Shown in pieces: positions 1-54,737 of a stretch of 54,737 bases of DNA; position 1 is the stretch's first letter; each line of letters begins with the position of its first letter. This DNA is from Bacteroidaceae bacterium. GTDB taxonomy: Bacteria; Bacteroidota; Bacteroidia; Bacteroidales; Bacteroidaceae. The notes beneath the pieces are model-generated. The model was given only the letters and a program-made list of their open reading frames with translations. It ran no database searches and had not been told where the DNA came from. The DNA lies in contig JAFUYM010000031.1 of the NCBI GenBank assembly GCA_017470525.1, forward strand, positions 1 to 54,737, in the 5' to 3' direction. The position numbers and the translations under genes were made by a program.

Positions 1-11
1 ATGTTTTGGCG

Positions 12-19
12 CAAATTTA
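12..19 (-). promoter_or_regulatory. Putative -7 box of a leftward promoter leaving the window
   Basis: On the minus strand this reads TAAATTTG, matching the Bacteroidetes -7 consensus TAnnTTTG. A TTTG lies 23 bases upstream, slightly farther than the usual 19-21. It would drive a gene left of the window. Weak evidence, by motif only. Confidence 0.35.
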
Positions 20-69
20 CGATAAAAATCCGAAAACAGAGCCAAATATACAAAGTTTAACTAAAATAA

Positions 70-100
70 AATCGGTGCAACTCAATGAGTTACACCGATT
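70..100 (-). terminator. Rho-independent terminator of dnaK
   Basis: A 13-bp stem with one mismatch (70-82 pairs with 88-100) and a 5-base loop. On the minus strand it is followed by a T-rich run (TTTTATTTTAG). It lies about 30 bases past the dnaK stop codon at 133. Confidence 0.8.
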
Positions 101-132
101 CTCTTATTGTTGCTTATTGCTGCTTATCAGCC

Positions 133-2055
133 TTACTTCACTTCTTCAAAGTCAGCGTCCTGAACGTCTTCGGCACCGTTGGATTGAGTGCCTTCGTTGG
201 GTTGGGCACCACCTTGGAAGCCTGCACCGGGACCGGCTTGCTGACCTGCACCTGCAGCGTACATCTTCTGGGATGCTGCTTGCATGGTCTTGTTGAGACC
301 GTCAATGGCGGAGTCAATCTGGGCGATGTCGCCGCTGTCCTTGGCTTTCTTGAGGGCTTCGATGGCGGACTCGATGGCAGGTTTGTCATCAGCAGGAATC
401 TTGTCCTTGTTGTCGTTGAGGAAGTTCTCGGTCTGGAAAATCATGCTGTCTGCCTGATTCACCTTGTCGATACGCTCACGCTCCTTCTTGTCGGCATCTG
501 CGTTGGCTTCTGCCTATGCCTTCATGCGCTCGATTTCCTCCTTGGAGAGACCGCTGGATGCTTCGATGCGGATTTCCTGTTCCTTGCCAGTTGCCTTGTC
601 CTTGGCAGACACCTTGAGGATACCGTTGGCATCGATGTCGAAGGATACCTCAATCTGTGGAACGCCACGACGTGCCGGTGCAATGCCTGTGAGGTTGAAG
701 ATACCAATCTGCTTGTTCTGGTTCGCCATTGGGCGGTTACCCTGCAGCACGCGGATGGTCACCTCCGTTTGGTTGTCGGCAGCGGTTGAGAACACCTCTG
801 TCTTCTTGCAAGGGATTGTGGTGTTCGACTCAATCATGGTGGTCATCACCTGACCGAGTGTCTCGATACCCACGTTCAGCGGAGTCACATCGAGCAGCAC
901 GATGTCGCCCACACCTTCTTCCTTGTTGAGGATGGCACCCTGGATGGATGCACCCACAGCCACCACTTCATCTGGGTTCACACCCTTGGATGGAGCCTTG
1001 CCGAAGTAGTTCTCCACCAGTTGCTGCACAGCAGGGATACGGCTTGAACCACCCACAAGAATCACCTCGTCAATGTCGGAAGTAGAGATACCTGCGTCCT
1101 TGATGGCTGCCTGACATGGAGCGAGACATGCCTGAATGAGGTTGTGAGCCAGCGACTCGAACTTAGCACGGGTCAGCGTTGTCACGAGGTGCTTTGGCAC
1201 ACCGCCAGCGGCTGTGATGTATGGCAGGTTAATCTCTGTAGAAGAACTGCTTGACAGTTCAATCTTAGCCTTCTCGGCAGCCTCCTTCAAACGCTGCATA
1301 GCCATTGGGTCGAGCGAGAGGTCAACACCTTCGTTGCTCTTGAAGTCGCTCACCAGCCAGTCGATGATTACCTGGTCGAAGTCGTCACCACCGAGGTGAG
1401 TGTCACCGTTGGTAGAGAGCACTTCGAACACACCGCCACCAAACTCAAGGATTGAAATATCGAATGTACCACCACCAAGGTCGAACACCGCAATCTTCAT
1501 GTCCTTGTTTGCCTTGTCGATACCGTAAGCCAGAGCGGCTGCAGTAGGCTCGTTCACGATACGGCGCACATTGAGACCTGCAATCTGACCAGCCTCTTTG
1601 GTTGCCTGACGCTGAGAGTCGGAGAAGTAGGCAGGAACGGTGATGACAGCATCTGTCACTTCCTGACCGAGATAGTCCTCGGCAGTCTTCTTCATCTTCT
1701 GCAGGATGATGGCAGAAATCTCCTGTGGCGTGTATTTGCGACCCTCGATGTCCACACGTGGAGTGTTGTTGTCGCCCTTTACCACTGAGTAAGGAACACG
1801 TGCAATCTCCTTCTGCACCTGGTCGTAAGTCTCACCCATGAAACGCTTGATGGAGAACACCGTGTTCTTGGGGTTCGTGATGGCCTGACGCTTAGCGGGG
1901 TCACCCACCTTACGTTCACCATCCTTCACAAAACCTACCACCGATGGAGTGGTACGCTTGCCTTCGCTATTAGCGATCACTACAGGCTCGTTGCCTTCAA
2001 AAACTGATACACAAGAGTTTGTTGTACCAAGGTCAATACCAATAATCTTTCCCAT
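133..2055 (-). CDS. dnaK: Molecular chaperone DnaK (Hsp70), interrupted by an in-frame TAG
   Basis: DnaK is the cytoplasmic ATP-dependent Hsp70 chaperone that works with DnaJ and GrpE. The start [14 protein letters not shown] is the usual family N-terminus; the open frame runs further upstream to 2145 but without family similarity. The nucleotide-binding domain covers about residues 1-385 (phosphate loop GIDLGTTNS, then DLGGGTFD near residue 195), followed by the beta substrate-binding domain. The full frame is 640 codons, normal length. Codon 514 (514-516) is TAG inside [17 protein letters not shown], where relatives carry Glu (GAG), so a single G-to-T change explains it. Downstream, 126 codons of lid and tail (ending FEEVK) remain well conserved in frame. 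Either a sequencing or assembly error, or a real truncation giving a lidless 513-residue DnaK. TAG is used as a normal stop elsewhere in the window. Confidence 0.93.
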
Positions 2056-2152
2056 AATTGTATTTGTTTTAGTTTTTATTCTTATTATTAATAATGTAGT
2101 TGTTTCTCTCGCGACGATTCCGAAAAACCGCACACGACCAATCATAAAGACA

Positions 2153-2188
2153 AAAGCCGTGCCAGTCCCTCACGACTGACACGACTTT
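2153..2188 (-). terminator. Terminator hairpin between the secreted-protein gene and dnaK
   Basis: A 15-bp stem with G-U pairs (2153-2167 with 2174-2188) and a 6-base loop. On the minus strand it ends in GGCTTTTGTCTTT. It would end transcription from the gene at 2267-2665 before dnaK. Confidence 0.65.
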
Positions 2189-2266
2189 CCTTCCTTTCTG
2201 GCAGGATACTGACAATGTGGCACAAATGGCGTGACACGGGATGTCATTCTTGACACATAAGGTCTT

Positions 2267-2665
2267 TTACTTTTTCATCTTCTTATAATCCTCTTTTGTC
2301 ATTATACCTTCTTTTGCCTGTTCCTGAGTCTCTGCATCTTTAAAGAAAATCCAATGTATAACACATGAACTACCATATACCGAAGAGTAGGCCTGCTGAA
2401 AATGCCAACCTCGCTCTGCCATATAATTTGCAGCATCAACCATGCTATGAAAATCTATTTCCTTTCCTTTTTCATCAACAAACTTCAAATCCTTTTTCAA
2501 ATCTCCCCATACATTATATGAAGCACTTGTACCAAAATCAAAAATGATTTTCAACCCAGAAGAAAGGCTTTTTTCTATACCCTTCACTTCGCAATAATAA
2601 CGATGTTCCTGTGCAAATAAAACAAAGGAAACAAAAAAGAATAATGCTGTCACTAAATTTCTCAT
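2267..2665 (-). CDS. Small secreted hypothetical protein
   Basis: 132 residues. The N-terminus MRNLVTALFFFVSFVLFAQ is a good Sec signal peptide with cleavage near FAQ-EH, so the mature protein should be periplasmic or secreted. The mature part is soluble and mixed alpha/beta, with two Cys (about residues 25 and 100) that could form a disulfide, and a lysine-rich tail (KEDYKKMKK). I recognise similar hypothetical proteins of Bacteroidales but no named domain and no function. It stands alone between Fic and dnaK, both on the same strand, with its own downstream terminator. Confidence 0.75.
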   Translation of the reverse strand: MRNLVTALFFFVSFVLFAQEHRYYCEVKGIEKSLSSGLKIIFDFGTSASYNVWGDLKKDLKFVDEKGKEIDFHSMVDAANYMAERGWHFQQAYSSVYGSSCVIHWIFFKDAETQEQAKEGIMTKEDYKKMKK

Positions 2666-2774
2666 TATAACTTGTCTTATTAATATTTGTAATGTTTACG
2701 ATAAAAAACTTTTCTTTAACGCGACATCATGTCATACGCTGTTATCTTGCTAATTTGTCATTGGCTTCACCTCT

Positions 2775-3956
2775 CTATTTTTCATCAAGCAACAACTTTC
2801 CCATGCATTGTACATATAGAGCCAGCCCTTTCACCGTCAGCAAATACCTCTGGCGAGGATGGCGGGGCTTGTCGGGGTAGAGCATAGTGACAAAACCTTG
2901 TTGGATGGCAGGGTTGAGATAGAGTTTCAAGAAATTATCTCGCCCTTTGAGTTCCAAACCCTCCATCATGGCTTTGACAGATAATTGACCCTCTCCTATT
3001 ACATGCACCAAACGCACTACATCCGCACTCTCTGTTTCAAACATATTACGTACTTGCCCTGCACTTGTCCTGTGCTTACCCTGTGCTTGTCCTGTACTTG
3101 TGGGGGTACGATTCGGTTGCACCTTCCACTCTTCCGTCGGATGAATATGCAGATAGCGGCTACGAAGTTCCCATTGTTCGTCTAAAAGCAGGTTGCGAAA
3201 GAAACGTTCCAGATAGATGGGCGTATAATCAATGCCCTCTTTTGCATTCTTATAGTTGGCACGCACCAAGGCATTGCGGAAATACCACGAATGTTCGGCA
3301 AAAAGGTCGTTGTCGATGTTGAAGCCGATGGAACGGAGATACTTGATGGTGAACACAGCGGTTGCTCTCGTGTTCCCCTCCCCAAAAGGATGAATCTGCC
3401 AAATGCCTGACACGAACTTGGCAATATGCTCCACCATTGCCTCCATCGGAAGCCCCTTATAGGCAAACTGCCGTTCCTGCTCCAAGTCATACTCCAAAGC
3501 CTGGCGAATATCCTCCGCATACGTATAGAGCACCGTGTCACCGTCCAGCACCCACTCCTTCTTGGTGATGTCATAATCCCTCACCTTGCCGGCAAACTTA
3601 AACACACCCTCGAAAATGCGACGATGAATCGAGGTGAAGCCCACTACAGAGAACGTGAAAGAACGCTCATTCAATATCTTAGCGATATTACCCGACACCT
3701 TATCCGCTTCCTGTTTCTCGTCATCGTCCGGCTCACGGTTAGTCTTCGACTGATAATAACTCTTAATCAACCCCCGAGCCTCATCAATGCTGATTTCTCC
3801 CTCAATATGCCGACGGGCTGTTTCTTTCAGGTAGTCGGAGGTCGTCAACCCATCCACTGCCTGCAAGCCAATGGCTGTGCGCCAAGCATACGCCTTCTCA
3901 CGCTTGCTCGGTTCGCCCTGTCGGATATACTCTTCAAAATCAGTCATACGAAACAC
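2775..3956 (-). CDS. Fic family protein (AMP-transferase fold) with VbhA-like N-terminus and C-terminal winged-helix-like domain
   Basis: 393 residues. The Fic core carries HPFGEGNTRA at residues 189-198, matching the active-site motif HPFxxGNxR, so it probably transfers AMP or a related group to a protein hydroxyl. Residues about 5-70 resemble the VbhA antitoxin helix bundle (ETARRHIEGEISIDEA) fused in cis, but I do not find the exact inhibitory [S/T]xxxE[G/N] motif. Residues about 305-393 look like a small DNA-binding or regulatory winged helix. The linker, residues 284-302, is encoded by an 11-nt tandem repeat. A -7 box lies 17 bases upstream. It is divergent from the DUF3791/DUF3990 operon. 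The target is unknown. Confidence 0.88.
   Translation of the reverse strand: MFRMTDFEEYIRQGEPSKREKAYAWRTAIGLQAVDGLTTSDYLKETARRHIEGEISIDEARGLIKSYYQSKTNREPDDDEKQEADKVSGNIAKILNERSFTFSVVGFTSIHRRIFEGVFKFAGKVRDYDITKKEWVLDGDTVLYTYAEDIRQALEYDLEQERQFAYKGLPMEAMVEHIAKFVSGIWQIHPFGEGNTRATAVFTIKYLRSIGFNIDNDLFAEHSWYFRNALVRANYKNAKEGIDYTPIYLERFFRNLLLDEQWELRSRYLHIHPTEEWKVQPNRTPTSTGQAQGKHRTSAGQVRNMFETESADVVRLVHVIGEGQLSVKAMMEGLELKGRDNFLKLYLNPAIQQGFVTMLYPDKPRHPRQRYLLTVKGLALYVQCMGKLLLDEK
3050..3104 (-). repeat. 11-nt minisatellite inside the Fic gene
   Basis: Five tandem 11-base units starting at 3050, 3061, 3072, 3083 and 3094 (plus-strand form about GTGCTTGTCCT; the last unit is divergent). They encode the linker between the Fic core and the C-terminal domain. 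Because 11 is not a multiple of 3, the protein repeats with an 11-residue period (TSTGQAQGKHR then TSAGQVR). Gain or loss of one unit shifts the frame. Confidence 0.85.
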
Positions 3957-3972
3957 ATGCTGTTCTCTTTTG

Positions 3973-3980
3973 CAAAGGTA
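3973..3980 (-). promoter_or_regulatory. -7 box for the Fic gene
   Basis: Minus-strand TACCTTTG matches TAnnTTTG and lies 16 bases before the Fic start codon. No good -33 TTG at the right spacing was seen. The rest of 3957-4479 holds the palindromic triad and the promoter of the divergent operon. Confidence 0.5.
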
Positions 3981-4132
3981 CGAAATATTTATAACAATTG
4001 AAAATATTTTGGCATGTTTCTTCGCTCATGCATCCATGTCCATATCGGTGAGCCAAGTACAAGCATTCAGTTCTCGCACTCCTTTTCATAAAAAAACGCT
4101 ATGAAACAACCCTTTTTTCGTTGCTTCTTATA

Positions 4133-4215
4133 CCTCAAAAGGGGTGTGAGTCACACCTATGGTACACGTGTGACTCACACCTATGACACACGTGTGAGTC
4201 ACACCCCTTTTGAGG
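4133..4215. repeat. Palindromic triad, 24-base pitch
   Basis: Three 13-base palindromes (GTGTGAGTCACAC, GTGTGACTCACAC, GTGTGAGTCACAC) start at 4144, 4168 and 4192, an exact 24-base pitch. The spacers are similar (CTATGGTACAC and CTATGACACAC). Outer arms CCTCAAAAGGG extend the symmetry, so the whole 83 bases form one palindrome centred on the middle unit at 4174. It lies in the divergent region between Fic and the DUF3791 operon. Confidence 0.85.
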
Positions 4216-4424
4216 ATATGAGAAGGCATTGGGGGAAGACCTTATAGCGCCATCTCATCCAGACTTACATCCCAGTTCCACCCTCCAAAACAAATCTTTT
4301 ACATGACAACGGAAGAAGGTTCCTAATATTGTGAAAAATCATACTCTAAATCATACTCATTTTCACCCAAAATGTTCCGTTCTATTTCGCAAAAACTCTT
4401 TTATAGGGTATTTTTTTCCTCCTT

Positions 4425-4456
4425 TTTGGTTTTTATATAAAAAAGTGGTATATTTG
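4425..4456 (+). promoter_or_regulatory. Promoter of the DUF3791-DUF3990-DUF3791 operon
   Basis: TTTG at 4425-4428, a 20-base gap, then TATATTTG at 4449-4456. This fits the Bacteroidetes -33/-7 promoter, and the start codon follows 23 bases later. Confidence 0.7.
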
Positions 4457-4479
4457 CCACAAAAATCAACCTGATAGAC

Positions 4480-4704
4480 ATGGACAAAGAACAGAAAAAC
4501 AAACTCACCTACATCATCTACTGCATCAATGCTTTTGCAGAAAGATTCGGTTTGCTGCCCAAACAATCCTATGCCTACTTGAAACGGTATGGAGGGCTGG
4601 CTTTTGTTGATGAGTGCTATCCCGCCGAACATACCTTGTCACTGGAAGATGCCGTTGCCGACATGTCTGTTGTTTGCCAAAGAAATGGAGGAGGGTTATC
4701 ATGA
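4480..4704 (+). CDS. DUF3791 protein, putative partner of the DUF3990 toxin-like protein
   Basis: 74 residues, mostly helical, cytoplasmic. The N-terminal stretch (KLTYIIYCINAFAERFG, then LPKQSYAYLKRYGGL) is typical of the DUF3791 family, whose members regularly sit beside DUF3990 genes. Its stop codon overlaps the start of the next gene in ATGA, so translation is probably coupled. By position and size it could be an antitoxin or accessory partner, but no activity is established. The C-terminus (VVCQRNGGGLS) departs from the core and may have drifted. Confidence 0.8.
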   Translation: MDKEQKNKLTYIIYCINAFAERFGLLPKQSYAYLKRYGGLAFVDECYPAEHTLSLEDAVADMSVVCQRNGGGLS

Positions 4705-5177
4705 CACTGTACCACGGTTCCAACGTTGACATAACACAAATAGACTTAAGCATGTGCCACCCCTACAAAGACTTTGGGAGAGGGTTCTATTTGACCGACA
4801 TTCGCCAACAAGCAGAAGACATGGCTTACCGCAGGGTAAAGATGACAGGACAAGGGAGTCCTATCGTTTCTGCCTTTGAGTTTGATGAGCATGTACTTCA
4901 TGCAGGGACACTACAAGTGAAAATTTTTCCTACAGTATCCATTGAATGGGCAGAGTTTGTCATGCACAACCGTGACATTCAGCACACAGGCTTCTCACAT
5001 GATTACGACATCGTTGTGGGACCTGTTGCCGATGATACCGTAGCGTTTCAGTTGCGACGATATGTGTTAGGTGTCATTTCATTGGAGAACCTTGTAAAGG
5101 AACTCACCTACAAGCATCTAAATAACCAATACTTTTTCGGGACAGAAAAGGCAACATCAACACTTTTCCCTATATGA
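4701..5177 (+). CDS. DUF3990 protein, likely ADP-ribosyltransferase-fold toxin
   Basis: 158 residues. The start at 4701 is set by the ATGA overlap with the upstream gene and by the family N-terminus MTLYHGSNVDI. The protein has YHGS at residues 4-7 and FGRGFYLT near residues 27-34, an arrangement like the His and Tyr strands of ADP-ribosyltransferases, plus a later acidic region. DUF3990 is generally grouped with that fold. It would therefore modify a cellular target with ADP-ribose, but neither target nor toxicity is known. It is flanked on both sides by DUF3791 genes, each with a 4-base overlap, forming a tight three-gene unit. Confidence 0.82.
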   Translation: MTLYHGSNVDITQIDLSMCHPYKDFGRGFYLTDIRQQAEDMAYRRVKMTGQGSPIVSAFEFDEHVLHAGTLQVKIFPTVSIEWAEFVMHNRDIQHTGFSHDYDIVVGPVADDTVAFQLRRYVLGVISLENLVKELTYKHLNNQYFFGTEKATSTLFPI

Positions 5178-5395
5178 CAAACGAACAGAAATTCCTCATT
5201 GACTGCATCATTGATGACATTGCCAATTACCTCATCGAGGATGAACATCTCTCCATCTTGGAGGCGTTGGATGTTGTCTATAATTCTCAATTTTACGAGA
5301 AGTTGACAGACTTGGACACAGGGTTGTATTTCCAAAGTTCCGCATACAACTATGAGTATTTGAAGCAGGAACTGAAATACGGGAAAGTGGCATAG
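5174..5395 (+). CDS. Second DUF3791-like protein closing the operon
   Basis: 73 residues, acidic and helical (FLIDCIIDDIANYLIEDEH, then LSILEALDVVYNSQFYEKL). Its ATG overlaps the DUF3990 stop as ATGA. It is diverged from the first DUF3791 gene, so this is not a recent duplication. Two different DUF3791-like partners bracketing one DUF3990 suggests a toxin with two helper or antitoxin proteins, which is an inference from layout only. It ends 51 bases before the convergent cimA-type gene; I see no clear terminator hairpin in that gap. Confidence 0.78.
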   Translation: MTNEQKFLIDCIIDDIANYLIEDEHLSILEALDVVYNSQFYEKLTDLDTGLYFQSSAYNYEYLKQELKYGKVA

Positions 5396-5446
5396 GCATC
5401 ATTAAAAAGCCCATGCACTATTTGATTGGGATTCACGTTCCCTTGT

Positions 5447-6970
5447 TCACTCGTTCTCAATCAAGTTCAGCATCTTGATGGTTGCCTTGATGGCGGCTTC
5501 GGTCTGGTCGGCATCGAGGGCACGGGTGCGGTAAGGCTTATCGTTGTATGTCCATGAGATGCTGGTTTGCACAAGGGCATCGGTGCGACCACCTGGTGGG
5601 ATGCTGACCTGATAGTTGGTAAGCCAAGGGAAGGTGCGGTTGAGTTTGTCCTTGTAGATGTGGCGCACAGCATGGATAAAGGCATCATACATACCGTCAC
5701 CCATGGCAGACTCTTCAAACACATCGCCGTTCACTTCGAGTTTCACCGATGCCATCGGCTTCAAGCCGTATGCCGTCGAGACCATATAGGAGATGAGTTT
5801 CACCTTGTCGTCGGGCGCACTGTGTTTCAGCACATCTGCCACGATGTAAGGCAGGTCTTCCTGCGTGATGAGTTGCTTCTTGTCGCCCAGTTCGATGATG
5901 CGGTCAGTCACCCGTCGTGTCTGCTCTGGAGTCAGTTCCAAGCCCAATTCCTCGAGGTTCTTCAGGATGTTCGCTTTGCCTGAGTTTTTGCCAAGCGCAT
6001 ATTCACGTTTTCTGCCAAAACGTTCGGGCAGGAGGTCGTTGCAATAGAGGTTGTTCTTGTTGTCGCCATCGGCATGCACACCTGCCACTTGCGTGAACAC
6101 ACTCTCGCCAATAATCGGCTTGTTGGGTGGGATGGCGATGCCAGAAAGACTTTCCACCATCGTGGAGACCGTCCCCAAATTTCCCTCATTGACATGGGTA
6201 TGCACATGCGCATGGTCGTTCAAGATGGCTTGCACCGACGAGAGCGGCGCATTGCCTGCCCGTTCGCCCAATCCGTTCACAGCCGTATGCACACCTTTGC
6301 ATCCAGCCAGCACAGCCGCCAGCACATTGCTCGTCGCCAAGTCGTAGTCGTTATGAGCATGGAAATCGAAGTGCAGTTCGGGATAGCGGCTCACCATCTG
6401 CCCGATGAATGCTGCCGTGAGTTGCGGATTCAGAATGCCCAACGTGTCAGGCAACATGAACCGCTCCACCCCACAGTCCTTCAGTGCATCCACAAAGCCA
6501 AACACATAGTCGGGGCTGGCTTTCATACCGTTCGACCAGTCTTCCAGATACAGGTTCACGCTGATGCCCAGTTCCTTCGCGTAGGCGATGCTCCGTTTGA
6601 TGTCTGCCACATGCTCCTCCAGCGTCTTCTTCAGTTGGAAGTGGCAATGCCGCTCACTGCCCTTGCAGAGCAGGTTAATGTGCTTACAGCCACAGTCGGC
6701 AATCCAGTCGAGCGATGTCTTCCCGTCCACAAAACCAAGCACCTCCACCCTATCCAGCATACCACCCTGGCGAGCCCATCGGCAGATGCTCTTCACAGCC
6801 TCCTTCTCACCGTCCGACACACGCGCCGATGCCACCTCAATGCGATCCACATTCAGGTCCATCAGCAACATACGCGCTATCATCAACTTCTCGTGCGGCA
6901 CAAAACTCACGCCGTTCGTCTGTTCGCCGTCGCGCAGCGTCGTGTCCATGATTTCTACATACTTGTCCAT
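5447..6970 (-). CDS. cimA: Alpha-isopropylmalate/citramalate synthase family protein, probably (R)-citramalate synthase
   Basis: Condenses acetyl-CoA with a 2-oxo acid; by type it most likely uses pyruvate to make citramalate for isoleucine synthesis. 507 residues from [17 protein letters not shown]. The earlier ATG at 6994 lies at or upstream of the inferred promoter, so 6970 is preferred. The HMGL-like TIM barrel shows TTLRDGEQ, the metal-binding HAHND and NGLGERAGN; the C-terminal LeuA allosteric domain spans about residues 370-507. In many Bacteroidales this paralogue sits in the leu operon beside leuB. Here it stands alone, about 10 kb from leuACD. Homocitrate synthase is less likely. 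Confidence 0.82.
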   Translation of the reverse strand: MDKYVEIMDTTLRDGEQTNGVSFVPHEKLMIARMLLMDLNVDRIEVASARVSDGEKEAVKSICRWARQGGMLDRVEVLGFVDGKTSLDWIADCGCKHINLLCKGSERHCHFQLKKTLEEHVADIKRSIAYAKELGISVNLYLEDWSNGMKASPDYVFGFVDALKDCGVERFMLPDTLGILNPQLTAAFIGQMVSRYPELHFDFHAHNDYDLATSNVLAAVLAGCKGVHTAVNGLGERAGNAPLSSVQAILNDHAHVHTHVNEGNLGTVSTMVESLSGIAIPPNKPIIGESVFTQVAGVHADGDNKNNLYCNDLLPERFGRKREYALGKNSGKANILKNLEELGLELTPEQTRRVTDRIIELGDKKQLITQEDLPYIVADVLKHSAPDDKVKLISYMVSTAYGLKPMASVKLEVNGDVFEESAMGDGMYDAFIHAVRHIYKDKLNRTFPWLTNYQVSIPPGGRTDALVQTSISWTYNDKPYRTRALDADQTEAAIKATIKMLNLIENE

Positions 6971-6991
6971 GCATTCTACTTTTTTCGGGTG

Positions 6992-6999
6992 CAAAGTTA
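6992..6999 (-). promoter_or_regulatory. -7 box for the citramalate synthase gene
   Basis: Minus-strand TAACTTTG followed by C, 22 bases before the start codon at 6970. Its position argues against translation from the earlier ATG at 6994. Confidence 0.55.
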
Positions 7000-7018
7000 C
7001 ACTTTTTTAACAAAAGGC

Positions 7019-7049
7019 TTGGCAGAATGACAGGGAAAGTGTATCTTTG
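7019..7049 (+). promoter_or_regulatory. Promoter of the porin-symporter pair
   Basis: TTG at 7019-7021, 20 bases, then TATCTTTG at 7042-7049, a close match to the Bacteroidetes consensus. The porin starts 60 bases downstream. Confidence 0.65.
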
Positions 7050-7108
7050 TCCGAAATTTTGACACATAAACATGAAATCTGACACATAAATATTAAAAAA
7101 GTAAAACT

Positions 7109-8212
7109 ATGCAAATGAAATCTACACTTTTGGCTATCATCCTTTGTCTGTTGGGCATTGGATGCATCAACGCACAGCCTCCCAAGGACCAGCAGATTCC
7201 TGACTGGGCGCAAGACTTGGCGAAGCGTGTGCAAGTGGACGGCTACGCCCAGGGCGGTTTTGCCTATGAACACACGGGCGGCGAAGACAACAACTCGTTC
7301 AACATCAAGCGCGTCTTCCTGATTGTGGCTGCCCCCATCACCGACCGATGGTTTGCCATGTTCATGCACGACTTCAACAGCGAGGTGCATGAGTACTGGA
7401 CTTCGTACCGCTTCACCAACAACAAGGCGTTGAGTGCGAAGTTGGGACAGTTCAAGAATGCCTACACCATCGAAAACTCCATGTCGCCCACCGAACTGGA
7501 AGCGATTGATGTGTGTTCGGAGGGTGTGACCTATCTGGCTGGTTGCGGCAGCGACCGTCTGATGGGCACACAGTATGGTCGTGACTTGGGTCTGGAACTC
7601 TTTGGTGAGACAAACAGCGGCAAGTTGGCTTATCATCTGGGCATCATGAACGGACAGGGCGTGAACAAAAAGGATGGCAACAACGAGAAGGACTTCATCG
7701 GCAAACTGGAGTATAAGCCCACGCCCGAACTGACGATTGCCGCGACGGGGCAGATTGGCAGAGGACATGCTGTGGACCGTTCGGTGTATAACCCTGCTAT
7801 CCAGATTGGCGACAACTATAAGCGCAACCGCTGGTCGGCTGGTTTCTTCTATAAGACTGACGGCTTCAGGCTCCGTGCAGAGTACCTGGAGGGTCGCGAT
7901 GGTGATGTGACGAGCCGTGGTGCCTATGCCACCACCGTCATTCCAATTGTGGACAGGTGTAATTTCATCGGTTCCTACGATTTCTTCAACTACAACGTGA
8001 AGGAGCACATGCACCAGCACAAGGCAATCGCAGGTTTGGAGTACTGGTTTTACAAGCGTTGCCGCATCCAGTTGCAGTATGTGTATAAGAATGCCTCGCT
8101 GCAAGACTACACCATTTACAACCCAATGGGCGACCCTGTAGCAACGGGCAAGGCATTCAAACATGGCGCCAACCACGCTGTGATGTGCCAAATGCAGATA
8201 AGACTAAAGTAA
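7109..8212 (+). CDS. Phosphate-selective porin O/P-type outer-membrane protein
   Basis: 367 residues with a signal peptide (LLAIILCLLGIGCINAQ). The mature protein alternates aromatic and polar residues in many predicted beta strands, as in a 16-stranded OprO/OprP-like barrel (VDGYAQGGFAYEH at the start; the last strand ends QMQIRLK). Such porins let small anions or sugars cross the outer membrane; the substrate here is unknown. The next gene is a sodium:solute symporter on the same strand, separated only by a structured repeat, so the pair could import one solute across both membranes. An internal ATG two codons later is an alternative start. Confidence 0.8.
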   Translation: MQMKSTLLAIILCLLGIGCINAQPPKDQQIPDWAQDLAKRVQVDGYAQGGFAYEHTGGEDNNSFNIKRVFLIVAAPITDRWFAMFMHDFNSEVHEYWTSYRFTNNKALSAKLGQFKNAYTIENSMSPTELEAIDVCSEGVTYLAGCGSDRLMGTQYGRDLGLELFGETNSGKLAYHLGIMNGQGVNKKDGNNEKDFIGKLEYKPTPELTIAATGQIGRGHAVDRSVYNPAIQIGDNYKRNRWSAGFFYKTDGFRLRAEYLEGRDGDVTSRGAYATTVIPIVDRCNFIGSYDFFNYNVKEHMHQHKAIAGLEYWFYKRCRIQLQYVYKNASLQDYTIYNPMGDPVATGKAFKHGANHAVMCQMQIRLK

Positions 8213-8374
8213 AAGCCCTCTCCCCGACCCTCCCCCGTAAATGGGGAGGGAGACCATGCGGAATGGGTTATACATCAATAAACTAATAAATAACAATAAA
8301 ATGCCCTCGTTGAATCTGCCGGATGGTCTCCCCCTCATGGGGGAGATGCCCATAGGGCAGAGAGGGTCTTCATT
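8213..8374 (+). repeat. 160-base element with inverted-repeat ends, copy A
   Basis: It begins directly after the porin stop and ends at the symporter ATG. A left module (CCCTCTCCCCGACCC onward, hairpin CCCTCCCC/GGGGAGGG, ending GACCATGCGG) and a right module (CCGGATGGTCTCC onward, hairpins CTCCCCC/GGGGGAG and TGCCC/GGGCA, ending AGAGGGTCTTC) are roughly inverted copies of each other. They flank a 56-base unrelated middle. A second copy lies at 16944-17112. Confidence 0.85.
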
Positions 8375-9931
8375 ATGTTTATCAAAGTTCTTCTCACCGT
8401 CATCTTTTTGGCTGTGACGGTATTGGTGGGTATCTACTCACGCAAACAAGCCAAGAATGTGGATGGTTTCGTGTTGGGCGGTCGCTCTGTGGGTCCTTGG
8501 CTCTCAGCGTTTGCCTATGGAACCAGTTATTTCTCTGCTGTCGTGTTTGTCGGCTATGCAGGTCAGTTTGGATGGAAATACGGTATAGCCAGTTCGTGGA
8601 TTGGCGTGGGCAACGCCATCATCGGTTCGCTGTTGGCATGGCTCATTCTGGGGCGCCGCACAAAGTTGATGACGCAGCACATCCAGTCACGCACGATGCC
8701 CGACTTCTTCGGCACCCGTTTCAGCAATCAGGGCTTGCGTATCGCCGCTTCCATCATCGCCTTCGTGTTCCTCATTCCTTACACGGCAGGTGTGTATAGC
8801 GGCATCTCGAAACTCTTCGACATGGGCTTCGGCATCCCCTACGAATACTGCATCATCATCATGGCGCTGCTCACGGCGGTGTATGTGATTCTGGGCGGTT
8901 ACAAAGCGACTGCTATCAACGACTTCATTCAGGGCATCGTCATGCTGGGAGGCATCATCGCAGTTATTGCCGTGGTGCTCAACAGTCAGGGCGGTCTCGT
9001 GGAGGCTTTCAACAAGATGAAGGAAGTCGCACCGACGGCACACGACCTCGAAAGTCCGCTCTACGACCACTTCCAGCCAGGCGACTTCGCCTCTTGGTTC
9101 GGTCCTAACGTGATGAGCCTGCTCGGTGTGGTGGTCTTAACCTCGCTCGGCACGTGGGGCTTGCCACAGATGGTCGGTAAGTTCTACTCCATCACCGACG
9201 AGAGTGCCATCCGTCGTGGCACCATCATCTCTACCATCTTCGCCCTCATCGTGGCAGGTGGCTGTTACTTCCTCGGCGGCTTCGGTCGTCTCTTCGGAGA
9301 GCCCGTTTGGAACGAGGCACGTCACAACTACAAGTTCGACGACATCATCCCGACGATGCTTGACACGGCGGTCAATTCCGACCTGCTCATCGGTCTCGTC
9401 ATGGTGCTGGTGCTCTCGGCTTCCATGTCCACCCTCGCCTCTCTGGTACTCACCTCTTCCTCCACCATGACCCTCGACCTCATCTACCGCGACAAACGCG
9501 CCACGGCAGACGAAGTGAAGAGCGGCGAGATTGACGACGAGGTGGCAGAGCGGATTGAGCGTCGCAAGGTGGTCATCATGCGTGTCCTCATCGTCTTCTT
9601 CATCGTCATCTCGGTGCTCATTGCCCTCAATCCCCCCACTTTCATCGCCCAACTCATGGGCATCAGTTGGGGTGCTTTAGCAGGCGCCTTCCTCGCCCCC
9701 TTCCTCTTGGGTCTCTACTGGCGAGGTGTCACCACTGCCTCCGTCTGGGCTTGCTTCATCTGGGGTGTCGGTTTCACCTTGGTCAACATGCTCCTTGGCA
9801 ACCCTATCAACCCCATCGACTGCGGTGCCATCGCCATGGTGGGCGGTTTCCCCGTCGTGCTCCTCGTGAGCCTCGTGACCAAGAAATTGCCACAGGCAAA
9901 ACTCGACAGCATCTGGAAATGCTATAAATAA
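8375..9931 (+). CDS. Sodium:solute symporter (SSS family)
   Basis: 518 residues, an inner-membrane protein with about 13 hydrophobic segments, beginning MFIKVLLTVIFLAVTVLVG. It has the SSS hallmark GGRSVGPWLSAFAYG in the first helices, where sodium-binding residues usually lie, and GGYKATAINDFIQGI in the middle. It couples Na+ entry to uptake of a small solute; the specificity cannot be told from sequence alone. The 5' leader is entirely the right module of repeat copy A. A strong terminator follows. Confidence 0.88.
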   Translation: MFIKVLLTVIFLAVTVLVGIYSRKQAKNVDGFVLGGRSVGPWLSAFAYGTSYFSAVVFVGYAGQFGWKYGIASSWIGVGNAIIGSLLAWLILGRRTKLMTQHIQSRTMPDFFGTRFSNQGLRIAASIIAFVFLIPYTAGVYSGISKLFDMGFGIPYEYCIIIMALLTAVYVILGGYKATAINDFIQGIVMLGGIIAVIAVVLNSQGGLVEAFNKMKEVAPTAHDLESPLYDHFQPGDFASWFGPNVMSLLGVVVLTSLGTWGLPQMVGKFYSITDESAIRRGTIISTIFALIVAGGCYFLGGFGRLFGEPVWNEARHNYKFDDIIPTMLDTAVNSDLLIGLVMVLVLSASMSTLASLVLTSSSTMTLDLIYRDKRATADEVKSGEIDDEVAERIERRKVVIMRVLIVFFIVISVLIALNPPTFIAQLMGISWGALAGAFLAPFLLGLYWRGVTTASVWACFIWGVGFTLVNMLLGNPINPIDCGAIAMVGGFPVVLLVSLVTKKLPQAKLDSIWKCYK

Positions 9932-9950
9932 GGGAATTTCCGTACAGACC

Positions 9951-9990
9951 AACAAGCCCCGATAGTTTTGACCAACTATCGGGGCTTGTT
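9951..9990. terminator. Bidirectional terminator
   Basis: A perfect 17-bp stem (AACAAGCCCCGATAGTT with its complement) and a 6-base loop, followed by TTAT on the plus strand. It lies between the convergent symporter and GH30-remnant genes and can serve both. Confidence 0.85.
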
Positions 9991-10010
9991 TTATCGCATA
10001 ACGGCAAAAC

Positions 10011-10712
10011 TTATTTCTCCGTAAATGTGTGGAAGGAGTGTGGCGGCAAGGTGGCGTTAAGGAATTTCTTCCGCAGTTGGATGGTCACCTGCTGCGGCTC
10101 GTTGGTCTGATTGCCAGCAACGACCACGAGTTTGCCGTCGAAGAGCAGGTAGTCCTTTTCCTTCGGCTGCTTGTTCCAAGTGCTCGACATCACAGGATAG
10201 TCCTGATTGATTTTCATCCATGCAGGAGGACTCCATGGCGACACCCAGAAGGTCATCTCAGGCTGGTACTTCTGTGCCATCCTTATCAACTGAATCACAT
10301 TCTCCTTGTCATGCTCGATGTTGAAGTAACGCAACTGGAAGTCGCCAGCCACCGTGTCGCACGAATACCACGCACGGCTGTAGTCGTTGGCGTTCATTGT
10401 CAGTCGTCCACGAGTAAACTTCAAGTCACCATCGGGTGCGAAGAGGCGACGCATCACCTCCTGCCGCTCTTCCTCTTTGAGCAGACGGATGGCATCCAAG
10501 TCCAACTCGTTGAAGCATGTGCCCCAAGCCTTGAACTCATGCCCCTTTTCCTTCCCTGTCACGGTGAGGAGCGGCGACGAGGCGGCCTTTCCGCTCAATG
10601 CCACCTTCGATTCCTGCCACGGCTGTGCATCCGTGGTCGTGTAGTGGCGGAACGTCTGGGCCTTCACCCCCACCGACACCGCCCATGCTGTCAGCAAAAC
10701 GATTGTCTTCAT
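10011..10712 (-). pseudogene. GH30 glucosylceramidase/beta-glucosidase with a large in-frame internal deletion
   Basis: 233 residues against about 490 for the family. Residues 1-18 are a signal peptide. Residues about 60-191 match the N-terminal half of the GH30 barrel (GTCFNELD, MNANDYSRAWYSCD, FWVSPWSPPAWMKIN). At about residue 191 (near 10139) the sequence jumps to the C-terminal beta domain (GKLVVVAGNQT to the end). The part holding both catalytic glutamates is absent, so it cannot be an active glycosidase. The frame stays open across the junction. This could be a real deletion or an assembly collapse. It is last in a three-gene unit with GH31. Confidence 0.82.
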
Positions 10713-10766
10713 TTCTATTCTGTGATATATAAGTCTCTATGCATAATAACGAAAAGATGTTCTATT

Positions 10767-12290
10767 TTAGTATTTAAGAGTTACATTTGCTCCATGAGCA
10801 TTCAGACGATGACCGTTTACAAGAAAAGCCCAATCGTAACTTTGTTCGGAATGTAACGTAATTCGTTTGTGCTGTTCGTCGCAAGTTACCTGACAATCGA
10901 AATACTCCACCCCATCGCCCACAGGCAGATGGAAGAGGCGGGAGGAGCGACCGTCGGGATAGACGACGAAAGTGCGCACACCCTTGCCACCCTCCACAGG
11001 GATGATGGCCCCAGAACGGACGAAGAGGGGGAAGCGGTCGAGGGCATAGGTCTGAGTGACAACTGTACCAGCAGCGTGGCATTCACTCGTCCAGTAGTCA
11101 ATCCAATCACCATCAGAGGGCAAGTGGAAGGTAACGGTGTTTTCATCTGACGTGATGGCTTTAGTGAAGAGGTCACAGCCCAAACGATGACTCTCCTCCT
11201 CCAGACAGGTCTGCTGCATCAGCGACCCACCCTTCAGATGAGCCTCCACCACAGTGGAAAATTTGTAGGGACGCAAATGCTCCATCCAGTTCACGCACCA
11301 TCGGTAGATGTCCTCCACATCCTTGCCGTGGTACCAAGGCAGATGATTGGAGAAGGCACCGTTCTCGCCACCGTTAATCATGCATGCAGTCATGCAGCCA
11401 AACTGGGCATAACGGACAAACTGGGTCTTGCTGGACTTCGCACGGAAAAAGCCGCCTACCTCGGTGCCGATGGCTCCGTAGCCATATTGGGAAGAGCGGT
11501 AGACATTGTCGATTTGCTGGCGCAACCCTTTCCAGTCGCCCGCGAAGTCGCCACACCAGCCCATGTTCATCTTCTCCACACTCGCCTCCAATCCGCCCTG
11601 ATGGGAGAAAGGGCGGGCGATGATGAGACCTTCGGAAGACTTGCGACTGGTGGTGTAGTCGTACATGGCATCGTAGTAGTAGTGACGGAACTCCCTGTTG
11701 CTCATCTTGCCGATGGATGTGTCGAAGAGGTCGGGAAGGGAAATCTCGCCTTGGTCCACCTTCCATCCATAGACATTAGCAGAGAAGACCTTATCCAACT
11801 GCCCATACCACCACTGTTTGGCATTGGGATTGGTGAAGTCAATCATCTGCCCATAACCCTTCCACCACTCATAAGGCTGGCTGTTATTTACACCATAATT
11901 CTTACTGACCACCTCATCGTATGTGGCAGCCTTCTGCATAGGCGTGTCCTTGCACTTCTCGTTCACATTGCCCGTGAGCCAGAGAATGGTGCGCACACCT
12001 ATGTCTGCAAAGACCTGCATCATGGCTACAGGGTTGGCATACCGCCGTTCGTCCCATTCAAAATCATTGTACGAAGTAGTCCACGGGCTGTCGATGATGA
12101 CGGCATCCACGGGAATGCCACGCTCCAAGTAGCCATTCACAATGCGTTCGGCACCTGCCGTAGTGTTCATACTGTCCTCCCATGCGATGTGGCCGAAAGC
12201 CCATGCTGGGGTGATGGGTGGACGCTGGGCTTGCATTGTCATGGTGCAAGCCACCATTGCTAATAATAATGCTCTTTTCATATTGCTCAT
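10767..12290 (-). CDS. Glycoside hydrolase family 31 protein
   Basis: 507 residues, exported (signal MKRALLLAMVACTMTMQAQ, which starts at the second Met, 12281). GH31 enzymes are retaining alpha-glycosidases (alpha-glucosidase, alpha-xylosidase, sulfoquinovosidase). The nucleophile is likely D179 in KVDQGE and the acid/base D248 in CGDFAGDW. It lacks the N-terminal beta-sandwich of long alpha-xylosidases. The substrate cannot be assigned. Its ATG overlaps the end of the upstream sorting-motif gene as ATGA when that gene's frame is restored. It is the only uninterrupted gene of this locus. Confidence 0.86.
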   Translation of the reverse strand: MSNMKRALLLAMVACTMTMQAQRPPITPAWAFGHIAWEDSMNTTAGAERIVNGYLERGIPVDAVIIDSPWTTSYNDFEWDERRYANPVAMMQVFADIGVRTILWLTGNVNEKCKDTPMQKAATYDEVVSKNYGVNNSQPYEWWKGYGQMIDFTNPNAKQWWYGQLDKVFSANVYGWKVDQGEISLPDLFDTSIGKMSNREFRHYYYDAMYDYTTSRKSSEGLIIARPFSHQGGLEASVEKMNMGWCGDFAGDWKGLRQQIDNVYRSSQYGYGAIGTEVGGFFRAKSSKTQFVRYAQFGCMTACMINGGENGAFSNHLPWYHGKDVEDIYRWCVNWMEHLRPYKFSTVVEAHLKGGSLMQQTCLEEESHRLGCDLFTKAITSDENTVTFHLPSDGDWIDYWTSECHAAGTVVTQTYALDRFPLFVRSGAIIPVEGGKGVRTFVVYPDGRSSRLFHLPVGDGVEYFDCQVTCDEQHKRITLHSEQSYDWAFLVNGHRLNAHGANVTLKY

Positions 12291-12977
12291 TTCACGATGA
12301 TTTTCCTTCCATTCTGTATATAGATGCCTCTATCCAGCATGCCCTTGGGGATTTTGCGACCACTGAGGTCGTAGAGGTGTTGAGGAATGTTGGTTCAGCA
12401 CATCGTAGAGATAGTACTGACCTTCTGCTGTGGGGATGGCACTGCGGTATTTCACGGGTACAGCCTTCTCCTTCGCAATGCTTGCATAGGTCTCAAGGTC
12501 GATGAGTGCCCACCGACAATCTTTCGTGGCTGTGGTGGCAGCGTTCGTGCCGTTGGCATAGAAGATGCCAATCTCGCCATTCAACGTGTCAGCGGTCACA
12601 CGTTTCAGTTGGTAAGTTTTCTCTGCACCGTCGATGGCTTCAAACACCCACACCGACTCTGCTGCACCAGCCGTTCCATCCGTCCACAGATACTGGTTGT
12701 TCCAGAACCCCGTCTTCAGATACTTGCCATCACTGAACCTGAGCGTATAACCGCTTCCACTCTTCGCGAGTGTCACCTCGACAGGCGAATTGCTCAGCCC
12801 CGGGAAATTGTTACTCAGGCGCACCATGAATTGTCCTTGCGCTACATTGTAAAGATAAAAAGTTCCTACCGTCACTTCCGTATAGTTGCTGGACGGCAAC
12901 ACGTCGGCTCTTGCTCCCAATGCAGAAAGCAACATCGACAGAACAAAAATTAGTTTTCTTACCATTTTGGTGTTCAT
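12287..12977 (-). pseudogene. Secreted protein with C-terminal sorting-like motif, broken by a frameshift near 12389
   Basis: About 229 codons once repaired. N-terminus MNTKMVRKLIFVLSMLLSALGARA is a signal peptide. The mature part (TFYLYNVAQGQFMV and similar, LKTGFWNNQYLW) looks like a Prevotella exported beta-sandwich or RICIN-like module, without a firm family. In the open frame the end reads NQHSSTPLRPQW and stops at 12330. A one-base shift near 12389 restores YDLSGRKIPKG and GIYIQNGRK, a typical Bacteroidales C-terminal sorting motif, with a TGA at 12287 overlapping the GH31 start. The restored overlap strongly suggests the frameshift is recent or an error. Confidence 0.75.
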
Positions 12978-13052
12978 AGTTATTGTTGTTCAATCATGTA
13001 AGATGCACACTCAAGAAAAGCACCGAAAAACTTGTCCATTGCTTTTCGAGTG

Positions 13053-13060
13053 CAAAATTA
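13053..13060 (-). promoter_or_regulatory. -7 box for the sorting-motif/GH31/GH30 unit
   Basis: Minus-strand TAATTTTG followed by C, 76 bases before the start at 12977. It fits TAnnTTTG; no clear -33. Confidence 0.45.
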
Positions 13061-13169
13061 GACATTCTGCGGCATTTTTTAGGGGTACAAATCCGTCATT
13101 TAGCCGCATTTTTTCGGCAAAACGATGTTTTCAGCATTTTTTCAGCAACAAGGTCTCAATAAAAAACAT

Positions 13170-13177
13170 TAACTTTG
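13170..13177 (+). promoter_or_regulatory. -7 box for the membrane AraC regulator
   Basis: TAACTTTG, 24 bases before the ATG at 13201. Divergent from the GH31 unit, with only about 110 bases between the two -7 boxes. Confidence 0.5.
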
Positions 13178-13200
13178 TGGACAAAATCAGTAACCTCACA

Positions 13201-15698
13201 ATGACAATTATGACCAATAGTGTCTCTGAACGTATGATGACAAAGAAACTAACCCTCCTTTTGTCCTGGGTGATGATGGCAACCCTCGCCGCAGGACAAT
13301 CTTTCCGACTAAGAACTGAGCACTACACCACCCGAAACGGGTTGGCTAGCAATGTGGTGAACACTGCCATGCAGGACAGCAAGGGCTACATCTGGCTGGG
13401 CACCAATCAGGGACTGACCCGATTCGACGGCTATCAGTTTGTCAATTTCTATCACCTGCAAGATAGTGTACGACGCATGGAGAATGTGACCCTCATTATG
13501 GAGGATGCCGCCAAAAAGTGCCTCCTGATGCTGGGCAGCGACGGTCAGACTCTCTGCTTCAGCCTCGAACAGATGAAGTTCATCAATGCCGACGGACTGA
13601 AAATGCCTGCCGACCCCAAAGAGAAAACGGAGCAGAGCCTCATGCAGAGGATTCAAGCCTTGGGCGTACAAACCCTCAACATGACCAACCGCCACCGCAG
13701 TGTGGACTATGTGAAGTTGGACAACGGACTGGAAATCTACACGACCATCGACAATGGATTGTTCATCTACGACCCTGCCAACCAGCAACTCCATCACTAC
13801 AGTGCCACAGACGAGCACCCCATCATCCACTCCAACAATCTGAACAGTGTGCTGAAAGACGGCACGGGCAGTGTGTGGATTACCACCACATACGCGGGTA
13901 TCTATCAATTGAAGTTTGATGAAAACAAGATGGTGGAGCATCAACTGACGGACTCCCCCACCTCCTTCCATGCCAACAACATCCGCTCCTTCTCTCCACT
14001 CCCCAGTGGAGAGGTCGCCATCTCCAACATGGAGGGTGATGTGTATCGTTGCGACCTAAAGAAAGGACAGACAACCCTGATGCTGCACAAAAACCATCGA
14101 GTCTACACCACGCTGACCGACCCGAAGGAACGCTTCTGGGTGGGCACTCGCGGAGGAGGGCTATGGATGGATGACAGAAACCTGAACGACAGGCTGGACT
14201 AACTGCCCGCATGATTTACGACTTATGCCTCGATGCGGCTGGCACCCTGTGGATTGCCACATTGGACGAGGGGCTGGTCGAGGCGACGGAAAATGACGGC
14301 GGACAGTTCATCTTCACCCCCCACCTGCAAAACGAGCAAATCCATGAACTGGACATCGACACCAGGGGACGGCTGTGGATGGCTACAGACAGGGGCATCT
14401 GGATGAAGGACTCCAAGGGCATCCACCCCATCTATCAGCAAGGTAAAGTCGTGTGCATCACCCACACCTCCGATGGCACCATCTGGGCAGGGAGTATCGG
14501 ACTGGGACTCATTTCCATCAATTATGAGAACGACCAGCCACAACTCTCCTTCATCACCACCAACGAGGGATTGGCAAACAACAATGTGAAGGCTATTGCT
14601 GCTGACAGCAAAGACATCATCGTGGCTGCCACCGACGAGGGCATCTCCCTTATCGACCGTTTTTCCATCCGCAACCTCTATTCGTCACGAGGCATGATGG
14701 CTGATGTGTATAATGAGAACGCCATCATGAAGACTGCCGACGGGCACATCCTTTTGGGCAGCCTGAATGGATGGGTGGACTTGAGTCCTGCAACCCTCAT
14801 GGCTCATCAGTTCTCCTACAAAGCCCGTCCCGTCCATATCACCTGCATTGAGGTGAACGGACAGCCTCGTTACCAAGACTCCTATCAGAACTTTTCCTTG
14901 ACGCATGACCAGAACAATCTGTGCATCTTCTTCTCCGCCTTCCCCTACAAGGAATCCTCTTCGGTCATCTACAATTGCTGGATGGAGGGAGTGGATAGCG
15001 ACTGGCGACCTTCCACCCAAGAGAACTGTGCAATTTACAACAATCTGGCTCCTGGACACTACCGATTTCATGTCAGGTCTTCTCTGCCAGATGTGATGGG
15101 TGATGAGGAAACCATCTGTGACATTGATATTGCTCAACCTTGGTAGTGGACTTGGTGGATGCGTGGGCTATACCTGCTGATGGCTGTCCTTTTTGTCTGG
15201 TATGAATGGCGACAGTATCAGCAACGCATCTCGCTGAGACGGCAACTCGACCAGCGTCTCACAGTACTCTATGCCACAGAAAGCATTGTCCCTACCACCG
15301 AAACACATCAGAATGTCCCTGCTGAAGGGACTCCAGACATCGTCACCTCATCTCCTGATGCCGACACTGTGGCTGCGGATGCCACTGCAAGCAAACAATT
15401 TCTTGACAAACTTGACCTTATCATTCTGAAAAACCTGCTGCACGAAGACCTTGACATGGCTTTCCTCGCCTCAGAGATGTGCATGAGCCACAGCACACTC
15501 TACCGTCGCATCAAGTCCATCACTGGGATGACCGTGAACGAATACGTGCGCAAGCACCGCCTTGCCAAGTCTATGCAACTCCTCCACCAAGGTTTCAGCG
15601 TTTCTGAAACCTCTTACCAATGCGGGTTCAGCAGTCCCAATTATTTCCGCCGATGCTTCAAAAGTGAATACGGCATGTTGCCATCGGAGGTCGGTTAG
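13201..15698 (+). pseudogene. Membrane sensor-regulator: Reg_prop propeller, Y_Y_Y, one TM helix, AraC DNA-binding domain; broken twice
   Basis: About 832 codons if repaired. Order: signal region (MMTKKLTLLLSWVMMATLAA; 13234 is an alternative start), two-component-propeller repeats (GLASNVVNTAMQDSKGYIW, then GYIWLGTNQGLTRFDG), Y_Y_Y domain near 14850-15130, a TM helix (LYLLMAVLFVWYEW, about 15165-15205), and an AraC HTH at 15400-15690 (STLYRRIKSITGMTVNEYV). There is no histidine kinase or receiver, so it would act as a one-component, SusR-like regulator. A frame change near 14190-14205, consistent with loss of one base, and an in-frame TAG at 15144-15146 split the gene into three open frames (stops 14202, 15146, 15698). 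It is divergent from the GH31 unit it presumably controls. Confidence 0.82.
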
Positions 15699-15726
15699 AG
15701 ATTATGGATTTGCGCACAAAGGCACA

Positions 15727-15798
15727 AAAACGTACCCCTCGGGTACGGTGTGGTGTACCCGAGGGGTACGGCACATCGAACCCGAGGGGTACGATTTT
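15727..15798. repeat. Palindromic triad, 23-base pitch, acting as convergent terminator
   Basis: Three 15-base units start at 15732 (GTACCCCTCGGGTAC), 15755 (GTACCCGAGGGGTAC) and 15778 (GAACCCGAGGGGTAC), exactly 23 apart, with 8-base spacers. Units 1 and 3 can pair with each other around unit 2. A-rich and T-rich runs flank both sides (AAAAACG and CGATTTTTT), so it can end transcription from both convergent genes. Confidence 0.85.
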
Positions 15799-16290
15799 TT
15801 ATCCTTTCTGGTTGTAGTCAGCATTCAGTTGGTTCATGGCATGCAATAGTTTATAGAGATAAACCAATGGGAGAATGCCCACAAGGGCACCAAGGACATT
15901 CCAAAGCCAGAAATCGGATGCACCGAAGGAGTAAGGGATTTGGCGACGGTCAAGTTCATTGCCGATGCGGTTGCTGATACAATGCCCCCACACCAAAGGT
16001 ACAATACCTGCTGTGAGCCAACTCCAGAGGAAAAGAATCCAAAGGTAATTGGTGGTTTTACGACCATCATACCGAGTTGCCACCGTATTGATTTCACTGG
16101 AAATCTTCGCCATCACAACAATGCAGTAGATGCCCAAAGTGATGAAACCAAAAAGTATCATCTTGGTGAGGCTACGGTTGATGGGCAACAACTTATTGGG
16201 CACAAAGGATTCCGACTCCTTAGCGATTATTTCAACTGGTTCCATTTCTTCGGCAGGTTCTTCATGGGGGGCTGAATCAGATGCCTCCAC
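15799..16290 (-). CDS. DUF4234 domain membrane protein
   Basis: 163 residues. An acidic N-terminal tail (residues 1-30, EEPAEEMEPVE) is followed by DUF4234: a first TM (MILFGFITLGIYCIVVMAKI), a second (LWILFLWSWLTAGIVPLVW) and a third (NVLGALVGILPLVYLYKLL). An inner-membrane protein of unknown function. Its start lies 11 bases past the leuD stop, so it is probably the last gene of the leu transcript although no role in leucine synthesis is known. It ends in the palindromic triad shared with the convergent regulator. Confidence 0.8.
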   Translation of the reverse strand: MEASDSAPHEEPAEEMEPVEIIAKESESFVPNKLLPINRSLTKMILFGFITLGIYCIVVMAKISSEINTVATRYDGRKTTNYLWILFLWSWLTAGIVPLVWGHCISNRIGNELDRRQIPYSFGASDFWLWNVLGALVGILPLVYLYKLLHAMNQLNADYNQKG

Positions 16291-16301
16291 ATAGATTGGC
16301 T

Positions 16302-16943
16302 CTAAAGTTTTTTTTTACCAGACGCGGTTTCTTCTTTCCCTTCGTATGCTTCAATCTTGTCGGTGTTGGACAGGAGGAAGTCGATGTCGTCGTAGGCATT
16401 CATGAGGCAGTACTTCTTGTAGGAATTGATGTCGAAGTGCTCGGAGTGTCCCGTGGCGAGGTTCGTCACCGTCTGGTTGGGCACGTCCACCTTCACCTCT
16501 GCCTGTGGATTGGCTGCAATGGTGTCGAAGAGTTCCTGCTGGAAGTCCTTGCTGACAATGACAGGAAGGACGAAGCAGTTGAGGAGGTTGTTGCGGTGGA
16601 TGTCGGCAAAGGAACTGGAGATGACGACGCGGACGCCGTAGCCGGCAATTGCCCATGCGGCATGTTCGCGGCTGGAGCCTGAGCCCCAGTTCTGACCGCC
16701 TACGATGATTTCGTGCACACCCTTGTGAGGTGCTTCGCTATACTCGGGTTGGTTCATCACGAAGTCTGCCACAGGTTTTCCTTCTGCATCGAAACGGAGG
16801 TCGTGCATGAAGGCATCGCCGAAGAACTTGGGGTCGCGAGTGGTGCTTGCCAAGTAGCGGGCAGGGATGATGAGGTCGGTATTGCAGTTGTCAATCTGAA
16901 TCGGAATGCAGGTTGACTGGATGATGTCAAATTTCTCTTTCAT
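16302..16943 (-). CDS. leuD: 3-isopropylmalate dehydratase small subunit
   Basis: 213 residues from MKEKFDIIQSTCIP; the longer open frame upstream comes from the repeat element and is not used. Swivelling aconitase-type domain with GGQNWGSGSSREHA and NTDLIIPARYL. With LeuC it isomerises 2-isopropylmalate to 3-isopropylmalate in leucine synthesis, and probably also handles citramalate in the isoleucine route. It is separated from leuC by repeat copy B, whose end lies just before the ATG. The C-terminus (ASGKKKL) is encoded by a run of nine A. Confidence 0.93.
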   Translation of the reverse strand: MKEKFDIIQSTCIPIQIDNCNTDLIIPARYLASTTRDPKFFGDAFMHDLRFDAEGKPVADFVMNQPEYSEAPHKGVHEIIVGGQNWGSGSSREHAAWAIAGYGVRVVISSSFADIHRNNLLNCFVLPVIVSKDFQQELFDTIAANPQAEVKVDVPNQTVTNLATGHSEHFDINSYKKYCLMNAYDDIDFLLSNTDKIEAYEGKEETASGKKKL

Positions 16944-17112
16944 ATAAAAGACCCCCTCTGCCCTGCGGGCATCTCCCCCGTGAAGGGGGCGACCATCCGG
17001 CATGTTTTTGCTCAGGGGTTATTGTGTTGTTAGTATTCTTTTCTCATTCCCCTACACCCCGCATGGTCTCCCTCCCCTTTTACGGGGGAGGGTTGGGGAG
17101 AGGGTCTTCTGT
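16944..17112 (-). repeat. 160-base element with inverted-repeat ends, copy B
   Basis: Fills the whole leuC-leuD gap. Read on the minus strand it has the same two modules as 8213-8374 in the same order: GACCCTCTCCCCAACCC to GACCATGCGG, a 57-base unrelated middle, then CCGGATGGTCGCC to GGGGTCTTTTAT directly before the leuD ATG. The middle differs entirely from copy A. Confidence 0.85.
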
Positions 17113-18504
17113 CTACAATTTTCTTGGGTCAGTTACGACTCCTGTGATGGCAGATGCTGCCACAACCAGCGGCGAGGCAAGGATGGTGCGGGCACCGGGA
17201 CCTTGGCGACCCACGAAGTTGCGGTTGCTGGTGGAGATGGAGAGTTTGCCAGCGGGCACCCTGTCGGGGTTCATGGCAAGGCAGGAAGAACATGAGGGAA
17301 GACGGAGTTCAAAGCCTGCCTCTTCCAGAATCTTGTCAATGCCCTCGTCAATAATCTGCTGACGAACGAGCCATGAGCCAGGGACGAGCCAAGCCACCAC
17401 GTTGTCCGCCTTCTTCTTGCCTTTCACGACAGAGGCGAAGGCACGGAAGTCTTCGATGCGACCATTGGTACATGCACCAAGGAAGCAGTAATCGACTGGC
17501 ACACCTTCAAGTTTCTGACCAGGCTGGAACTGCATGTATTCCAACATGCTGAGGAACTGGCTCTGGTCTGCCTCTGGAATCTCGTCGAGCGTTGGAATGC
17601 ACTCGTCGATGGCGATGCCAGCACCGGGGTTGGTTCCGTAAGTGATGCGTGGAGCGATGTCTTCAGCACGGTAGGTCACTTCCTTGTCAAACACGGCATC
17701 GGGGTCGGAATAGAGTTGCTTCCATTCTTCCACCGCCTTGTCCCAGTCGGCACCCTTGGGGGCATATTCACGCCCTTTCAGATAGGCGAATGTGGTCTCG
17801 TCGGGAGCAATCAGACCTGCACGTGAGCCCATCTCGATGGAGAGGTTGGAAAGGGTCAAACGACCTTCCATGCTCATGTTGCGGACAGCCGAACCTGCGT
17901 ATTCCACAGCATACCCAGTAGCACCACTGGTGGTCATCTGAGCCATGATGTAGAGTGCCACGTCCTTGGCGGTCGTACCCTCTGGCAGCGTACCTTCGAT
18001 GTTGATTCTCATGGTCTTGGGCTTGCTCTGCAGGATGCACTGCGAAGCCAACACCTGTGCCACCTCGCTGGTGCCGATACCCATCGCAATGGCACCCACG
18101 GCTCCATGCGTAGAAGTGTGCGAGTCACCACACACAATGGTCATGCCTGGCAACGAAAGTGCCTTCTCGGGACCCACCACATGGATGATGCCGTTGTCCT
18201 TCGTACCCATCGCGAAGTGCTTGATGCCGAACTCGGCACAGTTCTTCGCCAAGGTCTCCACCTGCTTCCGTCCCACAGGGTCGTTGATGACCTCCTGCTG
18301 GTCAGACGGAGTGTTATGGTCGGGCATTGCCACCACATGGTCGGGGCGGAACACCTTGATGTTCTTGTCTCTCAGCGTATCAAATGCCTGTGGACTTGTC
18401 ACCTCATGGGCATACAAGCGGTCGATATACAACTGTGTGGGACCATCCTCCACGTTCTGAACCACGTGGGCATCCCATATCTTGTCAAATAATGTCTTTC
18501 CCAT
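17113..18504 (-). CDS. leuC: 3-isopropylmalate dehydratase large subunit
   Basis: 463 residues, full length for the family. Aconitase-type cytoplasmic 4Fe-4S enzyme. [12 protein letters not shown] and FLGACTNGR are present, and the cluster ligands are the Cys of GACTNGR (about residue 345) and the CSSC pair (about residue 407). Works with LeuD. It starts 3 bases after the leuA stop, so the two are co-transcribed and probably translationally coupled. Confidence 0.95.
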
Positions 18505-18507
18505 TGT

Positions 18508-20010
18508 TTAATCGCGGAATTTATTGATACAATCAATGTAAGCCTCAACGGAGGCGGTGACGATGTCGGTGTTGGCACCGAAGCCATAGTAGAGGTGGTT
18601 GTTGTACTCCACCTGCATGTGCACCTTACCCATGTCGTCGGAGCCCTTCGAGATGGCTTGGATGGTGAACTCCTTGAGGGTCATCTGACGCTTGATAATC
18701 TGCTTGAGTGCCTTGATGGCAGCATCCACAGGACCATTGCCCGATGCGGCAGCCTCGAAGTGCTCGTTGGCGATGGCAAGACCGATAGAAGCCACGCTCT
18801 TCACGCCCATGCCCGTTGTCACTTGCAGGTAGTCGAGTTTCACATTGTGCGTCTCCGAACGGTCGGCACCAGCCAACACGAGGATGTCATCATCCGTCAC
18901 CTCCTTCTTCTTATCAGCCAGTTTGAGGAACTCCTCATAGAGTTTGTCAAGTTTTTCGCCATCCACCTCCACGCCGTTCACGTGCAAACGATGCTTCAGA
19001 GCAGCACGACCCGAACGAGCCGTCAGCACGATAGCGTTGTCATCAATGCCCACTTCCTTGGGGTCCATGATTTCGTAGGTCGATGCGTTCTTCAGCACAC
19101 CGTCCTGATGGATGCCGCTGGAGTGTGCAAATGCGTTCTTGCCCACAATCGCCTTGTTGGGCTGCACAGGCATATTCATCAGCGACGACACCATGCGGCT
19201 GGTCGGATAAATCTTCGTTGTGTTGATGTTCGTCTCGATGCCGAGGTCTGGGTGAGTCTTGAAAATCATCGCCACCTCTTCCAGAGAGGTATTACCGGCA
19301 CGTTCGCCAATACCATTGATGGTCACCTCCACCTGACGGGCACCTGCCAAGACACCAGCCACCGTGTTTGCCGTCGCCATGCCGAGGTCGTTGTGGCAGT
19401 GGGTCGAGAGGATGGACTTGCCAGCGGCAAAAGCATCCACATGCTCGTAGAGGTACTTGATTTTCTCATGATACTCGTTCGGCACACGGAATCCCGTCGT
19501 GTCGGGGATGTTACAAACCGTCGCACCCGCCTTGGTCACGGCATCAATCACACGAGCCAAGTACTCGTTGTCCGTGCGACCTGCATCCTCCGCATAAAAC
19601 TCCACATCCTCCACGTACTTCTTGGCATACTTCACCGCAGCCACAGCACGTTCGATGATTTCCTCTGGAGTGGAGTTGAACTTGTACTTGATGTGTGAAG
19701 GACTCGTGCCGATACCCGTGTGGATACGCTTCCGCTTCGCATACTGCAACGCGTCGGCTGCCACGTCAATGTCCTTCTGCACTGCACGAGTCAACGCACA
19801 GATGGTCGGCCATGTGACCGCCTTCGAGATTTCAACCACGCTGTTGAAATCGCCAGGGCTGGAGATGGGGAATCCAGCCTCGATGACATCCACGCCCAAT
19901 GCCTCCAACTGCCTTGCCACCTGAATCTTCTCAACCGTGTTGAGTTGACATCCTGGCACCTGCTCGCCGTCACGGAGCGTCGTGTCGAAAATAAACAATC
20001 TGTCTGCCAT
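18508..20010 (-). CDS. leuA: 2-isopropylmalate synthase
   Basis: 500 residues. Catalyses acetyl-CoA plus 2-oxoisovalerate to 2-isopropylmalate, the first committed leucine step. The N-terminal TIM barrel carries [14 protein letters not shown] (residues 10-23), the metal-binding HCHND and [11 protein letters not shown]; the C-terminal LeuA dimerisation domain gives leucine feedback. Start at MADRLFIFD. It heads the leuA-leuC-leuD-DUF4234 unit and is preceded by a leucine attenuator (leader peptide 20115-20210, terminator 20061-20095). No leuB follows. Confidence 0.95.
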
Positions 20011-20060
20011 ATATTTGTTAATTTATAAATCCCACAACCATAGACACAGCCACCTATATA

Positions 20061-20095
20061 AAAGTAAAACCTTTCCCACGGTTGTGAGAAAGGTT
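20061..20095 (-). terminator. Leucine attenuator terminator
   Basis: Minus strand: AACCTTTCTCAC, a 4-base loop, GTGGGAAAGGTT (12 bp; 20084-20095 with 20068-20079), then TTTTACTTTT. The 5' arm can instead pair with GGTGAGAAAGGTG of 20135-20148 as an antiterminator. That segment can in turn pair with ACCTTTT inside the Leu codon run near 20173-20179. It lies between the leader peptide and leuA. Confidence 0.8.
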
Positions 20096-20114
20096 AAACA
20101 CTATATCTGTACTG

Positions 20115-20210
20115 CTATGCCCGATAACACGCACACACCTTTCTCACCTCCGACTCAGTAAGTCGAAGTCCCAAAAGGTTGAGTAGCGATGTGTTACCAA
20201 ATGTTGCCAT
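20115..20210 (-). CDS. Leucine leader peptide of the leu operon (31 residues)
   Basis: Short minus-strand frame ATG (20210) to TAG (20115). Starts MATFGNTS and continues LLNLLGLRL, six Leu in nine codons (CTA CTC AAC CTT TTG GGA CTT CGA CTT), then a tail ending VCACYRA. It begins about 12 bases after the inferred transcription start and ends before the terminator. When charged tRNA-Leu is scarce, the ribosome would stall in the Leu codons and free the antiterminator segment, allowing leuA transcription. Its position, Leu density and competing stems make it a convincing attenuation leader. The mechanism is inferred from enteric leu, ilv and his leaders. Confidence 0.82.
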   Translation of the reverse strand: MATFGNTSLLNLLGLRLTESEVRKVCACYRA

Positions 20211-20228
20211 ATTTTACAAAATCGGTTG

Positions 20229-20258
20229 CAAAGATACCACTTTCTTTCCAAACTACAA
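20229..20258 (-). promoter_or_regulatory. Promoter of the leu operon leader
   Basis: Minus-strand TTG at 20258-20256, a 19-base gap, then TATCTTTG at 20236-20229. Near-perfect Bacteroidetes promoter, placing the RNA start about 12 bases before the leader ATG. Confidence 0.75.
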
Positions 20259-20304
20259 CCATTTTCATCAAAAAACTTTCAAAAACACACCTAAGAACGC
20301 TTTT

Positions 20305-21393
20305 TTACAAACTTTGCATGATTCGTTGCCGCTCTTTGGTGACATATTCGTTCAGACACTTGGCGACTTCAGGATAGTAGTCTTTCAAGGTTTTGTACGT
20401 ATCGCGATTCTTCGTGTAATAGCGAAGAACCGTCAGCAATTCGGGCATCCAGTTGAAGCCACAAGAAATCTGGTCGCTCAATTCATTCCCCACCGCTTTC
20501 GCATCAAAACCATTCTCCTGCATGTAGAGGATAACTGCAGCACGAACCACGCTCTCGTTCAGCACCGTCGTCTCGTTGCTGTATGCCTGTGCCATCATTG
20601 CCCTACGAGAAAGCGTATAAAGGAATTTTCCTGTCGTCAAGAGCAAACGCTGGTTCTCCGCATCATCCATCAACGGATTGACAAACGAATGGTTGAACTC
20701 GTGAATAAGAGTCGATGCATAACTCATGCCATCCTCAAACACGCCACCCGTTTCGGCATTCACCGCATAGCCACAAATGGCAAAAACCTCTTTGGGCTGA
20801 CCTACCAATTGCCTGCTCGAGCCATAATTGCCGCCACCATTCGTAAAGCCGATAATCACACCAAACCGTTCAGTCGGTTCCGTACCATAAAACTTGGCAT
20901 ACCAATCTTGATGGAAATACGGCATCACACGCTCGTTATACGCCTTCAGTCCTTCCGTATAAAACGCCTTATGCTGCACAAAAAACTCATGGAATTTCGT
21001 ATCACGATAGAACTGATTGAGTTTCTCCATAAAAGCATCCACATCCACCTCTGCCCAACGCTTTTCCAAATCGCTCTTCTCCCCTATCCTCTTCACCGTC
21101 TTTCCATCTACAGCCAGATGCACAGCCATGCTCATCACCGCATCATAGCCAATGCCATACTTGGGCTTCATTCCCTGCCAATACACCACCGTCGGGTGCT
21201 TCTTATACTTTCCAAACCACACCTCCGTCTCTTCCGTGTACTTCCCACCCAAATCCATGCTATACTCCCGATAACCTGCCGTCCGAGACAGAATTGCCAT
21301 CAATTCCACCGTCTCCGACACCTCCACCTTCACTTGTGCCGATGCCACGATGCACAGACACATGGCAATGAATGATATAAAAAAACGTTTCAT
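20305..21393 (-). CDS. DUF4932 exported protein, putative zinc metalloprotease
   Basis: 362 residues when started at MKRFFISFIAMCLCIVASAQ, a clear signal peptide. The open frame continues upstream to 21591 through a queC remnant, which I regard as fortuitous. DUF4932 is uncharacterised; this member has HEFNH at residues 231-235, matching the zinc-peptidase motif HExxH, with further acidic residues at 243-245 (DDAE). It is likely a periplasmic or surface metalloprotease; the substrate is unknown. It lies downstream of a GH30 gene on the same strand. Confidence 0.8.
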   Translation of the reverse strand: MKRFFISFIAMCLCIVASAQVKVEVSETVELMAILSRTAGYREYSMDLGGKYTEETEVWFGKYKKHPTVVYWQGMKPKYGIGYDAVMSMAVHLAVDGKTVKRIGEKSDLEKRWAEVDVDAFMEKLNQFYRDTKFHEFFVQHKAFYTEGLKAYNERVMPYFHQDWYAKFYGTEPTERFGVIIGFTNGGGNYGSSRQLVGQPKEVFAICGYAVNAETGGVFEDGMSYASTLIHEFNHSFVNPLMDDAENQRLLLTTGKFLYTLSRRAMMAQAYSNETTVLNESVVRAAVILYMQENGFDAKAVGNELSDQISCGFNWMPELLTVLRYYTKNRDTYKTLKDYYPEVAKCLNEYVTKERQRIMQSL

Positions 21394-21438
21394 ATTCTTA
21401 TTTTTCGTATTCCGTTGTATCCACGATACCAGCAACCA

Positions 21439-21591
21439 CCGCTCACAATGCATCTCTGCCAAAGGAATCTCTTTTGCATTGTGGTTGCTACCATAATCGA
21501 AGGAAATGCCGAGGGCAATGGTTTCCTGATATTCGTAGAGCATGGTAATCGAGTCCATGCCTCCCGATACAATAATGACTGAGTTTTTCAT
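21439..21591 (-). pseudogene. queC: queC N-terminal remnant (7-cyano-7-deazaguanine synthase)
   Basis: Encodes only the first about 51 residues of QueC: MKNSVIIVSGGMDSITMLYE with the PP-loop ATPase motif SGGMDS, then FDYGSNHNAKEIPLAEMHCE. The match ends near 21439 and the frame runs on into unrelated sequence and the DUF4932 gene. The other about 170 residues, including the zinc-binding Cys, are missing. The ATG overlaps the GH30 stop as ATGA. It is a deletion relic or an assembly chimera; a full queC would be expected elsewhere if queuosine is made. Confidence 0.75.
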
Positions 21592-23147
21592 TTGGTTATC
21601 ATCAATGTTGTGACCGAACGTGCTGGGAGCAGCGTTTTCTTCAGTTTCACAACACCCACGTTCTTCAGATTCTCCCCTTCCACATCGGATGTTCTGTATG
21701 CCACCGCCGTCTGCTTTCCTTTCACGTTCAGGTTTACGGTCTTGTCAGTCTTCGCATAGTTGATAGCCACGACTGCCACTGAGCCATCCGCGTTGCGATA
21801 GGCAGAAAGCATCAAACCATCCACCTCCATCTTTCCCTCCATGTCGAGACGCACAGCACCTGGACGGACGAAACGGGAGAAATTGCCAAGTGTCCACATC
21901 AGTTTCGAATCGCGCACCTGATTTGCTTGCACCATGCCACGCCCTTGCCCTCTTCTTCCTCCAGTGCGTTCCCCTCTGTTATACATACGAATCAAGCCGT
22001 CCTTATAATTGCCACCAGCCGCTCTCCACCACTGCCACGAACGGGCATTGGCAACGGTCAGGTCGTAGTGCATCACACGCGCCACATAGAGCGCCTCTTC
22101 CATCGAAAAGTCGAAACCACCTCCACCGTGAATTTCTTCATCGTTGGACATGATACAAAGTTCCGTCATCCAAAACTCGGCATCCACCTTTTTGAATGCC
22201 TCTGCCAATACTTTTCTATAACCATACAGCCCCTTCGTCTCATAGTATCGGTCGCCCGGTTTGAGAACGGGGGTGTTCGTCCAATACGAATGTCCTGCCA
22301 TCACCTTAGCGATATTGGGCAGGTTGCCCACATACGTGTCCACCGAATCAGGATTCCAAAAGCATTGGATTTCGTAGCCACGTTGCCAATCGGTTTCATG
22401 AGTGGCAAACATACAACGGAAATCGCTCGACTCGTTGATGAGGATGTTGGTCGTGATGCCACGCCGTTGGAACTCCTGGCTCATCTCCCTGGCGATGTGT
22501 GCCACCTCACGATTAGTGGCAGGAGTGCCTTCTTGCTTAGGTCCCAACCAGTTCCAGTGTCCGTCAGGTTCATTCACAGGGCAGACATAATCGAAGTGTA
22601 TGCCATCCTCTCGTTCTGCCTGTTCGAGCATGTCGGCAATGTAGGCAGCAAAATCGTCATAAGCATCTTCACGCAGATTGAACGTGCCTCCACGTCCTGT
22701 ATTAGTGGCAAGCCCATTCTGGGTCAATTGCACTGGAGGTGAATTATAGAATGCCAAAAATGTAGGCACTCCCCGTTCCTTCGCCAGTTTCAGGAAACGC
22801 CGCTGTCCTGTCTGCTTCTCAAAATATTCCGTTCGGGTGTCACGATTGATTTGAGCCGAATCGCCCTGTGTAGCACTGCCAGCCCCAGCATTGAAGCGCC
22901 AGATGCTCAGTCCGATGCCTTTCGGAGAGCCATCGCTGAACGCGTCAGATGAAAAGAGCCAATCTGCCACCTTCGTCTGCAACGAGTCTTCCCACTCCCC
23001 AATTTGCCACATGCTCCAGGCATCGCTGGCACCAAAGCCATCGATGCTCTGCTGCTCACGGTCAGTCACTCGAAAGGTTTCCACCTTCTGTGCATGCAGC
23101 GACACCATCGCCCATACACATATATTTATTATACACCACTTTTTCAT
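21588..23147 (-). CDS. Glycoside hydrolase family 30 protein (endo-beta-1,6-galactanase-like)
   Basis: 519 residues from MKKWCIINICVWAMVSLHAQ, a signal peptide; an upstream in-frame ATG at 23168 would overlap the regulator gene. The TIM barrel has QSIDGFGASDAWSMW, the acid/base E193 in CPVNEPDG and the nucleophile E329 in FWMTELCIM, followed by a C-terminal beta-sandwich (SAYRNADGSVAVVAINYAK). The form resembles GH30 endo-galactanases more than glucosylceramidases. It is exported and probably attacks plant or dietary galactan side chains. It starts 4 bases after the AraC gene, so the two form an operon. Confidence 0.82.
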   Translation of the reverse strand: MKKWCIINICVWAMVSLHAQKVETFRVTDREQQSIDGFGASDAWSMWQIGEWEDSLQTKVADWLFSSDAFSDGSPKGIGLSIWRFNAGAGSATQGDSAQINRDTRTEYFEKQTGQRRFLKLAKERGVPTFLAFYNSPPVQLTQNGLATNTGRGGTFNLREDAYDDFAAYIADMLEQAEREDGIHFDYVCPVNEPDGHWNWLGPKQEGTPATNREVAHIAREMSQEFQRRGITTNILINESSDFRCMFATHETDWQRGYEIQCFWNPDSVDTYVGNLPNIAKVMAGHSYWTNTPVLKPGDRYYETKGLYGYRKVLAEAFKKVDAEFWMTELCIMSNDEEIHGGGGFDFSMEEALYVARVMHYDLTVANARSWQWWRAAGGNYKDGLIRMYNRGERTGGRRGQGRGMVQANQVRDSKLMWTLGNFSRFVRPGAVRLDMEGKMEVDGLMLSAYRNADGSVAVVAINYAKTDKTVNLNVKGKQTAVAYRTSDVEGENLKNVGVVKLKKTLLPARSVTTLMITK

Positions 23148-23151
23148 ACTG

Positions 23152-24054
23152 CTATCCTTGTTTTTCATTTTTCAATCGTTTCTTATACTCTGTCGGTGAC
23201 ACCCCCATCTTCCTGCGAAACAAACGGGTGAAGTGATTCGGGTAGGTGAAGCCTAACTGCTGAGCAACCTCTGTGACCGACATGCTGGTGCCCAGCAACA
23301 TGGTTCGTGCCGCATCAATGATTTTCTGCTGCACATACTCCTGTGCCGTGATGTGCAATTCCCGTTTCACCACATCCCCGAAATAGTTGGGTGACCAATG
23401 GAACTGTTCTGCACACCATGCCACCGTCGGCTGTCCTTTCTGTTCGGGCAATCCGCTAGAGAGGTAATTGTCCAACATGGTGCTCAGACGCGACAAGATG
23501 TCGTTGTTTGCCTTGTGCTGGGTGTCAAACTGCCGTTCATAAAACCGTTTGCAATAACTGAGCAAATGCCCGATACCCAGACGGAGCATGTGCCCTGTTA
23601 GATGGTCGTCAGGCGTATGTAGTTCGGCAAAAATGTTGGCAAAACAATTCAAGAGGATGCTCCGCTCTGTGGCTGAAAGTACAAGGGCTTCCAACACATC
23701 ATAACTGAAGAAGTTGAACATATAGAAATCACGCCCCAACCCCGTCTTGATAAGCAGTTCTGAACGAAATACCAACATCCATCCTTTGGGCTTCACATTC
23801 GGGTCGAGATTCATCGCCACCACCTGTCCAGGCATCAACGTGAATACCGTGCCTGCTCCATAATGGATGCCCTTGCCACCCTTCGTCAGTTCGCCAAAGT
23901 CAGCATCCATCAGCACCACACAGTACATGCCGAAATCCGTCGGTTCGAAGAGCGACAGGTCTGCACGTGACAAGTCACCCACACTCACCATCGGATGCAG
24001 TGTCTGCTGGTGAAAATAGGCATTATATTCATCTATGTCATGAACTCTCTTCAT
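23152..24054 (-). CDS. AraC family transcriptional regulator
   Basis: 300 residues. The N-terminal half (about 1-190) is a cupin-like ligand-binding domain; the C-terminal 100 residues hold two HTH motifs (VAWCAEQFHWSPNYFGDVVK and VTEVAQQLGFTYPNHFTRLF) of the AraC/XylS type. Cytoplasmic. The promoter-proximal gene of a unit with the GH30 gene, which it most likely controls in response to a released sugar. Confidence 0.88.
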   Translation of the reverse strand: MKRVHDIDEYNAYFHQQTLHPMVSVGDLSRADLSLFEPTDFGMYCVVLMDADFGELTKGGKGIHYGAGTVFTLMPGQVVAMNLDPNVKPKGWMLVFRSELLIKTGLGRDFYMFNFFSYDVLEALVLSATERSILLNCFANIFAELHTPDDHLTGHMLRLGIGHLLSYCKRFYERQFDTQHKANNDILSRLSTMLDNYLSSGLPEQKGQPTVAWCAEQFHWSPNYFGDVVKRELHITAQEYVQQKIIDAARTMLLGTSMSVTEVAQQLGFTYPNHFTRLFRRKMGVSPTEYKKRLKNEKQG

Positions 24055-24079
24055 GCTGTATCTTATATATCATCAGCCA

Positions 24080-24087
24080 CAAATTTA
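24080..24087 (-). promoter_or_regulatory. -7 box for the AraC/GH30 unit
   Basis: Minus-strand TAAATTTG, 25 bases before the AraC start. The remaining 24088-24279 holds the divergent promoter of the lyase gene and nothing else I can identify. Confidence 0.5.
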
Positions 24088-24205
24088 GGTCTTTTTCTTC
24101 AAAAAGAGGTAAAAATGGTCGCAAAAAATGGTCTTTCGTATCACAAAAAGTAAAAGTGGTAGGTTTTTCAGTAAGAAAGTTCGTTCATTCGTGTACAAAA
24201 GCCAT

Positions 24206-24213
24206 TACATTTG
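24206..24213 (+). promoter_or_regulatory. -7 box for the tryptophanase-like gene
   Basis: TACATTTG followed by C, 66 bases before the ATG. No clear -33. Confidence 0.5.
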
Positions 24214-24279
24214 CACAAAAATAACCAACTTATTTAACTTTATAGCCACAACAGAAACAATAAACAACGACAAAAAACT

Positions 24280-25728
24280 ATGGCAGTAAAATTCTATTGT
24301 TCAGAGAACCAAGTGCCCCTCGAGATGCACAAGGTTCGCGTAGTACAAAAACTTCATCTCCTCCCCGTCGAGGAACGTCTGCGTGCCATCCAGCAAGCAG
24401 GCAACAACACATTCCTGTTGCAGAACAAGGACATCTACATGGACATGCTCACCGATTCAGGTGTGAACGGCATGACCGACCTACAAACCGCAGCCATGAT
24501 GACCGCCGACGACTCTTATGCTGGTTCTGAGACCTTCAACCGTGTGAAGGCTGCCGTCAAGGAAGTGTTCGGCACCGACAACGTGCTTCCAGCCCACCAA
24601 GGACGCGCCTGTGAGAACATCCTTGCCGAAGCCTATGTCAAGCCTGGCATGGTGACTATCATGAACTTCCACTTCACCACTACCAAGGCACACATCACCC
24701 GTCTGGGCGGTGAAGTCATCGAAGTGGTCAACAAGAAAGGACTCATTCCCCAAAGCGACGACCCCTTCAAGGGTGACTTCGACCTCGACGAACTCCGTGC
24801 CACCATCGAGAAGTACGGTCCCGAGAAAATTGCCTTCGTCCGCATTGAGGCAGGAACGAACCTCATTGGTGGTCAGCCCGTCAGCCTCGAAAACATGCTC
24901 GCCGTCACCGATATCTGCCACCAGTATGGTGTGAGGTCCGTGCTCGACGCCTCCCTCCTGCAAGATAATGTCTATTTCATGAAGACCCGCGAGGCACAGT
25001 GCAAGTACATGGAGCCACGTGAGATTTACCGACTACTCGCAGCCAAGTGCGACATCGTCTACTTCTCTGCCCGTAAACTCGGCTTCTCCCGTGGTGGCAT
25101 CATTACCAGCATCGACCCCAAATACACCAATGAGATGATGGAGTTCGTTCCCCTCTACGAAGGCTTCCTCACCTACGGCGGCATGGAAGTCCGCTCCATG
25201 GAAGCCATGGCACAGGGACTCTATGAGTCGCTTGACATGGAATACATCAACCAAGGTCCCGAATTCATTGCCTACTTGGTGAAGGAACTGGACGACTACG
25301 GAGTGCCCGTCATCAAGCCAGCAGGTGGACTCGGTGCCCACCTCAACTGCTCCGAATTTGTGCCCGACATGCCGCACAACCAATACCCAGCCGCAGCCGT
25401 CGGTGCCGCCCTCTACATAGCCGGTGGCATCCGAGGCATGGAACGAGGCACCGTGTCCGAACAGCGCGAACCTGACGGCACCGAACGCTATGCCGAACTG
25501 GAACTCCAGCGACTCGCCGTGCCACGTCGCGTGTTCACCCTCAGCCAAATCAAGTACTGTGCCGACCGTGTCAAGTGGGTATGGGACAACCGCCAACTCA
25601 TCGGCGGACTCAAGTGGACCCTCGAACCCAAAGTGCTCCGTTTCTTCTTCGGTCGCATGAAAGAAATCGGACATTGGCAGGAAGACCTCGCCAGCAAATT
25701 CCGTGAAGATTTCGGCGACAGCCTCTAA
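24280..25728 (+). CDS. Tryptophanase/tyrosine phenol-lyase family PLP-dependent beta-eliminating lyase
   Basis: 482 residues, cytoplasmic. Family marks: NTFLLQNKDIYMDMLTDSG (residues 43-61), DDSYAGSE, LPAHQGRACEN, IGGQPVSLENM, and a PLP lysine K266 in SARKLG. The family cleaves Trp or Tyr (to indole or phenol) plus pyruvate and ammonia. Two features differ from classical enzymes: the usual DA[ST]R is DASL (residues 223-226, Arg lost), and S[AG]KKD is SARKLG. The substrate may therefore be different. Monocistronic, with its own promoter and terminator. Confidence 0.82.
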   Translation: MAVKFYCSENQVPLEMHKVRVVQKLHLLPVEERLRAIQQAGNNTFLLQNKDIYMDMLTDSGVNGMTDLQTAAMMTADDSYAGSETFNRVKAAVKEVFGTDNVLPAHQGRACENILAEAYVKPGMVTIMNFHFTTTKAHITRLGGEVIEVVNKKGLIPQSDDPFKGDFDLDELRATIEKYGPEKIAFVRIEAGTNLIGGQPVSLENMLAVTDICHQYGVRSVLDASLLQDNVYFMKTREAQCKYMEPREIYRLLAAKCDIVYFSARKLGFSRGGIITSIDPKYTNEMMEFVPLYEGFLTYGGMEVRSMEAMAQGLYESLDMEYINQGPEFIAYLVKELDDYGVPVIKPAGGLGAHLNCSEFVPDMPHNQYPAAAVGAALYIAGGIRGMERGTVSEQREPDGTERYAELELQRLAVPRRVFTLSQIKYCADRVKWVWDNRQLIGGLKWTLEPKVLRFFFGRMKEIGHWQEDLASKFREDFGDSL

Positions 25729-25748
25729 GTCTTTCACCATCAACAAGG

Positions 25749-25790
25749 ATGCCGCAACACCCCACAACAGGATGTTGCGGTATTCTTCAT
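25749..25790 (+). terminator. Terminator of the tryptophanase-like gene
   Basis: An 11-bp stem (ATGCCGCAACA pairing with TGTTGCGGTAT) and a 13-base loop, followed by TCTTCATTT. It lies 20 bases past the stop codon. Confidence 0.7.
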
Positions 25791-25916
25791 TTCCGGACTT
25801 CTGAAGCCATAAAAACATTCGTATTTTATGTCACAAAAATCACCTATTTGTAAGAAAATCGCAAATGATAACATTTTTTATCTTTCTCAGTGTACGAAAA
25901 AGAAATGAAAAACGTT

Positions 25917-25924
25917 TATCTTTG
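25917..25924 (+). promoter_or_regulatory. -7 box for the exported-protein pair
   Basis: TATCTTTG followed by C, 62 bases before the start at 25987. Apart from this and the terminator, 25791-25986 shows nothing. Confidence 0.55.
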
Positions 25925-25986
25925 CAAATCATTCATCAGACATTGATTTACCACAAACATTGTTATCTAACTAATTGACATCTATT

Positions 25987-26409
25987 ATGAAACGGACGAT
26001 TTTAATGGCAGCCATTGCCGTCATGGGATATACCCAAACATGGGCAGACGACTATCCCTACTTGATGTTCCAGACAACCGACGGCACCACCACGGCTGTA
26101 ACGGCATCCGAACTCACTATCACCTTCTCTGACGGCAAACTTCTTGCCACCAATGCCGACGGTAGCAAGACCTTCACGCTGACCGACCTCAGCAAGATGT
26201 TTTTCTCTACGACTGACGATGCCAGCGGCATTGAGGAGGTACAAGACAACGGACAGCAGGAGGCAGAAAACAGCCCAGTGGAGGTGTTCACCCTTGCTGG
26301 CATCTCTTTGGGCAAATACGAAACGATGGAACAAGCAAAACGTACATTAAGCCCAGGTATTTATGTATTGAAAAGCGCAAGTCGAACCCTTAAAATCGCC
26401 GTGAAATAA
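25987..26409 (+). CDS. Small exported protein with C-terminal sorting-like motif
   Basis: 140 residues from MKRTILMAAIAVMGYTQTWA, a signal peptide. The middle (TASELTITFSDGKLLATN, FTLTDLSKMFFST) is a short beta-rich module common at the start of Prevotella surface proteins. The end (LSPGIYVLKSASRTLKIAVK) resembles the Bacteroidales C-terminal sorting motif. Function unknown. It ends 2 bases before the next ATG; both proteins share the D(I/L)(T/S)K(I/M) beta module near their N-termini, so they may assemble together at the surface. Confidence 0.72.
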   Translation: MKRTILMAAIAVMGYTQTWADDYPYLMFQTTDGTTTAVTASELTITFSDGKLLATNADGSKTFTLTDLSKMFFSTTDDASGIEEVQDNGQQEAENSPVEVFTLAGISLGKYETMEQAKRTLSPGIYVLKSASRTLKIAVK

Positions 26410-26411
26410 CC

Positions 26412-28460
26412 ATGAAGAAGTTTGGCACCATTCTCACAGCCCTCCTGCTCACCGTAGCAGCAGCACAGGCACAGACCCTCAATGTGGTCACAGGCAACGT
26501 CACCTACCAGTTTCCAGCAGCCAATCTGGGCGACATGACCTACACCGGCGGCACCTCGCTCACCATCGGGGGCAAGACCTTCGCCATAGCCGACATCACC
26601 AAAATCTATGTGGAAGACGATGCCACCGCCGCACAGAACGCTGTGGAGAACAACACCGTCGCCATTGCCTATAGCGGCACCAGTGCCCAAGTGACCGTGG
26701 CAGGCAACGTGGCACCCTACGTCACCCCCACCCTCAGCGGCGCACATGTCAGCATCCAGCAGACCAACACTGCCGACATTGATGACGACGAAATCACCTA
26801 CTCCCTCTCAGGTTCTTCTTCCGACGGTGAGTTCTACATGAAAGGCTCCTACAAAGCCACCATCGACCTCAACGGAGTGACCCTCACCAATGCCACCCCC
26901 GTCTATTCAGGAGCAGCACTCCACATTCAGGACGGCAAACGCATCAACATCTCCGTGAAGAAAGACACCGAGAACACCCTCACCGACTGTGCCAGCCCCT
27001 CCGACGACCTCGCTCAAAAAGCAGCCCTCTACGTGAAGGGACATGCCGAGTTCAAGGGCAAAGGCACCCTCAATGTCTATGGCAAATACAAGCATGCCAT
27101 CAAGGCTGGTGAATACATCTCCATGAAGAACTGCACCATCAACGTCAAGAGTTCCGTGTCTGACGGCTTCAACTGCAATGAATACTTCCTCATGGAGAGC
27201 GGCACCCTCGCCCTCAGCGGCATTGGCGACGACGGCATCCAAGCCGATATTGACGAAGATGCCGATACCACTACAGAGACCACCGACCACGACGGAGAGA
27301 ACTCAGGCAACCTCTATATCCTCGACGGCACCCTCACTGCCACCATCACAGCCACCGCAGCCAAAGGCGTGAAGGCAGCAGGCAGCATGACCATCAGTGG
27401 CGGCACCATCAACGTGACCACATCGGGCAACGGAGTTGTGGAGACAGAAACCGACAGCGACGGCACGACCACCACCGATGCCAAAGGAGCGGCAGGACTC
27501 AAGGCTGACAAGGACATGACCATCACAGGCGGTACCCTCACCCTCAAGAGCACAGGCACAGGTGGAAAGTGCATCAAGGCAGACGGCACCCTCACCATCT
27601 TGGGCGACGACACTGTCATCAGCGCCACCTCGTCAGGTTCCAACTACAGTTCAGGCTCCTACAGCGCATCCGCCAAAGCCATCAAGGCAGGCACCAAGAC
27701 TGCCACCAGCAGCGGACGCAATGCCACCTACTCCTACACAGGCGGCATCGTTATCACAGGCGGCACCACCACAGCCACAGCCTCTGCCCACGAAGCCATC
27801 GAATCCAAGAGTACCATCGACATCAGCGGCGGCACCATCTATGCACAGAGTAAGGACGATGCTATCAACTCTGGCAGCACCTTTAACATTACAGGCGGCA
27901 CCGTGTGCGGCTATTCCACAGGCAACGACGGACTCGATGCCAACGGCAACTTCAACATCTCGGGCGGCATTGTCTATGCCATCGGCACCACCTCACCCGA
28001 AGTGGGCATCGATGCCAACACAGAAGGCGGCTACAAACTCACTATCACAGGCGGCACTGTCGTTGCCATCGGTGGACTCGAATCGGGCAGCACCCTCTCA
28101 CAGACCTGCTATCAACTCGGCAGCAGCACCAGTACAGGCGGTAACACTGGTGGACGTGGCGGCTGGGGAGGTGGCGGTTTCGGTCCTGGCGGCAACAGCG
28201 GTTCCCAATCATGGACAGCCAACACCTGGTATGGACTTTACTCTAACGGTACTCTCGCCCTTGCCTTCAAGACCCCCAGCAGCGGTGGTTCCTCACTCGT
28301 AGTCACCACCAACGGCACGACGACTCTCTCTTCTGGAGTCACCGTCAACGGCGCGACCATCTGGAATGGCATGGGTGCCCTCACCGAGGTTAGCGGTGGC
28401 AGTTCTGCCGAACTCAGCCAATATTCCAACAGCAGTAGCGGTGGTGGCAGAGGTTGGTAG
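26412..28460 (+). CDS. Carbohydrate-binding Cthe_2159/DUF4353-type beta-helix protein
   Basis: 682 residues with signal MKKFGTILTALLLTVAAAQA. After a short beta module (residues 20-75, FAIADITKIYVEDD), a long right-handed beta-helix is seen as repeated ITGGT or ISGGT turns about every 20-25 residues from roughly 130 to 560. A Gly-rich linker follows near 575-600 (GGRGGWGGGGFGPGG), then a C-terminal domain ending SGGGRGW. Cthe_2159-type proteins bind polygalacturonic acid or cellulose and calcium; here only glycan binding at the cell surface is inferred. Codons are strongly C-rich, unlike the later immunity-like genes. Confidence 0.8.
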   Translation: MKKFGTILTALLLTVAAAQAQTLNVVTGNVTYQFPAANLGDMTYTGGTSLTIGGKTFAIADITKIYVEDDATAAQNAVENNTVAIAYSGTSAQVTVAGNVAPYVTPTLSGAHVSIQQTNTADIDDDEITYSLSGSSSDGEFYMKGSYKATIDLNGVTLTNATPVYSGAALHIQDGKRINISVKKDTENTLTDCASPSDDLAQKAALYVKGHAEFKGKGTLNVYGKYKHAIKAGEYISMKNCTINVKSSVSDGFNCNEYFLMESGTLALSGIGDDGIQADIDEDADTTTETTDHDGENSGNLYILDGTLTATITATAAKGVKAAGSMTISGGTINVTTSGNGVVETETDSDGTTTTDAKGAAGLKADKDMTITGGTLTLKSTGTGGKCIKADGTLTILGDDTVISATSSGSNYSSGSYSASAKAIKAGTKTATSSGRNATYSYTGGIVITGGTTTATASAHEAIESKSTIDISGGTIYAQSKDDAINSGSTFNITGGTVCGYSTGNDGLDANGNFNISGGIVYAIGTTSPEVGIDANTEGGYKLTITGGTVVAIGGLESGSTLSQTCYQLGSSTSTGGNTGGRGGWGGGGFGPGGNSGSQSWTANTWYGLYSNGTLALAFKTPSSGGSSLVVTTNGTTTLSSGVTVNGATIWNGMGALTEVSGGSSAELSQYSNSSSGGGRGW

Positions 28461-28547
28461 TCATACCGCCACAGAAAGCCCTTTCAGCAAATTCTCTTCT
28501 CTTCATATAGCAAAAGAGCAAGTAAATAGGATAAAATTGACATAAGG

Positions 28548-28579
28548 TTTGGAAGGAAAAAGATTTTCCCTTATCTTTG
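28548..28579 (+). promoter_or_regulatory. Promoter of the AraC gene of the fucose locus
   Basis: TTTG at 28548-28551, 20 bases, TATCTTTG at 28572-28579. The RNA would start near 28586, so the first in-frame ATG at 28577 cannot be the start; 28616 is chosen. Confidence 0.7.
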
Positions 28580-28615
28580 TACCCCGAATTGATAGAATCG
28601 AAAAAACAAGACGCT

Positions 28616-29473
28616 ATGCAAATGCCAATTGAGAGCCTAAACTTGCAGATGCTGAATGTAGGGTTTGCCCGACAGGACGGTGACTGGAACTGGCAGGACG
28701 TGAACTCACCGTTCACGAGAATATATTGTGTGACGGAGGGAGAGGCAAGACTGCATCTCCCTTCGAAGGTGATTTCCCTGACAGAGGGACATCTGTACAT
28801 CATCCCAGCCTACACCACCCACTCGTATGAATGCAAGGGCGTGTTTTGTCACTATTACTTGCATATTTATGAGGGATTCAAGAAGGAGACGGACGTGATG
28901 GAACTGTATGACCTGCCAACAGAGGTGATAGCACAAGAAGGTGATGCATGGCTGATGGAGGGGATGTGCAAACGACATCCTGATACCATTTTGCCAGAGA
29001 GTAATCCGAGGTCGTATGACAACACGACGAAATTCACAGACTATGTGCGACGCTACAACGAAATGCCACTACATGAGAAGATGCAGTTGCGTGGGGCAAT
29101 ATTGATGCTGTTCTCGCGATTCATGGAACGGGCAACTCCTAAGATGTGGACTCAAGATGAGCGGATGATGAAAGTGCTTGAGCACATCCACCGTAGCATT
29201 GATGGCGACATCAACATCGATGCTCTGGCTGAAGAGGCATGTATCACAAAGCCCTATCTCATCCGCCTGTTCAAAAAGGAACTGGATATGCCACCATTGC
29301 AGTACATCAACCGCAAAAAAGTGGAGAAAGCGCAACTGCTCCTACTCACAGAAGACATGGCAGTGCAGGAAGTGGCATGGGCTTTGGGCTTCAACGACCA
29401 TTCCTACTTCATCCGCCTGTTCAAGAAAATAACAGGAAGGACACCGATGGAGTATCGGATGATGTTTAATTGA
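28616..29473 (+). CDS. AraC family transcriptional regulator of the fucose locus
   Basis: 285 residues from MQMPIESLNLQ. The N-terminal cupin sensor domain (residues about 20-110, LPSKVISLTEGHLYIIPAY) is followed by two AraC HTH motifs (IDALAEEACITKPYLIRLFK and AVQEVAWALGFNDHSYFIRL). It precedes the aldo/keto reductase and fucose genes on the same strand and most likely activates them in response to fucose or a derivative. The ligand is inferred only from position. Confidence 0.87.
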   Translation: MQMPIESLNLQMLNVGFARQDGDWNWQDVNSPFTRIYCVTEGEARLHLPSKVISLTEGHLYIIPAYTTHSYECKGVFCHYYLHIYEGFKKETDVMELYDLPTEVIAQEGDAWLMEGMCKRHPDTILPESNPRSYDNTTKFTDYVRRYNEMPLHEKMQLRGAILMLFSRFMERATPKMWTQDERMMKVLEHIHRSIDGDINIDALAEEACITKPYLIRLFKKELDMPPLQYINRKKVEKAQLLLLTEDMAVQEVAWALGFNDHSYFIRLFKKITGRTPMEYRMMFN

Positions 29474-29541
29474 TAATCACAGGTGTCATTTTTGTCCTAT
29501 CTTTTTGTTTTATTATCCGATTGTGTCAAGTGAAATGAGCG

Positions 29542-29549
29542 TAACTTTG
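29542..29549 (+). promoter_or_regulatory. -7 box for the aldo/keto reductase gene
   Basis: TAACTTTG followed by C, 28 bases before the ATG; a TTG lies 18 bases upstream. The fucose genes may have a promoter separate from their regulator. Confidence 0.55.
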
Positions 29550-29577
29550 CAGCGAAAAAACTTAACACAAGACCTTT

Positions 29578-30525
29578 ATGAGATACACAGAACTTGGTAG
29601 GACGGGAATGAAAATTTCCCATCTTTGCTTCGGAGCCTCGTCACTCGGAAGCGTTTTTCATGAGACAAAAGAGGCTGAAAGTATCGAGGCAGTGGAAACT
29701 GCTATCGAAGGCGGTATCAACTTCATTGACGTGAGTCCATATTATGGACATTATAAGGCAGAAACAGTACTGGGTAAGGCTCTCCGCCGCATCCCACGAG
29801 ATAAGTATTTCCTGAGCACCAAGGTAGGACGCTATGGCAAAGATGGCGTGAACACATGGGATTACTCGGGCAAACGTGCCACGGAGAGTGTCTATGAGAG
29901 CATGGAGCGTCTGGGCATTGACCACATCGACCTTATCAATGTGCATGACATTGAGTTTCAGGCTGCAATGGAGGGTGGATTACAGAAGGTTGTGGACGAG
30001 ACATTGCCAGCACTAGTGGAGTTGAAGAAGAAAGGTGTGGTGGGTCATGTGGGCATCACGGATTTGCAATTGGAGAACCTGAAATGGGTAATTGAACACT
30101 CAGAGGAAGGTACGGTGGAAAGTGTGCTCAACTTCTGTCACTACTGCCTGAACGACGATAAGTTAACGGATTTTCTGGACTTTTTCGAGGCCAATGGTGT
30201 CGGTGTAATTAACGCATCACCATTGAGTATGGGATTGCTGAGCGTAAGGGGTGTGCCCGACTGGCATCCCGCACCGAAACCGTTGATAGAGGCTTGTGCC
30301 AAGGCTGCCAAACATTGTGCTGACAAGGGCTATGCGATTGAACGCCTTGCCATCCAATACTCGGTGAGCAACCCACGCATCGCTGGCACATTGTTCTCGT
30401 CTGCCAATCCTGCCAACGTGAGACGCAACATCGAATGGGCAAACGAGGAACCTGACTGGGAACTGGTGAAGGAAGTGCAGGACATCATCGGAGAACAAAA
30501 ACGAGTCAGTTGGGCTAATTCTTAA
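29578..30525 (+). CDS. Aldo/keto reductase, probable L-fucose (L-galactose-type) dehydrogenase
   Basis: 315 residues, cytoplasmic NAD(P)-dependent TIM barrel. The AKR tetrad is seen as D51 and Y56 (FIDVSPYYGHYKAE), K82 (FLSTKVGRYG) and H122 (LINVHDIEF). The sequence is of the L-galactose/L-fucose dehydrogenase type, oxidising the sugar at C1 to a lactone. The next gene is an amidohydrolase of lactonase type, which fits a two-step oxidation of fucose to fuconate. The exact substrate is inferred from the neighbours. Confidence 0.8.
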   Translation: MRYTELGRTGMKISHLCFGASSLGSVFHETKEAESIEAVETAIEGGINFIDVSPYYGHYKAETVLGKALRRIPRDKYFLSTKVGRYGKDGVNTWDYSGKRATESVYESMERLGIDHIDLINVHDIEFQAAMEGGLQKVVDETLPALVELKKKGVVGHVGITDLQLENLKWVIEHSEEGTVESVLNFCHYCLNDDKLTDFLDFFEANGVGVINASPLSMGLLSVRGVPDWHPAPKPLIEACAKAAKHCADKGYAIERLAIQYSVSNPRIAGTLFSSANPANVRRNIEWANEEPDWELVKEVQDIIGEQKRVSWANS

Positions 30526-30528
30526 AAA

Positions 30529-30706
30529 ACAACGAATTTTCTAATGCCTCGAATAGGACAGAAGAACCTTCAGTTTGGCGTAGTCAACGCCACAAGCGGC
30601 GACTAATAAAAACGAATAGGGATGTACACCAGACATTCGTTTCCATTCGCTGTCGCTTGCGACATTGCCATTCAAAATTCGTAAAATTAGTTTCATTCGT
30701 TGTTCA
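30529..30706. repeat. Dispersed intergenic repeat with nested inverted repeats
   Basis: Outer arms AACAACGAAT and ATTCGTTGTT, and an inner pair ACGAAT/ATTCGT. The core on the minus strand reads GACTACGCCAAACTGAAGGTT, almost the same as the core at 48370-48393. A 62-codon minus-strand frame runs across it, but such frames recur with this repeat in Bacteroidales and I do not count it as a gene. It separates the reductase from the amidohydrolase. Confidence 0.55.
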
Positions 30707-30719
30707 AAAAAAATATGAC

Positions 30720-31607
30720 ATGTTGACAATCATCGATGCACATTCCCACCTATGGCTGAAACAGGACACATGGGTGGACGGAAAAAGAATCCTGTCGCTG
30801 AAAAATGGCAGGAGCATCTTCATGGACGAAGAAGTACAAATGGTGCCGCCGTTCATGGTGGATGGCGTGAACTCTGCTGAAGTGTTCCTGTCAAACATGA
30901 ACTATGCACAAGTGGGCGCAGCCGTGGTGGTGCAGGAACTCATCGACGGCGACCAAAACGAGTACTTGACTACGGTACAACGTCAGTACCCTAACAGGTT
31001 CTTCTGCATGGGCATGGCATGGAACTTGGAAGAGGTGAAGGCTGTGCATGCATCAGGACTGAAAGGCATCGCTTTCCCTGGACACCGCATGAGGGAATCG
31101 CTCTTGGGACTTATACCTATATTTAAATATATGGAAGAGAAGGGCATGGTACTCTCCATGTGTCTCGGCGAAGAGGCTAAACAAATCGACGAAATGAAGG
31201 AGGTGATTCAAGAGTGCCCACGACTAAAAGTCGCCATCGGACATTTCGGCATGGTGACCACAAATGCCTTTGAGAGCCAAGTGAAACTGGCACGTGAAGG
31301 GGCGAACGTGATGGTGGAGTCAGGTGGCATCACATGGCTCTTCAATAGCGAGTTCTATCCCTACCCTTCTGCCGTTCGCAGCATCAGGCAAGCCGCCGAC
31401 TGGGTGGGCATGGACAGACTCATGTGGGGCAGCGACTATCCTCGCACCATCACCGCCATCACCTATAAGATGTCGTATGACTTCATCACGAAGTCGAAGG
31501 AACTGACAGAAAAAGAAAAGCAGATGTTCCTCGGAGAGAATGCAAAAGCCTTCTACGGTTTCAAGAACTTACCAGAATTACCTTATATAAAAAATATGTC
31601 AGAATAA
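30720..31607 (+). CDS. Amidohydrolase family protein, probable L-fuconolactonase
   Basis: 295 residues from MLTIIDAHSHLW; the frame upstream lies in repeat DNA. TIM-barrel amidohydrolase of the lactonase/decarboxylase branch, with DAHSHLW (residues 6-12), VAIGHFGM and WGSDYPRT as metal and substrate motifs. Likely hydrolyses the lactone made by the adjacent dehydrogenase. It lies 22 bases upstream of fucI. Cytoplasmic (no signal peptide). Confidence 0.8.
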   Translation: MLTIIDAHSHLWLKQDTWVDGKRILSLKNGRSIFMDEEVQMVPPFMVDGVNSAEVFLSNMNYAQVGAAVVVQELIDGDQNEYLTTVQRQYPNRFFCMGMAWNLEEVKAVHASGLKGIAFPGHRMRESLLGLIPIFKYMEEKGMVLSMCLGEEAKQIDEMKEVIQECPRLKVAIGHFGMVTTNAFESQVKLAREGANVMVESGGITWLFNSEFYPYPSAVRSIRQAADWVGMDRLMWGSDYPRTITAITYKMSYDFITKSKELTEKEKQMFLGENAKAFYGFKNLPELPYIKNMSE

Positions 31608-31629
31608 CTAAAAACCTATTGATGCAAAC

Positions 31630-33408
31630 ATGAAGACTTATCCTAAAATCGGTATTCGCCCCACCATCGACGGAAGACAGGGCGGTGTGAGAGAGAGTTT
31701 GGAAGAGAAGACAATGCTACTGGCAAAGGCTGTGGCAAACCTTATCACAACCCACCTGAAGAATGGCGACGGCTCACCTGTAGAGTGCGTGATTGCCGAC
31801 ACGACAATTGGGCGTGTGGCTGAGAGTGCAGCCTGTGCGGAGAAGTTTGAACGGGAGGGAGTGGGCAGCACCATCACGGTGACATCGTGCTGGTGCTATG
31901 GTTCGGAGACGATGGACATGAACCCCTATTACCCGAAGGCGGTGTGGGGATTCAACGGCACGGAACGCCCCGGTGCGGTGTATCTGGCAGCGGTGCTGGC
32001 GGCTCATGCACAGAAAGGTCTGCCCGCATTCGGCATCTATGGGCACGACGTGCAGGACTTGGATGACAACACGATTCCTTCCGATGTAGCGGAGAAACTG
32101 CTGCGGTTTGCAAAGGCGGCTCAGGCAGTGGCAACGATGCGAGGCAAGTCGTACTTGTCGCTGGGCAACACCTGCATGGGCATTGCGGGTTCGATTGTCG
32201 ATGCCGACTTTTTCCAAGACTATCTGGGCATGCGCACGGAATATGCCGACTTGGTGGAGATTCTGCGACGGGTGGAACTGGGCATCTACGACCCCAAGGA
32301 GTATGAGAAGGCGATTGCCTGGACAGAGCAGCACTGCAAGGTGAACGAGGGGTATGACTACAACGACGACAACGGCAAGGGCAAGACGCGTGAGGAGAAG
32401 GATGAGGACTGGCGGTTCACCGTGAAGAACATGCTGATTATCCGCGACCTGATGCACGGCAATCCTCGACTGAAGGAACTGGGATGGAAGGAGGAGGCTC
32501 TGGGACACAATGCGTTGCTGGCAGGTGTGCAGGGGCAGCGTCAGTGGACAGATTATAAGCCCAACTTCGATTTTCCCGAGGCGTTGATGTGTACGTCGTT
32601 CGACTGGAACGGCATCCGCGAGGCTGAGGTGTTGGCAACGGAGAATGACTCGCTGAACGGCGTGTCGATGCTGTTCGGACACTTGCTGACGAACAAGGGC
32701 GTGATGTTCAGCGACATCCGCACCTACTGGAGTCCTGAGGCGGTGAAGCGTGTGACGGGCAAGGAGCCGACAGGCATGGCGGCAGGAGGATTCATCCACC
32801 TGATTAACTCGGGTGCCACGTCGCTGGATGCCACAGGTGCCATGAAGGATGCTGAGGGAAGACCTGTGATGAAGTGCCCTTGGGAGATGACGGAGGAGGA
32901 TGTGGAGGTTTGTCTGAAAGCCACGACGTGGTATCCAGCCGACCGTGGCTACTTCCGTGGCGGCGGCTATTCGAGCAACTTCCTCACGAAGGGTGGCATG
33001 CCGATGACGATGCTGCGTGTGAACAGGGTGAAGGGTCTTGGTCCCGTGCTGCAACTGGCTGAGGGATGGTCGGTTGACCTCGACCCCGAGATGCACGACA
33101 TCCTCAACAAGCGCACGGACAAGACATGGCCGACCACGTGGTTTGTGCCGCGTCTGGACGAACGGAAGGATGCCTTCAAGGATGTCTATTCGGTGATGAA
33201 CTGCTGGGGAGCCAACCACGGTGCCATTGCTTATGGACACATCGGAGCCGACATCATCACGCTGTGCTCCATCCTGCGCATCCCTGTGTGCATGCACAAT
33301 GTGGCGAACGAGAAGATTTTCCGTCCTGCGGCGTGGAATGCGTTCGGCATGGACAAGGAGGGTGCCGACTACAGGGCATGTGAGAACTTTGGACCCATCT
33401 ATGCATAG
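31630..33408 (+). CDS. fucI: L-fucose isomerase
   Basis: 592 residues, full family length. Converts L-fucose to L-fuculose. Starts [20 protein letters not shown], typical of FucI; later [35 protein letters not shown], and the Mn-ligand region around [20 protein letters not shown]. Mn-dependent, cytoplasmic and probably hexameric. It follows the amidohydrolase and precedes fucP in one unit. No fuculokinase or fuculose-phosphate aldolase gene is present in the window. Confidence 0.95.
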
Positions 33409-33451
33409 AAGGACGTACCAAACGGAAAGAAAACAACTGAAAGATTAAAAT

Positions 33452-34756
33452 ATGGAAAAGAAGAAACCTTTGGTATCGAAAAAGTACCTGTTCACGTTTA
33501 TTCTCATCACCTCACTGTTTGCCTTGTGGGGATTTGCCAACGACATCACCAACCCGATGGTGGCAGCCTTCCAGACAGTGATGGAACTGTCGGCAGCCAA
33601 GGCATCGATGGTGCAATTCGCCTTCTACGGAGGTTATGCCACCATGGCGATTCCTGCGGCGTTGTTCATCCGACGCTACTCCTACAAGAGTGGCATTCTG
33701 TTGGGTTTGGCACTCTATGCTGTGGGTGCCTTCCTGTTCATCCCTGCGGCAGAATGGCAGGAGTTCAGTTTCTTCTGCGTGTCGCTCTACATCCTCACGT
33801 TCGGTTTGGCTTTCTTGGAGACAACAGCGAACCCCTTCATCCTTTCGTTAGGAGACAAGGAAACATCAACCCGCCGACTGAACTTGGCACAGGCTTTCAA
33901 TCCAGTCGGTTCGTTAAGCGGTATGGCGGTGGCATCGTTCATCGTGCTGCCCCAACTGCTCTCCGACAAGCGCGATACAGCAGGACAAATCATCTTCCCC
34001 CTACTGTCAGAAGCAGAGAAAGCGGAGATTCGTCTGCACGACCTCGCCGTGATTCGCAACCCCTACGTAGCCATCGGCTTGGTGGTGGTGTGTGTGCTCA
34101 TCGTCATCGCCCTGACCAAGATGCCGAAAACGGAGAGTGAGGAACAGAAGGCGGCTGGACAGACCCACACGGTGAAGGAAACGCTGTCAAACCTGTGGCA
34201 CAACACCATCTACCGTGAGGGTGTCTTCGCACAGGTTTGCTATGTGGCAGCACAAATCATGGTGTGGACATTCATCATCCAGTATGCCGACCACCTGGGC
34301 ATCAACAAGGCAACAGCACAGATGTTCAACATCGTAGCCATGTCGCTCAATCTGGGCGGAAGATTCATTGGCACGTACATCATGCGATATGTGAACACCC
34401 GCAAGTTGCTGATGTGGTTTGGCGTGGGAGCGTCGATCTGCACCCTGGGTGCCATCTGCATCGAAGGCATGTTAGGACTCTACAGCCTCGTCTGCATCAG
34501 CCTCTTCATGTCCATCATGTTCCCTTCCATCTACGGCATCGCACTGGAGAACGTCGATACGAAAGACACCCACCTCGGAGCCGCCTTCTTGGTCATGGCG
34601 ATTGTGGGCGGTGCGCTGATGCCTCCCCTGCAAGGCACGATGATTGACCAACAGGTCATCCTTGGACACCCTGCGGTGAACGTCTCTTTCGTTCTCCCAC
34701 TGGTGTGCTTCTTGGTGATTATCGTTTATGGATATAGAGCACTAAAAAGAATATAG
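33452..34756 (+). CDS. fucP: L-fucose:H+ symporter
   Basis: 434 residues, MFS protein with 12 predicted membrane helices. FALWGFANDITNPMV carries D31 and FLETTANPF carries E123, at the places of the two acidic residues essential for proton and fucose binding in E. coli FucP (D46, E135). An inner-membrane fucose importer, 43 bases downstream of fucI. A palindromic triad begins 14 bases after the stop. Confidence 0.92.
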   Translation: MEKKKPLVSKKYLFTFILITSLFALWGFANDITNPMVAAFQTVMELSAAKASMVQFAFYGGYATMAIPAALFIRRYSYKSGILLGLALYAVGAFLFIPAAEWQEFSFFCVSLYILTFGLAFLETTANPFILSLGDKETSTRRLNLAQAFNPVGSLSGMAVASFIVLPQLLSDKRDTAGQIIFPLLSEAEKAEIRLHDLAVIRNPYVAIGLVVVCVLIVIALTKMPKTESEEQKAAGQTHTVKETLSNLWHNTIYREGVFAQVCYVAAQIMVWTFIIQYADHLGINKATAQMFNIVAMSLNLGGRFIGTYIMRYVNTRKLLMWFGVGASICTLGAICIEGMLGLYSLVCISLFMSIMFPSIYGIALENVDTKDTHLGAAFLVMAIVGGALMPPLQGTMIDQQVILGHPAVNVSFVLPLVCFLVIIVYGYRALKRI

Positions 34757-34769
34757 TTTTATATGTATC

Positions 34770-34830
34770 GTACCCGAGGGGTACACCAAGGCGTACCCCT
34801 CGGGTACGGCACAGTGTACCCCTCGGGTAC
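34770..34830. repeat. Palindromic triad, 23-base pitch
   Basis: Units GTACCCGAGGGGTAC (34770), GTACCCCTCGGGTAC (34793) and GTACCCCTCGGGTAC (34816), exactly 23 bases apart, with 8-base spacers ACCAAGGC and GGCACAGT. The core unit is the same as at 15732 and 15755. It lies between fucP and the dehydrogenase gene and may attenuate or end the fucP transcript, though no long T run follows. Confidence 0.88.
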
Positions 34831-34908
34831 GGTCAACCGTTTTCTTCACCTCTTCCCTGTTGATGGGCGAATTGGAATCGAACTGAACATAAAAATAGAT
34901 ACACAGCA

Positions 34909-35928
34909 ATGAAAGCAATTCAGATTACACACTCGCAAGAGTTGAACATCATCGAAGTAGAAAAACCTGCGGCACCAAAGGCAGACGAAGTGCTGCTCCG
35001 CTTGCAATACGTCGGATTCTGCGGCTCCGACATCAACACCTTCATGGGGCGCAACACCATGGCTCTCAACCCCGTCATTCCCGGGCATGAAGTAGGAGCC
35101 GTGATTGAAGCCGTGGGAAGCGATGTGCCCGACACTCTGAAAGTGGGCATGGTCGTAACCGTCAATCCCTACACCAACTGTGGCAAATGTGCTTCCTGCC
35201 GCAACGGACGGGTCAATGCCTGTCAACACAATGAAACACTGGGCGTTCAGCGCAACGGTGCCATGAAGGAGTACATCGTGCTGCCATGGGAGAAAATCAT
35301 TCCAGCAGGAGGTTTGACCCCGAGGACCTGTGCTTTGATTGAGCCAATGAGCGTCGGCTTCCACGCTGTAAGCCGTGCCGAAGTGACCGACATCGACACC
35401 GTGCTCGTTCTCGGATGCGGCATGGTGGGTATGGGCGCCATCGTAAGGGCTGTCACCCGTGGAGCCACAGTGATTGCTGCCGACCTCGACGACGAGAAAC
35501 TGGCACTCGCCAAGCAGATGGGAGCCACCTACGTGCTCAACACCAAGACCGAAGATGTTCACCAGCGTTTGCAGGACATCACAGCGGGCTATGGCCCCGA
35601 CGTGGTCATCGAGGCTGTGGGCAATCCCTTCACCTACCAGATGGCAGTGAACGAAGTCGCCTTTACTGGACGGGTTGCCTGCATCGGCTATGCCAAAAGC
35701 GATGTCACCTTCCAGACCAAACTCTTCGTGCAGAAGGAACTCGACATCCGAGGTTCCCGCAACGCCACCCCTCAAGACTTTCGTGCCGTCATCCGCTATC
35801 TGGAGCGTGGCACCTGTCCCGTTGACAGCCTCATCACGCGAGTCATCCGCCCCGACGAGGCACTGGACACCCTGCACTGGTGGAGCGAGAATCCCGGCAA
35901 AGTGTTCCGCATTTTGGTCAACTTCTGA
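34909..35928 (+). CDS. Zinc-dependent alcohol/polyol dehydrogenase (MDR family)
   Basis: 339 residues, cytoplasmic. GroES-like domain with catalytic-zinc Cys in FCGSDIN, GHE in IPGHEVGAVIE and a structural-zinc Cys set (NCGKCASCRNGRVNAC); Rossmann motif VLVLGCGMVGMGA binds NAD(P). Similar to sorbitol, L-threonine and galactitol-phosphate dehydrogenases. In the fucose locus it may oxidise a fuconate-pathway intermediate or reduce lactaldehyde; neither is shown by sequence. Confidence 0.82.
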   Translation: MKAIQITHSQELNIIEVEKPAAPKADEVLLRLQYVGFCGSDINTFMGRNTMALNPVIPGHEVGAVIEAVGSDVPDTLKVGMVVTVNPYTNCGKCASCRNGRVNACQHNETLGVQRNGAMKEYIVLPWEKIIPAGGLTPRTCALIEPMSVGFHAVSRAEVTDIDTVLVLGCGMVGMGAIVRAVTRGATVIAADLDDEKLALAKQMGATYVLNTKTEDVHQRLQDITAGYGPDVVIEAVGNPFTYQMAVNEVAFTGRVACIGYAKSDVTFQTKLFVQKELDIRGSRNATPQDFRAVIRYLERGTCPVDSLITRVIRPDEALDTLHWWSENPGKVFRILVNF

Positions 35929-35947
35929 TAACATTACAAAAACAGAT

Positions 35948-36325
35948 ATGGACGGATACATACAGAAACAATTTGAGGGCAAGACAAAGCGATTTGTGCA
36001 GACGCTGGACCTGAAGGATGACCCAGAGATGGTTCAGGAATACAAGAAATGGCACTCTCGGGAGTTTCAATGGAAAGAGATTCGTGAAGGCATCAAGGCT
36101 GTGGGCATCTTGGAGATGGAAATCTACATCCTCGGTACCCGTCTGGTGATGATTGTGGATGCTCCCGAAGACTTCGACTGGAAGGCGGCGATGGACAAAC
36201 TTGCCACCCTGCCCCGACAAGCGGAGTGGGAAGCATTCGTGGCTCGTCTGCAAGGTTGCAGCGAAAATGCTCGAAGCGATGAGAAGTGGCGAATGATGGA
36301 GAGGATGTTTTACTTGTATGAATGA
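35948..36325 (+). CDS. L-rhamnose mutarotase family protein (probable L-fucose mutarotase)
   Basis: 125 residues from MDGYIQKQFEGKTKRFVQTL; the long frame upstream is a shadow of the dehydrogenase. Ferredoxin-like RhaM/DUF718 family, with the characteristic EYKKWHSREFQW and ILEMEIYILGTRLVMI. Interconverts sugar anomers, helping supply the anomer used by FucI or the dehydrogenase. It starts 19 bases after the dehydrogenase stop. Confidence 0.83.
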   Translation: MDGYIQKQFEGKTKRFVQTLDLKDDPEMVQEYKKWHSREFQWKEIREGIKAVGILEMEIYILGTRLVMIVDAPEDFDWKAAMDKLATLPRQAEWEAFVARLQGCSENARSDEKWRMMERMFYLYE

Positions 36326-36380
36326 ATACTCTTTTTTCCAATAAACACTATTTTTTCCTAATCTTTTCATCTGACTTTTG

Positions 36381-36412
36381 TTTTGCGACTAATGACTGAC
36401 TAACTATTTTTG
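36381..36412 (+). promoter_or_regulatory. Promoter of the glycosidase part of the fucose locus
   Basis: TTTTG at 36381-36385, 19 bases, TATTTTTG at 36405-36412; the first GH29 gene starts 28 bases later. It suggests separate control of the hydrolases. Confidence 0.55.
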
Positions 36413-36439
36413 ACCTAATAAAAAAGCAGAAACAAGACC

Positions 36440-38113
36440 ATGACCTACTTATCAAAGACAATCATGACCACCCTGATGCTGGTAGCGACAGGGACGATGA
36501 CAGCACAAAACTATCAAGTGCCTGTATTGGAAAACGACGAGCCGATGGCAACGGGACAGTTCACGCCCGATTGGGAATCGCTGCGACAGTATGAGGTGCC
36601 TGAGTGGTTCCGCGATGCGAAGTTCGGCATCTGGGCACATTGGGGTCCCCAGTGCGTGGAAGGTTCGGGCGACTGGATGGCTCGCGGACTCTATCTGGAG
36701 GGCGGCTGGCAATACCAATACCACAAGGAGCACTACGGACACCCTTCCGAATTTGGTTTCAAGGATGTGCTCCCCCTCTTCAAGGCTGAGAACTGGACAC
36801 CAGAGGAACTGGTGAAGTTCTACAAGGAAGAATGTGGCGCACAGTATTTCTTTGCCCTCGGTAACCACCACGACAACTTTGACCTTTGGGATTCCAAGTA
36901 TCAGGAATGGAACTCGCAGAACATCGGTCCCAAGAAAGACATTCTCGACGGATGGGCAAAGGCAGCCAAGAAAGCAGGCTTGCCCTTCGGCATCTCCTTC
37001 CATGCTGACCATGCTTGGACATGGTATGAGCCCAGTCGCCGTTTCGACCTGAAAGGTGAAAAACGTGGTGTGAAGTACGACGGCTGGCTGACCAAGGAAG
37101 ATGGCTATAAGCCGAATGCCGACGGCACCGAGAAATGGTGGAAGGGACTTGACCCTCAGAAACTCTATGCCCAGAACCACGACCTTTCCGACAAAACATG
37201 GGACAACGGCACCATCCACAGCCAGTGGGGATGGCAGAATGGGGCATGCCCTCCAAGTCAGGAGTTCGTGACCAACTTCTACAACCGTACCCTCGATGCC
37301 ATCAACCGCTACAACCCCGACCTCATCTACTTCGATGTGACCGTGCTGCCCTTCTACCCCCTGAGCGATGCAGGTTTGAAGATTGCTGCCCACATGTACA
37401 ACCATAGTGCCGCCACCCACAAGGGCAAGAATCAGGCGGTGGTGTTCGGCAAGATTCTGGAAGAGGACATGAAGGATGCCCTTGTATGGGACGTCGAACG
37501 CGGTGCACCCAATGCTATCATGCCCCGTCCGTGGCAGTGCTGCAACTGCATCGGCGACTGGCACTACAACAACGGCGTGTATGAGCGCAACGGCTACAAG
37601 AGCGCTGCCACCGTGGCGAAACTGCTGGTGGACATCGTGAGCAAGAACGGCAACATGCTGCTCTCCGTTCCACTCCGAGCCGACGGCACTCCCGACGAGA
37701 AAGAACTGGCGATTATGAAGGAGTTCGGTGCCTGGATGAAAGTGAACAGCGAAAGCATCGTCAAGACCCGTCCGTGGACAGTCTTCGGCGAAGGTCCCAT
37801 CGCCAATGCCGACATCAAAATCAATGCCCAGGGCTTCAACGACGGGCAATACACCAAGGCTGGCAGCGACGAAATCCGCTTCACACAGACGGAGAAGAAC
37901 CTCTATGTCACCGCCTTGGCATGGCCAGAGAACCACACCATCCGCATCAAGTCATTAGCCGATGGCTCATCCCTCTACCCTGCCGCCATCAAGATCGTCG
38001 AACTCCTCGGCTATGGCAAAGTGAAGTTTGAGCGCACCAAGGATGCCCTCATCGTCACACTGCCTGAGAAGAACCTCAACAACATCATGCCTGTACTCAA
38101 AATCAAAAAATAA
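36440..38113 (+). CDS. Alpha-L-fucosidase, GH29
   Basis: 557 residues, exported (MTTLMLVATGTMTAQ near the N-terminus). Barrel motifs FGIWAHWGPQCVEG, ALGNHHDNFDLWDSKYQEW and the nucleophile D299 in NPDLIYFDVT. The C-terminal beta-sandwich runs from about residue 430. Closer to the broad-specificity GH29-A type. Retaining enzyme releasing L-fucose from glycans outside the inner membrane. The next GH29 gene follows after 6 bases. Confidence 0.9.
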   Translation: MTYLSKTIMTTLMLVATGTMTAQNYQVPVLENDEPMATGQFTPDWESLRQYEVPEWFRDAKFGIWAHWGPQCVEGSGDWMARGLYLEGGWQYQYHKEHYGHPSEFGFKDVLPLFKAENWTPEELVKFYKEECGAQYFFALGNHHDNFDLWDSKYQEWNSQNIGPKKDILDGWAKAAKKAGLPFGISFHADHAWTWYEPSRRFDLKGEKRGVKYDGWLTKEDGYKPNADGTEKWWKGLDPQKLYAQNHDLSDKTWDNGTIHSQWGWQNGACPPSQEFVTNFYNRTLDAINRYNPDLIYFDVTVLPFYPLSDAGLKIAAHMYNHSAATHKGKNQAVVFGKILEEDMKDALVWDVERGAPNAIMPRPWQCCNCIGDWHYNNGVYERNGYKSAATVAKLLVDIVSKNGNMLLSVPLRADGTPDEKELAIMKEFGAWMKVNSESIVKTRPWTVFGEGPIANADIKINAQGFNDGQYTKAGSDEIRFTQTEKNLYVTALAWPENHTIRIKSLADGSSLYPAAIKIVELLGYGKVKFERTKDALIVTLPEKNLNNIMPVLKIKK

Positions 38114-38119
38114 CAACTT

Positions 38120-39964
38120 ATGAATACCAAGACCTTCATCCTCAGCCTTTTGTCCGCTGTTCTCCTGCCTACCTTTCAGGCGACAGCACAAACCACCCTA
38201 CCCCCTGCCCCCTGCGGTCCTCTGCCATCAGAGAACCAACTGCGGTGGCAAGACATGGAAATGTATGCATTTATCCACTATTCCATGAATACCTACACCG
38301 ACCAGGAGTGGGGCTTCGGCAATGAGAATCTGGAACTGTTCAATCCCTCCGACCTCGACTGCCGACAGTGGGCAAGAGTGTGCAAACAGGCTGGCATGAA
38401 GGGCATCATCTTCACCGCCAAGCACCATTGTGGGTTCTGCATGTGGCCATCTGCCTACACGGAATATTCGGTAAAGAACACCCCGTGGAAGAATGGCAAG
38501 GGCGACGTAGTGCGCGAACTGGCTGACGCCTGCCGCAAGGAAGGGCTGAAGTTCGCCGTCTATCTCTCGCCTTGGGACAGAAACTATCCCGAATACGGCA
38601 AACCCGAATACGTGGAGTATTTCCGCAACCAACTCAGGGAACTGCTCACCCAGTACGGCGACATCTTCGAAGTGTGGTTCGACGGAGCCAATGGCGGCGA
38701 CGGCTGGTATGGCGGTGCCAACGAGACCCGCAAAATAGACGGCAAGACCTGCTACCAGTGGGCAGAAACCTTCCGCATGATTCGTGAATTGCAGCCCCAA
38801 GCCGTCATCTGGAATGATGGTGGTGACCGTGGCGACCTCCGCTGGGTGGGCAACGAGGCTGGCAGCGTAGGCGAGACCAACTGGAGCCTCCTCAACAAGG
38901 AAGGTGACGTGCACGGAGGAATGCTGCGACACGGGCTCGAAGACGGCGACTCGTGGGTGGCAGCTGAGACCAACACCAGCATCCGCCCCGGATGGTTCTA
39001 TCACGACACCGAAAACGAGAACGTGAAGAGTCTCTCCCGACTGATGAACACCTACTATCAGTCAGTGGGTCGCAACTCCTGCCTGCTGCTCAACTTCCCC
39101 ATTGCCCCCAACGGACGCATCCACCCGACCGACAGTCTGCGAGGCATCGCCTTCAACAAGATGATTCACGAAGTGTTCAAGACCGACCTTGCCCGCCACA
39201 CCCAAGTGACCGCCTCCAATGTGAGGGGCGGCAGCAAGCGCTACGGAGCCAAGCACGTGCTGGACGGAAAGACTAATACCTATTGGGCGACCGACGACGG
39301 AGTGACCCATGCCACGCTCACCCTCGAATTTGCCCAACCCACCACCTTCAACCGTTTCCTCGCCGAAGAGTACATCCCCCTAGGACAGCGTGTGAAAAAG
39401 TTCTCCCTCGAAGTATACGTGGATGGCAAATGGCAACCCCTGACCGATGCCTTGGCAGAGAACGGCGACGGACTCACCACCATCGGACACCGCCGCATCA
39501 TCTGCTTCCCCACCCTCACCGCCACCAAGGTACGCTTCACCATCCTCGATGCCAAAGCCTGTCCCCTCATCTCCAAAGTGGGCATCTACCAGGCACCCCA
39601 CATCGACCAAGACACCCCCAATGCCGGCGAGAAACATGCCTCCGACTACTACATCTTCTTCGGCGGCGACAAGGTGATGTTCATCAACCTTCCCCAAGAG
39701 GAGACCGTGACCGCCTTCCGCTATCTGCCCCCACAAGACTCCAAGAACGGTATCATCACCCACTACCGCGTGGCAGCCACCACCGACTGGAACCATTGGG
39801 AGACTCTGGGCGAAGGCGAGTTCTCCAACATTGTCAACAACCCCATCTGGCAGACCCTCCGCTGCCAGCCCACCCGAGCCAAAGTCATCCGAGTGGAAGG
39901 GCTTCGTCTGGCACAGGGCGAACGCATGGGCTATAGCGATGTGGAAGTAGTGACTGAGAAATAG
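38120..39964 (+). CDS. Alpha-L-fucosidase, GH29 with C-terminal F5/8-type carbohydrate-binding domain
   Basis: 614 residues. Signal MNTKTFILSLLSAVLLPTFQ to about residue 24. Catalytic barrel with FTAKHHCGFCMWPSAYTEYS and the nucleophile D188 in EVWFDGANGG, the form of GH29-B alpha-1,3/1,4-fucosidases. Residues about 360-480 (VTASNVRGGSKRYGAKHVLD, then DGKTNTYWATDDG) are a discoidin-like CBM32, and a further beta domain ends the protein. It complements the neighbouring GH29-A-like enzyme: together they could remove both terminal and Lewis-type fucose. Confidence 0.9.
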   Translation: MNTKTFILSLLSAVLLPTFQATAQTTLPPAPCGPLPSENQLRWQDMEMYAFIHYSMNTYTDQEWGFGNENLELFNPSDLDCRQWARVCKQAGMKGIIFTAKHHCGFCMWPSAYTEYSVKNTPWKNGKGDVVRELADACRKEGLKFAVYLSPWDRNYPEYGKPEYVEYFRNQLRELLTQYGDIFEVWFDGANGGDGWYGGANETRKIDGKTCYQWAETFRMIRELQPQAVIWNDGGDRGDLRWVGNEAGSVGETNWSLLNKEGDVHGGMLRHGLEDGDSWVAAETNTSIRPGWFYHDTENENVKSLSRLMNTYYQSVGRNSCLLLNFPIAPNGRIHPTDSLRGIAFNKMIHEVFKTDLARHTQVTASNVRGGSKRYGAKHVLDGKTNTYWATDDGVTHATLTLEFAQPTTFNRFLAEEYIPLGQRVKKFSLEVYVDGKWQPLTDALAENGDGLTTIGHRRIICFPTLTATKVRFTILDAKACPLISKVGIYQAPHIDQDTPNAGEKHASDYYIFFGGDKVMFINLPQEETVTAFRYLPPQDSKNGIITHYRVAATTDWNHWETLGEGEFSNIVNNPIWQTLRCQPTRAKVIRVEGLRLAQGERMGYSDVEVVTEK

Positions 39965-39996
39965 TTGAGGAAGTAAAATTTAGCGTTAAAAGCAAT

Positions 39997-41922
39997 ATGA
40001 AAGGAATCCTATCCATCCTCTTCTTGACAATCAGCTTTGCAGTTCAAGCACAGGAAAGCATCTACAATGGAGGAGAGCCTGTTGTCTATCGGTTTTCTCC
40101 TAGCGAAGTCCATCTGACCCAAAGCGAGATGCTCGAACGCCAGCAATGGGACGAACACTACATCCTGTCGCTTAATGCCGACAGACTCTTGTACTATTTC
40201 AGGCAAGAATGTGGGTTGGAAGCCTTACCCAATGTCATACCCTACCAAGGATGGGAAGCCACGGACTTGCGTGGTCACACCTTGGGGCATTGGCTCTCTG
40301 CCCTCGGTCTCATGGCGGGCGGTCAGGCTTCCACCGAGGCATTGAAGGAGGAAGCCCACAGCAGACTGAACCACACCATTGACGTGCTGTCCGAATGTCA
40401 GCAACGACGGGCACAACTTCATCCCGCTTCCGAGGGCTATCTCAGTGCCTTCCGAGAACAAATGCTGGACGTGGCAGACAACACTGGACAAGGATGGGCA
40501 CCCTACTACACCCTGCACAAAATCATGCAGGGGCTACTGGACGCCTACCGTATGGACAACAACGACAAGGCGCTGAAAGTGGCGGTTTCGCTGGGCGACT
40601 ACATCTACAGGAGAACTACCCGTCTGGATGAAACCAAGTGGCTGAAAGCCTTGGACATCATGGAGGTGGGCGGTTTTGCAGAGTCGATGCTGAATCTCTA
40701 TCAGATAACGAAGAAGAAGGAACACCTCACCGCTGCCCAACGCTTCCAACAGCACAGCAAACTGCAACCTGCGGCACATGGAACGGACTCGCTGCACATC
40801 CATGTCAGCGACAACTACCATCACGCCAACTCCACCATTCCACAATTCATCGCTGCCAAGAGAGAGTATGACATCACGGGCAATAAGTATATGCTCAAAG
40901 CATCTGCCAACTTCTGGAACATGGTGACACGCCACAGAACCTACTGCAACGGCACTACAGGATTCCATGAACACTGGAATCTGCCCGGCGACCAACTATC
41001 GAAGGAACTTGATGCACAGGCGGGGGAAACTTGCTGCACCTACAACATGATTAAACTGAGCGATGAACTGTTTCTGACCCATCCCGATGCCCAATATCCT
41101 GAATACACGGAACGAGCCATCATCAATGACATCATGGGCACCATCGAACCTGAGACAGCCAACTTCATGTACTTCCATACACAGAAGCCTGGAGCATTCA
41201 AGACCTTCCCTCCCAATGCAAGCGTTTTCTACTGCTGCTCCGCATCGGGCATGGAAAGCCATCTGCGCTATGCTGCTGGCATCTATTTCCATACCGACGA
41301 GACACTTTACATCAACCAGTTCTTTCCTTCTACACTCGAATGGAAGCAGAAAGGCATCGTCTGCCATCAGACAACAGGATTCCCCCGTGAAGAAGGGACT
41401 GTCCTTTGTTTCGATGAGGCGGACAGCACTTTCGAGGTGCGGATAAGAATCCCTTCATGGTGTCAGGCAGGATTTGCCGTGAAACTGAACGGAAAGAAGG
41501 TGGCATGGACTCAAGAGAAAGGTTTTGCATGTATTCGCAGAAAATGGCAGAAGGGTGATGAATTGTCTGTCTCGTTGCCGATGGCACTCCATACAGAGCC
41601 TTTGGCGGATGCTCCCCACACGGCAGCCCTATGCTATGGTCCTGTGGTGCTTGCGGCTGACCTCGGCAAGGAAGGCGTGACCCAAGACCTCATCAACACA
41701 GGGGACAATTTCTACGGAGAAGTGAAAGAGCCGTGGCAAGTGAAAATGGAGATTCCTTCACTCTTGGGAAGTCCTGACAAACTGAAGGGGATGAAAAAAC
41801 AAAACGGGAAGTTGCTGTTCAGCACATCACGCACCTCCGACGGAAAGACGATGCTGTTCCGACCTCTCTACGAGATACATGATTGCCGTTTTGCAGACTA
41901 TCTGAATTTTACCGACAACTAA
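39997..41922 (+). CDS. GH127 family glycosidase (beta-L-arabinofuranosidase-like)
   Basis: 641 residues with a signal peptide (SILFLTISFAVQAQ). An alpha/alpha barrel of the former DUF1680 with the zinc/cysteine active site: E344, C346 and C347 in GETCCTYN and C413, C414 in FYCCSASG, as in GH127 where a zinc-held Cys is the nucleophile. The barrel part also has GHTLGHWLSA and WAPYYTLHKIMQGLLDAY. The substrate may be beta-L-arabinofuranose or another furanoside; in this locus it probably trims a fucosylated plant glycan. Confidence 0.85.
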   Translation: MKGILSILFLTISFAVQAQESIYNGGEPVVYRFSPSEVHLTQSEMLERQQWDEHYILSLNADRLLYYFRQECGLEALPNVIPYQGWEATDLRGHTLGHWLSALGLMAGGQASTEALKEEAHSRLNHTIDVLSECQQRRAQLHPASEGYLSAFREQMLDVADNTGQGWAPYYTLHKIMQGLLDAYRMDNNDKALKVAVSLGDYIYRRTTRLDETKWLKALDIMEVGGFAESMLNLYQITKKKEHLTAAQRFQQHSKLQPAAHGTDSLHIHVSDNYHHANSTIPQFIAAKREYDITGNKYMLKASANFWNMVTRHRTYCNGTTGFHEHWNLPGDQLSKELDAQAGETCCTYNMIKLSDELFLTHPDAQYPEYTERAIINDIMGTIEPETANFMYFHTQKPGAFKTFPPNASVFYCCSASGMESHLRYAAGIYFHTDETLYINQFFPSTLEWKQKGIVCHQTTGFPREEGTVLCFDEADSTFEVRIRIPSWCQAGFAVKLNGKKVAWTQEKGFACIRRKWQKGDELSVSLPMALHTEPLADAPHTAALCYGPVVLAADLGKEGVTQDLINTGDNFYGEVKEPWQVKMEIPSLLGSPDKLKGMKKQNGKLLFSTSRTSDGKTMLFRPLYEIHDCRFADYLNFTDN

Positions 41923-41925
41923 TAA

Positions 41926-45081
<3,156 letters not shown>

Positions 45082-45106
45082 ACCCCATGTCAATATTCTC
45101 CTATAT

Positions 45107-45197
45107 GCACACTCAGCACATATCTTTTCACGCACCCAGCGCATAAAATAACGAGCACCCAGCGCCTATCATTTCACGCTGGGTGCTCATTTTTTTG
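45107..45197 (+). repeat. Four-unit quasi-palindrome array, 23-base pitch, ending in a terminator
   Basis: Four 13-base units start at 45107 (GCACACTCAGCAC), 45130 (ACGCACCCAGCGC), 45153 (GAGCACCCAGCGC) and 45176 (ACGCTGGGTGCTC), each 23 bases apart. The last is inverted. Units 3 and 4 form a hairpin followed by CATTTTTTT, the terminator of the GH2 gene. Confidence 0.75.
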
Positions 45198-45336
45198 CAA
45201 TCAATTATGATTAAAACAATTACACCTTTTGTCAAGAAAACCACTCCCATCAAGCCTCCCTTCACTTCTTGTCGCCTCTCCGTTCAAAAAAAGATAATTT
45301 TGTCCTATAATCAACACCTGTTCAACTCATTTGAGC
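45185..45336 (+). repeat. Direct repeat, left copy, bounding the immunity-like cassette
   Basis: GCTCATTTTTTTGCAATCAA and following bases recur at 48175, and the far end (ATAATTTTGTCCTATAATCA, then CTCATTTGAG) recurs at 48282-48323. The middle part is diverged. See the right copy at 48175-48324. The rest of 45337-45440 shows only AT-rich DNA. Confidence 0.75.
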
Positions 45337-45440
45337 ACCTACAAAAATCAACACAAGGAACAAAGCCCTTTTCCTATTGATACACAATTACTTGCAAGAA
45401 ATCATGTGTACTTTTTATGTACTTTTTCTTCCTCCTTTTC

Positions 45441-45471
45441 TTGGTTATTTACTCCTTTTGTTCTAATTTTG
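45441..45471 (+). promoter_or_regulatory. Promoter of the immunity-like cassette
   Basis: TTG at 45441-45443, 20 bases, TAATTTTG at 45464-45471, followed by C. The first gene starts 71 bases later. Confidence 0.6.
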
Positions 45472-45542
45472 CATGATTTTTCAACAATGTCGTTGGAAAC
45501 TCATTGAAAATAGAAGTAGAGATAATTGTTCCATCAAACAAA

Positions 45543-46418
45543 ATGAAAGAGTTTTTAGAATTACGCATTGATTACAAATATGCTCATCTGCTTTTCAAAG
45601 AGGATGAGGGCGTAAATCTTGGCGACGATATCTTTGGTCCTTCAGTGAAAGTCGTGAAGATTGACACGGGTTCTCCAATCTTTGAAAAAGTTGGTCAAGT
45701 GAATAAAAGCGTTCGGGAAAAATATAATAATTTATTCTTTGCTGGTTGGAAATATATCAGGAAATACACTACGAAGGAATTGACTGATGCACGTTTGTTT
45801 CAGATGGATGTTCGTAAGTATTTTGAGCCTACAGGGGAAGAGTGTGGAACAGAGTATGATGAACATTGTGCATGTGAAATTTGCGGCTCAGGTCGTAAAC
45901 AGGTTTCTCCTTTAAGATTAAAGAAGGGACGTTTCCTGAATAAACGAGATGTGGCTACTACGATTGGAAATGAAATTGTAGTTTCAAAACGATTTGTAGA
46001 AGTAATGAAAGAGAATTGCGTCAAAGGAATGACATTTGGTCCAGTTTATTGGGGAAAGAATCTTGCCGAAGATTGCTATCAACTAATGACTAAAGGAGAA
46101 GTTCTGGAAATCTCTGAGCAAACAAAATTCGGCATCAATCCTTACGATTTCTCGGAAAAGGAAGGAACCGAGGTGTTCAAATGCCCCCAAGGAGATAATC
46201 TGGGACTAAATATCTTGTCAGAAGTTTATGTGAAAGAAAATGCCTCCCTCTTTACGACAGATTTTTTCATCAGCAAGCAAACGTGCGGCATGAAAAGTGG
46301 CTATTTGAATCCAACTCATTTACTTTTCTGCTCTCCACGACTCTATCATGTCATTAAAGACAACGGTCTGAAAGGCTTTGATTTTGAGGTGGCGCATGTA
46401 GTGGAGAATATTGACTAA
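45543..46418 (+). CDS. Immunity-like protein with CxxCG motif, copy 1
   Basis: 291 residues from MKEFLELRIDYKYAHLLF, chosen to match the start of the paralogue at 47198. No signal peptide. A Cys motif CACEICGSGRKQ (near residue 108) may bind zinc, then EIVVSKRFVEVMKE and GMTFGPVYW, a pattern I associate with Imm11/double-CxxCG immunity proteins of polymorphic toxin systems. This is a resemblance, not a firm family call. AT-rich and different in codon use from the fucose genes, suggesting transfer. The last about 90 bases are almost identical to copy 2. Confidence 0.65.
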   Translation: MKEFLELRIDYKYAHLLFKEDEGVNLGDDIFGPSVKVVKIDTGSPIFEKVGQVNKSVREKYNNLFFAGWKYIRKYTTKELTDARLFQMDVRKYFEPTGEECGTEYDEHCACEICGSGRKQVSPLRLKKGRFLNKRDVATTIGNEIVVSKRFVEVMKENCVKGMTFGPVYWGKNLAEDCYQLMTKGEVLEISEQTKFGINPYDFSEKEGTEVFKCPQGDNLGLNILSEVYVKENASLFTTDFFISKQTCGMKSGYLNPTHLLFCSPRLYHVIKDNGLKGFDFEVAHVVENID

Positions 46419-46449
46419 CTTTCATTTCACAATTTTTTTTAATCGGCTT

Positions 46450-47169
46450 ATGACTTACAAACAACAAATGGAGAAAGCGATCAAGGGGTATCTGGCTTCT
46501 GTTGGCTTTAAGTATTATGCACCGCGATACATCTACTTGAAAAGAATAGATAATGATACAATCAGTCCAATTATATATGGAGCATATAGTTATTATATAA
46601 AAGAGTATTATCAATTGAGTATTCATACAGGTCTCATATATCGGAGTTGGAACAATTTGCTCTATCAATTGACGGAAGGTTCCCGTGATTTTGATTCTTT
46701 TATGAATGGTCCCATTTTATTCCCGACTCACCCTAATAGGAATGAGCGTGTTGAGTTTACGGGTGCAAGGACATTGGAAGAGAATCTTGATGCCTTCAAG
46801 CAAGAAGTGGAAACATGGGCTTTCCCCATCTTGGAGAGGTATCAGGATAAAGATGCCTTATATCAAGATATGGTGAGGAACAAGAATGAATACTACTACA
46901 AGAAAAACAAAAAATGGTATATGCCCATCGCCCATTATGTCAATGGAAATCATCAAGAAGCCCTTCGTTTTGTGGAGGAGGTTTTAAGGGAATGTGAGCA
47001 CAACTACGAGATGAATCCTAATGCCCCTGGATACATCAAGGATTTGCATGATTTTCGCCTGTATCACAAAAACCTGAAGAGGCTCATTGCAGGGGAAGAA
47101 CTCCCTCCCCGTGAATCTCCATCGGTCTTAACAGAAATATTGGGGAAATTATATAAAAAAGGGAAATAA
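46450..47169 (+). CDS. Hypothetical protein between the two immunity-like paralogues
   Basis: 239 residues from MTYKQQMEKAIKGYLASVGF; an upstream ATG at 46411 overlaps the end of copy 1. Soluble, no signal peptide, rich in Tyr and Lys (YYAPRYIYLKRIDNDTISPI; RSWNNLLYQLTEGSRDFDSF). The opening (a helix, then GFKYYAPRYIYLKR) recalls DUF4304-type immunity-context proteins, but I cannot assign a family. A trace of its first codons (ATGACTTACAA) reappears after copy 2 at 48117. Confidence 0.65.
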   Translation: MTYKQQMEKAIKGYLASVGFKYYAPRYIYLKRIDNDTISPIIYGAYSYYIKEYYQLSIHTGLIYRSWNNLLYQLTEGSRDFDSFMNGPILFPTHPNRNERVEFTGARTLEENLDAFKQEVETWAFPILERYQDKDALYQDMVRNKNEYYYKKNKKWYMPIAHYVNGNHQEALRFVEEVLRECEHNYEMNPNAPGYIKDLHDFRLYHKNLKRLIAGEELPPRESPSVLTEILGKLYKKGK

Positions 47170-47197
47170 ACCTCAAAAGAATGATATAAAAAACAAA

Positions 47198-48109
47198 ATG
47201 AAAGAAATTTTAGAGTTACGCATCAATTACCAATATGCTCATTTACTTTTCAATGAGGATGAAGGCGTAAATCTTGGCGACCCTCTTTTCGGTCCCCCTT
47301 CTGTCAAAGTTGTGAAAGTTGACACAAGCACACCTCTTTGGGAACAAGTGAAGAAAACCTGTGATTATGTGTATGAGACGTACAAAAAAACGTTTTATTA
47401 TAGTTGGAACTTCAAGCGCATATACACAACAAAAGAAATGGCTGAGGCAAAATTGTTCAAGATGGAAGTCCGCAAGTGTTTTGAACCTGCAGGTGAGGAA
47501 TGTGGTACGAAATATGATGAACAGTCCGCTTGTCCGATTTGCGGCACTGGAAGAAAGCAGGTGTCTCCTCTAAAATTGAAAAAGGGACGATTCTTGAACA
47601 AAAGAGATGTGGCGAGAACGCTTTCGTATGAGATTGTGGTGTCCAAACGGTTTGTGGAAGTGGTGCAGAAAAATGACATCAAAGGAATGACCTTTGGCCC
47701 CGTTTATTTGAACAATAAACTTTCTGAAGACTGTTTTCAGTTGATGATGGAAGGTGAGCACCTTGAGGTGGATGAACAAACTAAATTTGGTGGAGAGCCT
47801 TATGATATTTATCCAGATGAGGGATGGGCTGAGGGATGCCCTAAAGGAGACCATTTAGGTCTAAATATCCTTTCTGAGGCATACGTGAAAGCATCGGAAG
47901 CCCTCTCTCAATATGATTTCCTTCTTAGTAGGCAGACTTACGGTGTGAAAAAATCCTTGTCTCCCAATAGTTTGTTTTATCCCCAACACCTGCTTTTCTG
48001 CTCTCCACGACTCTACCATGTCATTAAAGACAACGGTCTGAAAGGCTTTGATTTTGAGGTGGCGCATGTGGTGGAGAATATTGACCAACTTTCATTTCAC
48101 AAATTATAA
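47198..48109 (+). CDS. Immunity-like protein with CxxCG motif, copy 2
   Basis: 303 residues, paralogue of 45543-46418 along the whole length: the same start (MKEILELRINYQYAHLLF), SACPICGTGRKQVSP, YEIVVSKRFVEV and GMTFGPVYL. The last about 110 bases and the start of the following gene trace are almost identical to copy 1, which points to recent duplication or gene conversion. The central part has diverged more (roughly two thirds identical by eye). An array of related immunity genes without a nearby toxin is the most likely reading. Confidence 0.65.
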   Translation: MKEILELRINYQYAHLLFNEDEGVNLGDPLFGPPSVKVVKVDTSTPLWEQVKKTCDYVYETYKKTFYYSWNFKRIYTTKEMAEAKLFKMEVRKCFEPAGEECGTKYDEQSACPICGTGRKQVSPLKLKKGRFLNKRDVARTLSYEIVVSKRFVEVVQKNDIKGMTFGPVYLNNKLSEDCFQLMMEGEHLEVDEQTKFGGEPYDIYPDEGWAEGCPKGDHLGLNILSEAYVKASEALSQYDFLLSRQTYGVKKSLSPNSLFYPQHLLFCSPRLYHVIKDNGLKGFDFEVAHVVENIDQLSFHKL

Positions 48110-48135
48110 TCGGCTTATGACTTACAACAAACAAA

Positions 48136-48213
48136 ATGAAAGAAATCTTAGAGTTATGCATCAATCACCAATATGCTCATTTTTTGCAATCAACTATGAT
48201 TAAAAACAATTAG
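48136..48213 (+). pseudogene. Truncated third copy of the CxxCG immunity-like gene
   Basis: Begins MKEILELCINHQYAH, like copy 2, then at GCTCATTT switches to the sequence found after the GH2 terminator (45185 onward) and stops at TAG 48211. GCTCATTT is present in both parents, so the junction lies in an 8-base microhomology. A 25-codon relic, not functional. Confidence 0.75.
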
Positions 48214-48324
48214 ACCCTCCACAAAGAAAATATGGAAAATAAGTTTTTCATCAACTTTCACAGAAACCTTTCAAAGACAAAATAATTTTGTCCTATAATC
48301 AATACCCGTTCGACTCATTTGAGG
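48175..48324 (+). repeat. Direct repeat, right copy, bounding the immunity-like cassette
   Basis: Matches 45185-45336 in order: GCTCATTTTTTGCAATCAAC, a diverged middle, then ATAATTTTGTCCTATAATCA and CTCATTTGAG. Together with the truncated gene at 48136 it marks the end point of an old tandem duplication. Confidence 0.75.
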
Positions 48325-48344
48325 CATACCCCAAATGAACATAA

Positions 48345-48419
48345 AAAATTATCGGAACAAATTATCGTTAACCTTTAGTTCGGCGTAGCCAATTATCGGC
48401 AATTTGTTCCGATAATTTT
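48345..48419. repeat. Inverted-repeat element with 19-bp perfect arms
   Basis: AAAATTATCGGAACAAATT at 48345-48363 pairs perfectly with 48401-48419. The loop contains, on the minus strand, GGCTACGCCGAACTAAAGGTT, close to the core of 30529-30706. The remaining 48420-48538 shows only a weak TAACTTTA box at 48503-48510. Confidence 0.8.
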
Positions 48420-48538
48420 GGTTTTATGGAGAAAATGCAACAGTTGACCCCGAAAAACACGTTGAATTCACACTCTCTTATGAATAATTGCCAGATTTTT
48501 TGTAACTTTACAGCCGAAATTTTAACGAAACCAATAAG

Positions 48539-49069
48539 ATGAGAACACTTTTAACCATCGCGATGCTGGTTCTGTTCTGCCTGACCACGGCGGGGCAGAA
48601 CCAGCAGGCCGAGGTGGCAAAAATCCGCCAGGCTTATGCGACAGCGAAGGCAGACGCGGACAAGGCACAGAAAGGCACAGACCCGCTGCTGGGCCACATG
48701 GAGATGACGGCAAACCACATCGAGCCAGGCATCGGACCACAAAAGGAGACGCTACAGTACTACTTTCGTCTTACGGAGGACCAGACGACGGGCATGTACT
48801 ACCATGAACCGTTCCTCATCACCCGCAGATACAACGTCGCAGCGCAGGACTTCTACGAGGAGTTCCTCTACATCGGCTCCGACGAAGGACTGAACTTCTT
48901 CTTCCAAAAGAGCGGCGACAACGAGACACGCTATTACTTCTGGAGCGAGAATGGCGGCGGTTCGCACAGTGTCATCAAAGGGTCCCCCATGCTCGACGAG
49001 GTGTTCGCCATGCGACTGGCAACAGACTTGAGCGAGGCGTTCCACCGCCTAATGAACCGTGACTATTAA
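48539..49069 (+). CDS. Secreted hypothetical protein
   Basis: 176 residues with signal MRTLLTIAMLVLFCLTTAGQ. A short charged helix follows (EVAKIRQAYATAKADADKAQ), then a beta-rich region (LQYYFRLTEDQTTGMYYHEP, FLITRRYNVAAQDFYEEFLY). Periplasmic or outer-membrane; no family recognised. It ends 9 bases before the beta-helix protein gene, with which it is probably co-transcribed. Confidence 0.72.
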   Translation: MRTLLTIAMLVLFCLTTAGQNQQAEVAKIRQAYATAKADADKAQKGTDPLLGHMEMTANHIEPGIGPQKETLQYYFRLTEDQTTGMYYHEPFLITRRYNVAAQDFYEEFLYIGSDEGLNFFFQKSGDNETRYYFWSENGGGSHSVIKGSPMLDEVFAMRLATDLSEAFHRLMNRDY

Positions 49070-49078
49070 AAACAATAT

Positions 49079-50617
49079 ATGAAAAAAGTATTGATATTGA
49101 TGGCCCTGATGGTGCCAATGATGGTGCAGGGCGTGTCCATCCAGACAATTAAGACGGGATGGAAGTCGAAAGTGATTAACAATGTTCCAACAGCCGGACT
49201 GGGCATCATGCTGGAACGCTTCGACCAGACGTGGCCTACGTCAGCCGTGGGCGATGTCTGCCAAGTGATGCAACTGGGTGTGGCAAAGAAAGTGCTCGAC
49301 CAGAATGATGGTTACACCGTAGAGGTGGATGCGAAGAACGGCTATGTGGAGTCATACACTGAAGGCAGTAACCGCCAGTCTATGCAAGCCTGCGTGTGGC
49401 GACGCTCTAACGGTCATCGACTCTTCGCTGTTGTCATCAGTCAACCTGTAGATCCCGAAATGGAAATCATCTGTTTCTACGACTACGACCCGCAGAAGCA
49501 CCGACTGACCCCAGAACCCAACGCCATTGGCGACTGGCTGGACAGAACTGCAAGGGGCGATTACAGTTTCACGTTACCCAGAGAAGGTAAGGAACTCCGC
49601 ATCTTTGACAGCCGCGACCAACTGATGCATCATTTCAAGTGGGATGGCATGCGACCCGTTTTCGACCACACGGAGCAGATGGCAGACCTTGATCTGAGTG
49701 CATTCCCTGGCGGACTGGCTGATGACGGACGCGGTCCGGAGGAGACGGAACCCTACGGCATACCCGTCACATTCGACGGCGAGGAATATGTCCGCGTCGC
49801 GACTGCCGAGCAATTTGTCAATGCCCTGAAGTCGAACGCCATGATACTGGTGGCGAAGAATACGGAGATTAACCTGACCCCGCTGCTCGATGACCCCGCG
49901 CAGTTCCGCACCCTCTTCCGCCAGTGGCGTCCAGAGGGTTCGACAGAAGTGGGAGACAGAGAAGCCATCATCAGCGAGGCGGTCTTCGATGGTCGCCAGT
50001 TGACAATCTGCAACCACAAGCAGATGATCATTCGCGGCGAAGGTCACTCGTCGCTCGTCGTGGCTCCACGCTATGCTTTCTGCCTGAACTTCAAGGACTG
50101 CCAGCAGATTGAGATACGCAACTTGACCATTGGTCACACCATGGGCGGCTACTGCCAGGGAGGTGTCATCGGTGTACAGGGAGGTTGGCGCATCAGCATC
50201 CAGAACTGCGACCTGTACGGCTGCGGCACCTACGGTCTGGAACTCAACGACACCCGCGACTTCTCGATGTACCGTTCCAACATCCATGACTGCACCTATG
50301 GCATCATGACCCTCAACAATGTCGAATTTGCCAAGTTTGAAAAGTGTGACTTTTTCCACAACCGCGAGTTCACACTCGTCGAGAGCAGCGCTTCGAATGT
50401 TCAGTTCAACGAGTGCCGTTTCTACGACAACGAGCCCACATCGCCGCTGTTCGGGTTCGACCGCGAGTTCTACCTGGCAGGTTGCATCATCTGCCACCCC
50501 ACGGAAAACCTTGGCACAATGAACATGGCTGACCAGTCGGGTGCGAAAAACTGGTTCGACCCTAATCCGCAGAACACCGACCTGCCACAACGTACAATCG
50601 GTCCCGATAGCAATTAA
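49079..50617 (+). CDS. Exported right-handed parallel beta-helix protein
   Basis: 512 residues with signal MKKVLILMALMVPMMVQG. The N-terminal 200 residues are an undefined alpha/beta domain. From about residue 255 a NosD/pectate-lyase-like beta-helix is seen in turns such as QQIEIRNLTIGHT, WRISIQNCDLYGCGTYGLEL and FAKFEKCDFFHNREF. Many Cys line the coils. Such proteins are often polysaccharide lyases or binding proteins; no catalytic residues can be assigned. Confidence 0.75.
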   Translation: MKKVLILMALMVPMMVQGVSIQTIKTGWKSKVINNVPTAGLGIMLERFDQTWPTSAVGDVCQVMQLGVAKKVLDQNDGYTVEVDAKNGYVESYTEGSNRQSMQACVWRRSNGHRLFAVVISQPVDPEMEIICFYDYDPQKHRLTPEPNAIGDWLDRTARGDYSFTLPREGKELRIFDSRDQLMHHFKWDGMRPVFDHTEQMADLDLSAFPGGLADDGRGPEETEPYGIPVTFDGEEYVRVATAEQFVNALKSNAMILVAKNTEINLTPLLDDPAQFRTLFRQWRPEGSTEVGDREAIISEAVFDGRQLTICNHKQMIIRGEGHSSLVVAPRYAFCLNFKDCQQIEIRNLTIGHTMGGYCQGGVIGVQGGWRISIQNCDLYGCGTYGLELNDTRDFSMYRSNIHDCTYGIMTLNNVEFAKFEKCDFFHNREFTLVESSASNVQFNECRFYDNEPTSPLFGFDREFYLAGCIICHPTENLGTMNMADQSGAKNWFDPNPQNTDLPQRTIGPDSN

Positions 50618-50691
50618 AAACCAAACGGTCATTAGGCTGCTTCGCTGAATAGTCACACGATCATTGGGATTGTCTAAAAATAATAAATATA

Positions 50692-50723
50692 TTTTGTTTT
50701 TTGGTCGGTTTGCACTATCTTTG
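50692..50723 (+). promoter_or_regulatory. Promoter of the HD-domain gene
   Basis: TTTTG at 50692-50696, 19 bases, TATCTTTG followed by C at 50716-50724. The start codon lies 31 bases downstream. Confidence 0.75.
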
Positions 50724-50754
50724 CATTCGGAATCAATAAAACATTTTTCGGGTT

Positions 50755-51618
50755 ATGAACAAAGAATACATTGTGCTGAGCCGCCAGGATGCGGTGGCAC
50801 GTAACAACTCGCCATACGTGAACTTGAAGATTGCCAATCTGGAGGGAGTGGAGAACATTTGTGTGTTTGATGTGCCGAAGTCGGCTGGCCCCAAGGTGGG
50901 ACAACTGGTCACGTTTATCACCATCCGAGACTATCAGGGCAAGAAGTCGGCATCGAACATGGACATGGTGGTGGGCAATTTCCCTGTGGAGCAGCATCCA
51001 CTCTATCAACTGGTGCCACGCCCTGTGAAGAAGGAAGTGTGGGATGCCACCATCGAGAGGTTGGTGTCGTTCTGCAAGGACGAAGTGCTGAAAGGATTCA
51101 TCGAGCAACAAGCTGAGGTTCTTTTTCCTCAATACAGCAAATATCCTGCTGCCACGAGCGTACACCATGCCTTTCCCGGGGGATTGTTGAATCACACATG
51201 GCAAATGCTTCACCTGCTCGAAGGGGTTTATCCTGTCTATCCCTACCCCAACGAGTTGAAGGTGGAGCGTGTCATCATCGGCATCCTTTTCCACGACTGG
51301 GGAAAAATTTGCGAGTATAATGCGGAGGGTGAAAAGATGGAGAACGGTTTCTTGCTGGGACACATCTATATGTCTGCCAATTACCTGAACAACTTGCTAC
51401 GTGACCTCGGCATCGACAAGCGCGAGACAAATTTCATCGTGCATTGTGTGTTGGCTCACCACGGACAATTGGAGTTTGGCAGTCCCGTTCTGCCCTGTAT
51501 TCCTGAGGCACAACTCATCAACTACCTTGACAATATCTCTGCCAAGGCTGACATCTTCAGCACCACAGGCAACATGGAAAAAGCGTTTGCACTGGGAACG
51601 AATGTGGTGAAAGGGTGA
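50755..51618 (+). CDS. HD domain protein, YhaM-like 3'-5' exoribonuclease family
   Basis: 287 residues, cytoplasmic. An OB-like N-terminal part (residues about 1-80, CVFDVPKSAGPKVGQLVTFI) is followed by an HD phosphohydrolase domain with H-H-HD-D metal residues: VHHAFPGGLLNHT, ILFHDWGKI, CVLAHHGQLEFG and NYLDNISAKAD. The OB-HD layout matches YhaM-type RNases of Gram-positives and their Bacteroidetes relatives. RNA cleavage is inferred from the family. Confidence 0.82.
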   Translation: MNKEYIVLSRQDAVARNNSPYVNLKIANLEGVENICVFDVPKSAGPKVGQLVTFITIRDYQGKKSASNMDMVVGNFPVEQHPLYQLVPRPVKKEVWDATIERLVSFCKDEVLKGFIEQQAEVLFPQYSKYPAATSVHHAFPGGLLNHTWQMLHLLEGVYPVYPYPNELKVERVIIGILFHDWGKICEYNAEGEKMENGFLLGHIYMSANYLNNLLRDLGIDKRETNFIVHCVLAHHGQLEFGSPVLPCIPEAQLINYLDNISAKADIFSTTGNMEKAFALGTNVVKG

Positions 51619-51630
51619 GAAAAGGTATAA

Positions 51631-51737
51631 TTAACAATGAACAATTAATAATTAACAATTAGGCTGACGCGATGCGCCAGAACTAAATGACCAACAAGCC
51701 GCATGGCAATTGTTAATTATTAATTGTTCATTGTTAA
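51631..51737. repeat. Inverted-repeat element with 30-bp perfect arms, copy 1
   Basis: Arms 51631-51660 and 51708-51737 are perfect reverse complements made of AACAATTAATAATT-type AT-rich repeats. The 47-base loop (AGGCTGACGCGATGCGCCAG onward, ending AAGCCGCATGGC) is largely the same as in 52505-52622. It can act as a terminator for the convergent genes on each side. Confidence 0.88.
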
Positions 51738-51741
51738 ATAA

Positions 51742-52347
51742 TCATTTCTCCTTACCCACTACGATATAAAAGAATCGTGGATAGGCTCCGATGGAGATGG
51801 TGTAGGTGCCTCCGTCGTCGGACAATTCATAGACATCGGTGCGGCTTCCACCACCAAATCCTCGTCCACGTGGTCCCCGACCATCAGGTCTTCTGCCTTC
51901 TGGTCCTCTTTGACCAGGACCTCTGCCGAACTGGGAACGGTTCTCATAGGTGGTCTCCTTGTAGTAAGGACGCAATTCGTGGTAGAGTGAGGCGATGGAG
52001 CCTTGAGGATAGACCATTTCTGTGCCGACAGAGAAATGCACTTCCTTCTCTTTCAGATTGTAGAGGAATGCGTTGACACACTTGGCATAGGCAAAGTTGT
52101 CGTTGCTTCCGTTCCAATAGGCAATGTAGTCATCACCCATTTTACGACCTTCATAGTGGTTGTCTTTCATGACTTGTTCAAACTGCGCCTCATTGAACGA
52201 GAGCAGCGTGAGGAGATTGGCTATGGTGGGTTTGATGACAGTAACAGCACCGCCTTCCCCGTATGTCTTGACAGACACATCCAACTGTTGTGCCTTGGCA
52301 TTCATGCCGGCAGCCAACAACATGAGTAGAAAGAATAATTTTTTCAT
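51742..52347 (-). CDS. Secreted hypothetical protein with Gly/Arg-rich segment
   Basis: 201 residues from MKKLFFLLMLLAAGMNAKAQ, a signal peptide; the first ATG at 52356 is less likely. The mature part has a beta-rich region (VTVIKPTIANLLTLLSFNEA), then a low-complexity Gly/Arg/Pro run at about residues 142-170 (FGRGPGQRGPEGRRPDGRGP), then a short C-terminal beta region (YELSDDGGTYTISI). No known domain. The basic run could bind nucleic acid or polyanions, but this is only a guess. It has its own -7 box. Confidence 0.72.
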   Translation of the reverse strand: MKKLFFLLMLLAAGMNAKAQQLDVSVKTYGEGGAVTVIKPTIANLLTLLSFNEAQFEQVMKDNHYEGRKMGDDYIAYWNGSNDNFAYAKCVNAFLYNLKEKEVHFSVGTEMVYPQGSIASLYHELRPYYKETTYENRSQFGRGPGQRGPEGRRPDGRGPRGRGFGGGSRTDVYELSDDGGTYTISIGAYPRFFYIVVGKEK

Positions 52348-52396
52348 AAGCATCATCTTTATTAACAGGTTTGTTATAAGTTTTCGATTAGTGTCC

Positions 52397-52404
52397 CAAA
52401 GTTA
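52397..52404 (-). promoter_or_regulatory. -7 box for the Gly/Arg-rich protein gene
   Basis: Minus-strand TAACTTTG, 49 bases before the start at 52347. Confidence 0.5.
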
Positions 52405-52504
52405 CAACTTATTTCAATACCTTGTATCTGCCATTCCCCTTTTTTTCTCGTCAGGAACAGAAAAAACATCTTTTTAGAACAAAAAAAAGAACGAAAGGAA
52501 AAAT

Positions 52505-52622
52505 AATGAACAATTAATAATTAACAATGAACAATTAGGCTGGCGCGATGCGCTTGAACAGAGTGACCGACAAGCCGCATGGCAATTGCTAATTGTTCAT
52601 TGCTAATTATTAATTGTTCATT
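52505..52622. repeat. Inverted-repeat element with 32-bp arms, copy 2
   Basis: Arms 52505-52536 and 52591-52622 differ at one base. The loop (AGGCTGGCGCGATGCGCTTG onward, with AAGCCGCATGGC) matches copy 1 at 51661-51707. It starts about 100 bases upstream of the Gly/Arg-rich gene's -7 box and ends 12 bases after the M13 peptidase stop. Confidence 0.88.
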
Positions 52623-52633
52623 GTTCACTAAAA

Positions 52634-54658
52634 TTACCAAATCTTCACCCGCTTATCTTTAGGCACAAAGAGGGGGTCTTTCTCGGTGATGCCAAATGCG
52701 TCGTACCAGGCATCAACGAGGGGCAGGGCACCATTCACGCGCCATTCGCCCAAGGAATGGGGGTCGATGGTGGTGAGGCGACGCATTTCTGCCTCGGTGA
52801 TGTTTTGTGCCCATACACTGGCATAGGCAAGGAAGAAGCGTTGCTCGGGGGTGAAGCCGTCCTTTACAGGGAGAGGATGGTCTTTGGTGGCGTTCTTGAA
52901 GGCGGCGTAGGCAAATTTCAGACCGCCGTGGTCACCGAGGTTCTCACCGCAGCAGAGGTCACCGTTGGCATTGAGGTCGGGCAACACCTTGATGGCTGAG
53001 AAGAAGTCTTTGATGACCTGGGCGCGCTGGTTGTACTTGTCACCATCACCTTCTGCCCACCAATCGCGGAAGTTGCCGTCCTTGTCGAACTGGCGACCTT
53101 GGTCGTCGAATCCATGCGACATCTCATGTCCGATGACCACTCCAATGGCTCCGTAGTTGAAAGCGTCGTCGGCTTCCATGTCGAAGAAGGGGTACTGGAG
53201 GATGCCCGCAGGGAAGCAGATTTCGTTGGTGGTGGGGTTGTAGTAGGCGTTGACAGTCTGGGGATTCATGTACCACTCATCGCGGTCAACGGGCTTTTTC
53301 CATTTGCGGGCAAGCATGTCAGCATGTGCCCATTTGCGGATTTCCTTCAGGTTCTCATAGAGAGATTTCCTGGGGTCAATGTCCATCTTGGAATAGTCGC
53401 GCCACTTGTTGGGATAGCCCACTTTCACATAGAAGGCGTCGAGTTTCTCGTGGGCGGCTGCTTTGGTGGCTGGACTCATCCACTCTTGTGCGTCGATGCG
53501 CTCACCAAGGGCTATCTGCAGGTTTTTGATGAGTTGCTCCATGCGAGCCTTGTTGGCTGGGGGAAAGTATTTCTCCACGTAAAGTTGACCGACAGCTTCT
53601 CCAAGCACCCCATTGACGGCACTGACACTACGTTTCCAGCGTGGTTGTGGTTCTTGGGCTCCTGTCATGATACGTCCGTAGAAGTCGAAGGACTGTTCAT
53701 ACATTTCATCGCCCAGCACACCACTGGCACTGTCGAGAATCTGCCATTGCATCCAGTCTTTCAGCACCTCGACAGGGGTGTCATCAAGCACTGCCAAGGC
53801 TTCCTTCACGGCTTCGGGCTGCCCGACGGAAAGGTTGTCAATGTCGGTGATGCCTTGTGTGTCGAAGTAAGTCTTCCAGTCAAATCCTTTGTACTCCTTG
53901 ATGAAGTCGGCGAAGGACATCTTGTGATAGTTGGACGCAGGGTCACGCAAGGCTACGTTGTCACGTCCTGCTTTTGCCATACGAATCTCCAATGCCACGA
54001 CGTTCTCCATCTTCTTCCGTGCCGCATCAGGGGTGTTGCCCACCAACTGGAACATCTTGACGATGTGCTCTCTGTATGCCTTGAGAATCTTCTGGTTTGC
54101 CTCATCGTCTTTCACGTAGTAGTCGCGGTCGATGGAATAGCCACCCTGCGAAATCTCCAGCAGGTTGTCGTTCGACGACATCATGTCGGCACCAATGTAA
54201 GCCCCCCACAATTCGCCAAACGCTACTCCTTCTGTGTTCATCTGATTGATGAGCGCAATGAGTTCTTGGGTGGTCTTCACGGCTGCCACACGATTCAGGT
54301 CGCTCATCACGGGGGTGACGCCCTCTTTGTTCTGGCGCACAGAGTCCATGCGCAGGGCATAGAGGTCGCCTATTTTCTGTCCGAGCGAGCCATGTTCCTG
54401 TGGCTTTGCCGCCAATTCTTCAATGATTTCGCGGATGCGCTTGCGGTTTTCCTCATCCACAGTGTTGAAACTGCCAAACCGTGCATACTCAGGTTTCAGC
54501 GGGTTGTTCTTCATCCAGCCTCCACAGGCATAACGATAGAAATCTGTACCAGGCTTGACAGTCTGATCCATGTTCTCCAACTTGATGCCCATCGTCTGAG
54601 CAGAAGCCGAAGCAGAAATTGCCATTGCAATCATAGAAATAAAATGTCTTGCTTTCAT
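52634..54658 (-). CDS. pepO: M13 family zinc metallopeptidase (PepO/neprilysin-like)
   Basis: 674 residues, exported (MKARHFISMIAMAISASASA). The N-terminal M13_N domain covers about residues 40-410. The catalytic domain has NAYYNPTTNEICFPAGILQ and the zinc motif H511-EMSH-515 in VIGHEMSHGFDDQG, with the third ligand Glu in GENLGDHGGL. Typical length. Cleaves oligopeptides in the periplasm or at the surface. The C-terminus ends KDKRVKIW, near the family's conserved C-terminal Trp. Single gene with its own promoter. Confidence 0.93.
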   Translation of the reverse strand: MKARHFISMIAMAISASASAQTMGIKLENMDQTVKPGTDFYRYACGGWMKNNPLKPEYARFGSFNTVDEENRKRIREIIEELAAKPQEHGSLGQKIGDLYALRMDSVRQNKEGVTPVMSDLNRVAAVKTTQELIALINQMNTEGVAFGELWGAYIGADMMSSNDNLLEISQGGYSIDRDYYVKDDEANQKILKAYREHIVKMFQLVGNTPDAARKKMENVVALEIRMAKAGRDNVALRDPASNYHKMSFADFIKEYKGFDWKTYFDTQGITDIDNLSVGQPEAVKEALAVLDDTPVEVLKDWMQWQILDSASGVLGDEMYEQSFDFYGRIMTGAQEPQPRWKRSVSAVNGVLGEAVGQLYVEKYFPPANKARMEQLIKNLQIALGERIDAQEWMSPATKAAAHEKLDAFYVKVGYPNKWRDYSKMDIDPRKSLYENLKEIRKWAHADMLARKWKKPVDRDEWYMNPQTVNAYYNPTTNEICFPAGILQYPFFDMEADDAFNYGAIGVVIGHEMSHGFDDQGRQFDKDGNFRDWWAEGDGDKYNQRAQVIKDFFSAIKVLPDLNANGDLCCGENLGDHGGLKFAYAAFKNATKDHPLPVKDGFTPEQRFFLAYASVWAQNITEAEMRRLTTIDPHSLGEWRVNGALPLVDAWYDAFGITEKDPLFVPKDKRVKIW

Positions 54659-54695
54659 TACTGTTTGTATGTATATATAAATATGTATTCGGGCA

Positions 54696-54703
54696 CAAAT
54701 TTA
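54696..54703 (-). promoter_or_regulatory. -7 box for the M13 peptidase gene
   Basis: Minus-strand TAAATTTG, 38 bases before the start. The window ends in tandem copies of a 9-base AATTCATAA-type unit (54711-54737), probably part of another AT-rich repeat cut by the window edge. Confidence 0.55.
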
Positions 54704-54737
54704 CGGATTTTAATTCATAATTCATAATTCATAATTC

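What the first reader, a model, noticed from the sequence alone, without database searches (positions are those of the whole stretch)
20061..20258. Leucine attenuator with a 31-residue Leu-rich leader peptide before leuACD
A near-perfect Bacteroidetes promoter (20229-20258) is followed by an ATG-to-TAG frame (20210 to 20115) with LLNLLGLRL: six Leu in nine codons, using five different Leu codons or contexts. Four RNA segments can pair in competing ways: ACCTTTT within the Leu codons, GGTGAGAAAGGTG, AACCTTTCTCAC, and GTGGGAAAGGTT followed by TTTTACTTTT. This is the layout of enteric leu, ilv and his attenuators, here in a Bacteroidales genome where such leaders are little described.
Basis: partly seen in the sequence, partly recalled or inferred. 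Interest (0 to 1): 0.75.

Follow-up and report, generated by a model that had tools for sequence, protein, structure and literature searches.

The report
Leucine-sensing attenuator before leuACD
A short leucine-rich leader gene and two competing RNA hairpins in front of leucine-synthesis genes form what looks like a classic translation-controlled transcription switch, found widely in the gut and rumen order Bacteroidales, whose leader codons appear to follow which amino-acid pathway genes sit in the operon.

Summary
On the minus strand a Bacteroidetes-type promoter, a 31-codon leader (MATFGNTSLLNLLGLRL..., 20210-20115), an antiterminator arm (20147-20137) and a 12-bp terminator with U-tract (20095-20060) precede leuA-leuC-leuD. 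It beats chance: 1 of 1070 short ATG frames in the window shows this layout, 0 of 24765 in 20 random windows. A Leu/Ile-rich leader with a terminator was accepted in 38 of 42 same-genus leuA upstreams read, 84 of 117 family upstreams read and 23 of 29 order-level loci read. Leu is kept while its codons change synonymously, and terminator and antiterminator arms covary. New here: leaders are mostly Ile+Leu where a citramalate-synthase-like gene (cimA) lies in the operon and nearly Ile-free where it has left, as in this genome (51 of 55 concordant, but only 3 independent pairs). The same genome carries a Phe/Tyr leader (MKSFYGTYFYFYFYFSKE) before pheA. No Rfam family matched the loci scanned. 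The mechanism is a known kind; the regulatory step is inferred, not measured. My searches of an open-access library listed no leu case for Bacteroidales.

The parts
20229..20259 (-). Bacteroidetes-type promoter: GTTG (20259-20256), 19 nt, TATCTTTG (20236-20229)
   Evidence: sequence; consensus TTTG/TAnnTTTG recalled; box conserved before 32 of 38 same-genus leaders
20115..20210 (-). Leader peptide ORF, 31 aa, MATFGNTSLLNLLGLRLTESEVRKVCACYRA
   Evidence: leader accepted in 38 of 42 same-genus upstreams
20160..20186 (-). Leu control codons (CTA CTC AAC CTT TTG GGA CTT CGA CTT); also holds segment 1 (ACCTTTT, 20179-20173)
   Evidence: synonymous codon changes with Leu kept at positions 10, 12, 13, 15 of 25 distinct leaders
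20137..20147 (-). Segment 2, 5' arm of the antiterminator (GTGAGAAAGGT)
   Evidence: starts 15 nt after the first nt of the last Leu codon
20084..20094 (-). Segment 3, 3' arm of the antiterminator and (with 20095) 5' arm of the terminator (ACCTTTCTCAC)
20060..20095 (-). Intrinsic terminator: 12-bp stem 20095-20084/20079-20068, loop AACC, tail TTTTACTT
   Evidence: -16.0 kcal/mol
18508..20010 (-). leuA, 2-isopropylmalate synthase (regulated gene)
   Evidence: NF002086 723.7 bits, TIGR00973 648.6 bits, both over cut-off
17113..18504 (-). leuC, isopropylmalate dehydratase large subunit
   Evidence: TIGR00170 611.4 bits, over cut-off
16302..17003 (-). leuD, isopropylmalate dehydratase small subunit (family match starts at residue 23-25, so the true start is probably near 16943)
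   Evidence: TIGR00171 148.7 bits, over cut-off
5447..6970 (-). Detached cimA-like gene (citramalate synthase), own promoter box TAACTTTG at 6999-6992, no leader with terminator
   Evidence: PDB 3ble E 8.9e-112; NF042433 613.7 bits, under its 950-bit cut-off; upstream read

Best explanation
A ribosome-mediated (leader-peptide) transcription attenuator that senses charged leucyl-tRNA and controls leuA-leuC-leuD. RNA polymerase starts just before the leader ORF and a ribosome follows. With enough Leu-tRNA the ribosome passes the Leu codons to the stop; segment 1 re-pairs with segment 2 and segments 3 and 4 form the terminator, so transcription stops before leuA. With little Leu-tRNA the ribosome stalls in the Leu run, covers segment 1 and leaves segment 2 free; 2 pairs with 3, the terminator cannot form, and leuACD is transcribed. 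The ancestral Bacteroidales leader probably held Ile and Leu codons because its operon also held cimA (isoleucine route); in this lineage cimA left and the Ile codons were lost. Shown: anatomy, conservation, covariation, geometry, codon bias, association with cimA. Inferred: coupling, stalling, the response to leucine, the ancestral state.
For: Layout unique in the window and absent from simulated windows. Leader with terminator accepted in 38 of 42 same-genus and 84 of 117 family upstreams read and in 23 of 29 order-level loci read. In 25 distinct 31-codon leaders, positions 12, 15 and 17 are always Leu and positions 10, 12, 13 and 15 use three to five Leu codons each; at the six Leu positions 31 of 142 codons are CTA and 78 CTT, against 1.9% and 12.2% of Leu codons in 24 window genes (summed by me). 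Terminator: 98.7% of cells paired, 4 pairs changed on both sides; antiterminator: 95.1%, 3 pairs. In L050, L091 and L111 arm 3 reads TTGC for TCAC, with a matching change in arm 4 in all three and in arm 2 in two (L091, L111). The last Ile/Leu codon lies 14-15 nt before the antiterminator arm in 47 of 83 leaders. RNA beyond a ribosome on Leu17 folds as antiterminator at -24.5 kcal/mol until arm 4 is made. The genus also has a Phe/Tyr leader with terminator before pheA in 30 of 30 loci read (42 genomes matched), own genome included.
Against: No expression data. 4 of 42 same-genus and 33 of 117 family upstreams show no accepted leader, among them all 13 read from genus g9, so it is dispensable. 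The inner 5-bp hairpin of the 1:2 stem has no covariation support: 79.2% paired, reached by 55 of 500 shuffles; the outer 1:2 pairing was not tested on the alignment. Some covariation measures are modest: the number of antiterminator pairs changed on both sides is reached by 33 of 500 shuffles, and further pair types by 33 (antiterminator) and 65 (terminator) of 500. With the ribosome stalled and arm 4 made, the minimum-energy fold is the terminator (state D), so the switch needs co-transcriptional kinetics. The detection procedure selects hairpins and Ile/Leu-rich frames, so raw frequencies are partly circular. The Ile/cimA link rests on 3 independent pairs, has 4 exceptions of 55, and G024 (Ile-rich, cimA not found) does not fit.
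Confidence: 0.9

Rival explanations
1. The terminator is switched by something other than a ribosome on Leu codons (a T-box-like tRNA reader, a riboswitch, or an RNA-binding protein), and the leader frame is incidental.
For: A conserved RNA with a terminator is also the layout of riboswitches; part of the leader's C-terminal conservation (codons 16-25) coincides with RNA pairing.
Against: No Rfam family, T-box included, matches at gathering score in the window or in 11 related loci. Leu identity is kept through synonymous changes, and leader codons follow the downstream pathway: Leu or Ile+Leu before leuA, Val/Ile/Leu before ilvD in four genomes, Phe/Tyr before pheA.
Confidence: 0.05
2. The leader encodes a small functional (for instance membrane) peptide or a sequence-specific arrest peptide, not an amino-acid sensor.
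For: 31 residues with a hydrophobic run, conserved within the genus.
Against: Length and sequence vary widely while the Ile/Leu run and, in most, its distance to arm 2 stay; several variants are only 16-19 aa, and in MAYTTIINLLSLRLTRLW the stop codon lies inside arm 2. What is kept is the kind of amino acid.
Confidence: 0.03
3. The Ile codons of other leaders reflect shared ancestry or AT-rich drift, not the presence of cimA in the operon.
For: Only 3 independent contrasts, too few for a sign test to reach 0.05; linked genus g17 has few or no Ile codons in several members (G133, G141); AT-rich genomes favour ATT (inference).
Against: Over random pairings an average of 2.7-2.9 of the 3 contrasts go the predicted way and 0.0 the other way; within genus g1, G001 and G002 (cimA linked) have IIIISIL while their neighbour G025 (cimA on another contig, 6 kb of leuA's contig free of it) has LLNLLSLRL; L234 and L242, with no cimA found within 6 kb, are Leu-rich.
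Confidence: 0.25

Closest known systems
Enterobacterial leu operon attenuator (Rfam RF00512 Leu leader; leu leader of E. coli / S. typhimurium)
   Same: Short leader with clustered Leu codons, use of the rare CTA, competing segments, terminator before leuA. The three CUA codons of the S. typhimurium leu attenuator are discussed in PMC1183508 (passages seen); the rest of the enteric anatomy is recalled.
   Different: No sequence or covariance match to RF00512; Bacteroidetes promoter; leader stop codon lies 19 nt after arm 2, whereas in the classic trp layout it lies before it (recalled); most relatives outside the genus carry Ile+Leu leaders.
Enterobacterial ilvGMEDA attenuator (recalled)
   Same: Mixed branched-chain control codons in one leader, as in the Ile+Leu leaders of other Bacteroidales leuA operons and the Val/Ile/Leu leaders before ilvD in four relatives.
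   Different: Different gene sets; in the window's genus no convincing ilvD leader among 30 loci read, 2 of which could not be judged; G013, found by the model, is the one same-genus exception.
Bacteroid-trp (RF01692), Bacteroidetes
   Same: A candidate cis-regulatory RNA listed for Bacteroidetes (table entry seen, PMC2864571); its name suggests trp genes.
   Different: Its mechanism was not described in the passages I saw; no match here.
S. aureus ilv operon leucine-rich attenuator
   Different: Firmicute; different operon; acts beside CodY.

Membership tests
Ribosome-mediated (leader-peptide) transcription attenuator | Short frame with a cluster of codons for the amino acid made by the operon | tested here: met
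   LLNLLGLRL before leuACD, kept with synonymous changes; that it is translated is inferred
Ribosome-mediated (leader-peptide) transcription attenuator | Intrinsic terminator between leader frame and first structural gene | tested here: met
   20095-20060; stem covaries
Ribosome-mediated (leader-peptide) transcription attenuator | Mutually exclusive antiterminator whose 5' arm is freed when the ribosome stalls on the control codons | tested here: met
   11-bp antiterminator sharing arm 3; 15 nt from the last Leu codon; fold of the free RNA, with an assumed footprint
Ribosome-mediated (leader-peptide) transcription attenuator | Protector (1:2) hairpin | tested here: inconclusive
   Predicted in the window; inner 5 bp no better than shuffles
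Ribosome-mediated (leader-peptide) transcription attenuator | Leucine-dependent termination in vivo or in vitro | not testable with these tools
   No expression data
Rfam RF00512 Leu leader | Covariance-model match | tested here: not met
   No match at gathering score nor at E up to 10 in 19990-20300
T-box (RF00230) | Covariance-model match | tested here: not met
   No match
Bacteroid-trp (RF01692) | Covariance-model match | tested here: not met
   No match

The most novel reading that the evidence does not exclude
Bacteroidales use a set of leader-peptide attenuators (leu with Leu or Ile+Leu codons, ilv with Val/Ile/Leu, phe with alternating Tyr/Phe codons), not matched by Rfam in the loci scanned, and the leader's codons are re-tuned when genes enter or leave the operon: when the citramalate synthase gene leaves, the isoleucine codons are lost. 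This would require close ribosome-polymerase coupling in bacteria that, as I recall, largely start translation without Shine-Dalgarno pairing.
Probability: 0.6. Interest if true: 0.65.

Novelty: new member of a known kind. Interest (0 to 1): 0.5.

Why it matters
Amino-acid attenuators are best known from Proteobacteria; a 2013 survey of Rfam motifs says they may have originated in gamma-proteobacteria (PMC3766115, passages seen). A widespread set in Bacteroidales, abundant gut and rumen bacteria, would widen that picture and implies that a ribosome closely follows RNA polymerase there. The split of one Ile+Leu operon into a Leu-only operon plus a free cimA gene is a natural experiment on how a regulatory leader follows gene content, and leader codons become a tool to infer what an operon makes, here supporting the reading of the second LeuA-like gene as an isoleucine gene.

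Tried and rejected
Rejected or led nowhere: Rfam at gathering score and at E up to 10 (nothing relevant). Own-genome hisG, ilvD and leuB upstreams: no leader-peptide attenuator seen; ilvD has a promoter box followed by a hairpin with a T-tract but no fitting leader. Upstreams of cimA in the window and 20 other genus members (one of them, G001, linked): 0 of 21 have an Ile/Leu run of 5 or more with a terminator by the leuA procedure; 14 of the 20 have a TAnnTTTG box 28-35 nt upstream, and 4 follow leuB. My first guess that cimA sits behind ilvC in G004 was wrong: the ORF is an isopropylmalate dehydrogenase, leuB. The tree had taken a wrong ORF for 8 rows; replaced. Weak model hits at G012, G015, G001 C37, G004 C21, G183 and G191 show no convincing leader peptide and look like plain terminators.

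Choices made by hand: four leader peptides were typed in place of the script's choice (L035, L042, L064, L068) and five loci with spurious picks were counted as having no leader (L037, L049, L095, L103, L107); L002 (paralogue) and L054 (second copy of G002) were left out. L068 was left out. The 26 rows were picked by hand from genera g1, g16, g21, g14, g22, g8 and g19, whose leaders looked alike. Of the 130 family genomes with a leuA match, upstreams were read for the 30 given loci and for 60 of the 100 others; of 67 order genomes, for the 29 given loci besides the window's (two of them family members already counted). Leaders with unclear linkage (6 of 84) were left out of the linkage test; G001 was set to linked.

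Papers: 10 of 10 searches used; the library is open-access PMC only. None of the rows listed was on a leu attenuator in Bacteroidales (one search listed 20 of 853). Passages seen: PMC7366714 (long 5' UTRs with sORFs 'reminiscent of leader peptides' in B. thetaiotaomicron; no leu case in the passages), PMC3766115, PMC2864571, PMC9026213, PMC4833913, PMC1183508; outline and abstract of PMC5794164. Vitreschak 2004 and Lopatovskaya 2010 are not held.

Full report
WHAT IS THERE. On the minus strand the window holds leuA (20010-18508), leuC (18504-17113) and leuD (to 16302), identified by family models over their cut-offs. Between a DUF4932 gene and leuA lie a Bacteroidetes-type promoter (TATCTTTG 20236-20229), a 31-codon leader frame (20210-20115), and a 12-bp terminator with a U-tract (20095-20060). 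The leader reads MATFGNTSLLNLLGLRLTESEVRKVCACYRA. The six Leu codons in nine are CTA, CTC, CTT, TTG, CTT, CTT: four different codons, not five as the finding says. A TAnnTTTG box lies within 60 nt before the leader start in 32 of 38 same-genus and 44 of 46 other leaders, against 148 of 2320 control pieces.

MORE THAN CHANCE. The transcript folds 5.3 standard deviations better than dinucleotide shuffles. Of 1070 ATG frames of 12-60 codons in the window, 2 have six Leu in nine and only this one has a terminator within about 110 nt; in 20 simulated windows 0 of 24765 do.

CONSERVATION. LeuA was found in 43 of 45 same-genus genomes, 130 of 151 family genomes and 67 of 159 order genomes, all at E up to 1e-120 and each count including the own genome. 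I read 117 leuA upstreams (42 same-genus, 75 from other genera of the family). A leader with terminator was accepted in 38 of 42 and in 84 of 117. No leader: four same-genus genomes, all 13 read from genus g9, and 16 others. Of 29 order-level loci read, 23 have an Ile/Leu-rich leader (one mainly Leu) with terminator; two of the 29 are family members already counted. Of 80 named loci (the best of 592 confirmed candidates), 41 have one by a similar, stricter script, among them Hoylesella oralis ATCC 33269 (MITSQIIISILGIRLYPCSWKC) and Phocaeicola coprophilus An818; many of these genomes probably overlap the unnamed set. The closest named relatives (LeuA at least 95% identical) are uncultured Bacteroidaceae/Prevotellaceae, several from rumen or reticulum.

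SELECTION ON THE AMINO ACID. In 25 distinct 31-codon leaders, positions 12, 15 and 17 are always Leu; positions 10, 12, 13 and 15 use three to five different Leu codons each. At the six Leu positions CTA makes up 31 and CTT 78 of 142 Leu codons, against 1.9% and 12.2% in 24 window genes. A preference for CUA is what theory and experiment give for enteric leu leaders (PMC1183508, passages); that it means the same here is inference. Positions 16 (CGA) and 17 (CTT) are invariant as codons, possibly held by RNA structure as well.

SELECTION ON THE RNA. On an alignment of 26 leaders picked by hand from the window-like genera, the terminator stem is 98.7% paired with 4 pairs changed on both sides. 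No shuffle of 500 reaches its paired percentage, its covariation score or its number of changed cells; 3 reach the number of changed pairs and 65 the number of pair types; every slid register scores lower. The antiterminator is 95.1% paired with 3 such pairs; 2, 1, 1, 33 and 33 of 500 shuffles reach its paired percentage, score, changed cells, changed pairs and pair types; slid registers score lower. In L050, L091 and L111 arm 3 reads TTGC in place of TCAC; arm 4 has the matching change in all three and arm 2 in two of them, L050 keeping a G-U pair. Over 82 distinct leaders the terminator is 942 of 980 cells paired, though detection favours hairpins; in 45 window-like ones the antiterminator is 477 of 490. 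In Bacteroides-type genera the antiterminator is shifted: typically GGAAGTGAG pairs CTCACTTCC, keeping the GTGAG:CTCAC core. The inner 1:2 hairpin is not supported by covariation.

GEOMETRY. From the first nucleotide of the last Ile/Leu codon to the antiterminator arm is 14 or 15 nt in 47 of 83 leaders (range 3-18), about what is needed for a ribosome stalled there to leave that arm free. RNA downstream of a ribosome on Leu17, transcribed up to the end of arm 3, folds as antiterminator at -24.5 kcal/mol; without a ribosome the full leader folds as 1:2 plus terminator; once arm 4 exists the terminator is favoured even in the stalled state, so timing matters. The footprint edge of 13 nt is an assumption.

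ILE CODONS AND cimA. A second LeuA-like gene lies 11.5 kb away (6970-5447). It is closest to Leptospira citramalate synthase (3ble, E 8.9e-112; NF042433 613.7 bits, under that model's cut-off) and 30% identical to LeuA, so I read it as cimA, an isoleucine gene; its enzyme activity is not shown. In 62 of the 75 upstreams from other genera it starts within 4 kb downstream of leuA on the same strand. Leaders of linked operons have a median of 5 Ile, those of detached ones 1 (45 versus 33 leaders); those counts are not independent. In a second, partly overlapping set with a tree, 38 linked leaders have at least 3 Ile, 13 detached ones fewer, 3 linked fewer, 1 detached more; the tree gives only 3 independent pairs, on average 2.7 of them in the predicted direction and none against (2.9 with another cut-off). 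Within the window's genus, G001 and G002 keep cimA in the operon and have IIIISIL leaders, while G025 beside them lacks both. Misfits: G133 and G141 (linked, no Ile), other g17 members (two to four Ile), G024 (Ile-rich, cimA not found), G008 (detached, three Ile, before the Leu run), G004/G005/G033/G039 (detached, two Ile). Of 21 cimA upstreams read in the genus (one linked), none has a leader with terminator; 14 of the 20 outside the window have a promoter box and 4 follow leuB.

OTHER LEADERS. A covariance model of the leu leader searched in 41 genomes (own and relatives) hit, in the own genome, only the leuA leader (E 1.7e-18), and weakly other leaders elsewhere: Val/Ile/Leu peptides before ilvD in four genomes and Phe/Tyr peptides before prephenate dehydratase in two. 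Following the latter, all 30 same-genus pheA loci read (of 42 matched) have an 8-of-10 aromatic leader with a terminator, including the window's own genome (MKSFYGTYFYFYFYFSKE, L304). ilvD in the genus: no convincing leader in 30 loci read, 2 of which could not be judged. None of the seven such loci scanned match Rfam.

VERDICT. A leader-peptide attenuator of the leu type, well supported by comparative evidence, mechanism inferred. It is a new member of a known kind; the link between leader codons and operon content, and the wider set of leaders, are the interesting parts. Whether it is unpublished I cannot say: ten searches of an open-access library listed no leu case in Bacteroidales, and two surveys that could hold one (Vitreschak 2004; Lopatovskaya 2010, cited in PMC4833913) are not held.

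Noticed in passing
L304:1327-1380 (own genome, contig C41): Phe/Tyr leader peptide MKSFYGTYFYFYFYFSKE with terminator AGCCCCGCTC...GAGTGGGGCT before pheA; the same layout in 30 of 30 same-genus pheA loci read, no Rfam match in the five pheA loci scanned.
   Followed up: partly
L278, L281, L286, L287: Val/Ile/Leu-rich leader peptides with terminators before ilvD in four relatives, one of the same genus (MIIISNILLNVLRLVVVKNNSCRKKVCGCY).
   Followed up: partly
window 21591-20305, minus strand: ORF starts with about 50 residues weakly like QueC (Pfam E 6.7e-4, 19.7 bits, under the 22-bit cut-off) fused to a DUF4932 protein with an internal signal-peptide-like Met: looks like a truncated queC remnant joined to the next gene.
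   Followed up: no
L163:3000-3300 (G004): leuB 5' region has a promoter box and a hairpin (AAGAGC...GCTCTTTTT) without a clear leader peptide, upstream of leuB-cimA.
   Followed up: no
L197 (own genome, upstream of ilvD): Promoter box TAATTTTG followed at once by a hairpin and T-tract (ACTCCTTTCCCCCGTTTCGGGAGAGGTGT TTTGTT) but no fitting leader peptide.
   Followed up: no
L161 and L166 (G001, G024): Open frames of about 125 aa stand between leu genes in this subclade: before leuC in both (RNFQTASSDRYGLLKSFARE / RNYQTASSDRYGLLKSFARE), and after leuC in G001 (KAWQFSHEFVLMVYKITKTFPEDE, which recalls four-helix-bundle proteins, from memory), so the operon has taken up extra genes.
   Followed up: no
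L010 and L026 leaders: Two same-genus leaders look eroded: L010 has Pro and His in place of two Leu (VLPNLHGLRL), L026 carries an insertion inside the region (LLNLLALRTFGSTESLTGSEV), possibly relaxed attenuators.
   Followed up: no
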